Source: Corallium rubrum
Lineage: Eukaryota; Cnidaria; Anthozoa; Scleralcyonacea; Coralliidae
Reading direction: 5' to 3'
Assembly (NCBI GenBank): GCA_964035015.1
Contig: OZ035998.1
Location: 32,592,628-32,656,627, forward strand
DNA length: 64,000 nt
Both the position numbers and the translations under genes were made by a program. Positions 1 to 64,000 of the stretch are shown here, piece by piece (position 1 is the first letter of the stretch; each line of letters starts with the position of its first letter). The notes under the pieces were generated by a model that saw only the letters and a program-made list of their open reading frames with translations, did not search any database and was not told the origin of the DNA.

Positions 1-50
1 GTATCTGATTTACTATGGCTCGCTTGCAGCTCGCCTTGTAAATCAGATAC
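1..50. repeat. Perfect 13-bp inverted repeat (hairpin)
   Basis: Positions 1-13 and 38-50 are perfect reverse complements around a 24-nt loop. It may be the end of an inverted-repeat element cut by the window edge. Confidence 0.7.
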
Positions 51-873
51 AGATCGCTGCTCATGCTTTATCTATTACTTAAACTGTAAAAAAATACATG
101 GCAAAATAAAAAAATAGCCAATGCTTCATAGTGATTTTGACTATATAAAATATATATCCAGTTTTCAGTTGTACACTTGTTGTACACAAAAGGCTAAGTA
201 ATGTATTGCTTGAATGAACAAGAACAGCTCTGTGCAATTATACTTTGATTTCATTCATTTATTGTCATCTGAAATGTTGCGGAGCCATGTTGCATTTTGT
301 TAATGTATTCTGAACTGATAATCAACCCAGCCCTTTTAATACAAGTCCGAACTAGGATCACAATGTAAGCTTCAAGTTCTATTGCGGTTTTATTTAAGTG
401 CCTATAAACTCAAATGAGATATTACTGATATGGATTCTACATAAAATGAATAGTTGAATGCCAAAATATTTTCTGACTTGAACTTTTATTTGTTGTTATA
501 TTGAGGTTTGTATTTCCAAAATGGTAATGAAGATGGCGTCTATGTCAGTGGCCTTTGTGTGTGTATCTTACATTGCCTTACATGATACGTACTTACTGTG
601 GCCTCGAGCGTCTGACAAACTCATTGTTCTCAATGTTGTTGCTCTTGTTGTTATCGCTTTCGGAATCCTAAAACTCACTTCCAGGTTGCTCATTGTCCCA
701 CTCATACAGGATTTAGTCCTCAGGTTATTGAATTCACAAAATGTTTGCGGTTTTCTTTCATTGTTTAGTTGCAAACAAAATCTCGACCGATCGATTACGG
801 AAAATCGCGTCCCATGCAGTCAATGAGGAGAACACACGATTTCAACGGACGTAACTTGTGCCATATAATAATT
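51..873. other. No gene recognised
   Basis: AT-rich sequence. A plus-strand open frame of 101 codons (521-826) has hydrophobic stretches but no recognisable domain and no family resemblance that I can see. I do not call it a gene. Confidence 0.5.
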
Positions 874-984
874 AACAATTATTCGCCGAAGGCGAGGTGA
901 ATATCGGTGACGGTGTATAATAACCGAGACGAAGTCGAGGTTATTATTCATCGATATTCACTGAGCCGGAGGCAAATAATTGTT
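874..984. mobile_element. Short MITE, GCCGAAGGCGAG termini
   Basis: Terminal inverted repeats of about 30 bp, starting AACAATTATTCGCC on the left and ending AATAATTGTT on the right, with a small internal palindrome (AATAACCGAGAC...). A related copy, split by another insertion, lies at 36747-37410, which confirms it is a dispersed repeat. Superfamily not assigned. Confidence 0.75.
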
Positions 985-1182
985 TTAGTATAAATACACA
1001 TTTTCGTACTTTTAGGAACAACATTTTCTTTAAAATTGTTAATTTCCTCGTCTGTTGCATTGACAACTTGGCTGGCGGCCATTTTGAATAAAGGCTGTAG
1101 GTGATTATCGAGAATTAATCCGAAGTAGCTCGACCAATCAGCGCGCGTAATTTTCTATAATCACCTGTGTATTTATACTAAA
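984..1182. mobile_element. MITE with 17-bp perfect TIRs
   Basis: TTTAGTATAAATACACA (984-1000) is the exact reverse complement of 1166-1182. Subterminal AGGTGATTAT and ATAATCACCT are also inverted. A second copy at 37400-37575 has lost its right end. It abuts the preceding MITE, and the two travel together at both loci. Confidence 0.8.
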
Positions 1183-1546
1183 TATGTATATTTCACTTTT
1201 ATCGTCAGTATATAGATAGGTGGATATACGATAGTCGGATATAAGATACTTCAATTCCAAAGTAGCAAAGCAGCGAAATATATACGCTACATGGTAGCTG
1301 TAGTCGACAAGTAGCAGTAATTGTAGCTATATAACTATATATTTTTAAAGTAGTTGTAAATTGTAATCATAGCAAATTACAAGATATATGTAGTCCTAAA
1401 TCAACCCATGCACCCCGAATATCGGTTGAACTCACCAGTGCAGCTTCCGCGAATATCTCCAATCAATTGACTTGCAACCCTTAGGAATAAGTCCATCCTG
1501 TTTAATGCATGTACCAGTGGAATAAAAAATATATGTCCATACGAGT
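1183..1546. other. Intergenic, nothing recognised
   Basis: AT-rich, no coding frame or clear repeat seen. Confidence 0.5.
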
Positions 1547-1692
1547 AATGCATCAGTCAATTTTCAGGCCGACCCCCGGGCATTTGTATTTTTTCATGTA
1601 AATTCCCCGGAGTTGGGCACGGTCGAAAATAAAAATGCCCCACCATGGGGCCAAAGGTGCATGACAAATGCCCCACCCTGGGGTAGATCAAA
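1547..1692 (+). mobile_element. Fragment of GC-rich GGGGCATTTG element
   Basis: Begins ATGCATCAGTCAA and carries CCCCGGG/GCCCCACC motifs as in the complete element at 45153-45816. Only the left part is present. Confidence 0.65.
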
Positions 1693-2108
1693 ACGACTTT
1701 TTTTCTCTTTTATTTGTACTATAAACAATAATACTGTATAGTTTTATATGCACAAAATTCAAAATTTCGCAACTCAAATGTATCGCTCTTTAACAGTTTT
1801 TACAGAGTAGATTGATCATCTGACAAGGATAGATGACCGCTACATATGTAAACATATATAATATTTTTACAATGACAACAAGAAGCATGCATGGAAGTAT
1901 TTAAAAGAGCAGAACGGCACTCATAGTATCATAAACGACTTATTAAATGAAACTTCAAAGTGAAAAGGTAATGCGCTGTTGAGAGTTTGAGGAATACAAC
2001 AGTCACACACAAAATCTTCGTTTTTACCACTGAACTTGTCCATGTCGGAGAAACCACGCGGTTTTAGTTAATACCGAAAACTCTCCCAGAAATTTTTTGC
2101 CGGTGACA
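1693..2108. other. Intergenic, nothing recognised
   Basis: No gene or repeat I can support. Confidence 0.5.
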
Positions 2109-2445
2109 AATGCCGAGCGGGCACATAATTGAGAACTTATTGCCTGCTCGCTCGGTCAATAAATTTTCAATTGTTGCCCCGACTTGCCCGCTAGAACTTT
2201 GAACTCTTCACCGGCATCCTATAAACAAAAGCCTGTTTGGTAATTGCGAAAAAAAAAGAATATTTATAGGTCTTCAAAGCATGTGTGAAAATTAACTGGA
2301 GAAATGTATTGCTGTTCTTTTGTTCTGAGACTTATATTTGTTTGGTTGAAGTCTCGAAATTACGGAGCCAGGCGAAATGTGTTTGATAAGTCTTAGCGTT
2401 TGTCTTTTTTGTGTACTTTCGCTTGATATTATTATTCAGCGAAAC
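2109..2445 (-). mobile_element. Dispersed element, partial (GCGGGCAATAATTG family)
   Basis: Closely matches the reverse complement of 36920-37240, including an internal inverted repeat in which TTGAGAACTTATTGCC is followed by AATAAATTTTCAATTG. The 36.9 kb copy has 23-bp terminal inverted repeats; this copy has lost its ends. Confidence 0.7.
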
Positions 2446-2625
2446 TAAAAGCGCTGCGTTATAAATTAATCAGCACATACACTTAAACTGGAAGAGAAAA
2501 AGCTTTTAAATACTTTCACCATGCATACACTTCAAGTTATCTTAATTTCGAAAGGTGTATAAGGTGTTTAGGGCCTTCAAACTACTAGGCTACAATAGGT
2601 TGTTTGAACAGAATAGAGGTTCCGG
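2446..2625 (-). mobile_element. Mariner-like MITE fragment
   Basis: Matches the reverse complement of the 35038-35314 element: same GCGCTGCGTTATAAATTAAT block, then the CTACAATAGGTTGTTT terminus. The outer CAGTG end is lost. It directly abuts the previous fragment. Confidence 0.65.
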
Positions 2626-2639
2626 GTTTTGTTGGCTAT

Positions 2640-2743
2640 TCATATATATATATAGTATTATATACCAAGCTATTTATATATCACCTACCTATATATATAT
2701 ACACACTATCTATATCTATATCTATATATATATATATATATAG
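2640..2743. repeat. TA/TATC microsatellite
   Basis: Imperfect TATA and TATC repeats. Confidence 0.85.
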
Positions 2744-2877
2744 CTAAGAAGTTTTGTGATTGGTTTAGATAACCTACCCTAACACCTTCCCCTAACCCTA
2801 CTCAGTAAGGAGCATGGGAACGAATTGATAATCGACAACGTGATTGGTTATTATAGCCAAACAGAAAACTCGTTCAT

Positions 2878-3111
2878 ATACATGGATCGCGAATGTCGAC
2901 TGCGTATCAGGATGATGCGTTCTGAGTCGGGATAAAACTTATTTCAATTTATAACATTAGGCTGAGGAATTCAGTACAATGAGTTCAGAAATGTAAATGA
3001 AAATGCAAATGAAAACTGCAGCTTTAGCCTGATGTTATAAAGTTAATTAAGCTTTATCCCGACTCAGAACGCGTCATTCTGATGCGTAGTCGAGATTCGC
3101 GATCCATGTAT
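2878..3111. mobile_element. Foldback element, ~58-bp arms
   Basis: The arm starting ATACATGGATCGCGAAT (2878-2936) pairs with 3054-3111 at high identity; the interior continues the symmetry less perfectly (ACATTAGGCTGAGG / GCCTGATGTTATAA). It has no coding capacity and behaves as a MITE or foldback. Confidence 0.8.
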
Positions 3112-3124
3112 TAAGTAGGTCTTT

Positions 3125-3785
3125 ACTGGCGTTTCGTCAAGTTATAGCGTTTTGCTCCTTCCATGTATGATACTGTTCTCTTGAAAAATGATGTTTTCCA
3201 AGTTTTCCTTTTAGTTCTCCTTCTTCTTGGCGTACTTCGCGTCCTTAAAAGATTCGATATGGTTTCGCTAGCGTTCTTCGAATGTGTTTCACTTTGATGT
3301 CATACTAAGGTAATGTTTTGTGTTGTTGTTGTCAGTTGTCGTTATGTTGGCTTGGTATACGATGTTGTCCGTTTGGCATTTTCCTTGGAGTGGACATGTG
3401 TCTTCCTTTCGGCAGTTGCAGGGGTTATTAACGAGAGGTTTTTTCTTAGACAAGACCCGCAGTATTGCGGTTAAAAATCTTGTGTAGATTGCGGGGAATC
3501 CGCGTTTGTTGTTATAAGGAGTGTTGTACCAGATTACGTTTCGTTGTCTCTTGGTCGTTGTGATGTGGGCGATTGGGTTAGCGTTTCAGGAATGTATAGT
3601 TTAGTTTGGCGTTAAAATGGCTTTGTTTCAAGGCGTCTTCGTACAACGGTGATGCGTTTTCAAATGATTCTTGGTCGGATGATAGCAGTGATATTCATTT
3701 GTTGATTGGTTGTGGAAGTTGCTTTAAGATGGATGGTGGTTGGTTGGAGTGGCTGCTGATAAACTGTGGGTGGTCGTTTGGTCGT
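3125..3785 (-). pseudogene. Penelope-like element remnant (RT C-terminus to GIY-YIG)
   Basis: Read on the minus strand, the sequence gives the C-terminal region of a Penelope-like retroelement in order: PPSILKQLP (about 3742-3712), VIWYNTPYN (about 3538-3512), a Cys-rich linker CNCRKEDTCPLQGKC (about 3421-3377), then the GIY-side strand IVYQANITTT and a degraded RYRNHTKYFKDA block. Stops and frameshifts interrupt it. Penelope-like elements pair a telomerase-related reverse transcriptase with a GIY-YIG endonuclease; this linker is a known signature of the group. The remnant lies back to back with the plus-strand fragment that follows. Confidence 0.75.
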
Positions 3786-3816
3786 AAACCAAAAGTTTAT
3801 AGCAAGCCAACATAAC

Positions 3817-3817
3817 G

Positions 3818-3870
<53 letters not shown>
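3817..3870. repeat. (AAC)n microsatellite
   Basis: About 18 trinucleotide units inside the Penelope fragment. Confidence 0.95.
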
Positions 3871-3871
<1 letters not shown>

Positions 3872-3892
3872 TTACATTGGTAACAGACATCA

Positions 3893-3899
<7 letters not shown>

Positions 3900-3951
<52 letters not shown>

Positions 3952-3953
3952 CG
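3900..3953. repeat. (CAA)n microsatellite
   Basis: About 17 units, second tract inside the same Penelope fragment. Confidence 0.95.
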
Positions 3954-4236
3954 ACGACAACACATCAAAGAACGCTACCGAAACCATACGAAATATTTTA
4001 AGGACGCGAGGTACGCCAACGGTACAGAACTATCGAAACATGTCTGGGATCTGAAAACTAAAGGGAAAACTTTCACAATTAATTGGTCAATTCTCAAAAG
4101 AACAATATCATACACGGAAGGAACAAAACGCTGTAACTTATGTCTCGAAGAAAAGCTTGCCATTTTGAACAGAAGTAGCTTTTGGTTTCTGAGCGTACGG
4201 CGTACGTTCTAAGATAAAGTAAAGGTGTTCTTGAGG

Positions 4237-4744
4237 GCGGGGGGGGGGGGGGGGGGGCATATTTCCGAAGGGGGACAGGGACAGGGGGGAATTTCGGAAA
4301 AAATTTCCTGTGACAACGGTTTGGTCTTAAAATGTACACACCGTTAATACTTACAGTTGTCTCATTGTAGCTCAAGCAAGGTTCGCACTTTCTTACAGCT
4401 GTACAGTTGGCTGGAAATAAAATAGAACAAAATAATTTAAAATAATTTTTTACTATCATTAATAACACCCGATACAATGAAGAAATCCACCCGGTCCTTT
4501 GCAACTTCGTTGTACCGAGGTTTAACTGTACTACAGTATAAATATCAAAAAGTAAGACACTAGATTTCAGATTCTAAAATCTTAGTGTTCACCAGAATAA
4601 TACATTCGACCACATTCGCATAATTATAAAACCGTCGTTTATTCTGATAACAAGTAACTTTTTTGGTCTACTTTTCTAATTATATATGCCCACACCTTGT
4701 GTAATTATGTACATATTCACGACTAATTATCTCCCTTAATTATC
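4237..4744. other. Poly-G tract and intergenic
   Basis: A run of about 19 G (4239-4257) is followed by GGGGGACAGGG-type sequence similar in style to the GC-rich elements at 14.2 and 45.2 kb, but no terminal repeats were found. The proline-rich minus-strand frame across it is an artefact of poly-G. No gene recognised. Confidence 0.55.
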
Positions 4745-4759
4745 TTAGACTTAGGTCCT

Positions 4760-6173
4760 GTTTACATGAATGAAGTGGATTGCCCATGAGCTTGGCCGCG
4801 TATTCGGTTTGGGTTCTTGGGGAGACTGGGGAGAGGCTGGAAACGAGAAGGCCTAGCCAAATCGGCAAAAAGTTCCTGCCCAGAATCGTTTTGGCCCTTC
4901 GAGTGTTCCTGGGATCTAGTACATCTACCGTAAACAACACTGAGCGACAGTATAAAAGCATAAGGATGTCTGCGAAGATTTTACCAAAGATCTTGGCGAT
5001 TGAAAGAGGGAAATTATGGAATATATTCCAATTGGAGCTCGGAATAAAAATTTAACTGTTTAACTTTCAACTTTTGGCGGTTGCAGAAGGAAAGCTAGTA
5101 GTAAGAAAGCTAGGCTAGTGAAACTACGTCGACCCGAGGTGAGAAGGCTTGTATTATTTTATGCAGATTGAAATTAGTAAATGTCGGAAAACACTTAGAC
5201 ATCATAATATCACAACTCTTCCTCAATAAACCCAACCAAGCTGTAAAGTGAAAGTGTTTACGAATTTTGCTAGGCCTTCCCCAGCGGGTCCGTTCGGATC
5301 ACCTCCGAAACGCGTTAATCCATGAAGGCCTAGAGACTAGGCTGGATTGCATGACAGTACAATCGAATCGAAAAACGCGAGTGAAGTTCAATCCAGGCAC
5401 ACGTTTACATGGGGAATCCGATCTGTTCTTGCTTTTTGCAAGCGGTTTTTCAACATCCTATTTTCTGGACTTTCCTCAATGTCCGTCATGTTTACAACAT
5501 GCACCAATTTCACGCATATGTATCAAGGCATTTTCATGAATTCAAACCGTGTTTAGATGAATTTGAGACATTCAGGTAGATCCTTGCTCCACCTCCTATA
5601 TTAATAATACGAATTTCGAAATGAAACTTTGCACAATTACCAAGTACCATAATATCTTTAGGATTATGCAAAAATATTACCAAAAATATTTTAGAACCAG
5701 TTTAAAAACGGTAAATTGTCTTTTTGTAAAGTGCATGTCTTGTTTCTGACAATTGCAACTAAAGCTCATCAATTATTCAGTAACTGCAAAGCGCACCCTT
5801 TCAGATTAGGCGCCCATGGTCAAATTGCATTTGCTGTTGAAGGAAGTTCTTCATTTCCGATTATAGAAAGACAAAGTGTTTTGAGGTGCTCAGCAAAAAG
5901 TCAGTAGCTTATTTGTATTAAAATTTGCTTCGGGTAATGAAGAACGAATCATATCCCCGTGTTTTTAAATGCGTTTCGCCTTTTGGGCGCTGAAAGAAAG
6001 TCAATTAGCCAAAGTGTGGATTTTGTGTTCATAAAATGTTTATAAAACGCGCTTGGGGTTGATAAAAAGGAAAGGAACAGAATCTTATGTCTATAAACGC
6101 CCTTTGATTTAAGAACGAAGCACGTGTTTCAGTTACGATCAGATCGAAAACTTTCAATCTTCTTCATGTAAAC
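4760..6173. mobile_element. DNA element with GTTTACATGAA termini, copy 1
   Basis: The left end GTTTACATGAATG (4760) and right end TTCATGTAAAC (6163-6173) are inverted. Blocks at 5398-5560 (ACATGGGGAATCCGATCTGT) and 6135-6190 (GATCAGATCGAAAACTTTC) match the shorter copy at 55786-56142. It also contains a ~450-bp core (4838-5260) shared with the unrelated-ended element at 38588-39420. No transposase coding is visible. Confidence 0.6.
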
Positions 6174-6200
6174 ACAACAAGGAGAAACAACATGGGAGAT

Positions 6201-7057
6201 TATAATAATAATAATAATAATTATAAGCATTTATATTGCGCAAATTAGCAACAAAATTGTTCAAATGCGCATTACAATCATAAAAATCTAGCTACTGTAG
6301 TTAACTGTTAAAAATTACATAATCAATTATTGAATGCTGCTTTAAAAAGGTATGTCTTAAGTGATCTCTTAAAAATGTTAATGTCAATACTTTCCCGAAT
6401 TCCTATCGGTAGTTCTTTCCATAGTCTGGGTGCTGCAGCCGAGAAGGATCGGTCACCAAGTGTTTTAAGTGATTTGAATTGAGGCTGTTTAAGTAGGGTT
6501 CTTTCTGAAGACCGAAGGCTATATCTACTGTTATTACAAAGAGTAATAAGATCTGTAAGATCATTTGGACATTGATCATGCAGTATTTTAAAAGTAGTAA
6601 GAAGAATTTTAAACTTGATTCGAAAAGAGACAGGGAGCCAATGGAGTTCATATAAAACTGGCGTGATATGACAAAATTTTGAACGGCCAAGAACAACACG
6701 GGCAGCTGTATTTTGCACTCGTTGGATCTTCTGGAGTTGGTAGGCTGGAAGACCATAGATAAGACTGTTGCAATGATCAATGCGTGATGAAACAAGGGCA
6801 TGTACAAGTGTTTCAGCAGTAGAGCGGGAGAGGTATTTTCTGATCCTACGTATGTTGTATAATTGATAGTAGGCAGATGAACAGAGTTTTGTTATGTGAT
6901 CAGACATAGATAAATTCGAGTCGAGCCACACACCAAGGTTACGTACTTTCGAAGAAGGATTGATACTTGTGTTACCCACAAGTACGCCATCAATGTTTAC
7001 TTTAGCAAGTTGTTGTTTAGTTCCAATGATAATAAATTCCGTTTTGTTGTCGTACAT
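6201..7057 (-). pseudogene. LINE remnant, reverse transcriptase C-terminus (L2/CR1-like)
   Basis: A 244-codon open frame (7057 to 6323) gives the thumb and C-terminal region of a non-LTR retrotransposon RT: TEFIIIGTKQQL, RNLGVWLDSNLSM, RIDHCNSLIYGLP, QRVQNTAARVV, LHWLPVSFRIKFK and SLKTYLFKAAF at the end. The catalytic YADD lies upstream and is missing, so the copy is 5' truncated. Downstream on the minus strand the 3' end reads GCGCAATATAAATGC and stops in a short (ATT)n tail near 6201, as usual for L2/CR1-type LINEs. Its 3' end sits in a GGGAGAT sequence whose counterpart at 56164-56170 is uninterrupted. Confidence 0.85.
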
Positions 7058-7790
<733 letters not shown>

Positions 7791-7882
7791 CACGCAATTT
7801 CGCGCGTGCGGTGATGTCACGTGTGCCGCGATCTCACGCGTGTCACGCAATATAAACAGAAGCTAAAAAACTTTTTCAGTTG

Positions 7883-8194
<312 letters not shown>

Positions 8195-8849
8195 TCGAAC
8201 CTAGTTGGCGACGCTGACCCTTTACATCGCATCACATCGCGAAAAAATGTTAATCTACACGATCTTGTCCAGTCAGTATGACTACCAAGGACTCTGCCAT
8301 TTGATTGCCTTGATGAAATTGCACACCTGCAACCAAGGCTTCTGATGGCATCTCCAATCCAATACTTTATAACTCCCAGGTATTTGACGTAAGCGTGTTA
8401 ATGCTTTATTAAATAGCACCTGGACACTAGTCACTATCCCGAGCTTTATCGTGAAAATGATCTGAATAATTAACGTTGTATGTAGAACGCGGGCGCGGCG
8501 TTAGGATTACTTGTGGGACTAAAAATTATTCATTTTCTTTGCTATTGTGTGAGAAAAATGTGCCAAACGAAATAATCTGCCGTTAGCCAGAGTAAACATT
8601 AAGGACTCGTCGTCAGGCTTCAACGTGTTAAAGACGTAATTGTCCTTGATGTTTGCTTTGTATTTGCTATGCGCCCTAATGCGCATTGTGTACAATGGCC
8701 ATAAAAGAATACACTCTTTGAAATTTCAGTCAGTTACTTTGCCCAATGGATTGATTGCCAACTTTTTCCGTCCAATAGGTAGGTAGATTTGAATTTTGAA
8801 TACTGTAGTGTATGTTGATCCTGTTCCACGCGAACCCGTTATTTTTAAA
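8195..8849. other. Intergenic, nothing recognised
   Basis: No coding frame or repeat that I can support. Confidence 0.5.
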
Positions 8850-9180
8850 GTGTTAAATGATAGCATTGAAACCTTTGACGCAACGTCCATTAGATTGCCG
8901 TCGACGTCCTAGCTTGCTTAAGCTCCCTATTCCATCAAGGGCATCTGCTACCTCTTCACTCATATAGGACATACTACTTGCGTCGTCTAAAACGGCATTA
9001 ACTCTCAGCTTTTGACCATTTGTCTTTAGCCATACAGGTACTGTGCGCAATAAAATTGCTTATTCCAGAGTTCCTGGCACTGCTACTATGGTGACGAGTG
9101 TTGCATTTTCTACCGTGGCTTGCGATTGTGACGACGATGGAGAATTGCTCTCACTTTATTGCCATTTTTCATCATTCTTC
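8850..9180 (-). pseudogene. BEL/Pao-type retrotransposon aspartic protease fragment
   Basis: The minus strand encodes LRTVPVWLKTNGQKLRVNAV, then LDDASSMSYMSEEVADAL. This fits the retropepsin-like domain of BEL/Pao LTR retrotransposons, where LDDAS holds the catalytic aspartate. A stop separates the upstream linker (SSSQSQATVENATL), and the frame decays after VADAL. No LTRs, RT or integrase are visible nearby. Family assignment is from memory of the motif. Confidence 0.6.
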
Positions 9181-9379
9181 TGCTGGTATCGTGCAAATGC
9201 AAGGCTATATGTAAAAACGGCACCCAGACAGGGAACCCAAGAACCCATATAAAACTAGGACCCACATGTAAAATTGAACAAGGGGGTAAGAAAATATTAC
9301 ATTTTGTGGCAGGGTGCGTGTGTGTGATATTTTATTATACCACATGCAAATGGTTGTACTCAGCATATGTCAATGCTGT

Positions 9380-10165
9380 GAATAATTCCATCTAATCTGC
9401 TGCATTATTGCTCTTATAAGGGGCGGTTTGAGCGGCCATAAATAAGCTGGTTAGGTGCCACATTCGCGGACCAGCTGTTTGTTTTTTATCCTTAGTTATG
9501 TTGTTTTCTCGATTCCAAGGAGTTTCTCAATGTTTGATTTCAACCGATCCTAGCTCAAATACATCGTGTGGCATATACGGTCCCCCTAAACAAAACACAA
9601 TAAACTGATGGAATATCACAGCTATTTGGGCAGTTTGCAGAATTTGGATTTCTGTATATGTGAAGGAGCTCGCAAAATAAACTTTGCTGTGACGTGTGAT
9701 GTTCACTCACACTTTAATAGTATTTGTATAGTAATTTAACCCATTGCTGCTGTGACCAGCGTCAACTGCCCACTAGCTTTCCTCTGCTGAATAGAATCAT
9801 CTGGTGATAGCCAGAATAAAGAAGCACCTTAGTAATCCCTGACCAAAACTCTTGGGTCATGTCTTGAAGGTGGGCAACAAAAAATTTCTTGGTCAAAATG
9901 AGATGCGGCTTAGTTTTATTGCACACACAGCTCTGATATTCTGTCAGTTTATTGTGTTTTGTTTAGGTGGACCGTATATGCCACACGATATATTTGAGCT
10001 GGGATCGATTGAGATCAAACATTGAGAAACTCGTTGGAATCAAGAAAATACCATAGCTAAGGATAAAAAATATAGACAGCCAGCCCACAAATGTGGCTTA
10101 ACCAGTTGGACTTATTTATGGCCATAATGCAGCAGATTATATTTGGAATTATTCAATAAGTACTA
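9380..10165. mobile_element. Long inverted-repeat element, ~250-bp arms
   Basis: The left arm (about 9380-9640) and right arm (about 9910-10165) are inverted with roughly 85-90% identity by eye, including GTGGCATATACGGTCC near the inner part and GAATAATTCCA at the outer ends. The ~270-bp spacer shows no protein. Likely a non-autonomous DNA transposon or foldback. Confidence 0.75.
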
Positions 10166-10446
10166 TTTTGCAACACCAGTTTCTTTGAAACAACACAGAA
10201 AACATCAAAACAAAGATCAACAATGTTTACCTCGAATACTCGATTGTGGCTTAGGCAGGTTTGTAAGGTGATATAATAATTTGAAATGTCAACATAGTCA
10301 TCTGAATGTGAGAACATGAAGAATTTGAAGAAACGTTCACTTAAAAACCTCATTAAAACAAGCATACTCACGTCATTCATGACATCACAATTTACAACTA
10401 GGTTTCAACAGTGAACTTGATGTAAGTTAAAATCTGATACCTGGAC

Positions 10447-10867
10447 AGGTCGACCTCACATCCAAAATTAAGGATTATCCTTAATTCTCAACTCGCCTAG
10501 AATTAAGGATAATCCTTAATTTTAAATGAGAACTCATCCTCCATACCCCAACCCCTAACCACAACCCCCCAGTAACCCTAAACCTAACTAAAAACCCCCG
10601 GTAGCCCTAAACCTAACCATATCCCCCCGGACCCTAAACCTAGTCACAACCCTCCAGAAAAATGACCCACCTCTCAAACACCGACCACAACACCCCTCTA
10701 GGATTTTTAGCTTTATGTGTTCAAGTTTAACATCCCGCTTGTGGGACAGATAAATTAAGGCCATGTCTTAATTGTAGCCCTATTTTAAAATTAAGGCCAT
10801 GTCTTAATTCGAGCCCTATTTTACAATTAAGATATACACTTAATTTTGGTAAGAGATCGTGTTGACC
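10447..10867. mobile_element. Nested MITE with CTTAATT arrays and telomere-like stretch
   Basis: The ends AGGTCGACCTCACATCC and (inverted) AGGTCAACACGATCTC are followed by AAAATTAAG. Repeated, mostly inverted TTAAGGATTATCCTTAA and AATTAAGGCCATGTCTTAAT motifs flank a centre with degenerate CCCTAAACC repeats (10545-10650). It splits the left arm of the surrounding inverted-repeat element. Confidence 0.7.
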
Positions 10868-11335
10868 TGGAACGCTAACGTCCAGTCATTCGTGAGTCAG
10901 AAAGTGAGGCAAAAAGTTCCAGGCCCTTGCGCGGTTTGTAGGTAGATTTCAGTCTCCCACAAATTTTTTTTTACATGGCCACCATTCTTGAGTGAATCGT
11001 GAAGGCTCAAAAAGGTTTGAAAAATTATTTATTGAACCATTTTATCACACTTGGCTAAACGTACATTTTAAATTTTAAATGGTTGTGTATGCTGCTGAAC
11101 TAATTAATATGCAGTAATTGTGTATTTGTTGCTATAGTAAGGGTCATTGTCTTTACAAAATGTACACAAAGTTTGTCATTCAAGAAATTGGACAAACTTT
11201 TCGTTATATAAATATAAACCATATACAGTATTAGAGTTTCGTTACTCCGAAGAGGACACAAAAAATTCAACACAAATTTGGTATAGAATATGCCGTTAGT
11301 ACCAGTTTCATGTGTCGTTTTGTTTAAAAAGCATT

Positions 11336-11928
11336 CCACATTCTAGGGATGAGCCGATAACGAAAAATCCAATTTACCAATATGATAAATACCGATATAA
11401 CTTGCGGGCTTATCGGCCGATATATCGGTAGTTACCGATAATCATCGTCAAGAATTCTTAACACCTGTTTTTAGGGCAAAATGTTGGCAAAACATATTTA
11501 ACTATTAATGGAAAGAACTGATAGACCAGTAAAAGAAACGTGATTACAAAATTTAATGAACTCTGAACTCTATACTCTATAGTAATCAGTTTAATTTGGG
11601 AAAGTATCAAAAGTACGGTAAATAAGTCGTAAACATTGATTTTTAAGTATTTTTACGGTATGAGCATTTTGTCAACTTATTAAAATCGAGCATTTACTGT
11701 CATGAATCATCGCAGGAAGTTACAAATAAGGCATGTCTCACCTATACAGAAAAACGTCATGTTGAACCTCACGCCTTAATTAAATTTGACAGTTTTATTT
11801 GGAAAGAGAAGGCCGATATAAGCCGATATATATTGACGTTATCGGCCGATATCTGACAAGTCCGAAAATCGCCGATTATCAGCTTCTACCGATAAATTTC
11901 CGATTATCGGCTCATCCCTACCACATTC
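11336..11928. mobile_element. hAT-type MITE with perfect 8-bp TSD
   Basis: CCACATTC is duplicated exactly at 11336-11343 and 11921-11928. The element between (11344-11920) starts TAGGGATGAGCCGATAA and ends as its inverted partner, TTATCGGCTCATCCCTA, with many ATCGG motifs near both ends. An 8-bp duplication and TAGGGATG terminus are typical of hAT elements. No transposase. Confidence 0.9.
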
Positions 11929-12508
11929 ATACCGAAAACAACAACTAGCCTAAGTAAATGTGAAAAATAAACACTCTAGTTGTCAGTTATTTCTTAAAAT
12001 ACCATAAGTCACAAAAGACCATTTAACACAGTGGAACAAAAAATTAAAGGAGCAGAAATAAGAAAATGACATATTTAGATGTATATCATGAAATATCAAG
12101 TATCATACGTTTCCAAACTCATCCAGAATAGCTTTTTCACTCTTGTTCTCGCCTTTTCAGCTGGCTGTTTTCATCCTAGCCAGCAAAAGGACATCTGTTT
12201 TCTCAGCCTATTTCATCCATAGCTTAATTTACAGTATAGTTTCAGACTGCTATACAGTACATAAAACAACAACAGCACTGCACAACAATGGGGAAACATT
12301 AAATGCACATTTAGTCTCATAAATAATTTTTTCAAACCTTTTTTCGTGCCTTCGTGGTTCGCTCAAGACCATCGGCCATGTAAAAAACATGTGGGAGACT
12401 GAATCCTACCTATACACTGTGCAGGGGCCTGCAACTTTTTGACTCTTGAACTTTTGGTTATGTAGTAGCATTCCAGGTATCAGATTTTAACTTACATCGA
12501 GTTCACTG

Positions 12509-13217
12509 GGTTTCAACCATTTTTGCAAACTGAGTGAATGCAATTTAACCAATCAAAAGGCTCAAAACACCCCACATGACTATTAGTTTCCTATCCAGTC
12601 CTTTTACAATCCATGTTAACCATTTGCATACGGTACAATAAAATATCATCCCTCACCACAAAATATAATATATTCTTAACCCTCTGTCCAATTTGACTTG
12701 GGTGTATTCCACGCAAACCCCACACCGGAGATATGCCAACACTTCCAACCACCACACCAAGGATTACATCAGACACGCGCTGGCCCGAGATTGCACAATT
12801 TGTTAACTTCAGTCATCTCTTTCAGCTTTGAATCAATCAGGAAGAAGTTTAAAGCATTATTAATATTTCTTATGCGTAAAAACATAAAGCACCATTACAC
12901 CAAGCACTTATACTCGACAAGTCCACCCCGGAGATTTCTGCCAACAAGCTGAGATTTTTTTGGAGTACATGGAATGCGGACTGGTCCTCGGGTCCCAGGT
13001 CCTGTTTTTCCATATAGCTATATTAAAATGCAAGCCCTAAACAGTACAAATTGAGTGTTGTGTAAACAGAGTCAAGTATGGGTCAGATATTTAACCTTAT
13101 CTGTCAAGCACAGACCTGTAAATGTTTAATACCAAAGGAACAAGAAAGTGACCTGAAGTTTGCTATAACTTAAATTGGCCAAAATCTGCCCCCCCCCCCC
13201 CCCCCCAAATGAAAATA
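12509..13217. other. Intergenic with poly-C tract
   Basis: A run of about 18 C lies at 13189-13206. No gene recognised. Confidence 0.5.
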
Positions 13218-13985
13218 CAGTGGAGCCTTGCTATAGTGCGCATCATTATAACGGGCGACTCAGTATAATGCGGTTTATCCTTGAACCCCAAAAATTTCTC
13301 TTTGCCTGGTTATTATGATCACTAGAGAGAATTTGAATTTCTTAACCATTGCTGAGTGTCTTGAATGATCGCGACTCTGGTCGATTCAACACAGACGACA
13401 TGTCTAACTGAGCACAAGTATTTGGTGAATCACGTTCCGCAGAGAGGTGAACGCATGGCTCAATGTTGACGAGAATGAAGCGATTTCTTCTCAAATGACA
13501 AAGGATGACATGATCAGTAGCGTAGTAGAAGAACCAGTAACAGAAAGTGACAGTGAAGATGAAGAGGAGGCAGAGCTGATCCCGTCAATGAAGTCTGTGG
13601 CACAGAGCATAGAGACAATGCTGAAGTGGGCTGAATTGCAGCCGGAGAACTCTGCCGCTGTAACTATTTTTCATCTTAGAAATTTGTTACATCAGGCTAA
13701 AGTCAAAGCATGAAAAAGTTGCATATTTAAATATTGGTTTTGTATGTATTTAATACTGATAGTCTGATATTCACTAGGTAATATAACAAGATGAATAACA
13801 TGACAGAAAATGTGTGTTGATTTTATTAGATGTTATAAGGACCCAACAAAAAGTGCTTCTCAGTACTCTTTCCACAATATTGCACCGGGAATGAGATTTA
13901 CACAATAACTCGCAATAACGCACTTCATCTATAATGCGGTGTCCACTATGGACCCCAACTACCGTGCTATAGCGAGGCTCCACCG
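13218..13985 (+). mobile_element. Internally deleted pogo/Tigger-type element
   Basis: Termini CAGTGGAGCCTTGCTATAG and (inverted) CGGTGGAGCCTCGCTATAG sit between TA dinucleotides (13216-13217 and 13986-13987). This terminus and TA target fit pogo/Tigger elements of the Tc1/mariner group. Inside, only the C-terminus of a transposase frame remains. Confidence 0.85.
13447..13713 (+). pseudogene. pogo/Tigger transposase C-terminal fragment
   Basis: The frame reads VNAWLNVDENEAISSQMTKD, an acidic stretch SDSEDEEEAELIP, then MKSVAQSIETMLKWAEL and FHLRNLLHQAKVKA before the stop. A W-x-x-D/E segment, then acidic linker, then amphipathic helix is what the extreme C-terminus of pogo/Tigger-like DDE transposases looks like. 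It lacks an ATG start (opens with GTG in frame) and lacks the DNA-binding and DDE domains, so it is a remnant within the TIR-bounded element. Confidence 0.7.
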
Positions 13986-14171
13986 TATGTACTTTTTTAA
14001 TAAGATGACCATGTTTCAAGTGACTATCATTGTTTCAAGTGGCTATGTGCACATGGTAACGTTTCCAAGCGTTTTCATATTGTCTATGGTTCTCAAGGGA
14101 ATTGAGAACAATCAGTTCATTAAGCTTACTTGAAACAATAGGAAAATGCGCGGAAACATTATGCACCTATC

Positions 14172-14948
14172 AATGTTAAGCCCAAGGGGGGGGGGGGCAA
14201 CAATAGGGCATTTGACGGCAGATGCCATCCCTTTGGTCGGGCTTTTTCTCATTGATGACAGCCCGAGGTTGGAGACATTTGACAACATAATTACCTCGAG
14301 CTATCCTGGGGACATTTGACCAGTTTTTTTTGGTGAGGAGGCCTGGTAACCAAATCTTCACCACGAGGTTTTTGAAGGATCAAAGATGGCGGAATTACCC
14401 AACTGGTACGTATAAAAATAAACAGTCACGTTCCTTTTGCTCATGAATTATTAATTTTTTGAAATCGGAAGTCAATCTCTGCTTTTAATTCTGCTTGCAG
14501 TTCAGTTTGTGAGTTTGAGAACTGTATATAAAGACATTAAAGTGTGCTTAAAATTATTATTGTATAAATAGTTTTGTGTTATCTTTAAAAGAGGTTCTCT
14601 GTGGCACTATTTATATTAATTAAAACCATGATAGTTTTTTTCAAAAAGGGATATCTATTACTTACAATACATAAAAACAGCAAACCTGCTAAAAACAATT
14701 AATATTCTTTACAAATCATGTAAAATTGGTGTCATTTGAATGTCATGTTTAAGGTCTTAATGATTATACAGGGGACAAGGGGTATTTGAACAAAAGGGAA
14801 TCTCAGAACAGGGGTATTTTGATTTGTTTTGATCAGGATGAATTTCTGAAACAGGGGACATTTGACAAAAAATTTCAACAAAAATTCAAATCCCCCCCCC
14901 CCCCTCCCAACCCCCCAACCCCAACCCAACCCCCTCGGGCTTAACATT
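14172..14948. mobile_element. GC-rich GGGACATTTGAC element
   Basis: AATGTTAAGCCC (14172-14183) and GGGCTTAACATT (14937-14948) are perfect 12-bp terminal inverted repeats, next to poly-G and poly-C runs. Internally, GGGGACATTTGAC-type words recur at 14210, 14272, 14310, 14765 and 14855 on the plus strand. The style matches the element at 45153-45816 though the termini differ. Confidence 0.7.
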
Positions 14949-15463
14949 CATTGCATGATTGATTGCATGATTTATAAATGCGTTTTCTGTTATTTCCGAC
15001 AAAAGAAACATTTTGAATAAAAATGTAGCTGTGTTATAAAAACTGTTTAATATCCTACGCACCAACCTTCGAAATATAAAAAGAGACAGGTTTAAACAAA
15101 TTATATTCGTCTCGGCAAGTTTATACTGTAAGATCATAATCAACCTCGTAGTCACATAACTACAACAAATAAGGAAGCTTAAATTTTTTCGTAATCCCTA
15201 TTTTGCGTAAACCGATGCAGTAAGGCCTATTCCGACTTTATAAGAATGTTCAGACTTTATTTGAACGTGATTTAAACGAAAACATTGACGTCAAATCCGA
15301 GGTCAAATCAAATTGGAATTTAAACGACGGTTGCTTTTAATACCGCCATATCGTTCGTCAGGACACAACAACTTTTTCTCATAGTCTAGTTTCTTCCCAA
15401 ACTGTAGACTATCAATAGAAGTACAATAATATTGAGAAAAAACCCGGCGTAATAAATATCTGC
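14949..15463. other. Intergenic, nothing recognised
   Basis: No gene or repeat that I can support. Confidence 0.5.
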
Positions 15464-16206
15464 CGACACCAGTATGGAATGTAGAGGCTGTGCACCGGAC
15501 ATGTCCGGTGCACAGCAACGGGAAATGGTGCACAAACTGGTGCACAAAAATGCAAAATAGCAATTATTGGTGCACACGAAAAGTGGTTATAAACAGCGGT
15601 GCACAAGCTAAGTTATAAATGGTAAAGACATTGAGACAATGCCACTGACTGATATGATAACTGTTATAGTGTAAAAAAGCTGTGTTGTTTCTGCTCCTAA
15701 TAATGGACTTCATTAATTATTTTGAGCTGAATTGTTAATTTTAATTTAGTTATTTTGACATAACCAACTTAAACAAAGAAATAAAGACCAAACAAACATG
15801 GGAATTAATAGACTAGACTGACCTTCAGAATTCTGTAAATTCTTCCCCCAAAATGCAGGAAATAGCATTTCAGAGAGTCTAGATTTCAAAAATTTTCGGG
15901 GGAGCATGCCCCCAAACCCCCCTACACGGGCTCCACCCTACATAGTTATCATGCCTGCAGCGCTAAAATTGGCAGCCCCATCCTTTCCATGCTGGTGCCA
16001 CCACTAACAGTCAAATGCCTCTTGTAAAATATGCATCACGCCCATCGTGGAAATCAGCTGTTGTTGTTGATGTTAGCGTGAGTAAATAAATTGATTGATT
16101 GATTGTGCACATGGACAAATCTATATCCTAGTATTGGTGCACAAATATACAGGATAAGCTGATGTCCGGTGCACAGAAGATGGACATTCCATACAGGTGC
16201 CGACAT
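15464..16206. mobile_element. Element with GGTGCAC subterminal arrays
   Basis: Outer inverted repeats GCCGACACC...TATGGAATGT (left) and ACATTCCATACAGGTGCCGA (right) enclose CTGTGCACCGGACAT repeats. The palindromic word GTGCAC recurs about nine times, clustered near both ends. A fragment with GCAGGAAATAGCATTTCAGA in the middle (15855-15930) resembles the hAT element family at 32.7 and 47.6 kb. Confidence 0.7.
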
Positions 16207-16568
16207 ACTGTACAAGGCCACAAGTGTCAGAGGACGATTAGTATTTGAACAGAATGAGTTAGGTAAGGTACATACCTTTACCAGCATCGGAAAAATGGAG
16301 TAAGAAAACCAGAAGTAAAGCTACGGTGGTGACTTTAAAATAATCCATTTCCTCTTGACATTTACACTAACGTAGTAGCACAGAGCGTCGGCCTCTTCCT
16401 CGTTCCTGATTGAGATTCGTAACAATCGCTTAATTTCTGTCAAATCCCATGGGCCACAAGGAGCTATCAATTCAAACAATGCAATCTTCGGATTTCCGAG
16501 CGTTTACGATGATCGTTGGTCAATTGTCATGTCAACCCGGCCAAGTTGTGAATAAATAGAATAGATGG

Positions 16569-16715
16569 GATGAATGAATGAATGAATGAATGAATGAATG
16601 AATGAATGAATGAATGAATGAATGAATGAATGAATGAATGAATGAATGAATGAATGAATGAATGAATGAATGAATGAATGAATGAATGAATGAATGAATG
16701 AATGAATGAATGAAT
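16569..16715. repeat. (GAAT)n microsatellite
   Basis: Nearly perfect GAAT/TGAA tetranucleotide array of about 36 units. Confidence 0.97.
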
Positions 16716-16742
16716 ATGTTGGCTTGGAAGAAGATTAATTAA

Positions 16743-16824
16743 AGGAAGGAAGGAAGGAAGGAAGGAAGGAAGGAAGGAAGGAAGGAAGGAAGGAAGGAAG
16801 GAAGGAAGGAAGGAAGGAAGGAAG
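16743..16824. repeat. (GGAA)n microsatellite
   Basis: Perfect tetranucleotide array of about 20 units. Confidence 0.97.
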
Positions 16825-17937
16825 CCGCGAAAAGACTAAACGGGTCTTTAATTAGTAGGAGAGTAATCCCATTTAAGGTGGCTGACCGCTCGATAGGAAA
16901 AAGTTATAAAAATCAGACATTTGTGCCTCGTTGTAGTTCCTTGCATAGTCCTAGTGTCAGTGCTGATAATTAAAAAGGTTTTACACTTGCAGCATTTGTT
17001 TGTGTATCTGGACAAATTACATTTATTGTAATATGCAAATTTAATGCAAATTAGAATTTCTAACTTTACTAGAACAAAGATTTCTACCCTCCTGAAAATC
17101 GTGGACTGTTTAATAATTTTCAAAACTAAAGAGTAACACTAGGGCTGTGCAAGGAACTAGAAGGAAGCACGAATCTAAGCCGTGAAACGTTTTAGAGCGG
17201 GAAAAATCTGATTGTTTACAGATTTTTCCTATGGGGTCTTCCACTCAAATTTCTTTTTTCTTTAAATAACTCATTTTAATAAACACAGGAGAGAATAAGG
17301 TTCATATGATTAAAGTATGTGAAAATGTGACCAAGAAAATACTGTGATCTTCTCTTGTGTTGCCATGGTAACCAAGATAATTGTCCCCCATGGTGATAAA
17401 GAACTTTATTTTCAAAAATGATAACTCATGAAGGAATGGTCAAGAAAATGGTTTTAATGGTTAATTTTATCAATGAATACATATTCAAGGAAGACAAGGA
17501 ACTGAACCTAAAAAATGGAACATTTATCAATTTTTTAGAATTTGTTAAGATTTTTCCCCAAAATGGATTTTTTTGAAAATTAAGCAAGCATGCAGTGTGT
17601 TATAAATTAAAGAGCTTTACAATACTTGTCAATTTTAAAGGTTCAGCTTCTAGATACTGTTTGTATCCTTTAGTATTAAAAATTTCAGAACAATTGGTCA
17701 AAACGTAATAGAAATATATTTTTTGAAATATTCGGTTTTTGTTGAATTTCGTGATTAAAGTCTTACAGCAGCGGGCAAAATGGATTGAAATGGCATTTAG
17801 AACAAGAAAGGACTCAAAGCGAATAACATTCCCGCGCGAGTGTTATCCCGTCTCTCGCTTAATCAAGGCGCTTCCAGTCCCACGTTGTAATGGTGCCAAG
17901 ACGTAATTGTATGACATATGTCAAGGTGTGAGAGTAA
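16825..17937. other. Intergenic, no gene recognised
   Basis: Over 1 kb of AT-rich DNA with no convincing coding frame. No transposon ends found. Confidence 0.5.
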
Positions 17938-18087
17938 AGCCGGTTTTCCACTAGGCGACTTTTATCGCGCGAAGCGACTTCTTCTTTTGTCTCATGAGCT
18001 CTGAGCTGGAACTAATCAGAAATCTATTGAATTCGAACAAAAGAAAGTCGCTTCGCGCGAAAAAAAATCGCCTAGTGGAAAACCGCC
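17938..18087. mobile_element. Short TTAA-type MITE, TCGCGCGAAGCGACTT arms
   Basis: The left GCCGGTTTTCCACTAGGCGA and right TCGCCTAGTGGAAAACCGCC are inverted, continuing into AAGTCGCTTCGCGCGA. TTAA flanks the right end (18088-18091) and GTAA the left. Total about 150 bp. Confidence 0.8.
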
Positions 18088-19470
18088 TTAATAGTCGATC
18101 TGCTTATAACTTTTCAAAGAACCGAGAAAGTCGAACAACGTCAGATATTCTGGCGTTGTTGTTTATGTGGTGCACGTGGAAGTCGCGGAGACCCGAATTT
18201 TAGTCTAGCTAGGCCAAAACATTTTTAAAAAAATTTAGACTGGTATATTATTGAGATATGTTAGTAAGTCTCTCGTCTAGGATATGTTTGGCTTTTTGGT
18301 TTTAACCCGAATTAGACTTAGAAATGGGGAAGGTTCATGTCGAATTGTCGGAATTGAATTTTCAAAAAGTATATCCAGAATGCAGTTCGAGGGTAGTTTC
18401 AGGCAGTGTTTCCACAAGTTGTTGGTGAAATTTCCTTTTACGATCCTTGAATTTCCTTTTTTTGGAGTAAATTTCCTAGCAAAAATCACCAAATTTCCTT
18501 GTAATTTTCCTTGCAAATATCCTTAAAAATAACCGAATTTCCTGTACTCTTGTACACTTTATAGTGCGACCGGGAAGTGCACGGCTTAAATAGGAGTAAA
18601 CTGGGTACTGGTTGGATACAGCCAGAATATCCCAAAACGGATTGGTCGAAATTTCAGCACTTCGGATTTGAATAATTTGAGAGGATGAATGCACAATAGA
18701 ACGGCGACTTCATAACAACATTAGCTACACGGTAAGCAAACGTTAATATTTTTTTAGTTAGTTTTATTTATAATTTTACTTATATACAACTTGTTATTGC
18801 TTGTTCATACTAAGTCTGGGCTCCCTGTGGCTACGTCTAATTCAGTTGAAATCGGCTTTAAATGAGTCTCAATCGTAGGATAAAAAATAATCAAAAAATG
18901 TAACCTGTTTAACTGCCACATTGCTTCTTGTCAAAACGAGACAAGAGCATAAGAAATATTAATTGATTACCAATTTTTAAGATCTATTTTGTGTTTCTGA
19001 GAAAGCGAGTGCACAGATTTCCATGTGGTTATAGAATTTCTAAGAATTGTCAATTTAATGACCTTGATATCTCAGCAGTACAGGTGCCTTAGTTGTAATT
19101 GTAAACCTGACAAGCGAACAAGCGTATAAGCATATTCGGCATCACAGATAAATGTCGACATCATGCAGATAAAGTCAACGAAATATGTACGTATACGGTT
19201 TTTAGTGTTTTCTTTTATAAATTAAATTTTTAAGAGCCAACCCACCTTGAAATGCAAATTTCGTCGAAAACTTGTTTTTTTTGAAAATTTGACACTTTGA
19301 AAGGTAATTACGAAAAATGAAAATTTGCAATATAAAAAGGAACATATAGAGAATTGATATAGCAGATATTTGAAAAAGTGGGGAAAAAATTGTTTTTGGG
19401 TGCATGGAAGACCAACAAGAATAAAGTCTAAAGAGCATTGGTGCTCAATAATTAAGGAGTCTAACCTCTT
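18088..19470. other. Intergenic with AATTTCC word cluster
   Basis: Between 18426 and 18545 the word AATTTCC or TTTCCTT recurs about eight times at irregular spacing, so both strands give spurious open frames. No gene recognised elsewhere in this stretch. Confidence 0.5.
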
Positions 19471-19591
19471 ATATTCAATAATGGCCGCCGAATTAGAATT
19501 ATTTTAGTATGCATAGGAATTATCCCTTATGAACTCCTTTTCATGTGGGAAATTCAAAAGAATGCTTACTTGAAAACGAGGTTATAAGGGC

Positions 19592-19655
<64 letters not shown>

Positions 19656-19692
19656 CCAAAAGAATTCTAACTCGGCGGCCATTTTTGAATAA
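19471..19692. mobile_element. Inverted-repeat element around (TA)n
   Basis: AATGGCCGCCGAATTAGAATT (about 19480-19500) and its inverted partner AATTCTAACTCGGCGGCCAT (19662-19681) enclose sequence with (TA)n at 19596-19651. Confidence 0.7.
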
Positions 19693-19846
19693 GGTCGATC
19701 TATTACCCTGTCAGGGACTCAGCAGAAACAGTTTGTTTTCTTATTATTTAACCTTGATGAACGTCTACAAAACGTTTCGTCTGTCACATGCACTCACAAT
19801 ACACCACAAAACCCGCACCTGTAAGTCTTCTTTGCTTATAAACCTC

Positions 19847-19906
19847 AACCTCGTACCCAGGCTTTTCGCTCCCGCCCTCGCGAACGAAAAGCCTGGGTAC
19901 GAGGTT
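19847..19906. repeat. 22-bp perfect inverted repeat, ACCTCGTACCCAGG family
   Basis: AACCTCGTACCCAGGCTTTT pairs exactly with AAAAGCCTGGGTACGAGGTT across a short loop. The same terminus word occurs at 20222, 21275 and 48645, so this is a minimal member of a dispersed family. Confidence 0.8.
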
Positions 19907-19916
19907 GTTAAACCGG

Positions 19917-20522
19917 CCATGGTATAGGGAAGGGCGATACCAGAATTTTTTGTTCGATACGATACCAGTCCGATACTAAGAATTTTGGTCGATACCCATA
20001 CCAAAATCGATACCGATACTTCAATTTTTACATTGATTGAAATAACTTTTAAAATAAGAAGAATATTAAAGTATAAATATAACAAGTCAAGGAATAGTCT
20101 ATCAGCTGCATAAACATTTGCAATTATGATTTTAAATCTTAAACTGAACAATATCAACGTGCATGTTCAATGTTTTCCTAAATATATAAGTGATAACTAT
20201 TTAGTTAAATGTTTTTATCTGCCTCGTACCCAGGCGTCTCCACATACATATTTGCATACATATATACATTCATATTTACACGAAGTATTGCAGTACTTCG
20301 TGTAAATATGAATGTATATGTATGCAAATATGTATGTATTTAAAAACAGCATCATACAACCCTGCATGATGAAGTATTCACCGATTTTCATAGATACTGA
20401 CCAAAAACATCGCAGGCTCAAGTGGTATCGAAATTACCAATACTTTTTGCGAGTATCGATACTTTTGTAAGTATCGTTGGTATCGATATTTTGTGCTAGT
20501 ATCGCCCATCCCTACCATGGTA
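19917..20522. mobile_element. hAT-type MITE with perfect 8-bp TSD
   Basis: CCATGGTA is duplicated exactly at 19917-19924 and 20515-20522. The element (19925-20514) begins TAGGGAAGGGCGATACCAG and ends CTAGTATCGCCCATCCCTA, with many CGATACC-type words at both ends. TSD length and terminus fit hAT. A separate palindrome is nested inside at 20242-20339. Confidence 0.92.
20242..20339. repeat. Nested palindrome, ~46-bp arms
   Basis: The arms ending TTTACACGAAGTA and starting TACTTCGTGTAAA pair along their length except for a 2-nt indel, with a 6-nt loop. It interrupts the hAT MITE next to a GCCTCGTACCCAGG word. Confidence 0.8.
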
Positions 20523-21264
20523 TAAAACGCGACAAAGAATTTATCTGAGCTGTTGAAGTTTGACTGGCAATAAACTTCTTGCAAGATACAAAGAATTTCT
20601 GAGCCTTTTCGATTCAGTCCCAATTATCATGCAACTCATGCATTTATTACGCGACAGTCGAAAATTCATTTATTCGAGATAGATCGATATTTTCAACTGG
20701 TAAAACGTATACTCGTTTGTATTTACACACTGTCACTGTATATATAATTATTAACAATTATCATGCATTCCTTATATACCAATATAAAATGTGGTTGTTA
20801 ATTTATAATACATAAAGAACAATATAGCTTATAGTTATATACATATTGGAATCTGGAGGAAAAATTCCTTTCTCATCTCTGCCCAAGGGTTTCTCCCAAA
20901 GCGGATCCAAATATCTAACCATCAGGGTCGAGGTTACAAGGGATGAGACAAAGGACCTGCCTAATCCTTTCGCGTCTTTTCGGCCAAATATATGTTGTCA
21001 AATTCATTGTTTTTCCCAAACTTATTTGTCATCAAGCTTCAGCGAATCTCAACTTTAGCAATCTTCTCGATAACCTAAGCAACAACAAAAACCCTAACCC
21101 CTAATCAGAAATCTGGTTTACCGCCTAGTTTTTGGAAAAAAAACACATTTTGACGATATATTTTGGAAAAGCCGCGAAAGCACTGGACGGGTCTCTTTGA
21201 GTCATCAGCTTTTTGCCGAAACCAATCATCTGGCTAGCGTTAATCAGAACAAAATGTCAATGAC
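20523..21264. other. Intergenic, nothing recognised
   Basis: AT-rich. Contains a short CCCTAACCCC telomere-like word near 21092. Confidence 0.5.
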
Positions 21265-21958
21265 CCATTCGGACAACCTCGTTCCCAGGGCCTTTTTGAA
21301 ATTGGGAGGGGGAAAAAGGCCCTGGCATCGGCTGATCATAGATAATGTAAGCGGAACTGGATAGGAAACTTAAAACGATCTTACGAAACCGGAAACGATG
21401 TTTGCGCAACTTGCTATGGTAATTATACACTTACAAGCGGCGAATGCACCTAACGGGTGGCGAGGATCAGCTATTGCTAAACAATAGTGTAATATACTTA
21501 AGTTCAGCAGTGTCTGATGTTACCCTTGTAGGACCACCCATTCGTCGCTTATAAGTGTATAATTACCATAGCAAGTTGTGCAAACATCGTTTCCGGTGAC
21601 GTAAACTTCCTATCCAGTTCCCTTCCATTATCTATGGGCTGATCACAACACCCAGAAATACTGGGTGTAATAAATTAGCCGAATTTAATTTAGTATGCAA
21701 AATCATTCGGAGTATGGCGGTACCGTGGGAGAAGTTCATTGTAATGGGCAGTCTCATTGGTCCCGTTGGCGGTTCCATTGAAGCTATTTGATTGTAACTG
21801 ATACCTGATACAAAACTATGCATAATTACGTTTCTTGAGGAATTTTTAAGAAAAGCAATCAACCAATGAAAACGCAGAGTCCTCCCGCCGATGCCAGGCC
21901 TTTTCCCGCCCTCCTCAGTAATTTCAAAAAGGCCTTGGGAACGAGGTTGCCATTCGGA
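21265..21958. mobile_element. Mutator-like MITE with 9-bp TSD
   Basis: CCATTCGGA is repeated exactly at 21265-21273 and 21950-21958. The element between begins CAACCTCGTTCCCAGGGCCT and ends with its inverted partner. Long arms continue inside (GATGTTTGCGCAACTTGC / GCAAGTTGTGCAAACATC). The right arm carries an extra ~240-bp segment with a small ACACCCAG hairpin (21643-21885). A 9-bp duplication with long TIRs suggests the Mutator/MULE group. Confidence 0.75.
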
Positions 21959-22245
21959 CAGAAAGAAGTTGAAGAAAATTCAATAATAATGCCATTTTGG
22001 CTAATTCGTAAATTTAAAAGTTCATTGCGACTATAAATAAAGTCACTATATATATATTATAATATACACAAAGAATTTCGAAATCGATATTATCGAATAC
22101 ATCTGATTTAACTTAAAAAATGCATCGCAATTAATATACATTTTGTTTTTAACATTTTACATAACACACGTTCAATATTTGGTAGAACCATTAAGCCACT
22201 AATTAAATATTACATGCACTAAAGTACTTGCATGGCAATCAATAT
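21959..22245. other. Intergenic, nothing recognised
   Basis: AT-rich spacer. Confidence 0.5.
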
Positions 22246-22565
22246 CATAACGTCTGTGGGGATTTAACATATTTGTAATTTATCGATTTTGCTGAGAAAA
22301 ATTGTAATATATCTTGTCAGCCAAAAATTTCATCTTCATAGACTTTTTTGCTGTTAAAGTTGACGGAAGTGATGTCATAGCGGGCATCTGTCTACATGAA
22401 AGAAAACCTCTTCAGATGCCCTCCAAGGCCTCTATGACATCACTTCGTCAGCTTTAACAGCAAAAGTCTATGAAGACAAAACATTTTCGGCTGACAAGCT
22501 ATATTACAATTTTTCTCAGGATAATCCATATATTACAAATATGTTAAATCTCCACAGGCGTTATA
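22246..22565. mobile_element. Foldback MITE, ~135-bp arms, copy 1
   Basis: Arms run from about 22246 and back to 22565, sharing TTTAACATATTTGTAAT, GAGAAAAATTGTAATATA and TCTTCATAGACTTTT. A second family member lies at 31141-31462 with the same GGAAGTGATGTCA centre. Confidence 0.8.
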
Positions 22566-23826
22566 TACACTTTAAAATGTGTTTTTTTAAAAAAGATTTT
22601 CCATTCGAAAATCTCGTTTCATAGCCTAGAATACTTTTCACCGAAGATTTCCTTTTATCGAACATGTTTTCTCAAAATATACATTTGATCGATACCCCGT
22701 TTTACTCGAATTTTCATTTATAATCAAACCGGATATTCTCGTTGTAATATACGCCGCAACAACACCGCGAATTCATAAAAATCGTCGCCAGTTTTTATTC
22801 TTTTATATGCATTTAGATTATAGCCTTTCCAGCTTTCGTCCCTGCGTATTAAAAATAACGATAAAACAAGAACGGCGCCGGAAGACCTAATTTAAATGCA
22901 TATATACAAGAATATAAATTGGCGTCCATCTTAACGGTGCGTTGCAATGTTCATGGCCAGGCAGTTTGGCTTGAGCAACTTGCAAACGTCTATAGTATAT
23001 TGTTAAATTTCCAATGTAAATCTTCCCGAAAAGTTTGCAAGTTGCTCAGGCCGACTTGTCAGTCGACATTTCAATATATTGCATAGCAATGGTAACAACA
23101 TCGCATTAGACCAAAATATATCGTGATTTCGAAGAAATATATTTTGTGAATTCGATCAATTCGTATGTTTTTGATGAAATGACTAAATGTGATTCGGCGA
23201 ACTATTTTTTTCGGTGAAGTAAGATTTGCGATAGAAAATTATTCTAGTTAATCAAAATTTTCGAGTAAAACAGTATTTCGATGAAATGTGTATTTTCGAT
23301 AAAATAAAAATCTTCAAGGAAACGTATAATTAGTTTGCCATTAAAATTGTTGAAGTAAAATTTTACATGTGCGCGTAACAATAAAGAAATTCAAATCTCG
23401 CTGCATGACTCAACCGAGATCTGACCTTGGAGTGAGAATTGAATTTTTAATTAATTTAATTCATGCAAACCGGTTTTCTTTTCTGAGGACATATTATCCG
23501 ACACATCAATCCGACGAAAACCAACTAAAAATGGCCTCGTTAAATGCGAAGTAAGAAAAGTTTTCTACTTGACACGAATTCTAATATGTAAAGTTTCTGG
23601 CGATTCAGAGACCAAATTGACCTTACTGAAAATTTCTCAAACTCATTAATAATTCATGAACCAAAAACAAAAGAAATTAATGTTTAATCAGTGCTTTGAA
23701 GTCGGAGGAAAAATATTAGTAATTTGAAATAATGCAAAATACGTTTTCAAAGTCTTGAGACTTTGAAATCAGGCAAATTATATTACGTTTCGGAGGTATC
23801 TTCGGAGTTTTGAGTTTGAGAAGTCA
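22566..23826. other. Intergenic with two small inverted repeats
   Basis: One inverted repeat joins 22784-22820 and about 22888-22926 (ATGCATTTA arms). A second joins 22967-22987 and 23031-23052 (GAGCAACTTGCAAAC). No gene recognised. Confidence 0.55.
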
Positions 23827-23952
23827 GTTCAAATACTCGACGTCGGACTTTACTGGGATTACAAAGCCCTCGTGCATTAAAAAGGCTCGCCTTTTCAAAA
23901 AGCACTCGGCGGACTTTGAAATCCCGGTAAAGTCCTCCGTCTCGTATTTGAA
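23827..23952. mobile_element. Short foldback
   Basis: GTTCAAATACTCGACG pairs with the far end CGTATTTGAAC; inside, GGACTTTACTGGGATT pairs with AATCCCGGTAAAGTCC. Almost no loop. Confidence 0.75.
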
Positions 23953-24047
23953 CTATTACTTCAAAAAGCATATCATTTTAAATTTGTCATTTAAAAAAAG
24001 AATGAATAAAAAAGAAACAGGTAATATCTCGTCGCATAATTGTTATA

Positions 24048-24148
<101 letters not shown>

Positions 24149-24167
24149 AACGAGCACGTGTGATTTT

Positions 24168-24352
24168 GTTCTCGGAATGTCGGCAAGTGCTCAATACCAT
24201 AACGGTAGAGCGAATATAGTATAGTTTAAATGGGCTTACCTCAAAATGTTCAGTGTCGCAACTGTCAGTTTCACCGCGCGGGGCGATCTTCAGGTCTGAA
24301 GATCGCCCCGTGTGAAACTGACAGTTGCGACAGTCAACGTTTTGAGGTAAGC

Positions 24353-24411
<59 letters not shown>

Positions 24412-24570
24412 AAGTGGGCTTACCTCAAATCTTGATGGTCGCTACGTATACTGTCAGTTTCACGCTGGGTGATCTTGACAGTAAACTGACAGTAGCGACC
24501 ATCAAGTTTTGAGGTAAGCCCACTTATTGTACTTTTGCTCTATCTTTACGGTATTGAGCACTTTTCGACA
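24168..24570. repeat. Paired TA-linked hairpin cassettes C and D
   Basis: The block is roughly mirror-symmetric. On the left: GTGCTCAATACCATAACGG, TAGAGCGAATATAGT, then GGGCTTACCTCAAAA and a hairpin (about 24231-24355). In the middle: (TA)n at 24356-24406. On the right: a second hairpin (about 24415-24520) opening with GTGGGCTTACCTCAAA, then TTTTGCTCTATCTTTACGG and TATTGAGCAC. The two hairpins share GTCAGTTTCAC but differ elsewhere. Confidence 0.85.
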
Positions 24571-24594
24571 TTTCGCGAACAACACTTTGTTTGT

Positions 24595-24597
<3 letters not shown>

Positions 24598-24662
<65 letters not shown>

Positions 24663-24735
24663 CACCTCGCATTTTCAACGGTTGCTTTCAAATCAACAGT
24701 TGAAAGTGCGAGGTGTCTCAGTAAGCCCGATTTTT
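24598..24735. repeat. (TA)n and hairpin cassette E
   Basis: (TA)n (about 24598-24658) is followed by an inverted repeat 24659-24719 (GAGACACCTCGCA...), then AGTAAGCCCG. It keeps only part of the conserved GAGGTAAGCCC base of the other cassettes. Confidence 0.7.
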
Positions 24736-24815
24736 ACATAAATTATATACCTTTTCCTTTTGATTTTCCCTCTTGTTTAACCACACGACGGCGCAAGAAT
24801 CAGTGTCAAAAATGT

Positions 24816-25835
24816 TCACTCAACGTTCTTTTTATTTCCAATTTCCTCCAGTTGGTTCTCTTCCCGTACCACTACTTGACGATTGACTTTCAGAGTTCCA
24901 ACCCTATTCTTTCGCCTGGGCAGAGTAAAGCGATACTCCCTTGTCAAGATCAAAACAAGGATCGGATTAATGGCAGACGAGGAATAATAGCATATACCGA
25001 TGAACGAGAACGTAACCAGGTAACGGGTAGCATCGATGACTTCGTAGATGGTGCATAGCGTGAAGATAGCAAGAGGAACGAATGATATCCAGGATACGGT
25101 TATCAACAGGCATAGCAAGATCGAGAGATTTCGACTTTTCCTGCTCGTTCTCTCTTCTTCGCTGCTGCTGACATTCAACGTGTTCTTGAGCTTTCTGATT
25201 ATGGTGCTGTAAGAGACTGTCGCAACGACCATGGGTAAGAGCAGCATGGCACTGGTAAACGTGAGGTGGACCCTTTGTATCGTGCGGTTGGTATAAACAG
25301 GCTCGCATGTCCCCAATTTCGGAAATATCTTAAAAATGAAGCCAAATGGCAGGGATATCAGGAGATAGCTGTTCAACCAGATTACTGCAACCATCATCAA
25401 ACAACTGCGCTTCGAGATTGATACATGCGGGTATTTGACGATCTGTTTTACTCTCACCAAGGCCAAGATCGCGATAGACTGCATGGTCGCGCAATGGAAG
25501 GTTTCCCGAATGGGTATTACAAATGCGCAGGTGAACTGACTGATATTCAGGCCGGTAGTGTACTCGACAATGTTGATCGGAAGTGAGAACAAGACCACGC
25601 CCAAGTCAGCCATGGCTAGGCTGAGCACGAAGTAGTTGCTCGAGTGTTTGAGCTGGTTTAGTTTCCTCGCGCCGTTGCACAGTATTGTAAGATTTGCCAG
25701 AGTACCGACGACAATAATGAAGCAGTAGGGCACATATTCGATCTTTCTGAAATTTTCTTTTACCTCGAGAACTAAGTTCAACCAACCCGAGTCTGTCCCA
25801 TTCGGTGCTGTAAGGTTTGTTGTGTTATTGGCCAT
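24816..25835 (-). CDS. Rhodopsin-like (class A) G protein-coupled receptor, intronless
   Basis: Predicted 339-residue seven-helix receptor that would signal from the plasma membrane through G proteins; ligand unknown. I start at the ATG whose A is 25835 (context AAACATGGCC, a good Kozak match) instead of the in-frame ATG 24 codons upstream. The short N-terminus has sequons at N3, N4, N7 and N12. Landmarks: GTLANL in helix 1 (N48), LAMAD in helix 2 (D77), the conserved disulfide pair C103 and C177, W153 in helix 4, P201 and Y209 in helix 5, P254 in helix 6, NP at 290-291 in helix 7. Three microswitches are altered: DRY reads VRV (R128 kept), CWxP reads SFVP, and NPxxY reads NPILV. A basic cytoplasmic tail follows. 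Single-exon, lineage-expanded class A receptors are common in cnidarians. I cannot name a subfamily. TA-linked hairpins lie 80-650 bp past the stop. Confidence 0.93.
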   Translation of the reverse strand: MANNTTNLTAPNGTDSGWLNLVLEVKENFRKIEYVPYCFIIVVGTLANLTILCNGARKLNQLKHSSNYFVLSLAMADLGVVLFSLPINIVEYTTGLNISQFTCAFVIPIRETFHCATMQSIAILALVRVKQIVKYPHVSISKRSCLMMVAVIWLNSYLLISLPFGFIFKIFPKLGTCEPVYTNRTIQRVHLTFTSAMLLLPMVVATVSYSTIIRKLKNTLNVSSSEEERTSRKSRNLSILLCLLITVSWISFVPLAIFTLCTIYEVIDATRYLVTFSFIGICYYSSSAINPILVLILTREYRFTLPRRKNRVGTLKVNRQVVVREENQLEEIGNKKNVE

Positions 25836-26147
25836 GTTTCTGTTCTTCTTGATAAGGTTGACCCTTGAAGAAGACAAATATATATGTGAATACTTAACAA
25901 TGCACAATTGGAATGTCTTTATTTACACCGCTTGCCCCGGTTTGTTGAGACAACCCTACAGCAGTTTGTTTACACGTTTATAACAATTAAGTTGAGTTGT
26001 AATCAACAAGCCTATCGCACGTTGTTCGGACAACTTGTTGTAACCAATATTTACCCATGCATCCTCAAGCTTGAGACGCATGTTGTACTTAGTCTCTCCC
26101 GTGCTTCGAGGGTTTTCCCCTGCGTAAAATCAGTGTAGTCGTAGGTC
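25836..26147. other. Upstream of GPCR gene, nothing recognised
   Basis: Contains the possible alternative upstream ATG (25907). Near 26095-26125 is a CTTCGAGGGTTTTCCCCTGC stretch resembling the tail of the 5S-derived SINE piece at 45.9 kb. No TATA box chosen. Confidence 0.45.
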
Positions 26148-26437
26148 TTAATCAATAGAGATATGGTCTGAAAACTTGGCAATTTCAAAGCGCCTATATT
26201 AATAATGAGCTGTGATTTTTTGTTGAACCGTACCTTACACCATGCACATCTTTTGTTTTAGGTTTATTAATATCTATAGCACGTTCAGTGATCGAACTGA
26301 AACATTGTTATTGGATAATTTGTTCATTATGCTACAATACAATGGGTTCAGTGACCGTGCACCGCGCAAAAAAATGCATCAAGGCGAACAAAAAGATAGA
26401 ACAGTTAGCTTAGTTTCCAGACCATATTTTGAATGAC
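26148..26437. mobile_element. MITE, GATATGGTCTGGAAAC family, copy 1
   Basis: The ends TTAATCAATAGAGATATGGT and (inverted) CATTCAAAATATGGTCTGGA are partial inverted repeats. The body matches the intact copy at 39440-39733 (GAACCGTACCTTACACC, AAAAATGCAT..GGCGAACAAA). Confidence 0.75.
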
Positions 26438-26449
26438 CATGGGGGGTGT

Positions 26450-26525
26450 TCACATGAGGCCGGCCTTTTGATCGGCCTGAATTTTGCATTTCAGTTCTTG
26501 TTTACATGACGCCGGCCTTGAAACT
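26450..26525. mobile_element. Short GCCGGCC element fragment
   Basis: TTCACATGAGGCCGGCCTTTT and TTTACATGACGCCGGCCTTG repeat in direct orientation around TCGGCCTGAA, in the style of the GTTTACATGA termini elsewhere in the window. Confidence 0.45.
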
Positions 26526-26579
26526 ATATAGGCTTGGTTTAACTGTTACTTCAGGATTTGTATCAATTGCCTTACAGCG

Positions 26580-26820
26580 CGTGAGGAAGGAAGGAAGGAA
26601 GGAAGGAAGGAAGGAAGGAAGGAAGGAAGGAAGGAAGGAAGGAAGGAAGGAAGGAAGGAAGGAGGGAGGGAGGGAGGGAGGGAGGGAGGGAGGAGGGAGG
26701 GAGGGAGGAAGGAAGGAAGGAAGGAAGGAAGGAAGGAAGGAAGGAAGGAAGGAAGGAAGGAAGGAAGGGAGGAAAGGAGGGAGGGAGGGAGGAAGGGAGG
26801 GAGGAAGGGAGGGAGGGAGT
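26580..26820. repeat. (GGAA)n/(GGGA)n microsatellite
   Basis: Purine array with GGAA blocks either side of GGGA blocks. Confidence 0.97.
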
Positions 26821-27313
26821 GAGTTATATACAGATATATGCCTCTCTAAGAGGTATATATACAGATATAGAACTCTTCAAGAGGTATATATCTGCATTTA
26901 TATCACGATTGAGTCGGTTTTCTTTGATGTACCGCGGTGTATATACAGGTTATATCCCGTGCATAAATAATTAGATAAAACTTGTGGATATAACTCGAAA
27001 AATCTTGATCGAAACTCTTCGAAATCGACGAAAACTTATATCCCGCGTTCTCGGTATATAACCTATACATATACCTCTTACTAGTATATACATATACATC
27101 CCGTGAATTTTCAAATAAGCAATATCATTGCGAGTAGAGTACACTGGTAGCGCCCGCAATCGAGAAGTAGGTTACGCTGAACCCGCTTGCCTAAACGAGA
27201 GGCAACTTATCTCAAGAATTTATTGCAGTTTGCCTAGAACATAAAATGCTTTGTGCCAGATACATTCCCTCGAGGCCTACGGCCCCTCGCGGTATATAAC
27301 TCTTACCTATCAA
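26821..27313. other. Intergenic with GAGGTATATA repeats
   Basis: AGAGGTATATATACAGATAT-type words recur in both orientations (26828-26900 and again near 27050-27090). No gene recognised. Confidence 0.5.
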
Positions 27314-27586
27314 GGTGCTGTTACACAAAGCGATTTTCCTGGCAACTTGCAACAAATTTAAATATGGAAAAAATTGCAACTTGCGTTCAGCAACTTGCGA
27401 TTTTTGTTGTAAGTTGCAGCAAAAAGTAGAACCCATCCAACTTTTCTTGCAACTTGCAACACGGCAAAAATGACAAAATCGCAAATTGCTCCGGGGTGTT
27501 ACACGGTGTGATTTGTATGCAACTTACAACACTCAGTGATTTGTTGCAAGTTGCAAGAAAAATCGCATCATGTAACAGCACCTTAA
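27310..27586. mobile_element. TTAA-type MITE with TTGCAACTTGCAAC arrays
   Basis: AAGGTGCTGTTACA opens the left end and the inverted TGTAACAGCACCTT closes the right, where TTAA follows (27583-27586); the left target reads TCAA. TTGCAA/GTTGCA words occur about eight times inside, plus an internal GGTGTTACACGG copy of the terminus. Confidence 0.8.
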
Positions 27587-27833
27587 GACAAGGTATGGAT
27601 CGTCTTCACTCACGTGATCGGTGGCCACATTGGGGTAGTGAAACAATACGAATTATTTGAATAATAAGAATAGAGCTAAATTCCCATAGGATAAACATGG
27701 TACACCAATATAGCCCGCCATTTCATTGTTTTGGTACACCAATATGGCCGCCGTGACGTCAGATGAAAACGATCTATTGAGTTTGAAAGGTGAAAGTACT
27801 TCAGTTCAGTCTACCAGGCGACCTGAGATTAGG
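27587..27833. other. Intergenic spacer
   Basis: Nothing recognised. Confidence 0.4.
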
Positions 27834-27974
<141 letters not shown>

Positions 27975-28122
27975 ACTTGTGGTATAGCTGCAGCAAATAG
28001 CACCACTGTTACAACATGTTCGCAGACTTGTTATACGCGAGCCTGTATAGCAAAGATATCTTGTTGACAGGGCTGCAAGATTTTTACAAGTGTCTAACAT
28101 GTCCACTGCAGTAGAAATTAAA

Positions 28123-28125
28123 TAG

Positions 28126-28199
<74 letters not shown>
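28123..28199. repeat. (TA)n microsatellite
   Basis: Perfect dinucleotide array. Confidence 0.97.
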
Positions 28200-28205
<6 letters not shown>

Positions 28206-28718
28206 GACTAATATCTACCATTCATGAATGGATAGCCATATACGAGTCATGTCTTGGATTTTAGTTATCTTAATTTGGGATAAGCTTTTTTACAGGAAGA
28301 TTTTAATTCTAATAAAAGTAATTAAGATCACACAGATAAAACCTCGTAATGCAAATTTACATCAACTTGCGAATCGAGTTTCTCAGCTTAAACAGCTTAA
28401 ATCTTAAACATTGTTGATCAAACTTGAACAATTTAATAGATGTCAGACGTGTGAATTCGATAAGTCACATAAATATTCGCGTCCGAATTCATATGCATGT
28501 GTGGACTTACATCGGCTTGTTTTAAGTTCGCGTTGTAAATGCCTATACAGTTCGGCCTCATTTCGGCTCTGTTCTATGATTACAACAAATTTGTATTAGG
28601 AAGTAGTATATCCATTTCCATTTTTGATAATTTGGTAGGAACGAACTTGGTTTGACCAAAGATTGCTCTCAAACCTGATTTCCAATACTTTTAAAACGTG
28701 TGTCATAATATTTTGCCA
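28200..28718. other. Intergenic, nothing recognised
   Basis: AT-rich, no gene supported. Confidence 0.5.
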
Positions 28719-28990
28719 ACCAGGGTCTTGGGTTGGGGGGGGGGGCAAGAACCTCAATCTCCTAGGGGATCCGGAGGGGCGCCCCCCCCCCGCCTACTCC
28801 CTGCATTTTAGGCGAGTATTTAAGAGTAATCTGAAAGCCATAAATTACATAATTTTGTTGAAATCAAACCAGAACAATATAACCAGAATGATACACGTCA
28901 GAATATCTTTAGATTTAGTTATAAACAAGTCGTAAATGTAAAAAAACAAGTTGGAGGCATTTTGTATAGACCCTTAATATTGTAATTTAT
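28719..28990 (-). mobile_element. Truncated hAT-like element (CAGTGGCGTAGCC family)
   Basis: Matches the reverse complement of 47720-47960 and the inner right end of that element (CCAGGGTCTTGGGTTGGGG). The CAGTGGCG terminus itself is missing. Confidence 0.65.
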
Positions 28991-29008
28991 AGCATATGCA
29001 TATGCCTG

Positions 29009-29009
<1 letters not shown>

Positions 29010-29056
<47 letters not shown>
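29010..29056. repeat. (TA)n microsatellite
   Basis: Perfect array. Confidence 0.95.
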
Positions 29057-29734
29057 CATTACTATACTAGTCTACTCCCTTGGCCTTAAAACAACTGTCT
29101 TAAACAAGCGGTCTTAAACAACGGGATATTTAGCAACTGTGACTGGTAATCCGCTTGCTCACGTCTCTTCGTTTAATAAACTGAGAAGTTAAGTAAACTG
29201 GTGCATGGTGCCCTGCTGGCAGAGGTCTCTCTACAGGAAAGACCTCTGCAAACATCCGACACTTTTCCTGTCGTGCATGCGCGAAGTTACCTTGGCAACG
29301 AAATTCAGAACTCCGATTGATATGCGTGAACATCACGAGGCAATATAGCCGAGTGTTTCACCAGCTCTTTGGGTCGTCTTGTAATTCTCAAGCACTGTAA
29401 ACAACTTTATACTGACTCTGTGACAAAGTTTTCCTATTTCTTTACGGAAATAATGTTTTGAATAGTAAATAAAGACATAAAACAGGGTTATAGAAGCTCA
29501 ACTGGCTCAGCAACGCTGATTGTTACACTCTAGCGCCATCACGTAAAAACTCGTTAGTCATTGCGTAAGCACGCTCAGTAGCAAGTCGGAATGTGTGTTG
29601 CACCAAACCTGTTTTCAAAACTGGTTTGACATGTCCAAGATCATGGACGGCGGCTACATCAAACAAAACGTCGGATATTGCAGATACACTGATTTAAATG
29701 CAAGAATTGCATCTCGATAACAGAGTTGCAATTT
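29057..29734. other. Intergenic, nothing recognised
   Basis: Includes a 10-bp hairpin (GCAGAGGTCT / AGACCTCTGC, 29219-29250). No gene supported. Confidence 0.5.
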
Positions 29735-30200
29735 AACGGGTAATCATTTCAGGTCTTGCAAAACAGAAGTAATATGATCATATTTACTAGTTCCCGTCAC
29801 AATGCGTGCTGCAAAATTCTGTACCGTCTGTAACTTATGTAAATTTTTTTCTGAGGTATTAGAGTAATTAGACCATACCAAAACATTTTACTAAAAACTA
29901 AAGTATTAATTATTGTAATAAGAGTATTCCTATTAAATGCATGCTTAACAAGATTTATCTGGCCTAAAATCGACATACAAGAAGATAGAGTTTTTGTAAT
30001 ATGTTCATCAAAACTGAGGTTGTGATCGAAAATTACACACCGAGGTCCTATAGGGTTGGATTTCTTTCCTAATAATGTTAGTTACGTAGGTTTAATGACA
30101 TTTGTCGACTGCCATAAACCTTTAGCTTTATTTTCTTTGGATTCAAGAGTAGACTGTTATCAAAACACCAGTTTCGTATCCGAACGAGGTCATCATTAAT
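29735..30200 (-). pseudogene. LINE RT C-terminal remnant
   Basis: The minus strand gives, across several frames, WCFDNSLLLNPKKIKL, DEHITKTLSSCMS, GQINLVKHAFNRNTL and INTLVFSKMFWYGL. The same order occurs in the LINE at 63.4-63.8 kb (NSLLINPGKNKFL, DEHISKLTSSCMS), so both belong to one family. Many stops and indels; not functional. Confidence 0.75.
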
Positions 30201-30202
30201 TA

Positions 30203-31105
30203 ATTTATAATAATAATAATAATAGATGGTTTATTAAAAATACTTTCGCACTTAGCGTGAATTGCCGTATTTTTACAATGCTAAAACAATAAAAGTAACA
30301 ATTTAAAAAGTTTCGCGGAACAGGTATTACGATATTAAATAGATAAATTACAATAACTAATTCAGCTATAATACAAAGGGACAACAATTTATAAAAGCTA
30401 AGCTACAAATATTAAGACAATCAGTATTTACAGTTCGATGAACACATTGATGGGAAGAAACTCTTCTTGAGCCTGTCGGTTCTGCATCTAAAGAGGCTAT
30501 AATGACTGGTGTATCGTAACGCTCTACCGTGTGACGCGGCCCGGGTCGGAGGTAGGAGATGGTTGAGGCGTGAGGATGGTACAGAACTTTTGTTCAGGAT
30601 TTTCATGCAAAGAACGTCACGGCGATCAGACAGGCTAGGAAGAGCAGAGGTTTTAAGGGCAGCGGAGTAAGACAGATATGGATAGAGAATACGTAAAGCA
30701 CGACTCTGTATCTTTTCTAGCTTGTCTGAGAGGTAGAGGGGGATGAAAGTACTCCAGACCGCGCAACAATATTCAAGAATAGATCTAATAAGTGAAGTGT
30801 ATATAGTTATGAGGTCTTGAGCTGGAACGCCGGAGTTGCATAACAGTTCTGCCAGGGATTGGAAATGAAATATTCGTGTAGACACACATACCACCACCCA
30901 CTTTGGACACACGGTCGAGTCGATAGATGTTATAGCCGGATATAAAGGATAAAGGATAAAGGACTGGGGGCTAATCTTCCTTATCCATATTTCAGCATCA
31001 CTAACGGAGTTATCAAGCCAGGTATCGCTGATAGTCAGAATATCAAACTTATGCTTCGTCAATGCTTCATTCACAAAAATAAAGTTATTTCGATTCTTAA
31101 TAAAA
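30203..31105 (-). pseudogene. Internally deleted LINE (endonuclease start fused to RT end)
   Basis: One 217-codon open frame (31074-30421) begins with the N-terminus of an AP-type endonuclease (HKFDILTISDTWLDNSVSDA) and jumps to the C-terminal RT region (LIRSILEYCCAVW, KLEKIQSRALRILYP, LPSLSDRRDVLC), ending near MCSSNCKY. A full LINE ORF2 has several hundred residues between these, so most of the endonuclease and all RT catalytic motifs are gone. The 3' end reaches an (ATT)n tail at about 30203-30225 beside the other LINE. Confidence 0.8.
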
Positions 31106-31140
31106 ATTAAATGGACAATTTTAATATTGAACTCTGAAAG

Positions 31141-31462
31141 TGCCTATATCATGGTTGGGGATATTACATATTTAGGATATCTAGAACCTACTGAGAAGAT
31201 TTGTGATATATCTCCCTTTTCTAAAATTTCATCTTCATGAACATTTTCGCTGTTGAAGTTGACGGAAGTGATGTCAAAGCAGGAATTTGTCTATATAAAA
31301 ACCACTTTACAGATTCCTGCGTAGACGTCACTTCCGTCAAGTTTAACAGCGAAAAAGTCCATGAAGATAAAATTTTAGAAAAGGAAGATCGATATATTAC
31401 AAATCTTCTCAGAATGTTCCAAATATCCTAAATATATAAAAACCCCAACCATGATAGAGGCA
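31141..31462. mobile_element. Foldback MITE, copy 2 of 22.2 kb family
   Basis: Terminal TGCCTATATCATGGTTGGGG pairs with CCCCAACCATGATAGAGGCA. Inner AATTTCATCTTCATGAACAT and GTTGACGGAAGTGATGTCA match the first family member. Much of the length is arm. Confidence 0.8.
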
Positions 31463-31768
31463 CCCGAACACTTTCGGCTTTCCTTTCTCCTCGCGCTTCT
31501 TCTGATCTTGTGTTGGGGCCAGGGTTTGGTCCCCGCTAACCATTAGACGCATTAACTGAAAGTTAGATGTTGAATTTGGATAACGCTTGACTCTGGCTGA
31601 AAAGAATCCTTTACCATAGATATCTCAACTGAACCAACATGGCGGCCAACTTTGAAAGGTAAAGGTGAAACACAAAAACTGCAGACAGTTTCTTCAAGGA
31701 CGCTTGAAGTATAGCTATAGATAATGGAAGTTTGCTCGGCTTTGATCAGTCGAAGATATAATAATAGT
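31463..31768. other. Intergenic, nothing recognised
   Basis: No feature supported. Confidence 0.45.
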
Positions 31769-32575
31769 CATTTCTCTCAAGTACTGTTCTGCTGCTCAGT
31801 TTACTCGTTTATGAACTGGTGGAACTGTCTCAAGTGCTGTTCTGCTGCTTATTTTACTCATTTATTAACTGATGGAACTGTCTCAAGTGCTGTTCTGCTG
31901 CTTATTTTACTCGTTTATTAAAGTGCCACTAACCCCCAAAAATTTTTTTCGCAAATCTAAAAGCCGTTATTGAGTGGATTAGTCCAGTGAATAAATTATT
32001 GGTATTGGACATTTCTTTGGTCTTCTGTAGACCACCAAAGTTGCAAAAATTGGCATATGCATGTCCCATGGCGGAGAAGGAAAGGGAATGGGTATATTCC
32101 TGGTGTGACGTCAGACAAGCCAAACAAGGAGCTCATTTGAGCTCTGTCTGCTAAATGCATAGAATTTTTACATTGAGTTAGTTGGGAAAATGACTTTTCA
32201 ACTCAAAAAATTCTATGTATTCACCAGACAGAGCTCAAAGAGTTCCTTGTTTGACTTGTGTGACGTAACCACAGGAATATACCCATTCCCTTTCCTACTC
32301 CGCCATGGGACATGCAGATGCAACTTTGGACGTCTACAGAAGATCAACGAAACGTCCAATACCAATAATTTATTAACTGGCCTAATCCACTCAATAAGGG
32401 CTCTTAGATTTGCGAGAAAAAGTTTTTGGGGTTAGTGGCACTTTAACTGATGGAACTGTCTCAAGTGCTGTTCTGCTGCTCATTTTACTCGTTTATTAAC
32501 TGATGGAACTGTCTCAAGTACTAGTCTGCTGCTCATTTTACTCGTTTATGAACTGGTGGAACTGTCTCAGACAAA
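31769..32575. repeat. 54-bp minisatellite split by a transposon
   Basis: Units read CTCAAGTGCTGTTCTGCTGC then TTTTACTCGTTTATTAACTG then ATGGAACTGT. About three units lie at 31769-31921 and three more at 32447-32575, separated by the element at 31922-32442. The array has no open frame of interest. Confidence 0.85.
31918..32446. mobile_element. TTAA-target foldback MITE (Kolobok-like)
   Basis: TTAA is duplicated at 31918-31921 and 32443-32446. The element (31922-32442) begins AGTGCCACTAACCCCCAAAA and ends with its inverted partner; arms of about 240 bp almost meet. Removing it and one TTAA restores the minisatellite word TTTATTAACTGATGG found in neighbouring units. TTAA duplication is shared by Kolobok and piggyBac; the AG start argues for Kolobok, with modest certainty. 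Confidence 0.88.
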
Positions 32576-32722
32576 AAAATAAACTGCAATATTGCAGCGA
32601 TTCTAGTATCCGTATACTTCACTACTTTGTTTCGGCTATGTTTTTTCACTATACAACAAAGATTATCAGTACTACAAATATAGTATGTCCATGCAGTTCC
32701 ATTTTTAAGACGTGTACAGGTT

Positions 32723-33065
32723 ATACGAAACAGTGGCGCAACTAGGCGTCCTGGGGCCGGTGGGATTGATTACTTCGGGAGGCCTTTCCGATTTAGTGAC
32801 CGCATTTCTAGGGAGGTTCGGGGGCATGCTCCCCCGGAAATTTTTTGAACCTAGGGTCTCTGTTTTTGAAAATTTTTGATTTTCTAATGCTCTGAAATGC
32901 TATTTCCTGAATTTTGAGGGCAGTTATAACCATCAGAAATGGGGGTTCTATGGAACCTACGGATCTCGTCACAAAATGCTCGGGGCCCCTAATTAATTCC
33001 TTTTGCTCGGGGCCTGTGGGGTTTACCCACCCTTCCCAATAGGTAGTTGCGCCACTGATACGAAA
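32723..33065. mobile_element. hAT-type MITE with perfect 8-bp TSD
   Basis: ATACGAAA is duplicated at 32723-32730 and 33058-33065. The element begins CAGTGGCGCAACTAGG and ends GTAGTTGCGCCACTG. The interior GGGGGCATGCTCCCCCGG and GAAATGCTATTTCCTGA blocks are shared with the element at 47.6 kb. Confidence 0.9.
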
Positions 33066-33212
33066 CTTTGCTTAAACTTGACTTTAATTCCTTCTCAGTC
33101 GGCTTTAACTTAGCCGTAAAACTCCTATACAAATTGGAGTATTTACTTACTATACATTACATAATCAACTACATAATTTTACTTATAAGAGTACAGGTAA
33201 TGACAAATTAAA

Positions 33213-33287
<75 letters not shown>

Positions 33288-33682
33288 CTTACTAATTGTG
33301 AAAGAATTTGGAGGCTAACCTTCTTACATAACTTGAAATGACTACTTGGATGACTTTTAACTCAAACTCCCTTTAGTTCGAGTTAATATGCACCTTAACT
33401 TATAGTGTAAATTACAATAAATTTGAATATGTAAATTGGATATCCTTGTTGAGGCACTTAGCCACAACAAGACGTATAGCACTTTCTCAAGCCTGTTTCC
33501 ATTACTTTTAAAACGTGTGTCATGATATTACGGCTACAGTTTATTAAAATATTATTTAAGTTCTTTAGTGTAATAAAATCGTATACATAATCTACTACTT
33601 ATATATATAAATATAACTTGTCTTACATGCCATACAGTATATATGCTCTTCTTAATTTCTCTTTCATTTGGTATATATCCTA

Positions 33683-33748
<66 letters not shown>
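33066..33748. other. AT-rich spacer with two (TA)n tracts
   Basis: (TA)n at about 33214-33282 and 33686-33748. Nothing else recognised. Confidence 0.6.
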
Positions 33749-33750
<2 letters not shown>

Positions 33751-33916
33751 TCTTAAATGTATATATTCTACACTCGAATTTTCCTTCACCATAAATCCTT
33801 AGAACATGCTATGTAATCGAGTGAAATGCCCAATATCATTTATAATATACCTAATTCTCTCCTGGCATTACCACCTTATTATATATACAGAACTCGCGAT
33901 CAAGCTCTCGGCAACG

Positions 33917-33988
33917 GCCTCCGTGGCTCAGTGGTCAGAGCATTGCACTAGAATCGCAAGGTCGTGGGTTCAATTCCTGCCGGAGGGC
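33917..33988 (+). tRNA. tRNA-like sequence (SINE head or tRNA pseudogene), unit 1
   Basis: A 72-nt cloverleaf can be drawn: acceptor GCCTCCG with CGGAGGG (first pair G-G mismatched), D arm GCTC/GAGC, anticodon stem TTGCA/CGCAA (last pair mismatched) with loop CTAGAAT, T arm GTGGG/CCTGC with loop TTCAATT. A-box TGGCTCAGTGG and B-box GGTTCAATTCC are intact, so RNA polymerase III transcription is plausible. The loop position gives AGA (serine), but the long variable arm of serine tRNAs is absent, so I do not call it a functional tRNA-Ser. Confidence 0.45.
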
Positions 33989-34192
33989 CTGTGTAGTTGC
34001 ATTTTTCGCAACTGCTCCCGGTTTGGTCTTAAATGTATATATTCTACACTCGAATTTTCCTTCACCATAAATCCTTAGAACATGCTATGTAATCGAGTGA
34101 AATGCCCAATATCATTTATAATATACCTAATTCTCTCCTGGCATTACCACCTTATTATATATACAGAACTCGCGATCAAGCTCTCGGCAACG

Positions 34193-34264
34193 GCCTCCGT
34201 GGCTCAGTGGTCAGAGCATTGCACTAGAATCGCAAGGTCGTGGGTTCAATTCCTGCCGGAGGGC
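34193..34264 (+). tRNA. tRNA-like sequence, unit 2
   Basis: Same sequence as the unit 1 copy, 276 bp downstream. Confidence 0.45.
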
Positions 34265-34468
34265 CTGTGTAGTTGCATTTTTCGCAACTGCTCCCGGTTT
34301 GGTCTTAAATGTATATATTCTACACTCGAATTTTCCTCCACCATAAATCCTTAGAACATGCTATGTAATCGAGTGAAATGCCCAATATCATTTATAATAT
34401 ACCTAATTCTCTCCTGGCATTACCACCTTATTATATATACAGAACTCGCGATCAAGCTCTCGGCAACG

Positions 34469-34540
34469 GCCTCCGTGGCTCAGTGGTCAGAGCATTGCAC
34501 TAGAATCGCAAGGTCGTGGGTTCAATTCCTGCCGGAGGGC
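34469..34540 (+). tRNA. tRNA-like sequence, unit 3
   Basis: Same sequence as the unit 1 copy, 552 bp downstream. Confidence 0.45.
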
Positions 34541-34686
34541 CTGTGTAGTTGCATTTTTCGCAACTGCTCCCGGTTTGGTCTTAAATGTATATATTCTACA
34601 CTCGAATTTTCCTTCACCATAAATCCTTAGAACATGCTATGTAATCGAGTGAAATGCCCAATATCATTTATATATATATATATATG

Positions 34687-35654
34687 TAATGTTTACAACA
34701 CGAGCGACCGTGTTTTATTGAATATACAATCACGAGCCGAAGGCGAGTGATTGTATATTCAATACAACAAGGACGCGAGTGTTGTAAACAACTTGTGAAA
34801 TGAATAAATCGTAAAAATCCCTTTGGGATATTGAGATGCTAATTGCTAATTAGTTACAAGCACTAGTGGTTGTATTCGAAGAGTATACATCCACCAGTGG
34901 TTGTAACTAATTAGCATCATTGGTTTTAGTTTGTATGGGGTTTACAGGGGTATACATGTGACGTATTTCTGAAATTGGATTGGCTGCAAAACTCATGAAT
35001 TAGTAATGAATTTCACAAATATATATACAGTGTATATCAAAAAGCCCTGAACCCTTAGAAAACAACCTATTGTAGTAGTTTGAAAGCCCAAAGCACTTCG
35101 CTGAACCCACAGATGCGTAAAATACACGGTCTTATACACCTGGGAAATTAAGATAACTTGTAACTCAAAGTGTATGCATAGTGAAAGTATTTAAAAGCTT
35201 TTTCTCTTCCTGTTAAACTTATGTGCTGATTAATTTATAACGCAGCGCTTTTAGGGCTTTCAAACTACTACAATAGGTTGTTTTCTAAGGGTTAAGTTTT
35301 TTTGATACACACTGTATGTATATATATATATATTTGTGAAATTCATTACTAATTCATGAGTTTTGCAGCCAATCCAATTTCAGAAATTACGTCACATGTT
35401 ACCCCTGTAAACCCCATACAAACTAAACCCAATGATGCTAATTAGTTACAACCACTAGTGGATGTATACTCTTCTGATACAACCACTAGTGCTTGTAACT
35501 AATTAGCATCCCAATATCCCAAAGGAATTTTTACTATTCATTCATTTCACAAGTTGTTTACAACACTCGCGTCCTTGTTGTATTGAATATACAATCACTC
35601 GCCTTCGGCTCGTGATTGTATATTCAATACAACACGGCCGCTCGTGTTGTAAAC

Positions 35655-35658
<4 letters not shown>
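34687..35658. mobile_element. ~970-bp element with ~340-bp inverted arms
   Basis: The left arm (34687-35036) and right arm (35317-35658) are inverted with high identity. Each arm contains its own palindrome (CAACACGAGCG / CGCGAGTGTTG and GATTGTATATTCAATAC) and the block AACTAATTAGCATC. Between the arms sits a separate mariner-like MITE. Single-arm copies occur at 36333-36595 and 51940-52112. Confidence 0.88.
35036..35316. mobile_element. Mariner-like MITE with TA target
   Basis: Element 35038-35314 begins CAGTGTATATCAAAAA and ends TTTTTTTGATACACACTG, flanked by TA on both sides. Inner TIR sequence ACCCTTAGAAAACAACCTAT is shared by both ends. TA duplication and CAGTG termini fit Tc1/mariner. 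It lies between the two arms of the larger inverted repeat; a decayed copy is at 2446-2625. Confidence 0.85.

Positions 35659-35660
<2 letters not shown>

Positions 35661-35715
<55 letters not shown>
35661..35715. repeat. (TA)n microsatellite
   Basis: Perfect array immediately after the inverted-repeat element. Confidence 0.95.
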
Positions 35716-35718
<3 letters not shown>

Positions 35719-35940
35719 CGGCTACCTCATTTATTTCGCCCCTGTTCTCTGTTCATTACAATATCATCAATAATTCACAAACAAATAAACTCTAAAAAAA
35801 AGTTTAATCAGTTGTAGTATAAATGTATACAATAGAATATCTAGCTCGCGATTCGCGAAGTTTCGTTGAATTTTCTTACTTAAAAGCTCTATATTTTACA
35901 CATTCTAATAATTTTACTTAATAACTGTACTTGAAATAAA

Positions 35941-36084
35941 ATGGCAAAATTATATTTTTTATGTATTGATTTAATTATTTTCATAAGCTACGTGACTCGA
36001 TCAGCGCCGGTGTGCAAACAGATTGACATCAATCGATGGCAGATAATATATCAGAAAGTAAATAAGTATATAGTGCTGCGTATA
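35941..36084 (+). CDS. Candidate first exon, signal-peptide-like
   Basis: An ATG opens 48 codons whose start, MAKLYFLCIDLIIFISYVTR, looks like a signal peptide (short basic start, hydrophobic core), followed by SAPVCKQIDINRWQIIYQKV. The exon ends exactly in phase 0 at a consensus splice donor, GTAAGT (36085-36090). This would suit a small secreted peptide or extracellular protein, but no second exon was identified, no family is recognised, and the surroundings are repeats. Chance is a real alternative. Confidence 0.22.
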
Positions 36085-36090
36085 GTAAGT

Positions 36091-36332
36091 CTTTTGAATA
36101 TAACAAAGCCGGCAAAAAGGTACCGTAAACTGCCGAAATTTTTTGGAACAAAAAAACGTTTCTGACGTTTCGACCGATCAGAGTAGTACGTCAGTACTTC
36201 TACGACAGTTTCAACTACCTTTTCGCTTTTAGCAGATAAGATATATAGCATCGCTGTAAAAATTTCGGAGTTCCAAAGCGAGACCCGAACCGGTGAGACG
36301 CTCTAAATGGAAAAATTTAAATAATGGAAAAT
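36091..36332 (-). other. Spacer with GAAACGTC-type hairpin
   Basis: At 36162-36194 the minus strand reads CTGACGTACTAC...GGTCGAAACGTCAG, closed by a CTGACG/CGTCAG stem. It resembles tails associated with Penelope-like elements but departs from the hammerhead consensus (CTGACGT in place of CTGANGA). Confidence 0.4.
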
Positions 36333-36598
36333 GTTTTACTAATTCATGAGTTTTGCAGCCAATCCAATTTCAGAAATTACGTCACATGTTACCCCTGTAA
36401 ACCCCATACAAACTAAAACCAATGATGCTAATTAGTTACAACCACTAGTGGATGTATACTCTTCTGATACAACCACTAGTGCTTGTAACTAATTAGCATC
36501 TCAATATCCCAAAGGGATTTTTACTATTCATTCATTTCACAAGTTGTTTACAACACTCGCGTCCTTGTTGTATTGAATATACAATCACTCTGTAAAAC
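36333..36598 (-). mobile_element. Single-arm copy of the 34.7 kb inverted-repeat element
   Basis: Runs from TTACTAATTCATGAG to ATATACAATCACTC and is almost identical to the right arm at 35345-35600. The other arm is absent. Confidence 0.85.
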
Positions 36599-36784
36599 AG
36601 TAATAGCTCGAAGAACATTTACACCCAATTCTCATGTCCGAGCTATAGCATACCGATCTCTTCTCTAAAAACTAATCTTACCATTTTTAGCACCTTTTCA
36701 GTTAGCTCTCTACTGCCTACGCACCACTCTGCTTTTTTACATCAATTAACAATTATTCGCCGAAGGCGAGGTGAATATTATACA

Positions 36785-36910
36785 CTTAGTGTCTGCTCCC
36801 GAGGGAAACAGTTAGTTTTGTTTTCCTGAGAGACCTGAGAGTCCCGAGAGAAACATCGAGACTCGAGGGAAAACAAAACTGTTTCCCGAGGGAGCAGACA
36901 ATAAGTGTTT
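36785..36910. mobile_element. Foldback with CTGCTCCCGAGGGAAACAG arms
   Basis: The left arm (about 36789-36828) and right arm (36869-36906) are inverted. Inside are further short CCCGAGAG words. It forms the first half of the insert within the split MITE. Confidence 0.75.
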
Positions 36911-37321
36911 TGTTATATAGCTTGAGTTTCGCTGAATAATCAAGGGAAAGTGCACAAACGAAAAAGACAAACTGAAAGACTTACAAAAACTTTCGCCTGG
37001 CTCTGTAATTTCACATCAAACAAACAAATATGAGTCTCAGAACAAAAGAACAGCGATACATTTCTCCAGTTAATCTTCACACATGCTTTGAAGACCTATA
37101 AATATTCTTTTTATCTTACCAAACAAGCTTTTGTTTATAGGAAACTGTGAAGAGTTCAAAGTTCTAGCGGTCAACAATTGAAAACTTATTGACCGAGCAG
37201 GCAATAAGTTCTCAATTATTGCCCGCTCGGTAGACATTGAAATTTAGCTAAGGTCATGTGACCACAAACCAACTAATGACAGTCATCGTTTGTATCCAGC
37301 GAAAATCAAGCTATATAACAA
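36911..37321. mobile_element. Element with TTGTTATATAGCTTGA termini
   Basis: Left TTGTTATATAGCTTGAGTTT and right AAATCAAGCTATATAACAA are inverted. Interior matches the inverted partial copy at 2109-2445. It is nested in the split MITE. Confidence 0.8.
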
Positions 37322-37757
37322 CGGTGAATAATATTAAACCGAGACAATTAAAGTCGAGGTTATTATTCACCGATATTGAATGAGTCTGAAGCGAATAATT
37401 GTTTTAGTATAAATACACATTTTCGTACTTAGTTTTAAGAACGGTATTTTCTTTAAAATTGTTAATTTCCTCTTCTGTCACATTGACAAATGGTTGGAGG
37501 CCATTAAATAAACGCTGCAGGTGATTATCGAGAATTAGTCCGAAGTAGCTCGACCAATCAGCGCGCGCAGGTGCAAAATGTTTACATATAAGTTTTAAAA
37601 TTATATTTCACTATAATATTTCTGCTGTAACAGAACATCGTGTATCCAAAACCGTATGTTACCACATGTCGTATATATGAATGTATATATAGGAAAATCA
37701 GTCACATTTCAAAACATCTGTCCTGTTATTTCTACGCGATACTCGATAGATGAAAAC

Positions 37758-37781
37758 ATATAACACACACACACACACACC
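37758..37781. repeat. (CA)n microsatellite
   Basis: About ten AC units. Confidence 0.9.
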
Positions 37782-37893
37782 ATGCAAAGTTCTTAGAAGA
37801 TACTACAAAATCCGTTGTTTTATCATTTTAAACTTATAGCGTCATGCAGTGTTGGGGTGACTCTGAAAACTCATCTAGTGTGGTAAAGGGCCC

Positions 37894-38474
37894 TTAACCC
37901 TATCCAGACTGGGCTTTTTTTTTACTTCTGGGACTGGGGGGGGGGGGGGGGGGGGGGGTGGAAAGTGCCCGCGGTCAATATCTCCTGAACCATTTGGTGT
38001 ATTCCGACGAAACTTTTACAGGTGGATGGTATGCCTTGTTCAAGTATGTGTTACACTTACGTTGTCATGGCGACAAATTATGACGTCATTAATTGCAAAA
38101 ACCCAGGATTTCTAGAATTTCCAAAAAAAATTTTCCTATTGTTTTGTTAACATAAAAAGGTAGTATATCAAAAAAATAGTTTCTCTTTATTAAAAAGTGC
38201 TTACTTTTATTGTAACTATTATAAAAGCAAACATAATAAAAATTGTCGGCTGAAATTTTGTGTTGGTAGGTGTTCACGACTCCGCTGTAACTTTTTTTTG
38301 GCGTAACATATTTTCCCCAAATTTTCCACACATAAAGCCCATACATATTTAGGAAAAGTCATAAAATTTCAGAACCATACCTGTACTGGTTTAGGAGTTA
38401 TTAACTTTTAAATTCAGCGCGGGCACATTCCGCCCCCCCCCGCCCCCCATCCCGCCCAGTCTGGATAGGGTTAA
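37894..38474. mobile_element. piggyBac-type MITE with TTAA duplication
   Basis: TTAA lies at 37894-37897 and 38471-38474. The element (37898-38470) begins CCCTATCCAGACTGGGC and ends GCCCAGTCTGGATAGGG, an exact 17-bp inverted repeat. TTAA plus a CCC terminus fits piggyBac. Removing it closes a palindrome (AAAGGGCCCTTAAGGTGAA with its inverted partner at 38500-38520). No transposase. Confidence 0.88.
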
Positions 38475-38587
38475 GGTGAAGTAATACGGTATTAGTTCAC
38501 CTTAAGGGCCCTTTATCACAATTACGAGCAACAAATTGCTGCGACATTGTTGCGTTGCAAGTTGAATGTCGCACGTATTACCACCCA

Positions 38588-39420
38588 CCTTAGGGGGCCT
38601 TTACACGAGCCCGGGTTGAGTTCCAGCCCAAGTCAGCTCTCCATCCCCAGGTTGGCTGCTTTTTTCCCCAACCTGGGTCAGCTTTTCCCAACCCGGGTCA
38701 GCTTTTCTCAACCCGGGTCAGCTTTTCTCAACACAAATCATCTTCTCGCTGGAAACGAGAAGGCCTAGTAAACTTCGCAAAAAGGTCCTGTCCAGAATCG
38801 TTTAGGCCCTTTTTAACCGCAAACAACATTGAGCGACAGTGTAAAGGCCTGTAAAAGCATAAGGATGTCTGCGAAGATTTTACCAAAGATCTTGGCGATC
38901 GAAAGAGGGAAATTGTGGAATATATTCCAATTGGAGCTCGAAATGAAAATTTAACTGTTTGACTTTCAACTTTTGGCGGTTGCAGAAAGAAAGCTAGGCT
39001 AGTGAAACTTCGTCCATCCGAGGTGAGCGGGCTTGTATTATTTTGTGCAGATGGAAGTAGTAAATTTCGGGAAATACTTAGGACATCATGTCACAACTCT
39101 TCTTCAATAAACAACCAAACTGTAAAGTGAAAGTGCTTACGAATTTTACTAGAGGTCCATTCGGATCACTTCCGAAACGTGTTAACTGAGGAGGAAGGCC
39201 TAGAAACTAGGCTGCATATTGCCAACACTTTACACGAGCCCGGGTCGTCATGTAAGCACGGGTTGACTTGACCCGGGTCTTGAAAAGGGTCACCTGGCAA
39301 GACGAGTTGACCCGGCATCGTGTAAACGCTAACAGAGGTTTATTCGTAGACGGGTTGACCCGGGTTGGCGAGCTAACCCAGGTTGGCTCTAAACCCGGGC
39401 TCTTGTAAAGGCCCCCTTAG
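38588..39420. mobile_element. Element with CCCGGGTTGA subterminal arrays
   Basis: The left end TTAGGGGGCCTTTACACGAG and right end CTTGTAAAGGCCCCCTTAG are inverted. CCCGGGTT or its complement recurs about ten times near the two ends. The centre (38749-39220) is a core closely similar to 4838-5260, whose flanks are unrelated. A short frame MSAKILPKILA is read in the core but is not conserved in frame context. Confidence 0.8.
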
Positions 39421-39439
39421 CTTAAACATTGTCACACCA

Positions 39440-39733
39440 TAGTCAATCGAGATATGGTCTGGAAACTCGGCAAACTTCAAAGCGCCTATAATGAGCTGGG
39501 ATTTTATGTTGAACCGTACCTTACACCGTGCACAACCTTTGTTTTAGCTTTATTAATATTTAAATAGCACGGTTGAATGATTGAACTGAAACGTTGCTAT
39601 TGGACAATTTGTTCATTATACTAAAATACAATGTGTTCAGTGACCGTACACCGTGCACAAAAATGCATAAAGGCGAACAAAAAGATAGACCAAAGACTTC
39701 AGCTGAGTTTCCAGACCATATCTCGATTGACTA
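39440..39733. mobile_element. MITE, GATATGGTCTGGAAAC family, intact copy
   Basis: TAGTCAATCGAGATATGGTC and its inverted partner bound the element. GTCACAC is repeated immediately outside (about 39430-39436 and 39736-39742). Removing the element gives a sequence matching the 53 kb relative. Fragments of the same family lie near 49230-49283 and 51602-51650. Confidence 0.82.
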
Positions 39734-39850
39734 TGGTCACACCACAATGATTTTGTCGCAAGTTGAATCAGCATGTTGCAGCAAGTAAAACTGGAGTCTA
39801 CTTTTTTCAACAAATTTTTCAACTTGCAACAAAATCATTGTTGGGGTAGT

Positions 39851-41782
39851 GGGTGCCCCCAAACACAAATTTCCTAAGGGCCCCGAGCAGCTCCGTTACG
39901 CCACTGATTCACTGGTATGGTTTGGTTTGGTTAATATTAATCAGAATATAAAAGTAAAAATCACAATAAAAATAAAATATGTCCGTTGCCGTTGGAGCTT
40001 TGCATGATGTGTCGATAGAATTTAAAAATAGAAGTGTATTAAAAAATAGTACGATATCATATTCAGTAAAGGTATATATAGTAGGGGTGAACTTTTTTTC
40101 ATAAACCCCCTCTCTCTATTAGGATCCAGAGTAGGATCCACGTTCACACGACGCCGGTACGAAAGAATAACGGAAGAATATCGTTACGTTACGAACTCGT
40201 CGTTTGATGGTCGATAAATAAAGTCGATGGAGTTTAGCCAAAATTCCTTTCCTTAACGGCTTGAGCCGATCACTACCGAGTGCCGACGGTGACGCGGACA
40301 TATAAAACACTCTCGTCAAATCGTCCGATTGACGAATTAGAGAAAAGCAAAGAAAGACCATCATTTCTATCGCAAAACATTCCTTTGTAAAACATGCTGG
40401 GCCTTTTTTTGTCGGTAAACAAATGTTTTCCCTGGTCTTCGTACAAGCGAACGATTGTTGATGACAATTACAAATTATAGGGAACTGGGAACCAGAGGAC
40501 TGGGAACAAAAACCCAATTTTGCATTGGGGTCTTTTTCATCAGAGTTTCCCAGAGCCTCCTTTCCTTCGTGATGACCGATAGGATCGCAGGCTCTGCATG
40601 GGTAGGTAATTTCGGGAGTCAACTTCGAGCCCGAGTCAAGCACGAGTCACGAGTCAAGTTAAAAAAAGCCTCAGTAATTTGACAATTTTTGTTTTCAACA
40701 TTTGCAATTTCTTTTCTTCTCAACAAATAGTGAAAATGTGTAAAAATCGTCGCATCGACGTGGTGGTATAAATGGTAGTATCGCTATTAATTTTCGGTTG
40801 TCCAACTTAGTTACCGTTTGTTGTTGTTTCCCGTAAACAAAAAAAAAAGGGTGCGAAATTCAAACGATTTCAACTCATAAACAATCAAATAGTAGTCTTT
40901 GGTCTACTGACAAGTTGACTAACATAAGATATTGTTTATAGAAAAAAACCGTTTTACATTTTGGTATAGAAAACGTATTTTAGCAGTATGATACAACGCT
41001 AAAAACTCAAGACAAGTTCTTATTTTAACATATATTTTAGTAGTTTTTGTTGACAGAACATGAATGCGGTGGCGTACTGAACGGGGGGTGAGGTGTGATT
41101 TCCCTCCACTCCCTCCATTCCCCCCCCCCGACACACACACACACACACACACTTTTACGGGAATGGACGGGAAATTGATATAGGTCATGCAGTCAAAACC
41201 AAATCGGTCGATAAATTTAGGAATAAAATATATAAACCCGCCTGGGTTTCGTCGGTAAATCTTGAATGTCCATCAATATCTTCAACATGAATTGAATTAC
41301 TTTCACATTCATTGAAAGGTTTGATGCCAGCTGTGCGGTGATTTAATCTAAATGTTAGTTAAGTAATTATGTCGAATTACAAAGAACAATCGACTAACAT
41401 TTAACACGGAATTCCAGGGGTTTTACACAGTTCTAGTAAAACACCTTATTCGGCTAATGAAATTTCAATCTTGATTGAAGTTTTGAAGTGCAGTGGAAGC
41501 ACTGCATACCCACGTTGACTAAATATGTAAATTAATTGCAAACACCACTTTATATAATAGTATTTTCCTTGACGAGGGAGTATCCAATTTTGCGACCAAA
41601 ATTTGAGAGCAGTCGAAGAACATTTCAATGAAATATAAAGTGAATTTTGCTTTCATATTACCATTGAAGTGCCTGCATGCAAGAAGACTACAGTAGGTTA
41701 AAGCGGTGTTGCGAGCAAGTTGCAAGGGGGATGTTACAGTACACTGTGCAACCGCAATTTGTTGCGAAAGTAGTACTGTGTA

Positions 41783-41784
<2 letters not shown>
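39851..41784. other. No gene recognised; hAT-end fragment and low-complexity
   Basis: 39852-39908 resembles a CAGTGGCGTAAC hAT end. A 174-codon minus-strand frame (40643-40119) has no recognisable domain and I do not call it. A CACACA tract lies near 41132-41152 beside poly-C. Nothing else supported. Confidence 0.45.
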
Positions 41785-41843
<59 letters not shown>

Positions 41844-42368
41844 ACGGCATCTGCCCTTAAACGCCAATAATTATTAATAGCATATCTATCGTGCAATTTT
41901 AAGAATAGAACATGCACGCGAGTGAGACTATTAAAGACCTTCAAATATTCCTATTGAATCAATGGTGCTAAAAATATTTATAACCTATATATAAATACTT
42001 GTTTATTTGTAGTATGCAATTATCTCATCAGTTCATTCAGAAACCGTATCGATGTATTTATATAATCACGCATCCCCGCGCCAAAAATATACCTAGAATT
42101 CCATTCTTGGTAGCAGTTGCGACATGTATACTAATATCGCGGCATAAACTTGCCGATAAACGTGAAGATAATGACATCATCATCATTAACTTTACTTCGG
42201 ATTCAAAATATTCGAGCAGTCTCTAAAGACTACTAATCGGGAACAATAGCCATATGGCATTGATTAAGGCAAAGCTGATTCTGCGGAGTAAGGAAAACCA
42301 GAGATTGCGGAGAAGAATCGTCGAAGCACAGGAGAAAACTCTATTCACACCTATAGCTGGAATATTAT
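41785..42368. other. (TA)n tract and spacer
   Basis: (TA)n at 41785-41840, then AT-rich sequence with no recognised gene. Confidence 0.5.
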
Positions 42369-42772
42369 AAATGATATTGGGCATTTCACTCGATTACATA
42401 GCATGTTCTAAGGATTTAGGGTGAAGGAAAATTCGAGTGTAGAATATATACATTTTAAGACCAAACCGGGATCAGTTGCGAAAAATGCAACTACACAGGC
42501 CTTCCGGCAGGAATTGAACCCTGCACGACCTTGCGATTCTAGTGCAATGCTCTGACCACTGAGCCACGGAGGCCGTTGCCGAGAGCTTGATCGCGTGTTC
42601 TGTATACATTAAGGTGGTAATGCCAGGAGAGAACTGGGTTTATTAGAAGTAATATTGGGCATTTCACTCGATTACATAGTGTGTTCTAAGGATTTTGGGT
42701 GAAGGAAAATTCGAGTGTAGAATATATACATTTTAAGACCAAACCGGGACCAGTTGCGAAAAATGCAACTAT
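42369..42772 (-). repeat. Second tRNA-like tandem array (about 1.4 units)
   Basis: Reverse-complement copy of the 276-bp unit: one full unit with the tRNA-like segment plus a second partial unit ending after AGTTGCGAAAAATGCAACTA. Identity to the 33.7 kb array is high but with visible differences, so this copy is older. Confidence 0.88.
42499..42573 (-). tRNA. tRNA-like sequence in second array
   Basis: 75-nt version. It differs by three extra bases before the T arm, which here pairs perfectly (GCAGG/CCTGC). Anticodon loop again CTAGAAT. A and B boxes intact. Confidence 0.4.
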
Positions 42773-43010
42773 AGGCGGTCGTCCATTCAAGTACTAACCC
42801 GCCTAACATCAGTCTTTAGCTTCTTTTCCTTGGCTCGCAGCAAGTACCTGCATTTAATTACTCGGGCTATCTGCATGGTTGCCAGGTTTCGGCTCGGTTT
42901 CTTTTTTTCTTTCATTTTTGGGTGTCACGATTTTGCATTTTTGCGGCACATTTTACTTCCGCTACTATTCATGCTTCTGGTGAGTTGTTAGCCGTGTGAC
43001 TAAGGGGCCG
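42773..43010. other. Spacer
   Basis: Nothing recognised. Confidence 0.4.
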
Positions 43011-43390
43011 TTTACATGAATCTGGATTGAGTTTCAATCCGGATTGAACTCATTCCGCTTCTGATGAAACTCCTTTATCTGTTTACATGAATCTGGATTG
43101 AGATTAGCTCATTCCGGATTGATTTCAATCCGTTTCTCTTTCTGGATTGAAATCTCATTCCGGATTGAAATTTCGTTCCGGAATCATGTAAGCGCGGTGC
43201 GAGTTTCATTCCGGAATGAAAACGTGACAGAGAGGACTAGAACAAACAATGCATGCGTGTTTTCTAATATTTACGGATTTCAGGCGACAGGCGGATTTCA
43301 ATGCAGAAACCCAATTGCCATGTAGACACGGATTGACTTCGTTAATTCAATCCGGATTGAAACTCAATCCGGATTCATGTCTGAGTGAGG
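43011..43390. mobile_element. MITE with CGGATTGA/TCAATCCG arrays
   Basis: The left end AAGGGGCCGTTTACATGAAT is followed by CTGGATTGAG and repeated ATTCCGGATTGAAA words. The right end reads AACTCAATCCGGATTCATGT. About fifteen GGATTGA or TTCCGGA words in 370 bp. Immediately after, GAGGCCGCG occurs twice, 91 bp apart (43388 and 43479). Confidence 0.75.
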
Positions 43391-43499
43391 CCGCGCGAGG
43401 GGTGTACACTCCAAAAAATCTCGTACACCTTTAAAAATCCAAAAATCCCAAAAATCTCAAAAAATCTCACACCCCTCGAGGCCGCGTGAGGCATGTTGT

Positions 43500-43975
43500 A
43501 AGGTTTTTGCTTCTTTCGCTTTTGGAGTTGGACAAAACGTTTAACAGCTTTGCTTTTTGATCAAGGTGTTCTTGCACGTTGTTGGTAGATTTTGACTTTG
43601 TAGTTTAACAGTGATCAGATGTGGCTGGCAACTGTTTGATCGTAAATATGTTCACCAGTGTGAAGTATGCAAAACATTCAGCCTTCGATTCAGGCTCTGC
43701 GTAGTTGCAAGTAGCCCAAGTGAACGCCTGACCCAGGCGTCTTGTTAACCAAAACCTCACAGGGAAAAAACAAGCACTGCGAGTTATTTTCAATTATAAA
43801 ATAAGGTGTCCTCTACGTACGCTCTGATTGGCTGGGCTCCGTGCATTTATAAGAGTATGAAGAGCATGAATGACGTAAAATGGCGTGGAGTAGCATAGGA
43901 TGGCGTCACCTGGCGGGAAAATCTAGCGAACTTTCAAAACTATCCCACTTTTAGCTTTTTTTTGCTTCTTCTTCA
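43500..43975. other. Intergenic, nothing recognised
   Basis: No feature supported. Confidence 0.45.
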
Positions 43976-44146
43976 AATAAAACATACCGCTCCTGTGCAT
44001 ATGTACTCTTATAAAGGTTCGTTTGACGTCATTTGTACACGAAAGAAGTTCAGTGAGTAGTGCCTCTACTCAACTTCTTTCGTGTTCAAATGAGGTCAAA
44101 CGAACCTTTATAAGAGTACATACGCACGGAGCTTTAGGTTTTATTT
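43976..44146. mobile_element. Foldback, ~80-bp arms
   Basis: ACTCTTATAAAGGTTCGTTT pairs with AAACGAACCTTTATAAGAGT and the symmetry continues through CACGAAAGAAGTT / AACTTCTTTCGTG to a short centre. Confidence 0.85.
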
Positions 44147-44198
44147 GTTAATTAGATGCAAGTACTCGCACCAGTTTCTGCGATGACTGGACATACAG

Positions 44199-45152
<954 letters not shown>

Positions 45153-45816
45153 ATGCATCAGTCAAATCCAAGCGTGCCCATCCCCCCCGGGACACCGCGG
45201 GGCATTTGATTCTTTGGCAAATCCCAGGGGTGGGGCATTTGAAAGACAATCTTTGCCCGGGGGTGGGGCATAGTAGATATTTAATCTTATATAAATAAAA
45301 AAGCAATTGGGGGTGGGGGCTGTAGGGGCAATCCAATTGCGCCCCCTCCCTCTAGCATTAAATACAAAACGTTGGTCCTAGCCTGTGCATTCAGAATTCG
45401 ATCATGGAGGAGTTTAAAGGTAAAGGTATGGAGTTTGTTGTATCCTGGTCGGGAATTTAATCTTCGGGAATTTAATACTAATAATGTACTGAGTGAGGGC
45501 CAGCGAATCATAACAACTACCAAACGTTTAAAACATCTCCTTAGTTGTCTACACCGGAAACGACAAAGTCGCCAAAAACGTGCACATGTATATGTGCTCC
45601 AGCAGAGCACTTCTTGTATTGTATTATAAAATATTTCAGCAAGAAATTCCCCGGGGTGGGGAATTTGCCAAAGGTTTTTGGCCCCACCGTGGGGCATTTT
45701 CACCTGCTTCTCATCCCCACGGCGGGGAATTAGCAGTATATTTGCAAAATTTGTCAAATGCCCGGGGGTTGGCCCGGGGGGGGGGGGATGGGCACGCTTG
45801 GATTTGACTGATGCAT
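45153..45816. mobile_element. GC-rich element, ATGCATCAGTCAAATCC termini
   Basis: About 30-bp terminal inverted repeats (ATGCATCAGTCAAATCCAAG / inverted) lead into poly-C and poly-G. Repeated CCCCGGGG, GGGGTGGGGCATTTG and GCCCCACCGTGGGGC words lie near both ends. The proline-rich frame across it comes from these words, not from a protein gene. Related fragment at 1547-1692. Confidence 0.85.
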
Positions 45817-45820
45817 TAAG

Positions 45821-46010
45821 CCCGGTCACACGGGATTAGTATTTGGATGGGTGAGCAATCTTAGCTTCATGTGAGTAGAGTTGTTGGTTCTCTCCTGTGC
45901 GTCGAGGGTTTTTCTCCGGGTTCTCCGGTTTCCCTCCTCAGTGAAACCAACAATGTCCTCAATTAGTTCTGTGAGCTAAATACATTTGACACCGTTATAA
46001 AAACACGCGG
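45821..46010 (+). mobile_element. 5S rRNA-derived SINE (SINE3-like) fragment
   Basis: GGATTAGTATTTGGATGGGTGA (45833-45854) matches the 3' internal region of 5S rRNA, including the C-box-like TTGGATGGGTGA. It is followed by a non-rRNA tail with CGAGGGTTTTTCTCCGGGTT. 5S-derived SINEs are known in animals; the tail family is not identified here. Confidence 0.6.
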
Positions 46011-46239
46011 CTTTTAACCAAACACCTTGTAAGTTTTCGAAATGTTATTTATTAAGCCATTTCTATAATCACAAATATGTGTTCACTGTTTAATTCAATT
46101 TTTTTTAATTGCAAGAAATTAAAAGAAAGCAAAAAGTTGAGCACTGTGGAAAGATCTTAAATATGAAACAATAAAATGCTAGAAAGGTCATAAAGACGAA
46201 AAATTAAGGTGTTACCAATCATATCATCAATACATCAAT

Positions 46240-46463
46240 TAAGTCTGGCAAGTCTATGCTGGAATTTAAATCCATTCTTAAGACCTACTTGTTTAAGGAG
46301 GCATATGGTTGTTAACATTAATGACAATATTTTACTATCTATTTTAATTAAATAATCGAATGTTTAATTAAATATATATTGTTAATATTCTTTGTATAAT
46401 CTAAAAACAATAGTTCATTTTGTAAGCGCATTGAGATTTCTTATATGCATGCGCCTAAGAACA

Positions 46464-46539
<76 letters not shown>
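46240..46539 (+). pseudogene. LINE 3' end with (ATT)n tail (L2/CR1-like)
   Basis: Ends with SMLEFKSILKTYLFKEAYGC and a stop near 46313, then a 3' UTR with AAGCGCATTGAGA and a long (ATT)n tail (46467-46539). The C-terminal LKTYLFK motif equals that of the LINE at 6.3-7.0 kb. Heavily 5' truncated. Confidence 0.8.
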
Positions 46540-47238
46540 GCTACTATTATCTTTGGTTCACTACTGAACAAAGTCTGATTATAAGAAGTAACATTAAGAC
46601 AATAGATTTTGTGCCTGAAAAGGAACTACTTCATAAACCAGAGAAATTAAGGACTTGATATTTTTCTTTAAGGCTCTCTACGGATATACAGACCTGAATG
46701 TTCACAAATTTGTTTCTTTTGTAAACAATGGTCGCACTCGACTTAGTCAAAACCCAACCCTTACTCTTAAAGTTCCTCTATGTAAATCCAGCACATTCCA
46801 ACTTCTTACTTCAACCGCATAGTCAAACTATGGAATTCAACCTGTAAAATACTCCCTACCACTAGTTTTTCTAGTCTTTCCTTTTTTAAAGGTTCCCTCA
46901 AAGAAATGTACTATAATTTAAGTTACTCAATTTTTCATGTAGATCTGCCGTGCACGTGGTCCCTCGTACGTGATTGCCCTGTCATAGGTCGTAAACTCAG
47001 TTGGGGTTGGGGTTTTTTTTATTTTTACGGGGAGTGCCCTGCATGGGACTTAGTGTCCCGTTCGCACTCTTCCCGTTTGGGTTATTTTTATTTTATTATT
47101 TTTATTTTTATATATATTATTTTTGTTAAATTTTTTTTTTTGCTCTTGTTTTGTTTTTTTGGTTTGTTTTTGTTATATAACATTTGATCATTGTAATTTT
47201 TTAGTAGATAACACAATAAAGTTGTAAAAAAAAAACCC
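46540..47238 (+). pseudogene. Second LINE 3' end with AATAAA and poly-A
   Basis: Across shifted frames: FFKALYGYTDLNVHKFVSF, NNGRTRLSQNPTLTLKVPLC, STFQLLTS, KEMYYNLSYSIFHVDLP and CTWSLVRDCP. These are the C-terminal residues of a non-LTR retrotransposon. A T-rich 3' UTR follows, with AATAAA near 47214 and A(10) at 47227-47236. It begins directly at the (ATT)n tail of the other LINE. Confidence 0.75.
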
Positions 47239-47600
47239 AAAAAACAAAAAACATGCTTGTTGAACATATAGGATTTTAAGGAAAAAACTCAAAGGAGAAC
47301 TTTTCTATGTCACGTATATTTTTTGTAACTAAAAGTGGGTACCCCACTCAAAACATCTTTATTTTAGATTCATTGTCAGCTTAAAAAATCTTATTCACTT
47401 TATTTATTTTCTTTATTAAACTTATTCAGTTAACATACTTTTTAACTGCATTTGTGGACTTAAGAAACAAATTAAAAGGTGCACATTTTTCATAATTATG
47501 AATAATGTAGTGATGATACAAAAATGCTGAATCCGCCATTTTACATTTTTCGTTTCGGTTCCACACTCAAAACCTCTGTATTTTAGCATTTTTGTCTCGC
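47239..47600. other. Intergenic, nothing recognised
   Basis: No feature supported. Confidence 0.45.
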
Positions 47601-48109
47601 TTGTACATAGCGGCGTAGCCAAGGGGGGGAGGGGGGCGAGGGGGGCGGTCGCCCCCCCAATGGTCTCCAAGACCGTTCTCGTGAAAAGTTTAAATCCGTG
47701 GAGAAACTTGGGGGGGGGGGGGTACAGTTGTTTTAAGTCCAAGTGAGTAGATAGTGATGTGTTATGTATATTGCAGGCATGCATATGCTATAAATTACAA
47801 TACTAAGGATCTATGTATACAAAATGCCTCCAACCTGTTTTTACATTTACGACTTGTTTATAAATAAATCTAAAGATATTCTGACATGTATCATTCTATG
47901 TTCTGGTTTGATTTCAACAAAATTATGTAATTTATGGCTTTCAGATTACTCTTAAATACTTGCCTGAAAATGCAGGAAATAGTGTTTCAGAAACACTAGA
48001 AATCCAAAATTTTCCGGGGGGCATGCCCCCGGCCCCCCTAGCATTTCGCGGTTCTCGCCCCCCCCCCCCCCAACTCCAAGACCCTGGCTACGCCACTGCA
48101 GTTGTACAT
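47601..48109. mobile_element. hAT-type element with 8-bp TSD
   Basis: TTGTACAT is repeated at 47601-47608 and 48102-48109. Ends AGCGGCGTAGCCAAGG and (inverted) CAGTGGCGTAGCCAGGGT, followed by G and C runs. The interior is shared in reverse orientation with 28719-28990, and GCAGGAAATAGTGTTTCAGA with the 15.8 and 32.9 kb copies. Confidence 0.82.
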
Positions 48110-50169
48110 TCAACATACCTATAGTTCGAAATGCATTTCGTGGTTGAGAAATATATCGAAAGATGTGTATTTTCGATAATTATGATTTATGATATTGACA
48201 TCAGTTTTGAGCGTATGTTAAGTCTAGCCTCTTGAACTGTTGATATGAAGTATGCTGAATTGTAAGACAAGTCGCAGTCGCAGATACCCGAGTCTAAGGT
48301 TTCGACCCTTAAGAGGGTGACACTTAATAGTACAAAGTACTAAGAAACTTGTGGCCCTCCAAAAAAATAACAAAAAGTAAAAGAATGCGGTATCTATAAC
48401 TATATACAGTATCTATATATCTGAATATGGACAATTAAAGGTATAAAGTATAATCAATATCTATAATACATGCATGAAGTATATATACTACGTAAATTTA
48501 AAATCAATAACAGACGTGAATTGCTTTATTCTTTCTGGTGCTTACGAAAACAACTGTACAATGAATGCTTAAAGATATTAATGGAGCTAGATGAACGCAG
48601 ACGTATATAATGGCAGTTTGTTTCAGCGGGGGAGCGGAGATAAGACCCTGGGTACGAGGTTGTTTGTTTCAAAGGGCCAAAGGCCAATAGCGGTGATTGA
48701 GAAAGTTCTTCCTGCTTCTGAAACCCACTTGCGCCAAGTGCACCGAGTCTGAACGAAAGGTAAATATGGTGCATACTTCACACAAGTGTTAACGTCACTT
48801 GCCAGAACATATACGTAGGCGTCTTATTATCTTAAGTGGGTGGTCCCGATAAAGATATTGATACTTTTTCCGGAAAATTCCATAAAAATATTCCAGGAAA
48901 TATAATATTTTTTAGTTTTATTTTACCTCACGTTGAACTCTCTGTCATATGAAGTATATTGTCGCAGATATACTTTAATTATTATCTTAAGCAGGGACTG
49001 GAACTAGTTTTCAGTTTTCTACTATTCAGAAGAACTTGCGTACATTACTGCATCACTACTGACACGAAAAGCGTTTCAGATGTCCAGCTCAAAGTCAGTC
49101 CGATTTCATTCACAACGTCCCATGCTCACTATGCTCGAGTCCAATAGTCCAATGTTTCCATGACGTAATGACTTCTCTAAAGCTTACTTTATAGTGTGAT
49201 GTTTAGTGTATGTTGCACATAGACATATAATGTTGAACATAGACATATAAACATGGTTTGGAAACTCGGTAAACTTCAAAACGGTTAACTACTTCTACTA
49301 TTACTAAATATAAATTTACGGCATGCTCAACAAATAAGTTTTAAAAAGACCATATCGAACACGAATACAACAAGGTTGAAATAAATATACTGTAATGAAA
49401 AAATTAACGTTTCGTCACGTCACGTCACGAGTAACATGACTAAAATCGTCAAAGTCGTCAAAGTGATGTGGGTTGATATAGATATTGATGATGTTACACT
49501 CGTGAAATGACGAAACATCAGTTTTTAAAGGCAAGTATCTATTTCTACCTTCTTGATGATGTAGTCTTTTAAAGATTATTTTCTGGGCAATAATATTTAC
49601 CACCGACTACGTTTTCCACCTGGTACCGTTAAATCTTGCACACATAGTATACAGGTAAAGATACAGAAAGAGTCGAAATTTGAGTGAGAGCAATAGGGCA
49701 GCCTGTTTTGGTTACTTACTGAACTATAGCGAAACTAAAATGACATATACTTGCTTTGGGTATAACACGGAGGCGCCAAGTTGGCTGACGACAATATTAA
49801 ATAAAAAATTTTTTGTCAAAATTAAATAGTCGGATTTAAACTAAAAATACATGTCTTAGACATCACTTTTAAAGCTAAACTAAGTCTTACTGCTAAGACC
49901 TCGAATTGTGTGAAAGAATTAAATAGCTTGTCCGATTATAGCATGCTGCAGCATAAACAAAATTTAGAACTCTGTAACTCTATACTGAGAAGGAATGGAG
50001 TCTTATCAACTGTTTGACGACAACTTACAACAACGATTTTCAAAATAATGAAAACATGTAAAACGACCAGCTCAATACATGATGAATTCTTTCTCAACCA
50101 CACTGAAGTCTGAATGCTTTATTAGGTGGACTCATTTCCAGTCCACCGCAGTCCAAATCTTGACTGCTT
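48110..50169. other. 2-kb stretch with no gene recognised
   Basis: 48600-48665 carries one ACCCTGGGTACGAGGTTG terminus of the 21.3 kb family. 49230-49283 is a fragment of the GGTTTGGAAACTCGG family. A small imperfect inverted repeat (CGTTTCGTCA / TGACGAAAC) spans 49409-49519. No coding exon identified. Confidence 0.5.
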
Positions 50170-50206
50170 GCACTGATACATTCACGCGGTCGGTGGACTC
50201 AATATT

Positions 50207-50583
50207 CACCCGATCCGCACGTTGTACCTAATAAACTACTATATATTATATACACATTGTATCCAGTAAGTTACTGGAAATTGTTTAATTTGTAAGATGC
50301 GCCAATTAACGGATTAAAATTCACTGCGCATCCCACAATCTTTGCCAAGAACTGTTGACCATAAATTACCAACAATATTAGGGGTGGTTGGCCGGGGACG
50401 TGGAGTCTAAAACCTCCCCCGACACTTTTCAGGTTAGGGTTAGGGTTACCCCCGGGAAATTCACATGAACCTCTTTTATTAAAATTAAGAACCTCTTTTA
50501 TTAAACACTTTCCAGTAACTTACTTGATACAATGTGTATATAATATATAGTAGTTTATTAGGTACAACGTGCGGATCGGCTGC
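50207..50583. mobile_element. Inverted-repeat element, ~80-bp arms
   Basis: GATCCGCACGTTGTACCTAA (50210) pairs with TTAGGTACAACGTGCGGATC (to 50577); arms continue through AAACTACTATATATTATATA and AAGTTACTGGAAA. The spacer holds a TTAGGGTTAGGGTTA word (50433-50447). Confidence 0.85.
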
Positions 50584-50639
50584 AATATTTTAACTCAGCT
50601 AGTGCGCAAATCTAGTCCGCGGAGTCCGCTGGTGTGAAC

Positions 50640-51480
50640 GACTCCTAAGCCATTCCTGCCCTAATAACGCCAGAGGATTTTATCATCAAAGGGGGAACCC
50701 TCAGACATCCTAGGTAACAATGCCGATTAACAAGCGATTGACACATTCCTGCCCTGAACTGGACAATAATGTTCCGTTCATTGTTTTACTCAAACGCACG
50801 ACGATTTTACTCATCAAAGGAAAAACCCTCAGACATCCTAGGCAACAATGCCGATTAACAAGCGATTGACACATTCCTGCCCTGAACTGGACATTAATGT
50901 TCCGTTCATTGTTTTACTCAAACGCATGACGATTTTACTCATCAAAGGGAAAACCCTCAGACATGGGACATCCTAGGTAACAATGCCGATTAACAAGCGA
51001 TTGACACATTCCTGCCCTGAACTGGACATTAATGTTCCGTTCATTGTTTTACTCAAACGCACGACGATTTTACTCATCAAAGGAAAAACCCTCAGACATC
51101 CTAGGTAACAATGGATTAACAAGCGATTGACACATTCCTGCCCTGAACTGGACAATAATGTTCCGTTCATTGTTTTACTCAAACGCACGACGATTTTACT
51201 CATCAAAGGAAAAACCCTCAGACATCCTAGGCAACAATGCCGATTAACAAGCGATTGACACATTCCTGCCCTGAACTGGACATTAATGTTCCGTTCATTG
51301 TTTTACTCAAACGCATGACGATTTTACTCATCAAAGGGGGAACCCTCAGACATCCTAGGTAACAATGGATTAACAAGCGATTAACACATTCCTGTCTGAG
51401 CCAGACAAAAATGCCCCTTTGTTGTTTTATACTTCGCCTAGCGCCAGGCGATATTACTCGCCACGTCAAAGACAATGGGT
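50640..51480. repeat. 128-bp minisatellite, six units
   Basis: CCTCAGACATCCTAGG marks unit starts at 50699, 50827, 50955, 51089, 51216 and 51344 (one unit has CATGGGA inserted). Diagnostic variants (GGCAACAATG, GACATTAATG, CGCATGACG) recur with a period of three units. Since 128 is not a multiple of three, the long minus-strand frames across it are not protein-coding. Confidence 0.92.
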
Positions 51481-51649
51481 TAAAGACCCCAGTGTCGTTT
51501 AATTTCTTGGACTATATGCACTTTTGTTATACCAAAAGAAACACATCGCTACGCTTCCAAAATTGAAATGGAAACCTGTTAACCAGGCTTTAGTTTGTTC
51601 ATAGTCAATAGAAAATATACATGATTTGGAAACCCGGCAAACTTCAAAG

Positions 51650-52463
<814 letters not shown>

Positions 52464-52465
52464 CG

Positions 52466-53362
52466 GGTTTGGCTTTACTGCCCTTATAAATATGTTCTAT
52501 ACGTGACTCGATTCGCAGGGTAAAGGGAATGTTCATAAAATTGGTACTCAAACACACTCATACAACTCTATACGTTTAGTCACGTTTAGTGTCGCAATGG
52601 GAGAGTAGAAAACAAATTTGCCCCAAAATATACACCACTAAGCATGTAGACAAATGTCTTGCACACTTGCGACACAAGCTTATTACGGAATAACAATGGC
52701 GCAAATCCAGCAGTTTCTATTTTACACGTATACGTATTTAAGAAGAAAAAAAATAACGTTAACTTTTTTAAAAAGTTAATGCATGGTAACAATTCACGAA
52801 GCACAAACAAAAGAAATCCGCGTTTAATGATCGTCTTTATACGTGCTAGAAAGTAGAAACACGCGCTTGACGTAGAAATTTCTTGCTAGATTTTACGGTT
52901 CACACAATTAAAGTCAATCTTCAAAAATTTTTCATCCACGCTATCGCTCTCATCAAATACTTTCTAAATACAAATACCTTCAGATAGGCTGTTTAGAAAT
53001 ATGTTTCCAGAATATTCTATCACAACTGTGATCACACGAAACCAGACTGGAAGTAATCAAGTAATCTTCAAACAATGCGTCGCGCAGTTGAACAAAGTTA
53101 GACGAAGTGAGCCGTGTTGAACATTAAACTTGATATTTGCGGACGTGAGTTTCAAATGTTAGGCTATAGCCGTTAGATATAATAGTGAGAATTACAGTGT
53201 TAGTGCGAAATGTTCAAATTTCATTACTTCTAAATAAGTGAGACGTTTGGAATGTGTATACAGGTGGGATGCTAACGCACTTGACATTCCTGAAAAAACC
53301 GTATCAAATTATAGAAATTAGAACAACATCAAATATGTGTGAAAGTCGATCTTGCACCCACA
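52466..53362. other. Intergenic, no gene recognised
   Basis: No coding frame or repeat supported. Confidence 0.5.
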
Positions 53363-53654
53363 GGTGAGGTAATATTTTTCTTCGCAACATTGTTGCGTTG
53401 CCAGTTGAAAAGTGTTGTTGCACGTATATTACCACCACCTAAAACATTGTCACGCAACAATGATTTTGTTGCAAGTTGAGAACATTTGTTGAAAAAACTA
53501 GACCCCAGTTCTACTTGTTGCAACATCAACATGCTGATTCAACTTGCAACAAAATAATTATTGAGTGACAATATTTAAGGTGGGTGGTAATAGGTGCAAC
53601 AACGCGCTTTTTGCGTGGCAAGTCGAAGATAAATGTTGCCTGTATTACCTCACC
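53363..53654. mobile_element. MITE with TTGTTGCAAGTTGA arrays
   Basis: GGTGAGGTAATA opens it and TATTACCTCACC closes it. GCAACAA/TTGTTGC words recur, and TTTTGTTGCAAGTTGA appears in both orientations. This is the uninterrupted relative of the split element at 37.9-39.85 kb. Confidence 0.82.
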
Positions 53655-54522
53655 ATAAAGATCACGCATTCCAACGCATTGTTAAGAATGGTTCATCGGC
53701 TCGTCAGTCTCGAAAAGCATATCGGTACTTTGTAGAACGACCTTTAAATCAATAATATCTTCCAGACATTTTCTCACACGCAATCAAAACAAAGGAATTT
53801 AAATAATGTACACCGAGACTGAATAAATGACTTGAACATGATTAACATTAACTTTAATTTTAACTTTAACAAAGACCTGTGTGTTTGTTAGGTCAAGTAT
53901 ATGAACTTATGTCACAAAGTCAAGGGGTTATTTCAGACCTGAACCAAAGCAATTGTATCGATTCTAAATGGACTACACTACAGTCGAAGAAATATGATGA
54001 ATGATAGATGGACACACCGCAAGCGACTTTAAAATCACACCATTAATTCAGACAAAAATTAAATTATTGAACATACTAGAAAAGGAAAAGTCCAGAATTT
54101 CTTTTTGACCTACATATGACGCCACGCTCACGGACACAACACGAAGCTCATAGCTATCTAACTTTATTATATAGTTTCAAATCGTGTTGCTTGGGCTGTT
54201 GCATGATTGCCCGTAATTCGACGACTATGACGTTGCCGCGGGGTTTTTGAACATGTTTTCAAAAGAATTGTTTTCAGGAGTGAATCTCGGCTAATGTGTG
54301 GTGATTCCGGTTAGACTCTTCTGTCATAAAAGTTGGCTTTTGAGAGGACGCAGCACCGACACCTGAGAGCCTAGCCTCCGTTAAATATAGTGTACTAGTT
54401 GACAGGAAAGAACCAATAATAATAGTGAACTTTATTTTTTGAAGATATCGACATTTTTACATAATATGTATTGGCCTTCGCAAGTTGGTTATTCCTATAG
54501 TAGTATATCAGATATATACAAT
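53655..54522. other. Intergenic, no gene recognised
   Basis: Nothing supported. Confidence 0.5.
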
Positions 54523-54899
54523 GGACCTTTTCACCAATAGCGGCGCCATCTTGAATTCGCAATGCATTATGGTCTATCCAGGGTGTTGAGACACAATGCG
54601 GGAATTTATTCTTTATAAATACTTTCGTGGCAACAATATCTAAATATAATAATTGTCATATTGGTAAAAGCAACAATTCTTGGACGTGTAAGGATGGATT
54701 CATGACAAATGTATCCTTATATGTATTGCTTTTACCAATATGACAATTATTATATTTAGATATTGTTGCCAAGAAAGTATTTATAAAGAAAAAATTACCA
54801 CATTGTGTCCCAACACTACACAAGCGCCCTTTTAATACCCTGGATAAACCATAATGCATTGCGAATTCAAGATGGCGCCGCTATTGGTGAAAAGGTCTA
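54523..54899. mobile_element. Foldback MITE, ~165-bp arms
   Basis: ACCTTTTCACCAATAGCGGC with GCCATCTTGAATTCGCAATG on the left pairs with the inverted right end; inner arms TTTACCAATATGACAATTAT continue to a short loop with GGACGTGTAAGGATGG. Confidence 0.9.
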
Positions 54900-55208
54900 T
54901 TACAGGAGAATTTACAAGCGAAATCATCTAGTAAAGTACATTAGTCATTTTGCTGTAAGCAATACTTTTTTAGACTTTTAGTTCCTTTTTGGAAGTAGAT
55001 ATGCTCAGTGGTGTTTTTAGTGACTTTTATATTAAGTAATCTGGCAGGGGGTTATACAACAGAACCCATTAGGATTTTTTGTTTTTGTTTTTTGGGAACC
55101 TTTATTAGATCTGTTAAAAATAATCTTGTGCCATGCTACGCATGTTTCGTTGACGATTGAAAATAAATGAAATTGAAATAAGTCATAAAGTTCGATGTAG
55201 CTTTGTTC
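54900..55208. other. Spacer with possible LINE-type 3' end
   Basis: 55130-55185 (CTTGTGCCATGCTACGCATG ... AATAAATGAAATTGAAAT) resembles a retroelement 3' terminus, but no coding remnant is visible before it. Confidence 0.35.
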
Positions 55209-55542
55209 TTAAGGCCCAGTCAAACGAGGATGAGAGTTGATGAGAGTCGATGAGAGTTGCAACTCTCGGTCGCGTTTGACCACCAACTCTCATCGACTCT
55301 AATGCACTCTTATCAACTCTCATCAACTTTGAGCTGGTTCAAATTTTAATGAGAGTTGATGAGAGTTTTTGCTCGTTTGACCGGTCGTGAGAGTTGGCAT
55401 ATGAGAGTTGATGAGAGTTTAGTACTTTGTTTACCTCGAAATTCGTTCCTGATCTCCCTGCTACGCGCGGTAAATCCTACAACTTCGTCAACTCTCAGGG
55501 TCAACTCTCATCAACTCTCATCCTCGTTTTACCGGGGCTTAA
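55209..55542. mobile_element. TTAA-flanked MITE with GATGAGAGTT arrays
   Basis: TTAA at 55209-55212 and 55539-55542. The element begins GGCCCAGTCAAACGAGGATG and ends with the inverted form (ACGAGGATGAGAGTTGATG). GAGAGTT or AACTCTC recurs about sixteen times in 326 bp, mostly near the ends. Confidence 0.85.
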
Positions 55543-55785
55543 GACTTAATTAGCACATCGGTTGAAAAGATGAATTTTCTTAATCCGGCATAACGAGTTT
55601 CCTAAAATCATAACCCGACAAAAGGACAAAACATATACGATTGGCTCGCGAGTTGTCTTGGCATTATACATGTAGTTAACTGTTGTTGCCCATCGAGTCG
55701 GTTTACATTACCTCTTTTACGTTGCCGACTGACTTGACATATATCTTTAAAGCTGTGTTTGACTTTCAAGTTGTCTCAGACTTAT

Positions 55786-56142
55786 GTTTACATGAAGCAG
55801 AATAGATTAACAGTCGACGCGGATCCAAAAAGGCCAGTTGAATCAATCCGGCAGACGCTTACATGGAAAATCCGATCTGTTTGGAACACTATTTTCAGTT
55901 TTAGAACACTATTTTCGGTGCTTTCCTCAATGACAGTGTCCATCATGTTGCACGACACGCACCAATGTCACTCATGCGTATATATAAATCAAGTGTTATT
56001 CAAGTCATTTTCTGGCGAAACCGTGTTTACATGAATATGGTTAGAAACAATCAAGCCGATTCTTATTGAATCTAAACTTCGTGAATTGACTTCAGCCATC
56101 CGTTTCGATCAGATCGAAAACTTTCAATCTTCTTGATTAAAC
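55786..56142. mobile_element. DNA element with GTTTACATGAA termini, copy 2
   Basis: Shares GGAAAATCCGATCTGTTTGG-type, CTTTCCTCAATG and CGATCAGATCGAAAACTTTC blocks with copy 1 at 4760-6173, but lacks the ~450-bp core seen there. Confidence 0.65.
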
Positions 56143-56869
56143 ACAACAAGGAGAAACAACTGATGGGAGATTTCAGATTTGACTTGAACACTCAATCCGC
56201 TACATATTTTACTTATTTTAAACATACAATAACAGTCTGTGAGCCAATACTTGAATACAAGTCGTGCTAAATATACCTGCCGACAAAGTGTTCCATAAAT
56301 TTGCCTGCCGACAAAGCGGTCTATCTCGCAACACATGGCGGACGGAATGTCTGAATTGAACGGGAAAGGATCTGATAAAATTATTCATTAGCATCTACCA
56401 ACTGAAGCAGTCACATTACGCAATAAGTAAAACCCCAAGTTTTCGATTAAACAACCTTTAGTGGACATCATTTTGCCAACTACGCCAAGGCGTTTCGCGC
56501 GCAAGCTGTATGATTCAAACTGTGAAATTTCGAAGTTCGGTGTAAACAAATGGAGATCAGGTGATTTGCTGTTTCAGTTTTGAGCCGATTTTTCATGTCA
56601 AATAACTTCCGACTATAGAAGAGTTTGAAGAGTGGGACAGATTATGGTTTTAAGAATTGTCACGCCAAATAACGCGACTAAAACGAGTTAAAGCGTGCAC
56701 GGGGCTAATAAGCCGAAGCGCGCTAGAATTTAATAGGGGAGTAGCCTTTTGTCTTGAATTGTTAAGATATCGTTGAGCGTGAGAAATTCAGCAGCTTTAG
56801 ACATTGCTTTGGCGGCTCTGGAGGCAAAATTATCGGCAACCACATTCTGTGGTTTACTGATTCATGCAG
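56143..56869. other. Intergenic, no gene recognised
   Basis: Nothing supported. Confidence 0.5.
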
Positions 56870-57046
56870 TCCCATTTACACTACGCTCAATTTTTGGTAC
56901 GGCTCGGATAAAAATGGTATACGTACCAATTTTACCCGTGCTCGGACTACCTATTTTAAACAAGGTCCGATCACGGATAAAATTGGTAAGGGTAACAATT
57001 TAACCGAGCCGTACAAAAATCAAGCGTAGTGTAAATGGGCCTTTAA
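56870..57046. mobile_element. Short MITE with GGTACGGCTCGG arms
   Basis: CCCATTTACACTACGCTCAA pairs with the right end CAAGCGTAGTGTAAATGGG; inside, GGTACGGCTCGG and ACCAATTTTA words repeat in both orientations. TTAA follows on the right (57043-57046). Confidence 0.8.
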
Positions 57047-58770
57047 TTGCAATGAGTCGCTGCATGGTTACGACGAATCCGAAGACGCCGATCGCTGAGT
57101 GTTGCGTTGTAGCATAGCGAAACTACTTCTAAACTAGTGTTTTGATATCATAAAAACTTAACTTGACACTTACCTTAACACACACACTAAGGAAAAATCG
57201 ATATCTTCTTTATTACGTGTCGGAAGCCGGTTAAAGATAAAAAAAACAACGACAATGGGTCAGTCTACAAAGCTTGGCGAGATACTTGGTTGATCAACTT
57301 GTTTGTTGTTGTGCGTCGCATTGACCGGTGTTTCAGACTATTGAGTCACCGAGTCATAAACACGGTGCTGTGATTTTAACACAGGGCCAAGTTCAGATTG
57401 CGAGAACGTCGGACACCCCGGTGTCAAATGGTTATCACTTATCGCTTTTCTCATTGAGTCTGAAATACAGGAATCCATGGTATTTCTTCTCTGTACATGC
57501 ACGGAAACGACATTTAAAATCGGTCTCTATTCTTAGAGTATTTTGTAGGACACTTTTAGAAGTCAAAACACTTGACGAGAAATAAAATGGATTAGCGAAG
57601 TTAGCGCCAGCGCGTTATATATAATCGACACATTCTTGAACGCAATCGGACCACTTGGTCATGTTTATCTTCACGTTACATAATTGGGGCTCGTTCAACT
57701 TAGCAAAATATTTTTGGAGCCAGATAACTTGGACACTTCCGCTTGATTAGACAGGCACAAAAACTCCACATGAATTATTCGCAATTCTACGGTTCCACGC
57801 TCCCAGAGTAAACGAGTGTGGGTGGTAGATGTCGTTCCTGTTTGGCGCACAGACGGAGTTTGTCGGGTTATTTTACGAATGTGGTAGTGTTCTTCAGCGT
57901 TTCGTGACACCAAAGCGCGCCGAAATGGTCGACATCGCTGAAAACCTGCGTAATCGCTTACGTCTGAGACAGAAGGCGAGGAGACGCACGCGATGGCGCA
58001 TATTTTGTGGATTAAAAATTGGATTAATGCTGCCAGCACAGCTTAGAACCGAAAAGACCATGTTATCCTCGTGTATCATCAAAAACCGTAGTGTAAATGT
58101 ACTGAAGATAATCAAGATATACGAAAACACAGCGAAAGCCGGTTGTAGTCTAACTGCCAAATACCTAGCATCAATCAATCAACCAACCAACCAACCAATC
58201 AATCTATCAATCAATCAATCAATCGCAAACCAGTCGAAAAACGCGGTAACTTGAAAACTATATAAAGTAAAGCAATAGACCCCTTGATAATGAATACTGA
58301 ATAACGGACAATTTCAATATTCTTTTTATGTGTACCTTATTACATAAGACTTTCTCGCCACGTTTTGTGCATCTACTTTTTCACGTTTTGTGAGTATTTG
58401 CTTCATAACGAAGCTGAAGCTAATTTAGATGCACATAAAAGAATATTTAGTTCTCTATGAAATTAGAAGTCTATATTTTATCATTGGTATCGGTTAGGTA
58501 TTTAAGGTATATAGGTAGTTTTACACTGACAATGTTCTGTTTAAAATGTCTCTCCTTTCAAGATGTTTAGACTGTATATTGGATTATTCCAACTAACAAA
58601 ACGTGAAGCGGCGAGGTCAGTAGAAAGATAGGTCAATCAGTAGTTTGGATGGAAGGGTGTTTCTAGCAAAAAGCCACTCAACAAAACTATAAGAACATAT
58701 TACTTCTATGTAATTAGTATTCGCTTTTTAACCATAAATGTTTCATTCAATCAACAATCGAAATATAGTA
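57047..58770. other. Intergenic; unrecognised frames and CAAT/CAAC repeats
   Basis: A plus-strand frame (57829-58254) has an Arg/Lys-rich start (RNRLRLRQKARRRTRWR) and ends in a low-complexity (CAAT)n/(CAAC)n region at 58173-58225. I recognise no domain and do not call it. Nothing else found. Confidence 0.45.
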
Positions 58771-60590
58771 ATTAACAGTTATACCATGAGCTCGAGTTGT
58801 ATATGAGCTCATAGCCAACGAGGCGCTTCGCCGAGTTGGCTATTAGTTCGTATACAACGAGAGCGAATGGTATAACTGTTTTATTATATAGCCAAGCACT
58901 GTACTAGAGGCAAAATTACAGCGAAATGTTAATTTGAAGCAACAAACTTCCGGCATAGGCAACTAATACTTCCGCCATGCGTAATGATACATTCACATAG
59001 AGTTTCTCGCTGAGCTGTTCGGTAAACAGCTTCGAAATGTTGTATAAATGTTGCTCGAGAGGCAAAAAATGTGTTAAACAGATCAACAAAAAAGATTAAA
59101 AGGTACCTTTATGAAGTCAAAAGGTGGGTCAGTTGTTTATATTAGCATTTCTGTCGTGAAAAAGGTTTTGATTTCATGCAAAAGTGAAACTGAAACACCT
59201 TCGGCAGTGAAACTAAAATTACTTAGTTGGTTGTTTTTGAAAAAGAACATGCTTTTTACTGCTCCAAATGCTTATCTAAATCAAAAGTCTCTTTAGTGGT
59301 GATCTCCTACGAAATGTGTATTGTAAGCTTGATTTTAACCGCGAGTTTCTTTGTTTAGCAACAAATTAATATCAACCCGTTAATTTAGTCGGGTTTTTGA
59401 AGTAAAAAGACGTAATTTTTAGGTGAATTTTACAATTTAACATGCTAAATTGTGTATTTGTTAATGTATTATTACACAATGTTGTTTTTGCATACATTGG
59501 TTTGAGGGTGTTGATGTTTTTCTGTATAAAAATCCGTCAATTTCAACTCTTTTCGGCAGTTTAAAAAAACATGCCGCCATCTTGTTTTTCCTCTACTAGT
59601 AGGATATGAGCTGATAGCCTGGTAGTAGGGAACCAATCAGATTACGCAAAAGCTCATATCCGATAGCATGCTATATAATAATTAACAGTTATACCATGAG
59701 CTCGAGTTGTATATGAGCTCATAGCCAACGAGGCGCTTCGCCGAGTTGGCTATTAGTTCGTATACAACGAGAGCGAATGGTATAACTGTTTTATTATATA
59801 GCCAAGCACTGTACTAGAGGCAAAATTACAGCGAAATGTTAATTTGAAGCAACAAACTTCCGGCATAGGCAACTAATACTTCCGCCATGCGTAATGATAC
59901 ATTCACATAGAGTTTCTCGCTGAGCTGTTCGGTAAACAGCTTCGAAATGTTGTATAAATGTTGCTCGAGAGGCAAAAAATGTGTTAAACAGATCAACAAA
60001 AAAGATTAAAAGGTACCTTTATGAAGTCAAAAGGTGGGTCAGTTGTTTATATTAGCATTTCTGTCGTGAAAAAGGTTTTGATTTCATGCAAAAATGAAAC
60101 TGAAACACCTTCGGCAGTGAAACTAAAATTACTTAGTTGGTTGTTTTTGAAAAAGAACATGCTTTTTACTGCTCCAAATGCTTATCTAAATCAAAAGTCT
60201 CTTTAGTGGTGATCTCCTACGAAATGTGTATTGTAAGCTTGATTTTAACCGCGAGTTTCTTTGTTTAGCAACAAATTAATATCAACCCGTTAATTTAGTC
60301 GGGTTTTTGAAGTAAAAAGACGTAATTTTTAGGTGAATTTTACAATTTAACATGCTAAATTGTGTATTTGTTAATGTATTATTACACAATGTTGTTTTTG
60401 CATACATTGGTTTGAGGGTGTTGATGTTTTTCTGTATAAAAATCCGTCAATTTCAACTCTTTTCGGCAGTTTAAAAAAACATGCCGCCATCTTGTTTTTC
60501 CTCTACTAGTAGGATATGAGCTGATAGCCTGGTAGTAGGGAACCAATCAGATTACGCAAAAGCTCATATCCGATAGCATGCTATATAATA
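58771..60590. repeat. Two 910-bp tandem copies of a transposon-like unit
   Basis: 58771-59680 and 59681-60590 are almost identical; I noticed one difference (G at 59184, A at 60094). Each unit opens with a ~100-bp stem-loop (ACAGTTATACCATGAGCTCG ... TGGTATAACTGT) enclosing GCCAACGAGGCGCTTCGCC, and closes with GCTATATAATA, inverse to TTATATAGCC inside the first stem. The 61-codon frames in each copy are not recognisable. Confidence 0.93.
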
Positions 60591-60591
60591 A

Positions 60592-60731
60592 GGTTAGATA
60601 TACTGCCGAAACAGAGAACGTAGGACTGTAGGAGTTTATACGTTTCGAGCGAAGGCGCTTCGTCAGAGAGAAGGGTCTTCGCTCGAAACGTTAGACTCTT
60701 ACGTTCTCTGTTTCGGCAGAATATCTAACTT
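60592..60731. repeat. Palindrome with hammerhead-like core
   Basis: GGTTAGATATACTGCCGAAA pairs with the inverted end TTTCGGCAGAATATCTAAC; ACAGAGAACGTA also pairs. The centre on the minus strand (60666-60640) reads CTGACGAAGCGCC then TTCGCTCGAAACG, which contains CTGANGA and GAAAC, the two conserved strands of a hammerhead ribozyme, around a possible AGCG/CGCT stem. Core flanks are imperfect. Confidence 0.55.
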
Positions 60732-60939
60732 TACTATATTCCGATTGTTGTTTCAACACTGCCTACGCAGCACGCTACTTTTATTTCACTATTTGGAATG
60801 TTTCATTCATACGAATTCTGTTGAACTAACCATGCACGCGCCTCGATCTCTCCATTAATAACATGCACTTTGTCTTCAATGAAGTATTCTCCCTGCATGT
60901 GACCATGATGGCGAGGAATTAGCGTCGCGCACCCCTTAC

Positions 60940-61590
60940 GAAAGACACAGTGTGCTCACTTAGTGTTAACACTGTGTACACAGAGTGCACCGTGTGTACA
61001 CCCAGTGTTCAGCCCTTTGATACACGGTGAGAGATGTTTCTTCCACACAGTGAACCTTCCACTGTATGACCACGCAGTGGAGTCACTGCATGCATGCGTG
61101 TTCACTCAGTGGTAGCTTTTTCCCTCTGTTTGTTCACGCTGTGAATTTCTTCAGTGAAACCACTGGGGTGTTGTTTGTGGGTGGTACTGTCAGTATTTGT
61201 TTGTCAATGTTGTTGGTGGTGTTCAGCGATGTGTTATAGTCCCATCTCCATTTTTTGTTACCCGTTTGTGTTCATCGAGCCACAACTTTCAAACAAGATG
61301 ACGCTATCCCAAGCACCAACGCGCGCTCGCTCAGAGTTCGCGCGCCTGGGCCGGCGAGCTTGTTTGGAAATTTAAAGACTCATTCCACTCAGTGGTTCCA
61401 CTGAGGAACCAGACAGTGAAATATTCACTGCGTGAACACACTGTGAGAAAAAGAAACCACTAAATGGGCACCCAGTGAAAAATTCACGGCGTGAACAGAC
61501 TGTGAAAACCCCACCACCGAGTGAACACCCACCTCCCCAACAATTACCCACCAGCAGATTCCATGCACACCGCAATTGTAACATACAGGT
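60940..61590. mobile_element. CACTG/CAGTG-dense element-like region
   Basis: CACTG or CAGTG occurs some 25-30 times, concentrated in 60955-61170 and 61380-61530, with a plainer centre. GTGAACA and GTTCAC words also repeat in both orientations. Two word-dense flanks around a plain centre look like a transposon with subterminal binding-site arrays, but no clean terminal repeats were found. Confidence 0.5.
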
Positions 61591-62325
61591 GTAATGAACT
61601 GGACACATAAATACAGTGTAGGCAAACCTGACCGAAACCTTTTACTTGACTCTAAGTTTTATGTGTCCATGCAGTTCATATCCATGAAATCCAGTTCCTA
61701 ACTATAGAATAACAAAAAACTTAATTGTAACCTAGACGATCAACTTTCTGAAACATGTTTACATGTAATTAGGTTTTTTGTTATTTTATGGATATTTTTG
61801 TATGATTTCCGAATTATTTCAGTTAGTTTAGTAGTATTACATGTACATGTAATGTACTGCTTGTGTATTACCGTATAGATGGGGTACAATGATAGTTAAC
61901 TTGTAACTTTAATACTTCTTCTGTCTTTTATATATATCAAGATTATTTCTTTGTTGAAGAATTTGACTAGTATATTTTCTTGAAAGAAAATAAAAAAAAG
62001 CCTTTTGAACTGGTACACGAGCTGGTTTAAATCTTGTAATTTATTTTGAGTTTTGATTCTCTGTAGGTGTTTATAGGGAGGCAAGTCAATGTGCTTACTA
62101 CCATTACCTAGCTTACTATAGACAAAAACTTACAGTACTGTATACTGTTATAGAAGAAAATGCTTAAATGTTCTTTTTTTATATGAAAAAGAATTGCTTT
62201 TTTTTTGTTCACGATTGCCCTGACTTTTCAAGTCCATTGTTTTGTTGTTTGTGAAACATCACAATCATTACATAAATATATTTATAGATGTACTACAGTG
62301 AGTCTGTTATTTCTTTGCTTTAAGA
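61591..62325. other. Intergenic, no gene recognised
   Basis: AT-rich. It ends in a pyrimidine-rich stretch (TTTCTTTGCTTTAAG) that could be a splice acceptor for the next feature. Confidence 0.45.
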
Positions 62326-62590
62326 AACAAGAGGATCCAGACTGCTGGAGTAGGAAACAGCCGGGTAATTTGCCAGTTATGGTTTATGACAAGAATTCAG
62401 CCTATGTGTTTGTGGGAATCCAAATTATCTTTGAGGTTGAAAGAGAGAAGTTTGTGGAAGCCACTGTCGCTCTGCTGGCAACTTACTATTTCAAGCACTG
62501 TGAGCTGGGGATGAACATGCTCCAGTATTTTGTTTTTATGTTTTTTAACACAACAAAAGACGTTGCTTTACCATTCAAGCTGATAATAAC
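62326..62590 (+). pseudogene. Candidate internal exon of an unrecognised protein, cut by a LINE
   Basis: After an acceptor-like TTTGCTTTAAG, an open frame in phase 0 reads KQEDPDCWSRKQPGNLPVMV, YDKNSAYVFVGIQIIFEVER, EKFVEATVALLATYYFKHCE and LGMNMLQYFVFMF. The balanced composition and regular hydrophobic spacing look protein-like, unlike neighbouring noise, and the style resembles uncharacterised cnidarian multi-copy proteins; I cannot name a family. No donor is found before the frame runs into LINE sequence near 62595. Confidence 0.4.
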
Positions 62591-62594
62591 ATTC

Positions 62595-64000
62595 AACCGT
62601 TTGAGCCAGAGTTCGTTCCATCTGTGTGCTCAATCACAGATTTATTCGAACTTAAAACAGTCTCACAAGAAGACGTTAGGCGAATAATTATTTCTATGCC
62701 ATCTAACAAATCACCGGGCCCAGATAAAATTGGAATGCGCATTATGAAAGATTCATTGCCATATATTTTGCCTTCTCTTACGAGCATTATAAATTGTTCC
62801 CTTCGAACATCAACATACCCCGAAGCATGGAAGTTAGCCGAAGTCATACCACTATTAAAATAGGGGGACCATGAAGAAGCAGCCAACAACCGACCACTTT
62901 CACTTCTGGCCACGGTATCCAAAGTGTGTGACAAAGTAGTTCTTATAACCAGTTTTCCCTGTATCTGCTTAAGCACAAAAAACTTTCCCCCCAGCAAAGT
63001 GAAAACAAGAGGTTCCATTCCACAGAAACTTTGAATGTATTTGTAGAGGGTAAAATTCTTAGCGCGATGGATCAGAAAAAAGCAACAGCAGTTATCTTAC
63101 TTGATCTCTCCAAGACGTTCGACAGTTTAAACCATCAAATACTGTTTCAAAAATTAGAAGAGATTGGAGCATCACCATGAGAATAGGATCTACCAAGTCA
63201 ACGTCACTGCCCATCTTACATGGAGTTCCTCAAGGATCAGTCCTCTCCCCACTGCTTTTCTGCATCTATATACCAATGACCTCCCTTCTGTTACAAAAAA
63301 ATTCTCTTTAGACTCATATGTTGATGACTCCAAAGCCCTTTTATCCTTTCCAATTTAGAATATATCGGAGACAAAAAAAAAGGAAGATGATCTCAATAGG
63401 ATAGCGAGTTGGTGCTGCTCAAATTCATTATTAATTAATCCTGGAAAAAACAAATTTCTCGTATTTGGAACACCACAGCTAATGATTATGATTATACCCA
63501 AACAGAAAGTTTATCACTGAGCTTCCTTGGTAAACACTCCATCCTGTACATTCAGCTAAGGATTTAGGTGTTATTTTTTATTCAAACATGAAATACGACG
63601 AACATATCAGTAAATTAACATCGTCATGCATGTCCAAACTATGTCAAATAAACAGACTCCGTCATGTTTTCGACCAAAAGACATTAACTTTTATTATAGA
63701 ATCTCTGGTTTTAAGCAAGTTGTTCTATTCAGTGCTCTTCGGTCTGGGCAAACATCACAGTCAAGAACATTAAGAATTAAGCTCCAATTGATCCAAAACT
63801 TTGCCGCGAGAATAATTACGAATATTAATAAACATGAACACATAACTCCAGCGCTAACGGACTTGAAATGGCTTACTGTAGATCGACAACTACAGTGTAA
63901 AGATATATTATTGATGTTTAAGTGCATCGACGGCCTAGCGCCTGCTTATTTAAGTGAGAAATTTAATCATCGATATGAAACCCATGATCACCATACCCGC
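62595..64000 (+). pseudogene. LINE reverse transcriptase pseudogene, runs off the window
   Basis: RT motifs appear in order across at least four frame changes: ITDLFELKTVSQEDVRRI, NKSPGPDKIGMRIMKDSL, YPEAWKLAEVIPLLK (then a stop), TAVILLDLSKTFDSLNHQIL, HGVPQGSVLSPLLFCIY, SYVDDSKALL (catalytic box, YVDD), NSLLINPGKNKFLVFG, KYDEHISKLTSSCMSKL, QLIQNFAARIITNINKHEHI, LTDLKWLTVDRQLQCKDILL. The fingers, palm and thumb are represented; the endonuclease is absent on the left. Same family as 29735-30200. It cannot be active in this form. Confidence 0.88.

Follow-up and report, generated by a model that had tools for sequence, protein, structure and literature searches.

The window, by which we mean the whole stretch of 64,000 nucleotides of Corallium rubrum DNA that was analysed, contains hairpins, (TA)n tracts, a common outer module and a common base, all present at the places where the original prediction had put them. 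Four of the units (E1, E2L, E2R and E3) are related and follow a common plan of an outer module, a base of 12-13 nt and a long stem. We assign them to two Penelope-like (PLE) families, PLE-1 and PLE-2, and call the outer module the tail, which by analogy corresponds to the known tail of PLEs. The features are as follows, in window coordinates.

3217 to 4200, minus strand at 3217-3784 and plus strand at 3964-4200: degenerate remnants of PLE-like coding sequence in head-to-head orientation (tblastn E 1.6e-31 and 9.6e-26)
7339 to 7708, plus strand: degenerate PLE-like endonuclease remnant (tblastn E 1.7e-30), about 180 bp from the (TA)n of E1
7891 to 8031, no strand: (TA)70 tract on the arm side of E1
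8032 to 8177, minus strand: E1, a PLE-1 unit, with tail at 8105-8177, base at 8092-8104 and a full arm; tip at 8047/8048, second arm reduced to about 15-18 nt, then (TA)n
8177 to 8195: second, short TA tract past the tail of E1
24160 to 24352, plus strand: E2L, a PLE-2 unit, with tail to about 24233 (outer limit provisional), base at 24234-24246 and hairpin at 24234-24352
24355 to 24407, no strand: (TA)26 tract separating E2L and E2R
24418 to 24598, minus strand: E2R, a second PLE-2 unit, inverted relative to E2L, with hairpin at 24418-24519 and tail at 24520-24598
24599 to 24658, no strand: (TA)30 tract past the tail of E2R
24658 to 24720, no strand: E4, a hairpin adjoining (TA)n, not counted as a member of the families
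52113 to 52274, plus strand: E3, a PLE-1 unit, with tail at 52113-52169, base at 52170-52182 and hairpin at 52170-52274
52277 to 52315, no strand: (TA)19 tract at the tail-less end of E3

Five hairpins were folded and compared with shuffled sequences; E2L, E2R, E4 and E3 lie 11.6 to 20 SD below the shuffles, and the truncated E1 lies at -4.6. In a set of 23 window hairpins compiled by hand, 8 abut (TA)n, compared with a mean of 0.24 under random placement, and at least 8 were reached in 0 of 10,000 trials. The 13-mer GCTTACCTCAAAA has 11 matches in the window when up to 2 mismatches are allowed, compared with a shuffle mean of 2.09 and a maximum of 6 (100 shuffles). The word TTGAGGTAAG points outward on both strands because of the palindrome itself.

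The original prediction had described TA-linked hairpins, most of them with a common outer module and base. This stands for the four related units, although in E1 most of the second arm is gone and the base is present in a single copy; E4, the fifth hairpin, was not counted as a family member, having neither outer module nor base and a 21-mer that occurs once in the genome (exact matches). The stems beyond the base had been described as differing; they are not unrelated, as E1 and E3 align with E2L and E2R throughout, at 53-63% identity beyond the base. Judged from these alignments, E1/E3 and E2L/E2R are two diverged families.

Other features of the window were recorded alongside the hairpins. 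A rhodopsin-type receptor at 24816-25922 marks the window as animal sequence. A 128-bp inverted repeat (51649-51776 and 52337-52464, 124/128 identical) encloses (TA)n, part of an A-type element and E3, so that the E3 region consists of insertions stacked at the centre of another palindrome. An A-type element at 34686-35656 has palindromic ends and (TA)n bounds. Of the 114 loci L044-L157, 10 contain relatives, so that unrelated elements seem to accumulate in TA tracts, as in the SaTar arrays of plants. Three tRNA-Ser(AGA) genes lie in a 276-bp tandem repeat at 33748-34678 with (TA)n tracts at its bounds, a (TA)n tract at 19472-19691 is flanked by a short inverted repeat (34 nt, 91%), and two identical palindromes, 58774-58880 and 59684-59790, stand 910 bp apart inside a duplicated stretch.

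A dispersed repeat with short and long forms

The search of the genome for the base near its inverted copy, which had been suggested with the original prediction, was run and returned a dispersed family. In the source genome (474 Mb, 312 contigs) there are 2,507 exact copies of GCTTACCTCAAAA, compared with 10 for the reversed control, and 367 short hairpins with 70-100 nt between 12-nt bases (each on both strands), compared with 0 for the control. The hairpins are genuine and form part of a repeat that is scattered through the genome. A literal search of the published literature for the 13-mer GCTTACCTCAAAA found none, and a scan of viral and GTDB collections for the hairpin yielded 0 matches. 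The tail word was present in 3 and 32 stretches of such collections; in none of these 35 was GCTTACC present in the next 80 nt downstream, nor (TA)6 at a distance of up to 300 nt.

Counts of pairs, arms, tips and ends reported here come from the first 16 Mb of contig C1 plus the window. Sixty stretches were fetched, covering the listed GCTTACCTCAAAA places on contig C1 below 16 Mb, and together with three window loci they contain 47 inverted pairs and 25 unpaired arms, that is, arms without a partner in the fetched stretch. Both E1 (94-96% identity to the terminal repeats of locus L053) and E3 (96-97% identity to L053) belong to PLE-1. Compared with the PLE-2 loci L138 and L139, E2L is 90-92% identical and E2R 81-88%.

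At 8 PLE-1 loci the same arms enclose a body of 0.8-4.3 kb, with the stems running on inward. Frames are listed for three of these loci: L044 contains endonuclease-like and RT-like pieces, L047 contains an endonuclease-like frame on the minus strand followed by RT-like and endonuclease-like frames on the plus strand, and L050 contains two near-complete copies, head to head. In L053 a stop-free open frame of 752 codons, or 725 when counted from the first Met, lies between direct terminal repeats 2,398 bp apart. A protein search of the genome scored 78 copies among 4,544 candidates, 96-100% alike, some of them in tandem at steps of about 2,396 bp (C9, C116) and others head to head (C5, C12). The PLE-2 loci L139 and L141 have the same type of protein beside E2-type tail arms, and no PLE-like frame of at least 100 aa was found in the PLE-2 pairs L138 (5.2 kb between arms) and L140 (0.6 kb).

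Read by eye, the L053 frame contains FISFDIVDFYPSIS and YRDD as well as VYKA..YIGMT..FKER..NH and CNLCLEEK, which we take to belong to putative RT and GIY-YIG domains; the endonuclease remnant at 7339-7708 reads IYKA...QYIGMTANNFKQRFNNH. These motifs suggest that the product of the L053 frame combines a reverse transcriptase and a GIY-YIG endonuclease. The whole frame had no match in Pfam up to E 10, and pieces of it had stray sub-cut-off matches such as Pox_D5 (E 0.03). Searches of PDB sequences and of phage proteins gave nothing credible for the protein (best phage match E 3), and NCBIfam gave one stray match (E 4e-4, 19 bits against a cut-off of 490). Two comparisons lend the endonuclease reading weak support. 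The GIY-YIG core of the L141 piece has a match in an endonuclease family of PHROGs (E 0.013), and the same region of L053 has none. In a profile comparison against YhbQ, UvrC, I-TevI and SegG, YIG..F..R..H falls in register with a score of 17.6 (E 0.028, probability 1.7%), a score that one of 20 shuffles comes close to, at 16.9.

Two (AAC)n tracts in the window, 3814-3962 and 7137-7291, adjoin PLE-like coding remnants, the first of them sitting between the pieces at 3217-4200. Rotifer PLE frames are reported to contain N-rich, simple-repeat inserts (PMC3846280).

Tails, end clusters and joins

Tail classes were assigned to the 47 pairs, of which 4 remained unclassed. A tail at just one of the two ends is present in 39 of the 43 pairs that were classified, compared with 21.5 under random pairing (binomial P 1.6e-8), a count that, like the junction and (each once) diagnostic-base counts below, includes L067 and L059/L060, so that the events are not all independent. 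The remaining classified pairs comprise 2 with two tails and 2 without a tail, one of which (L063) keeps part of it. This stricter tail pattern supersedes a looser one, which also matched TA repeats and gave 36 one-tail pairs, 10 two-tail pairs and 1 unclear pair among the 47. For PLE-2, one tail was seen in 5 of 8 pairs, the other 3 being unclassed.

With L053 as the ruler, 103 arms were followed from the base outward, and 76 of them enter (TA)n, 44 at positions 12-24, 31 at positions 77-87 and 1 at position 39. Ends in the inner cluster are most frequent at positions 15 (17 arms), 18 (11) and 24 (6), and 24 of the 31 ends in the outer cluster fall at position 87. The 27 arms that do not end in TA include 9 that break at position 12, where the listed loci show PLE-2-type letters, and 3 in which internal tandem repeats follow; in the others, either small differences interrupt the match or TA is missing. 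The ruler contains TATAT words at positions 19, 34, 82 and 96. The word at 82 directly precedes the ends of the outer cluster, and the word at 34 precedes the single end at 39. Ends of the inner cluster coincide with the word at 19 or come slightly before it, most of them by 1-7 nt. There are no ends at the word at 96, and only 2 of the 4 words mark clusters. The constant base sits at the second, internal one of two putative RT start points.

Clean joins between the two arms were obtained for 16 of 30 tailed hairpins. In these, the tailed arm is longer in 7, the tail-less arm is longer in 7 and the two are equal in 2, and the joins show overlaps of up to 8 nt or extra bases of up to 7. Arms that are unequal in either direction, with overlaps or extra bases at the join, are as expected if two separate copies were joined.

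Self-priming, in which one cDNA folds back, is copied and so gives a hairpin, has been proposed on an antisense template for rotifer PLEs (PMC3846280), and it explains both the matching arms and the head-to-head palindromes. However, a tailed cDNA copied to its end by self-priming should give tails on both sides, which is what we see in only the two two-tailed pairs of the 43, and the tail-less arms begin in a narrow cluster at the second site and run straight into (TA)n. As the arms are also unequal in both directions, we regard self-priming as an improbable source of these hairpins.

All five tails folded from true references contain the same small stem-loop, which reads GCUC-UAAC/GUUA-GAGC in PLE-1, GCUC-UACC/GGUA-GAGC in E2L and GCUC-UAUC/GGUA-GAGC in E2R, so that one pair varies as A-U, C-G or U-G. 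Compared with shuffles, folding of the whole tails is better in L053 (z -2.4) and E1 (z -2.1), barely so in E3 (-1.0), and no better in E2L (-0.4) and E2R (0.3). The stem-loop may be a putative landing site of the protein.

Arm agreement and copy-specific tips

Beyond the base, arm identity within a hairpin is 100% in E3 (52/52), 91% in E2L and 86% in E2R, compared with 72-81% between E2L and E2R and the 53-63% given above between hairpins of different families. The statement that both arms change together proved correct, as the informative columns of arm quartets group by hairpin at 13:0, 7:0 and 2:0, and a value of 13 was reached in 0 of 20,000 runs with simulated independent arms. PLE-1 stems also carry a diagnostic base that is A or T in about equal numbers. 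At this base the two arms agree in every one of 29 true pairs, of which 22 are short and 7 long, with A in 14 pairs and T in 15; the chance for independent draws is about 2e-9. This count covers the 29 of the 47 pairs with exact flanking letters; L056, the one mixed case among 30, was left out, because a base at position 21 had been matched to an arm that belongs to a different hairpin at a distance of 495 bp. Independent RNAs drawn from a mixed pool would agree at the diagnostic base half the time.

Template switching between arms during replication is known to homogenise inverted repeats (PMC8794818, PMC8604942), and it could keep the palindromes perfect after insertion and would also make arms group by hairpin. 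In three other palindrome families of the window, however, columns group by side (5-6:0, 2:0 and 10:0), i.e., they keep fixed arm differences, a contrast that is fair only in direction given that these control palindromes are less diverged and 2 of the 3 families include identical copies. Some PLE hairpins, L055 and L081, likewise show changes in one arm, and template switching is superfluous if the arms were alike at birth. Plausible from the window alone as the cause of matching arms, it is unneeded given the copy-specific tips and the common diagnostic base, and we consider it very unlikely.

Tips differ in 33 of 34 hairpin rows, two of which are filled by L067, both of whose ends are tailed; L059 and L060, 5.8 kb apart, have one tip in common. 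Because the tips differ in this way, a finished hairpin does not normally serve as the unit that is copied. The tip is where two truncated copies meet. With the diagnostic base agreeing and the tips differing, both arms are therefore best explained as the product of one event, from one RNA or source locus. The original prediction had held that such covariation needs either a copying mechanism or selection on structure; copying, as two copies made in one insertion event, is retained, and selection is not needed. Its picture of a constant base with freely variable stems holds in part: the loci covered show two stem families, each fairly constant, and it is the tip that differs from one copy to another.

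TA flanks, a foldback form and stacked arrays joined by TA would also be expected of a DNA transposon of the MITE type that targets (TA)n. Plant elements of this sort have been described, namely SaTar and MuTAnT, which derive from MULEs, and Micron and TAFT (PMC5907723, PMC4486113, PMC8449440). Such elements have TIRs around a fixed interior, which cut-and-paste movement keeps, and here the tips are specific to each copy, the ends are asymmetric with a one-sided tail, and the long copies contain a PLE-type protein. We therefore reject a TA-targeting MITE or MULE and find this reading extremely unlikely. Helentron or HINE elements, which have 12-15 bp subterminal inverted repeats and a small 3' palindrome, were also rejected, the units being without subterminal repeats. 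A search within each unit for inverted matches to the 5' module found none above 8 nt in E1, none of at least 7 nt in E2L and E3, and one of 12 nt in E2R, which is the stem base. Finally, the long stems and low folding energy might suggest a structured RNA gene or microRNA precursor selected for pairing, but with only 4 tRNAs found in the window by Rfam at curated cut-offs, copy-specific tips and 367 short genome copies, the hairpins are almost certainly nothing of the kind.

Proposed origin and comparison with known elements

The repeat family with its long and short forms, the copy-specific tips, the diagnostic bases, the two end clusters and the one-tail rule are direct observations, and the hairpins are very probably 5'-truncated head-to-head double insertions of the two related PLE families in (TA)n. 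We infer the enzymatic steps of insertion as follows. The GIY-YIG endonuclease of the element would cut both strands inside (TA)n, and each 3' end would then prime reverse transcription on the element RNA. One of them would start at the far end of the tail, and its partner would start at the constant base, some 65-70 nt inward. Both copies would end prematurely and be joined head to head through a few shared or extra bases, and the product would be a palindrome that sits in (TA)n and has a tail on one side only. Stops within about 60 nt on both sides would leave just a hairpin, and longer extension would place a coding body between the arms. A more specific and tentative version, which seems to us a reasonable possibility, is a coordinated reaction at a single cut (TA)n tract. 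Each of its ends would have a fixed start site of its own on element RNA from one source, and would be guided to it by a UAUAU word that pairs with the TA target. Two ends of one cut, each with its own start site, would give one tail per hairpin, as seen.

The architecture reported for PLEs includes tandem units with terminal repeats (PMC11167929) and inverted copies of which one is tailed (PMC3846280). Tandem or partial-tandem pLTR units around an ORF are present here, in the L053 repeats and the tandem steps of the protein copies, as are inverted pLTR copies with one tail (39/43) and an AT-rich target (76/103 arms into (TA)n). Short target-site duplications, also a PLE feature, would be hidden inside (TA)n. 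The Poseidon element PAc of Anolis is described as alike in its tandem pLTR-ORF units, in two RT start sites that bound a tail, and in an AT-rich target of which both strands are cleaved and extended (PMC11167929). The same account reports the PAc start sites as not homologous to the cut DNA, whereas here both clusters lie at or within 7 nt of TATAT words that match (TA)n, and it gives the PLE tail as 30-40 bp, whereas here the clusters are about 65-70 nt apart. Rotifer Penelope families likewise are reported to have inverted terminal repeats with one tailed, head-to-head palindromic junctions and AT-rich targets, but at very low copy number (PMC3846280), whereas the minimal hairpin here occurs in hundreds of copies.

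Our search for a hammerhead ribozyme in 7 loci found none among 33 matches to E 1, a search in which a diverged motif could be missed; all matches were below the cut-off, two of the alignments being long palindromes and several others falling on TA tracts. A hammerhead ribozyme in the pLTR is frequent in PLEs and does not define them. The lack of a match in these 7 loci may be a further difference from PAc as described for Anolis (PMC11167929).

For corals, a PLE remnant has been reported from Acropora genomes, apparently without a description of end structure or hairpins (PMC9506716), and searches of open-licence papers turned up no coral hairpins of this form attributed to PLEs. The Acropora CMITE is described as a TTAA-flanked, piggyBac-type MITE (PMC2872659), and no relation to the hairpins was seen. 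A 128-bp tandem array at 50676-51394 of the window (5.6 copies) has six places that match the CMITE core, over 38-40 of 60 bases at 80-84%; tandem arrays of CMITE have been reported (PMC2872659).

The element most likely belongs to a known kind, and any novelty may lie in the one-tail rule and in the TA words found at each of the two start sites. The hairpins argue for two-ended target priming and against self-priming, with the mechanism of integration still unproven, and they provide hundreds of single-event products in one genome in which both junctions and the join are preserved. If the coordinated reaction is true, the one-tail hairpins are a fossil record of single integration events, many of which failed after less than 60 nt on both sides. 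They also carry a warning, in that TA-linked coral hairpins called MITEs or candidate small-RNA genes may be PLE scars.
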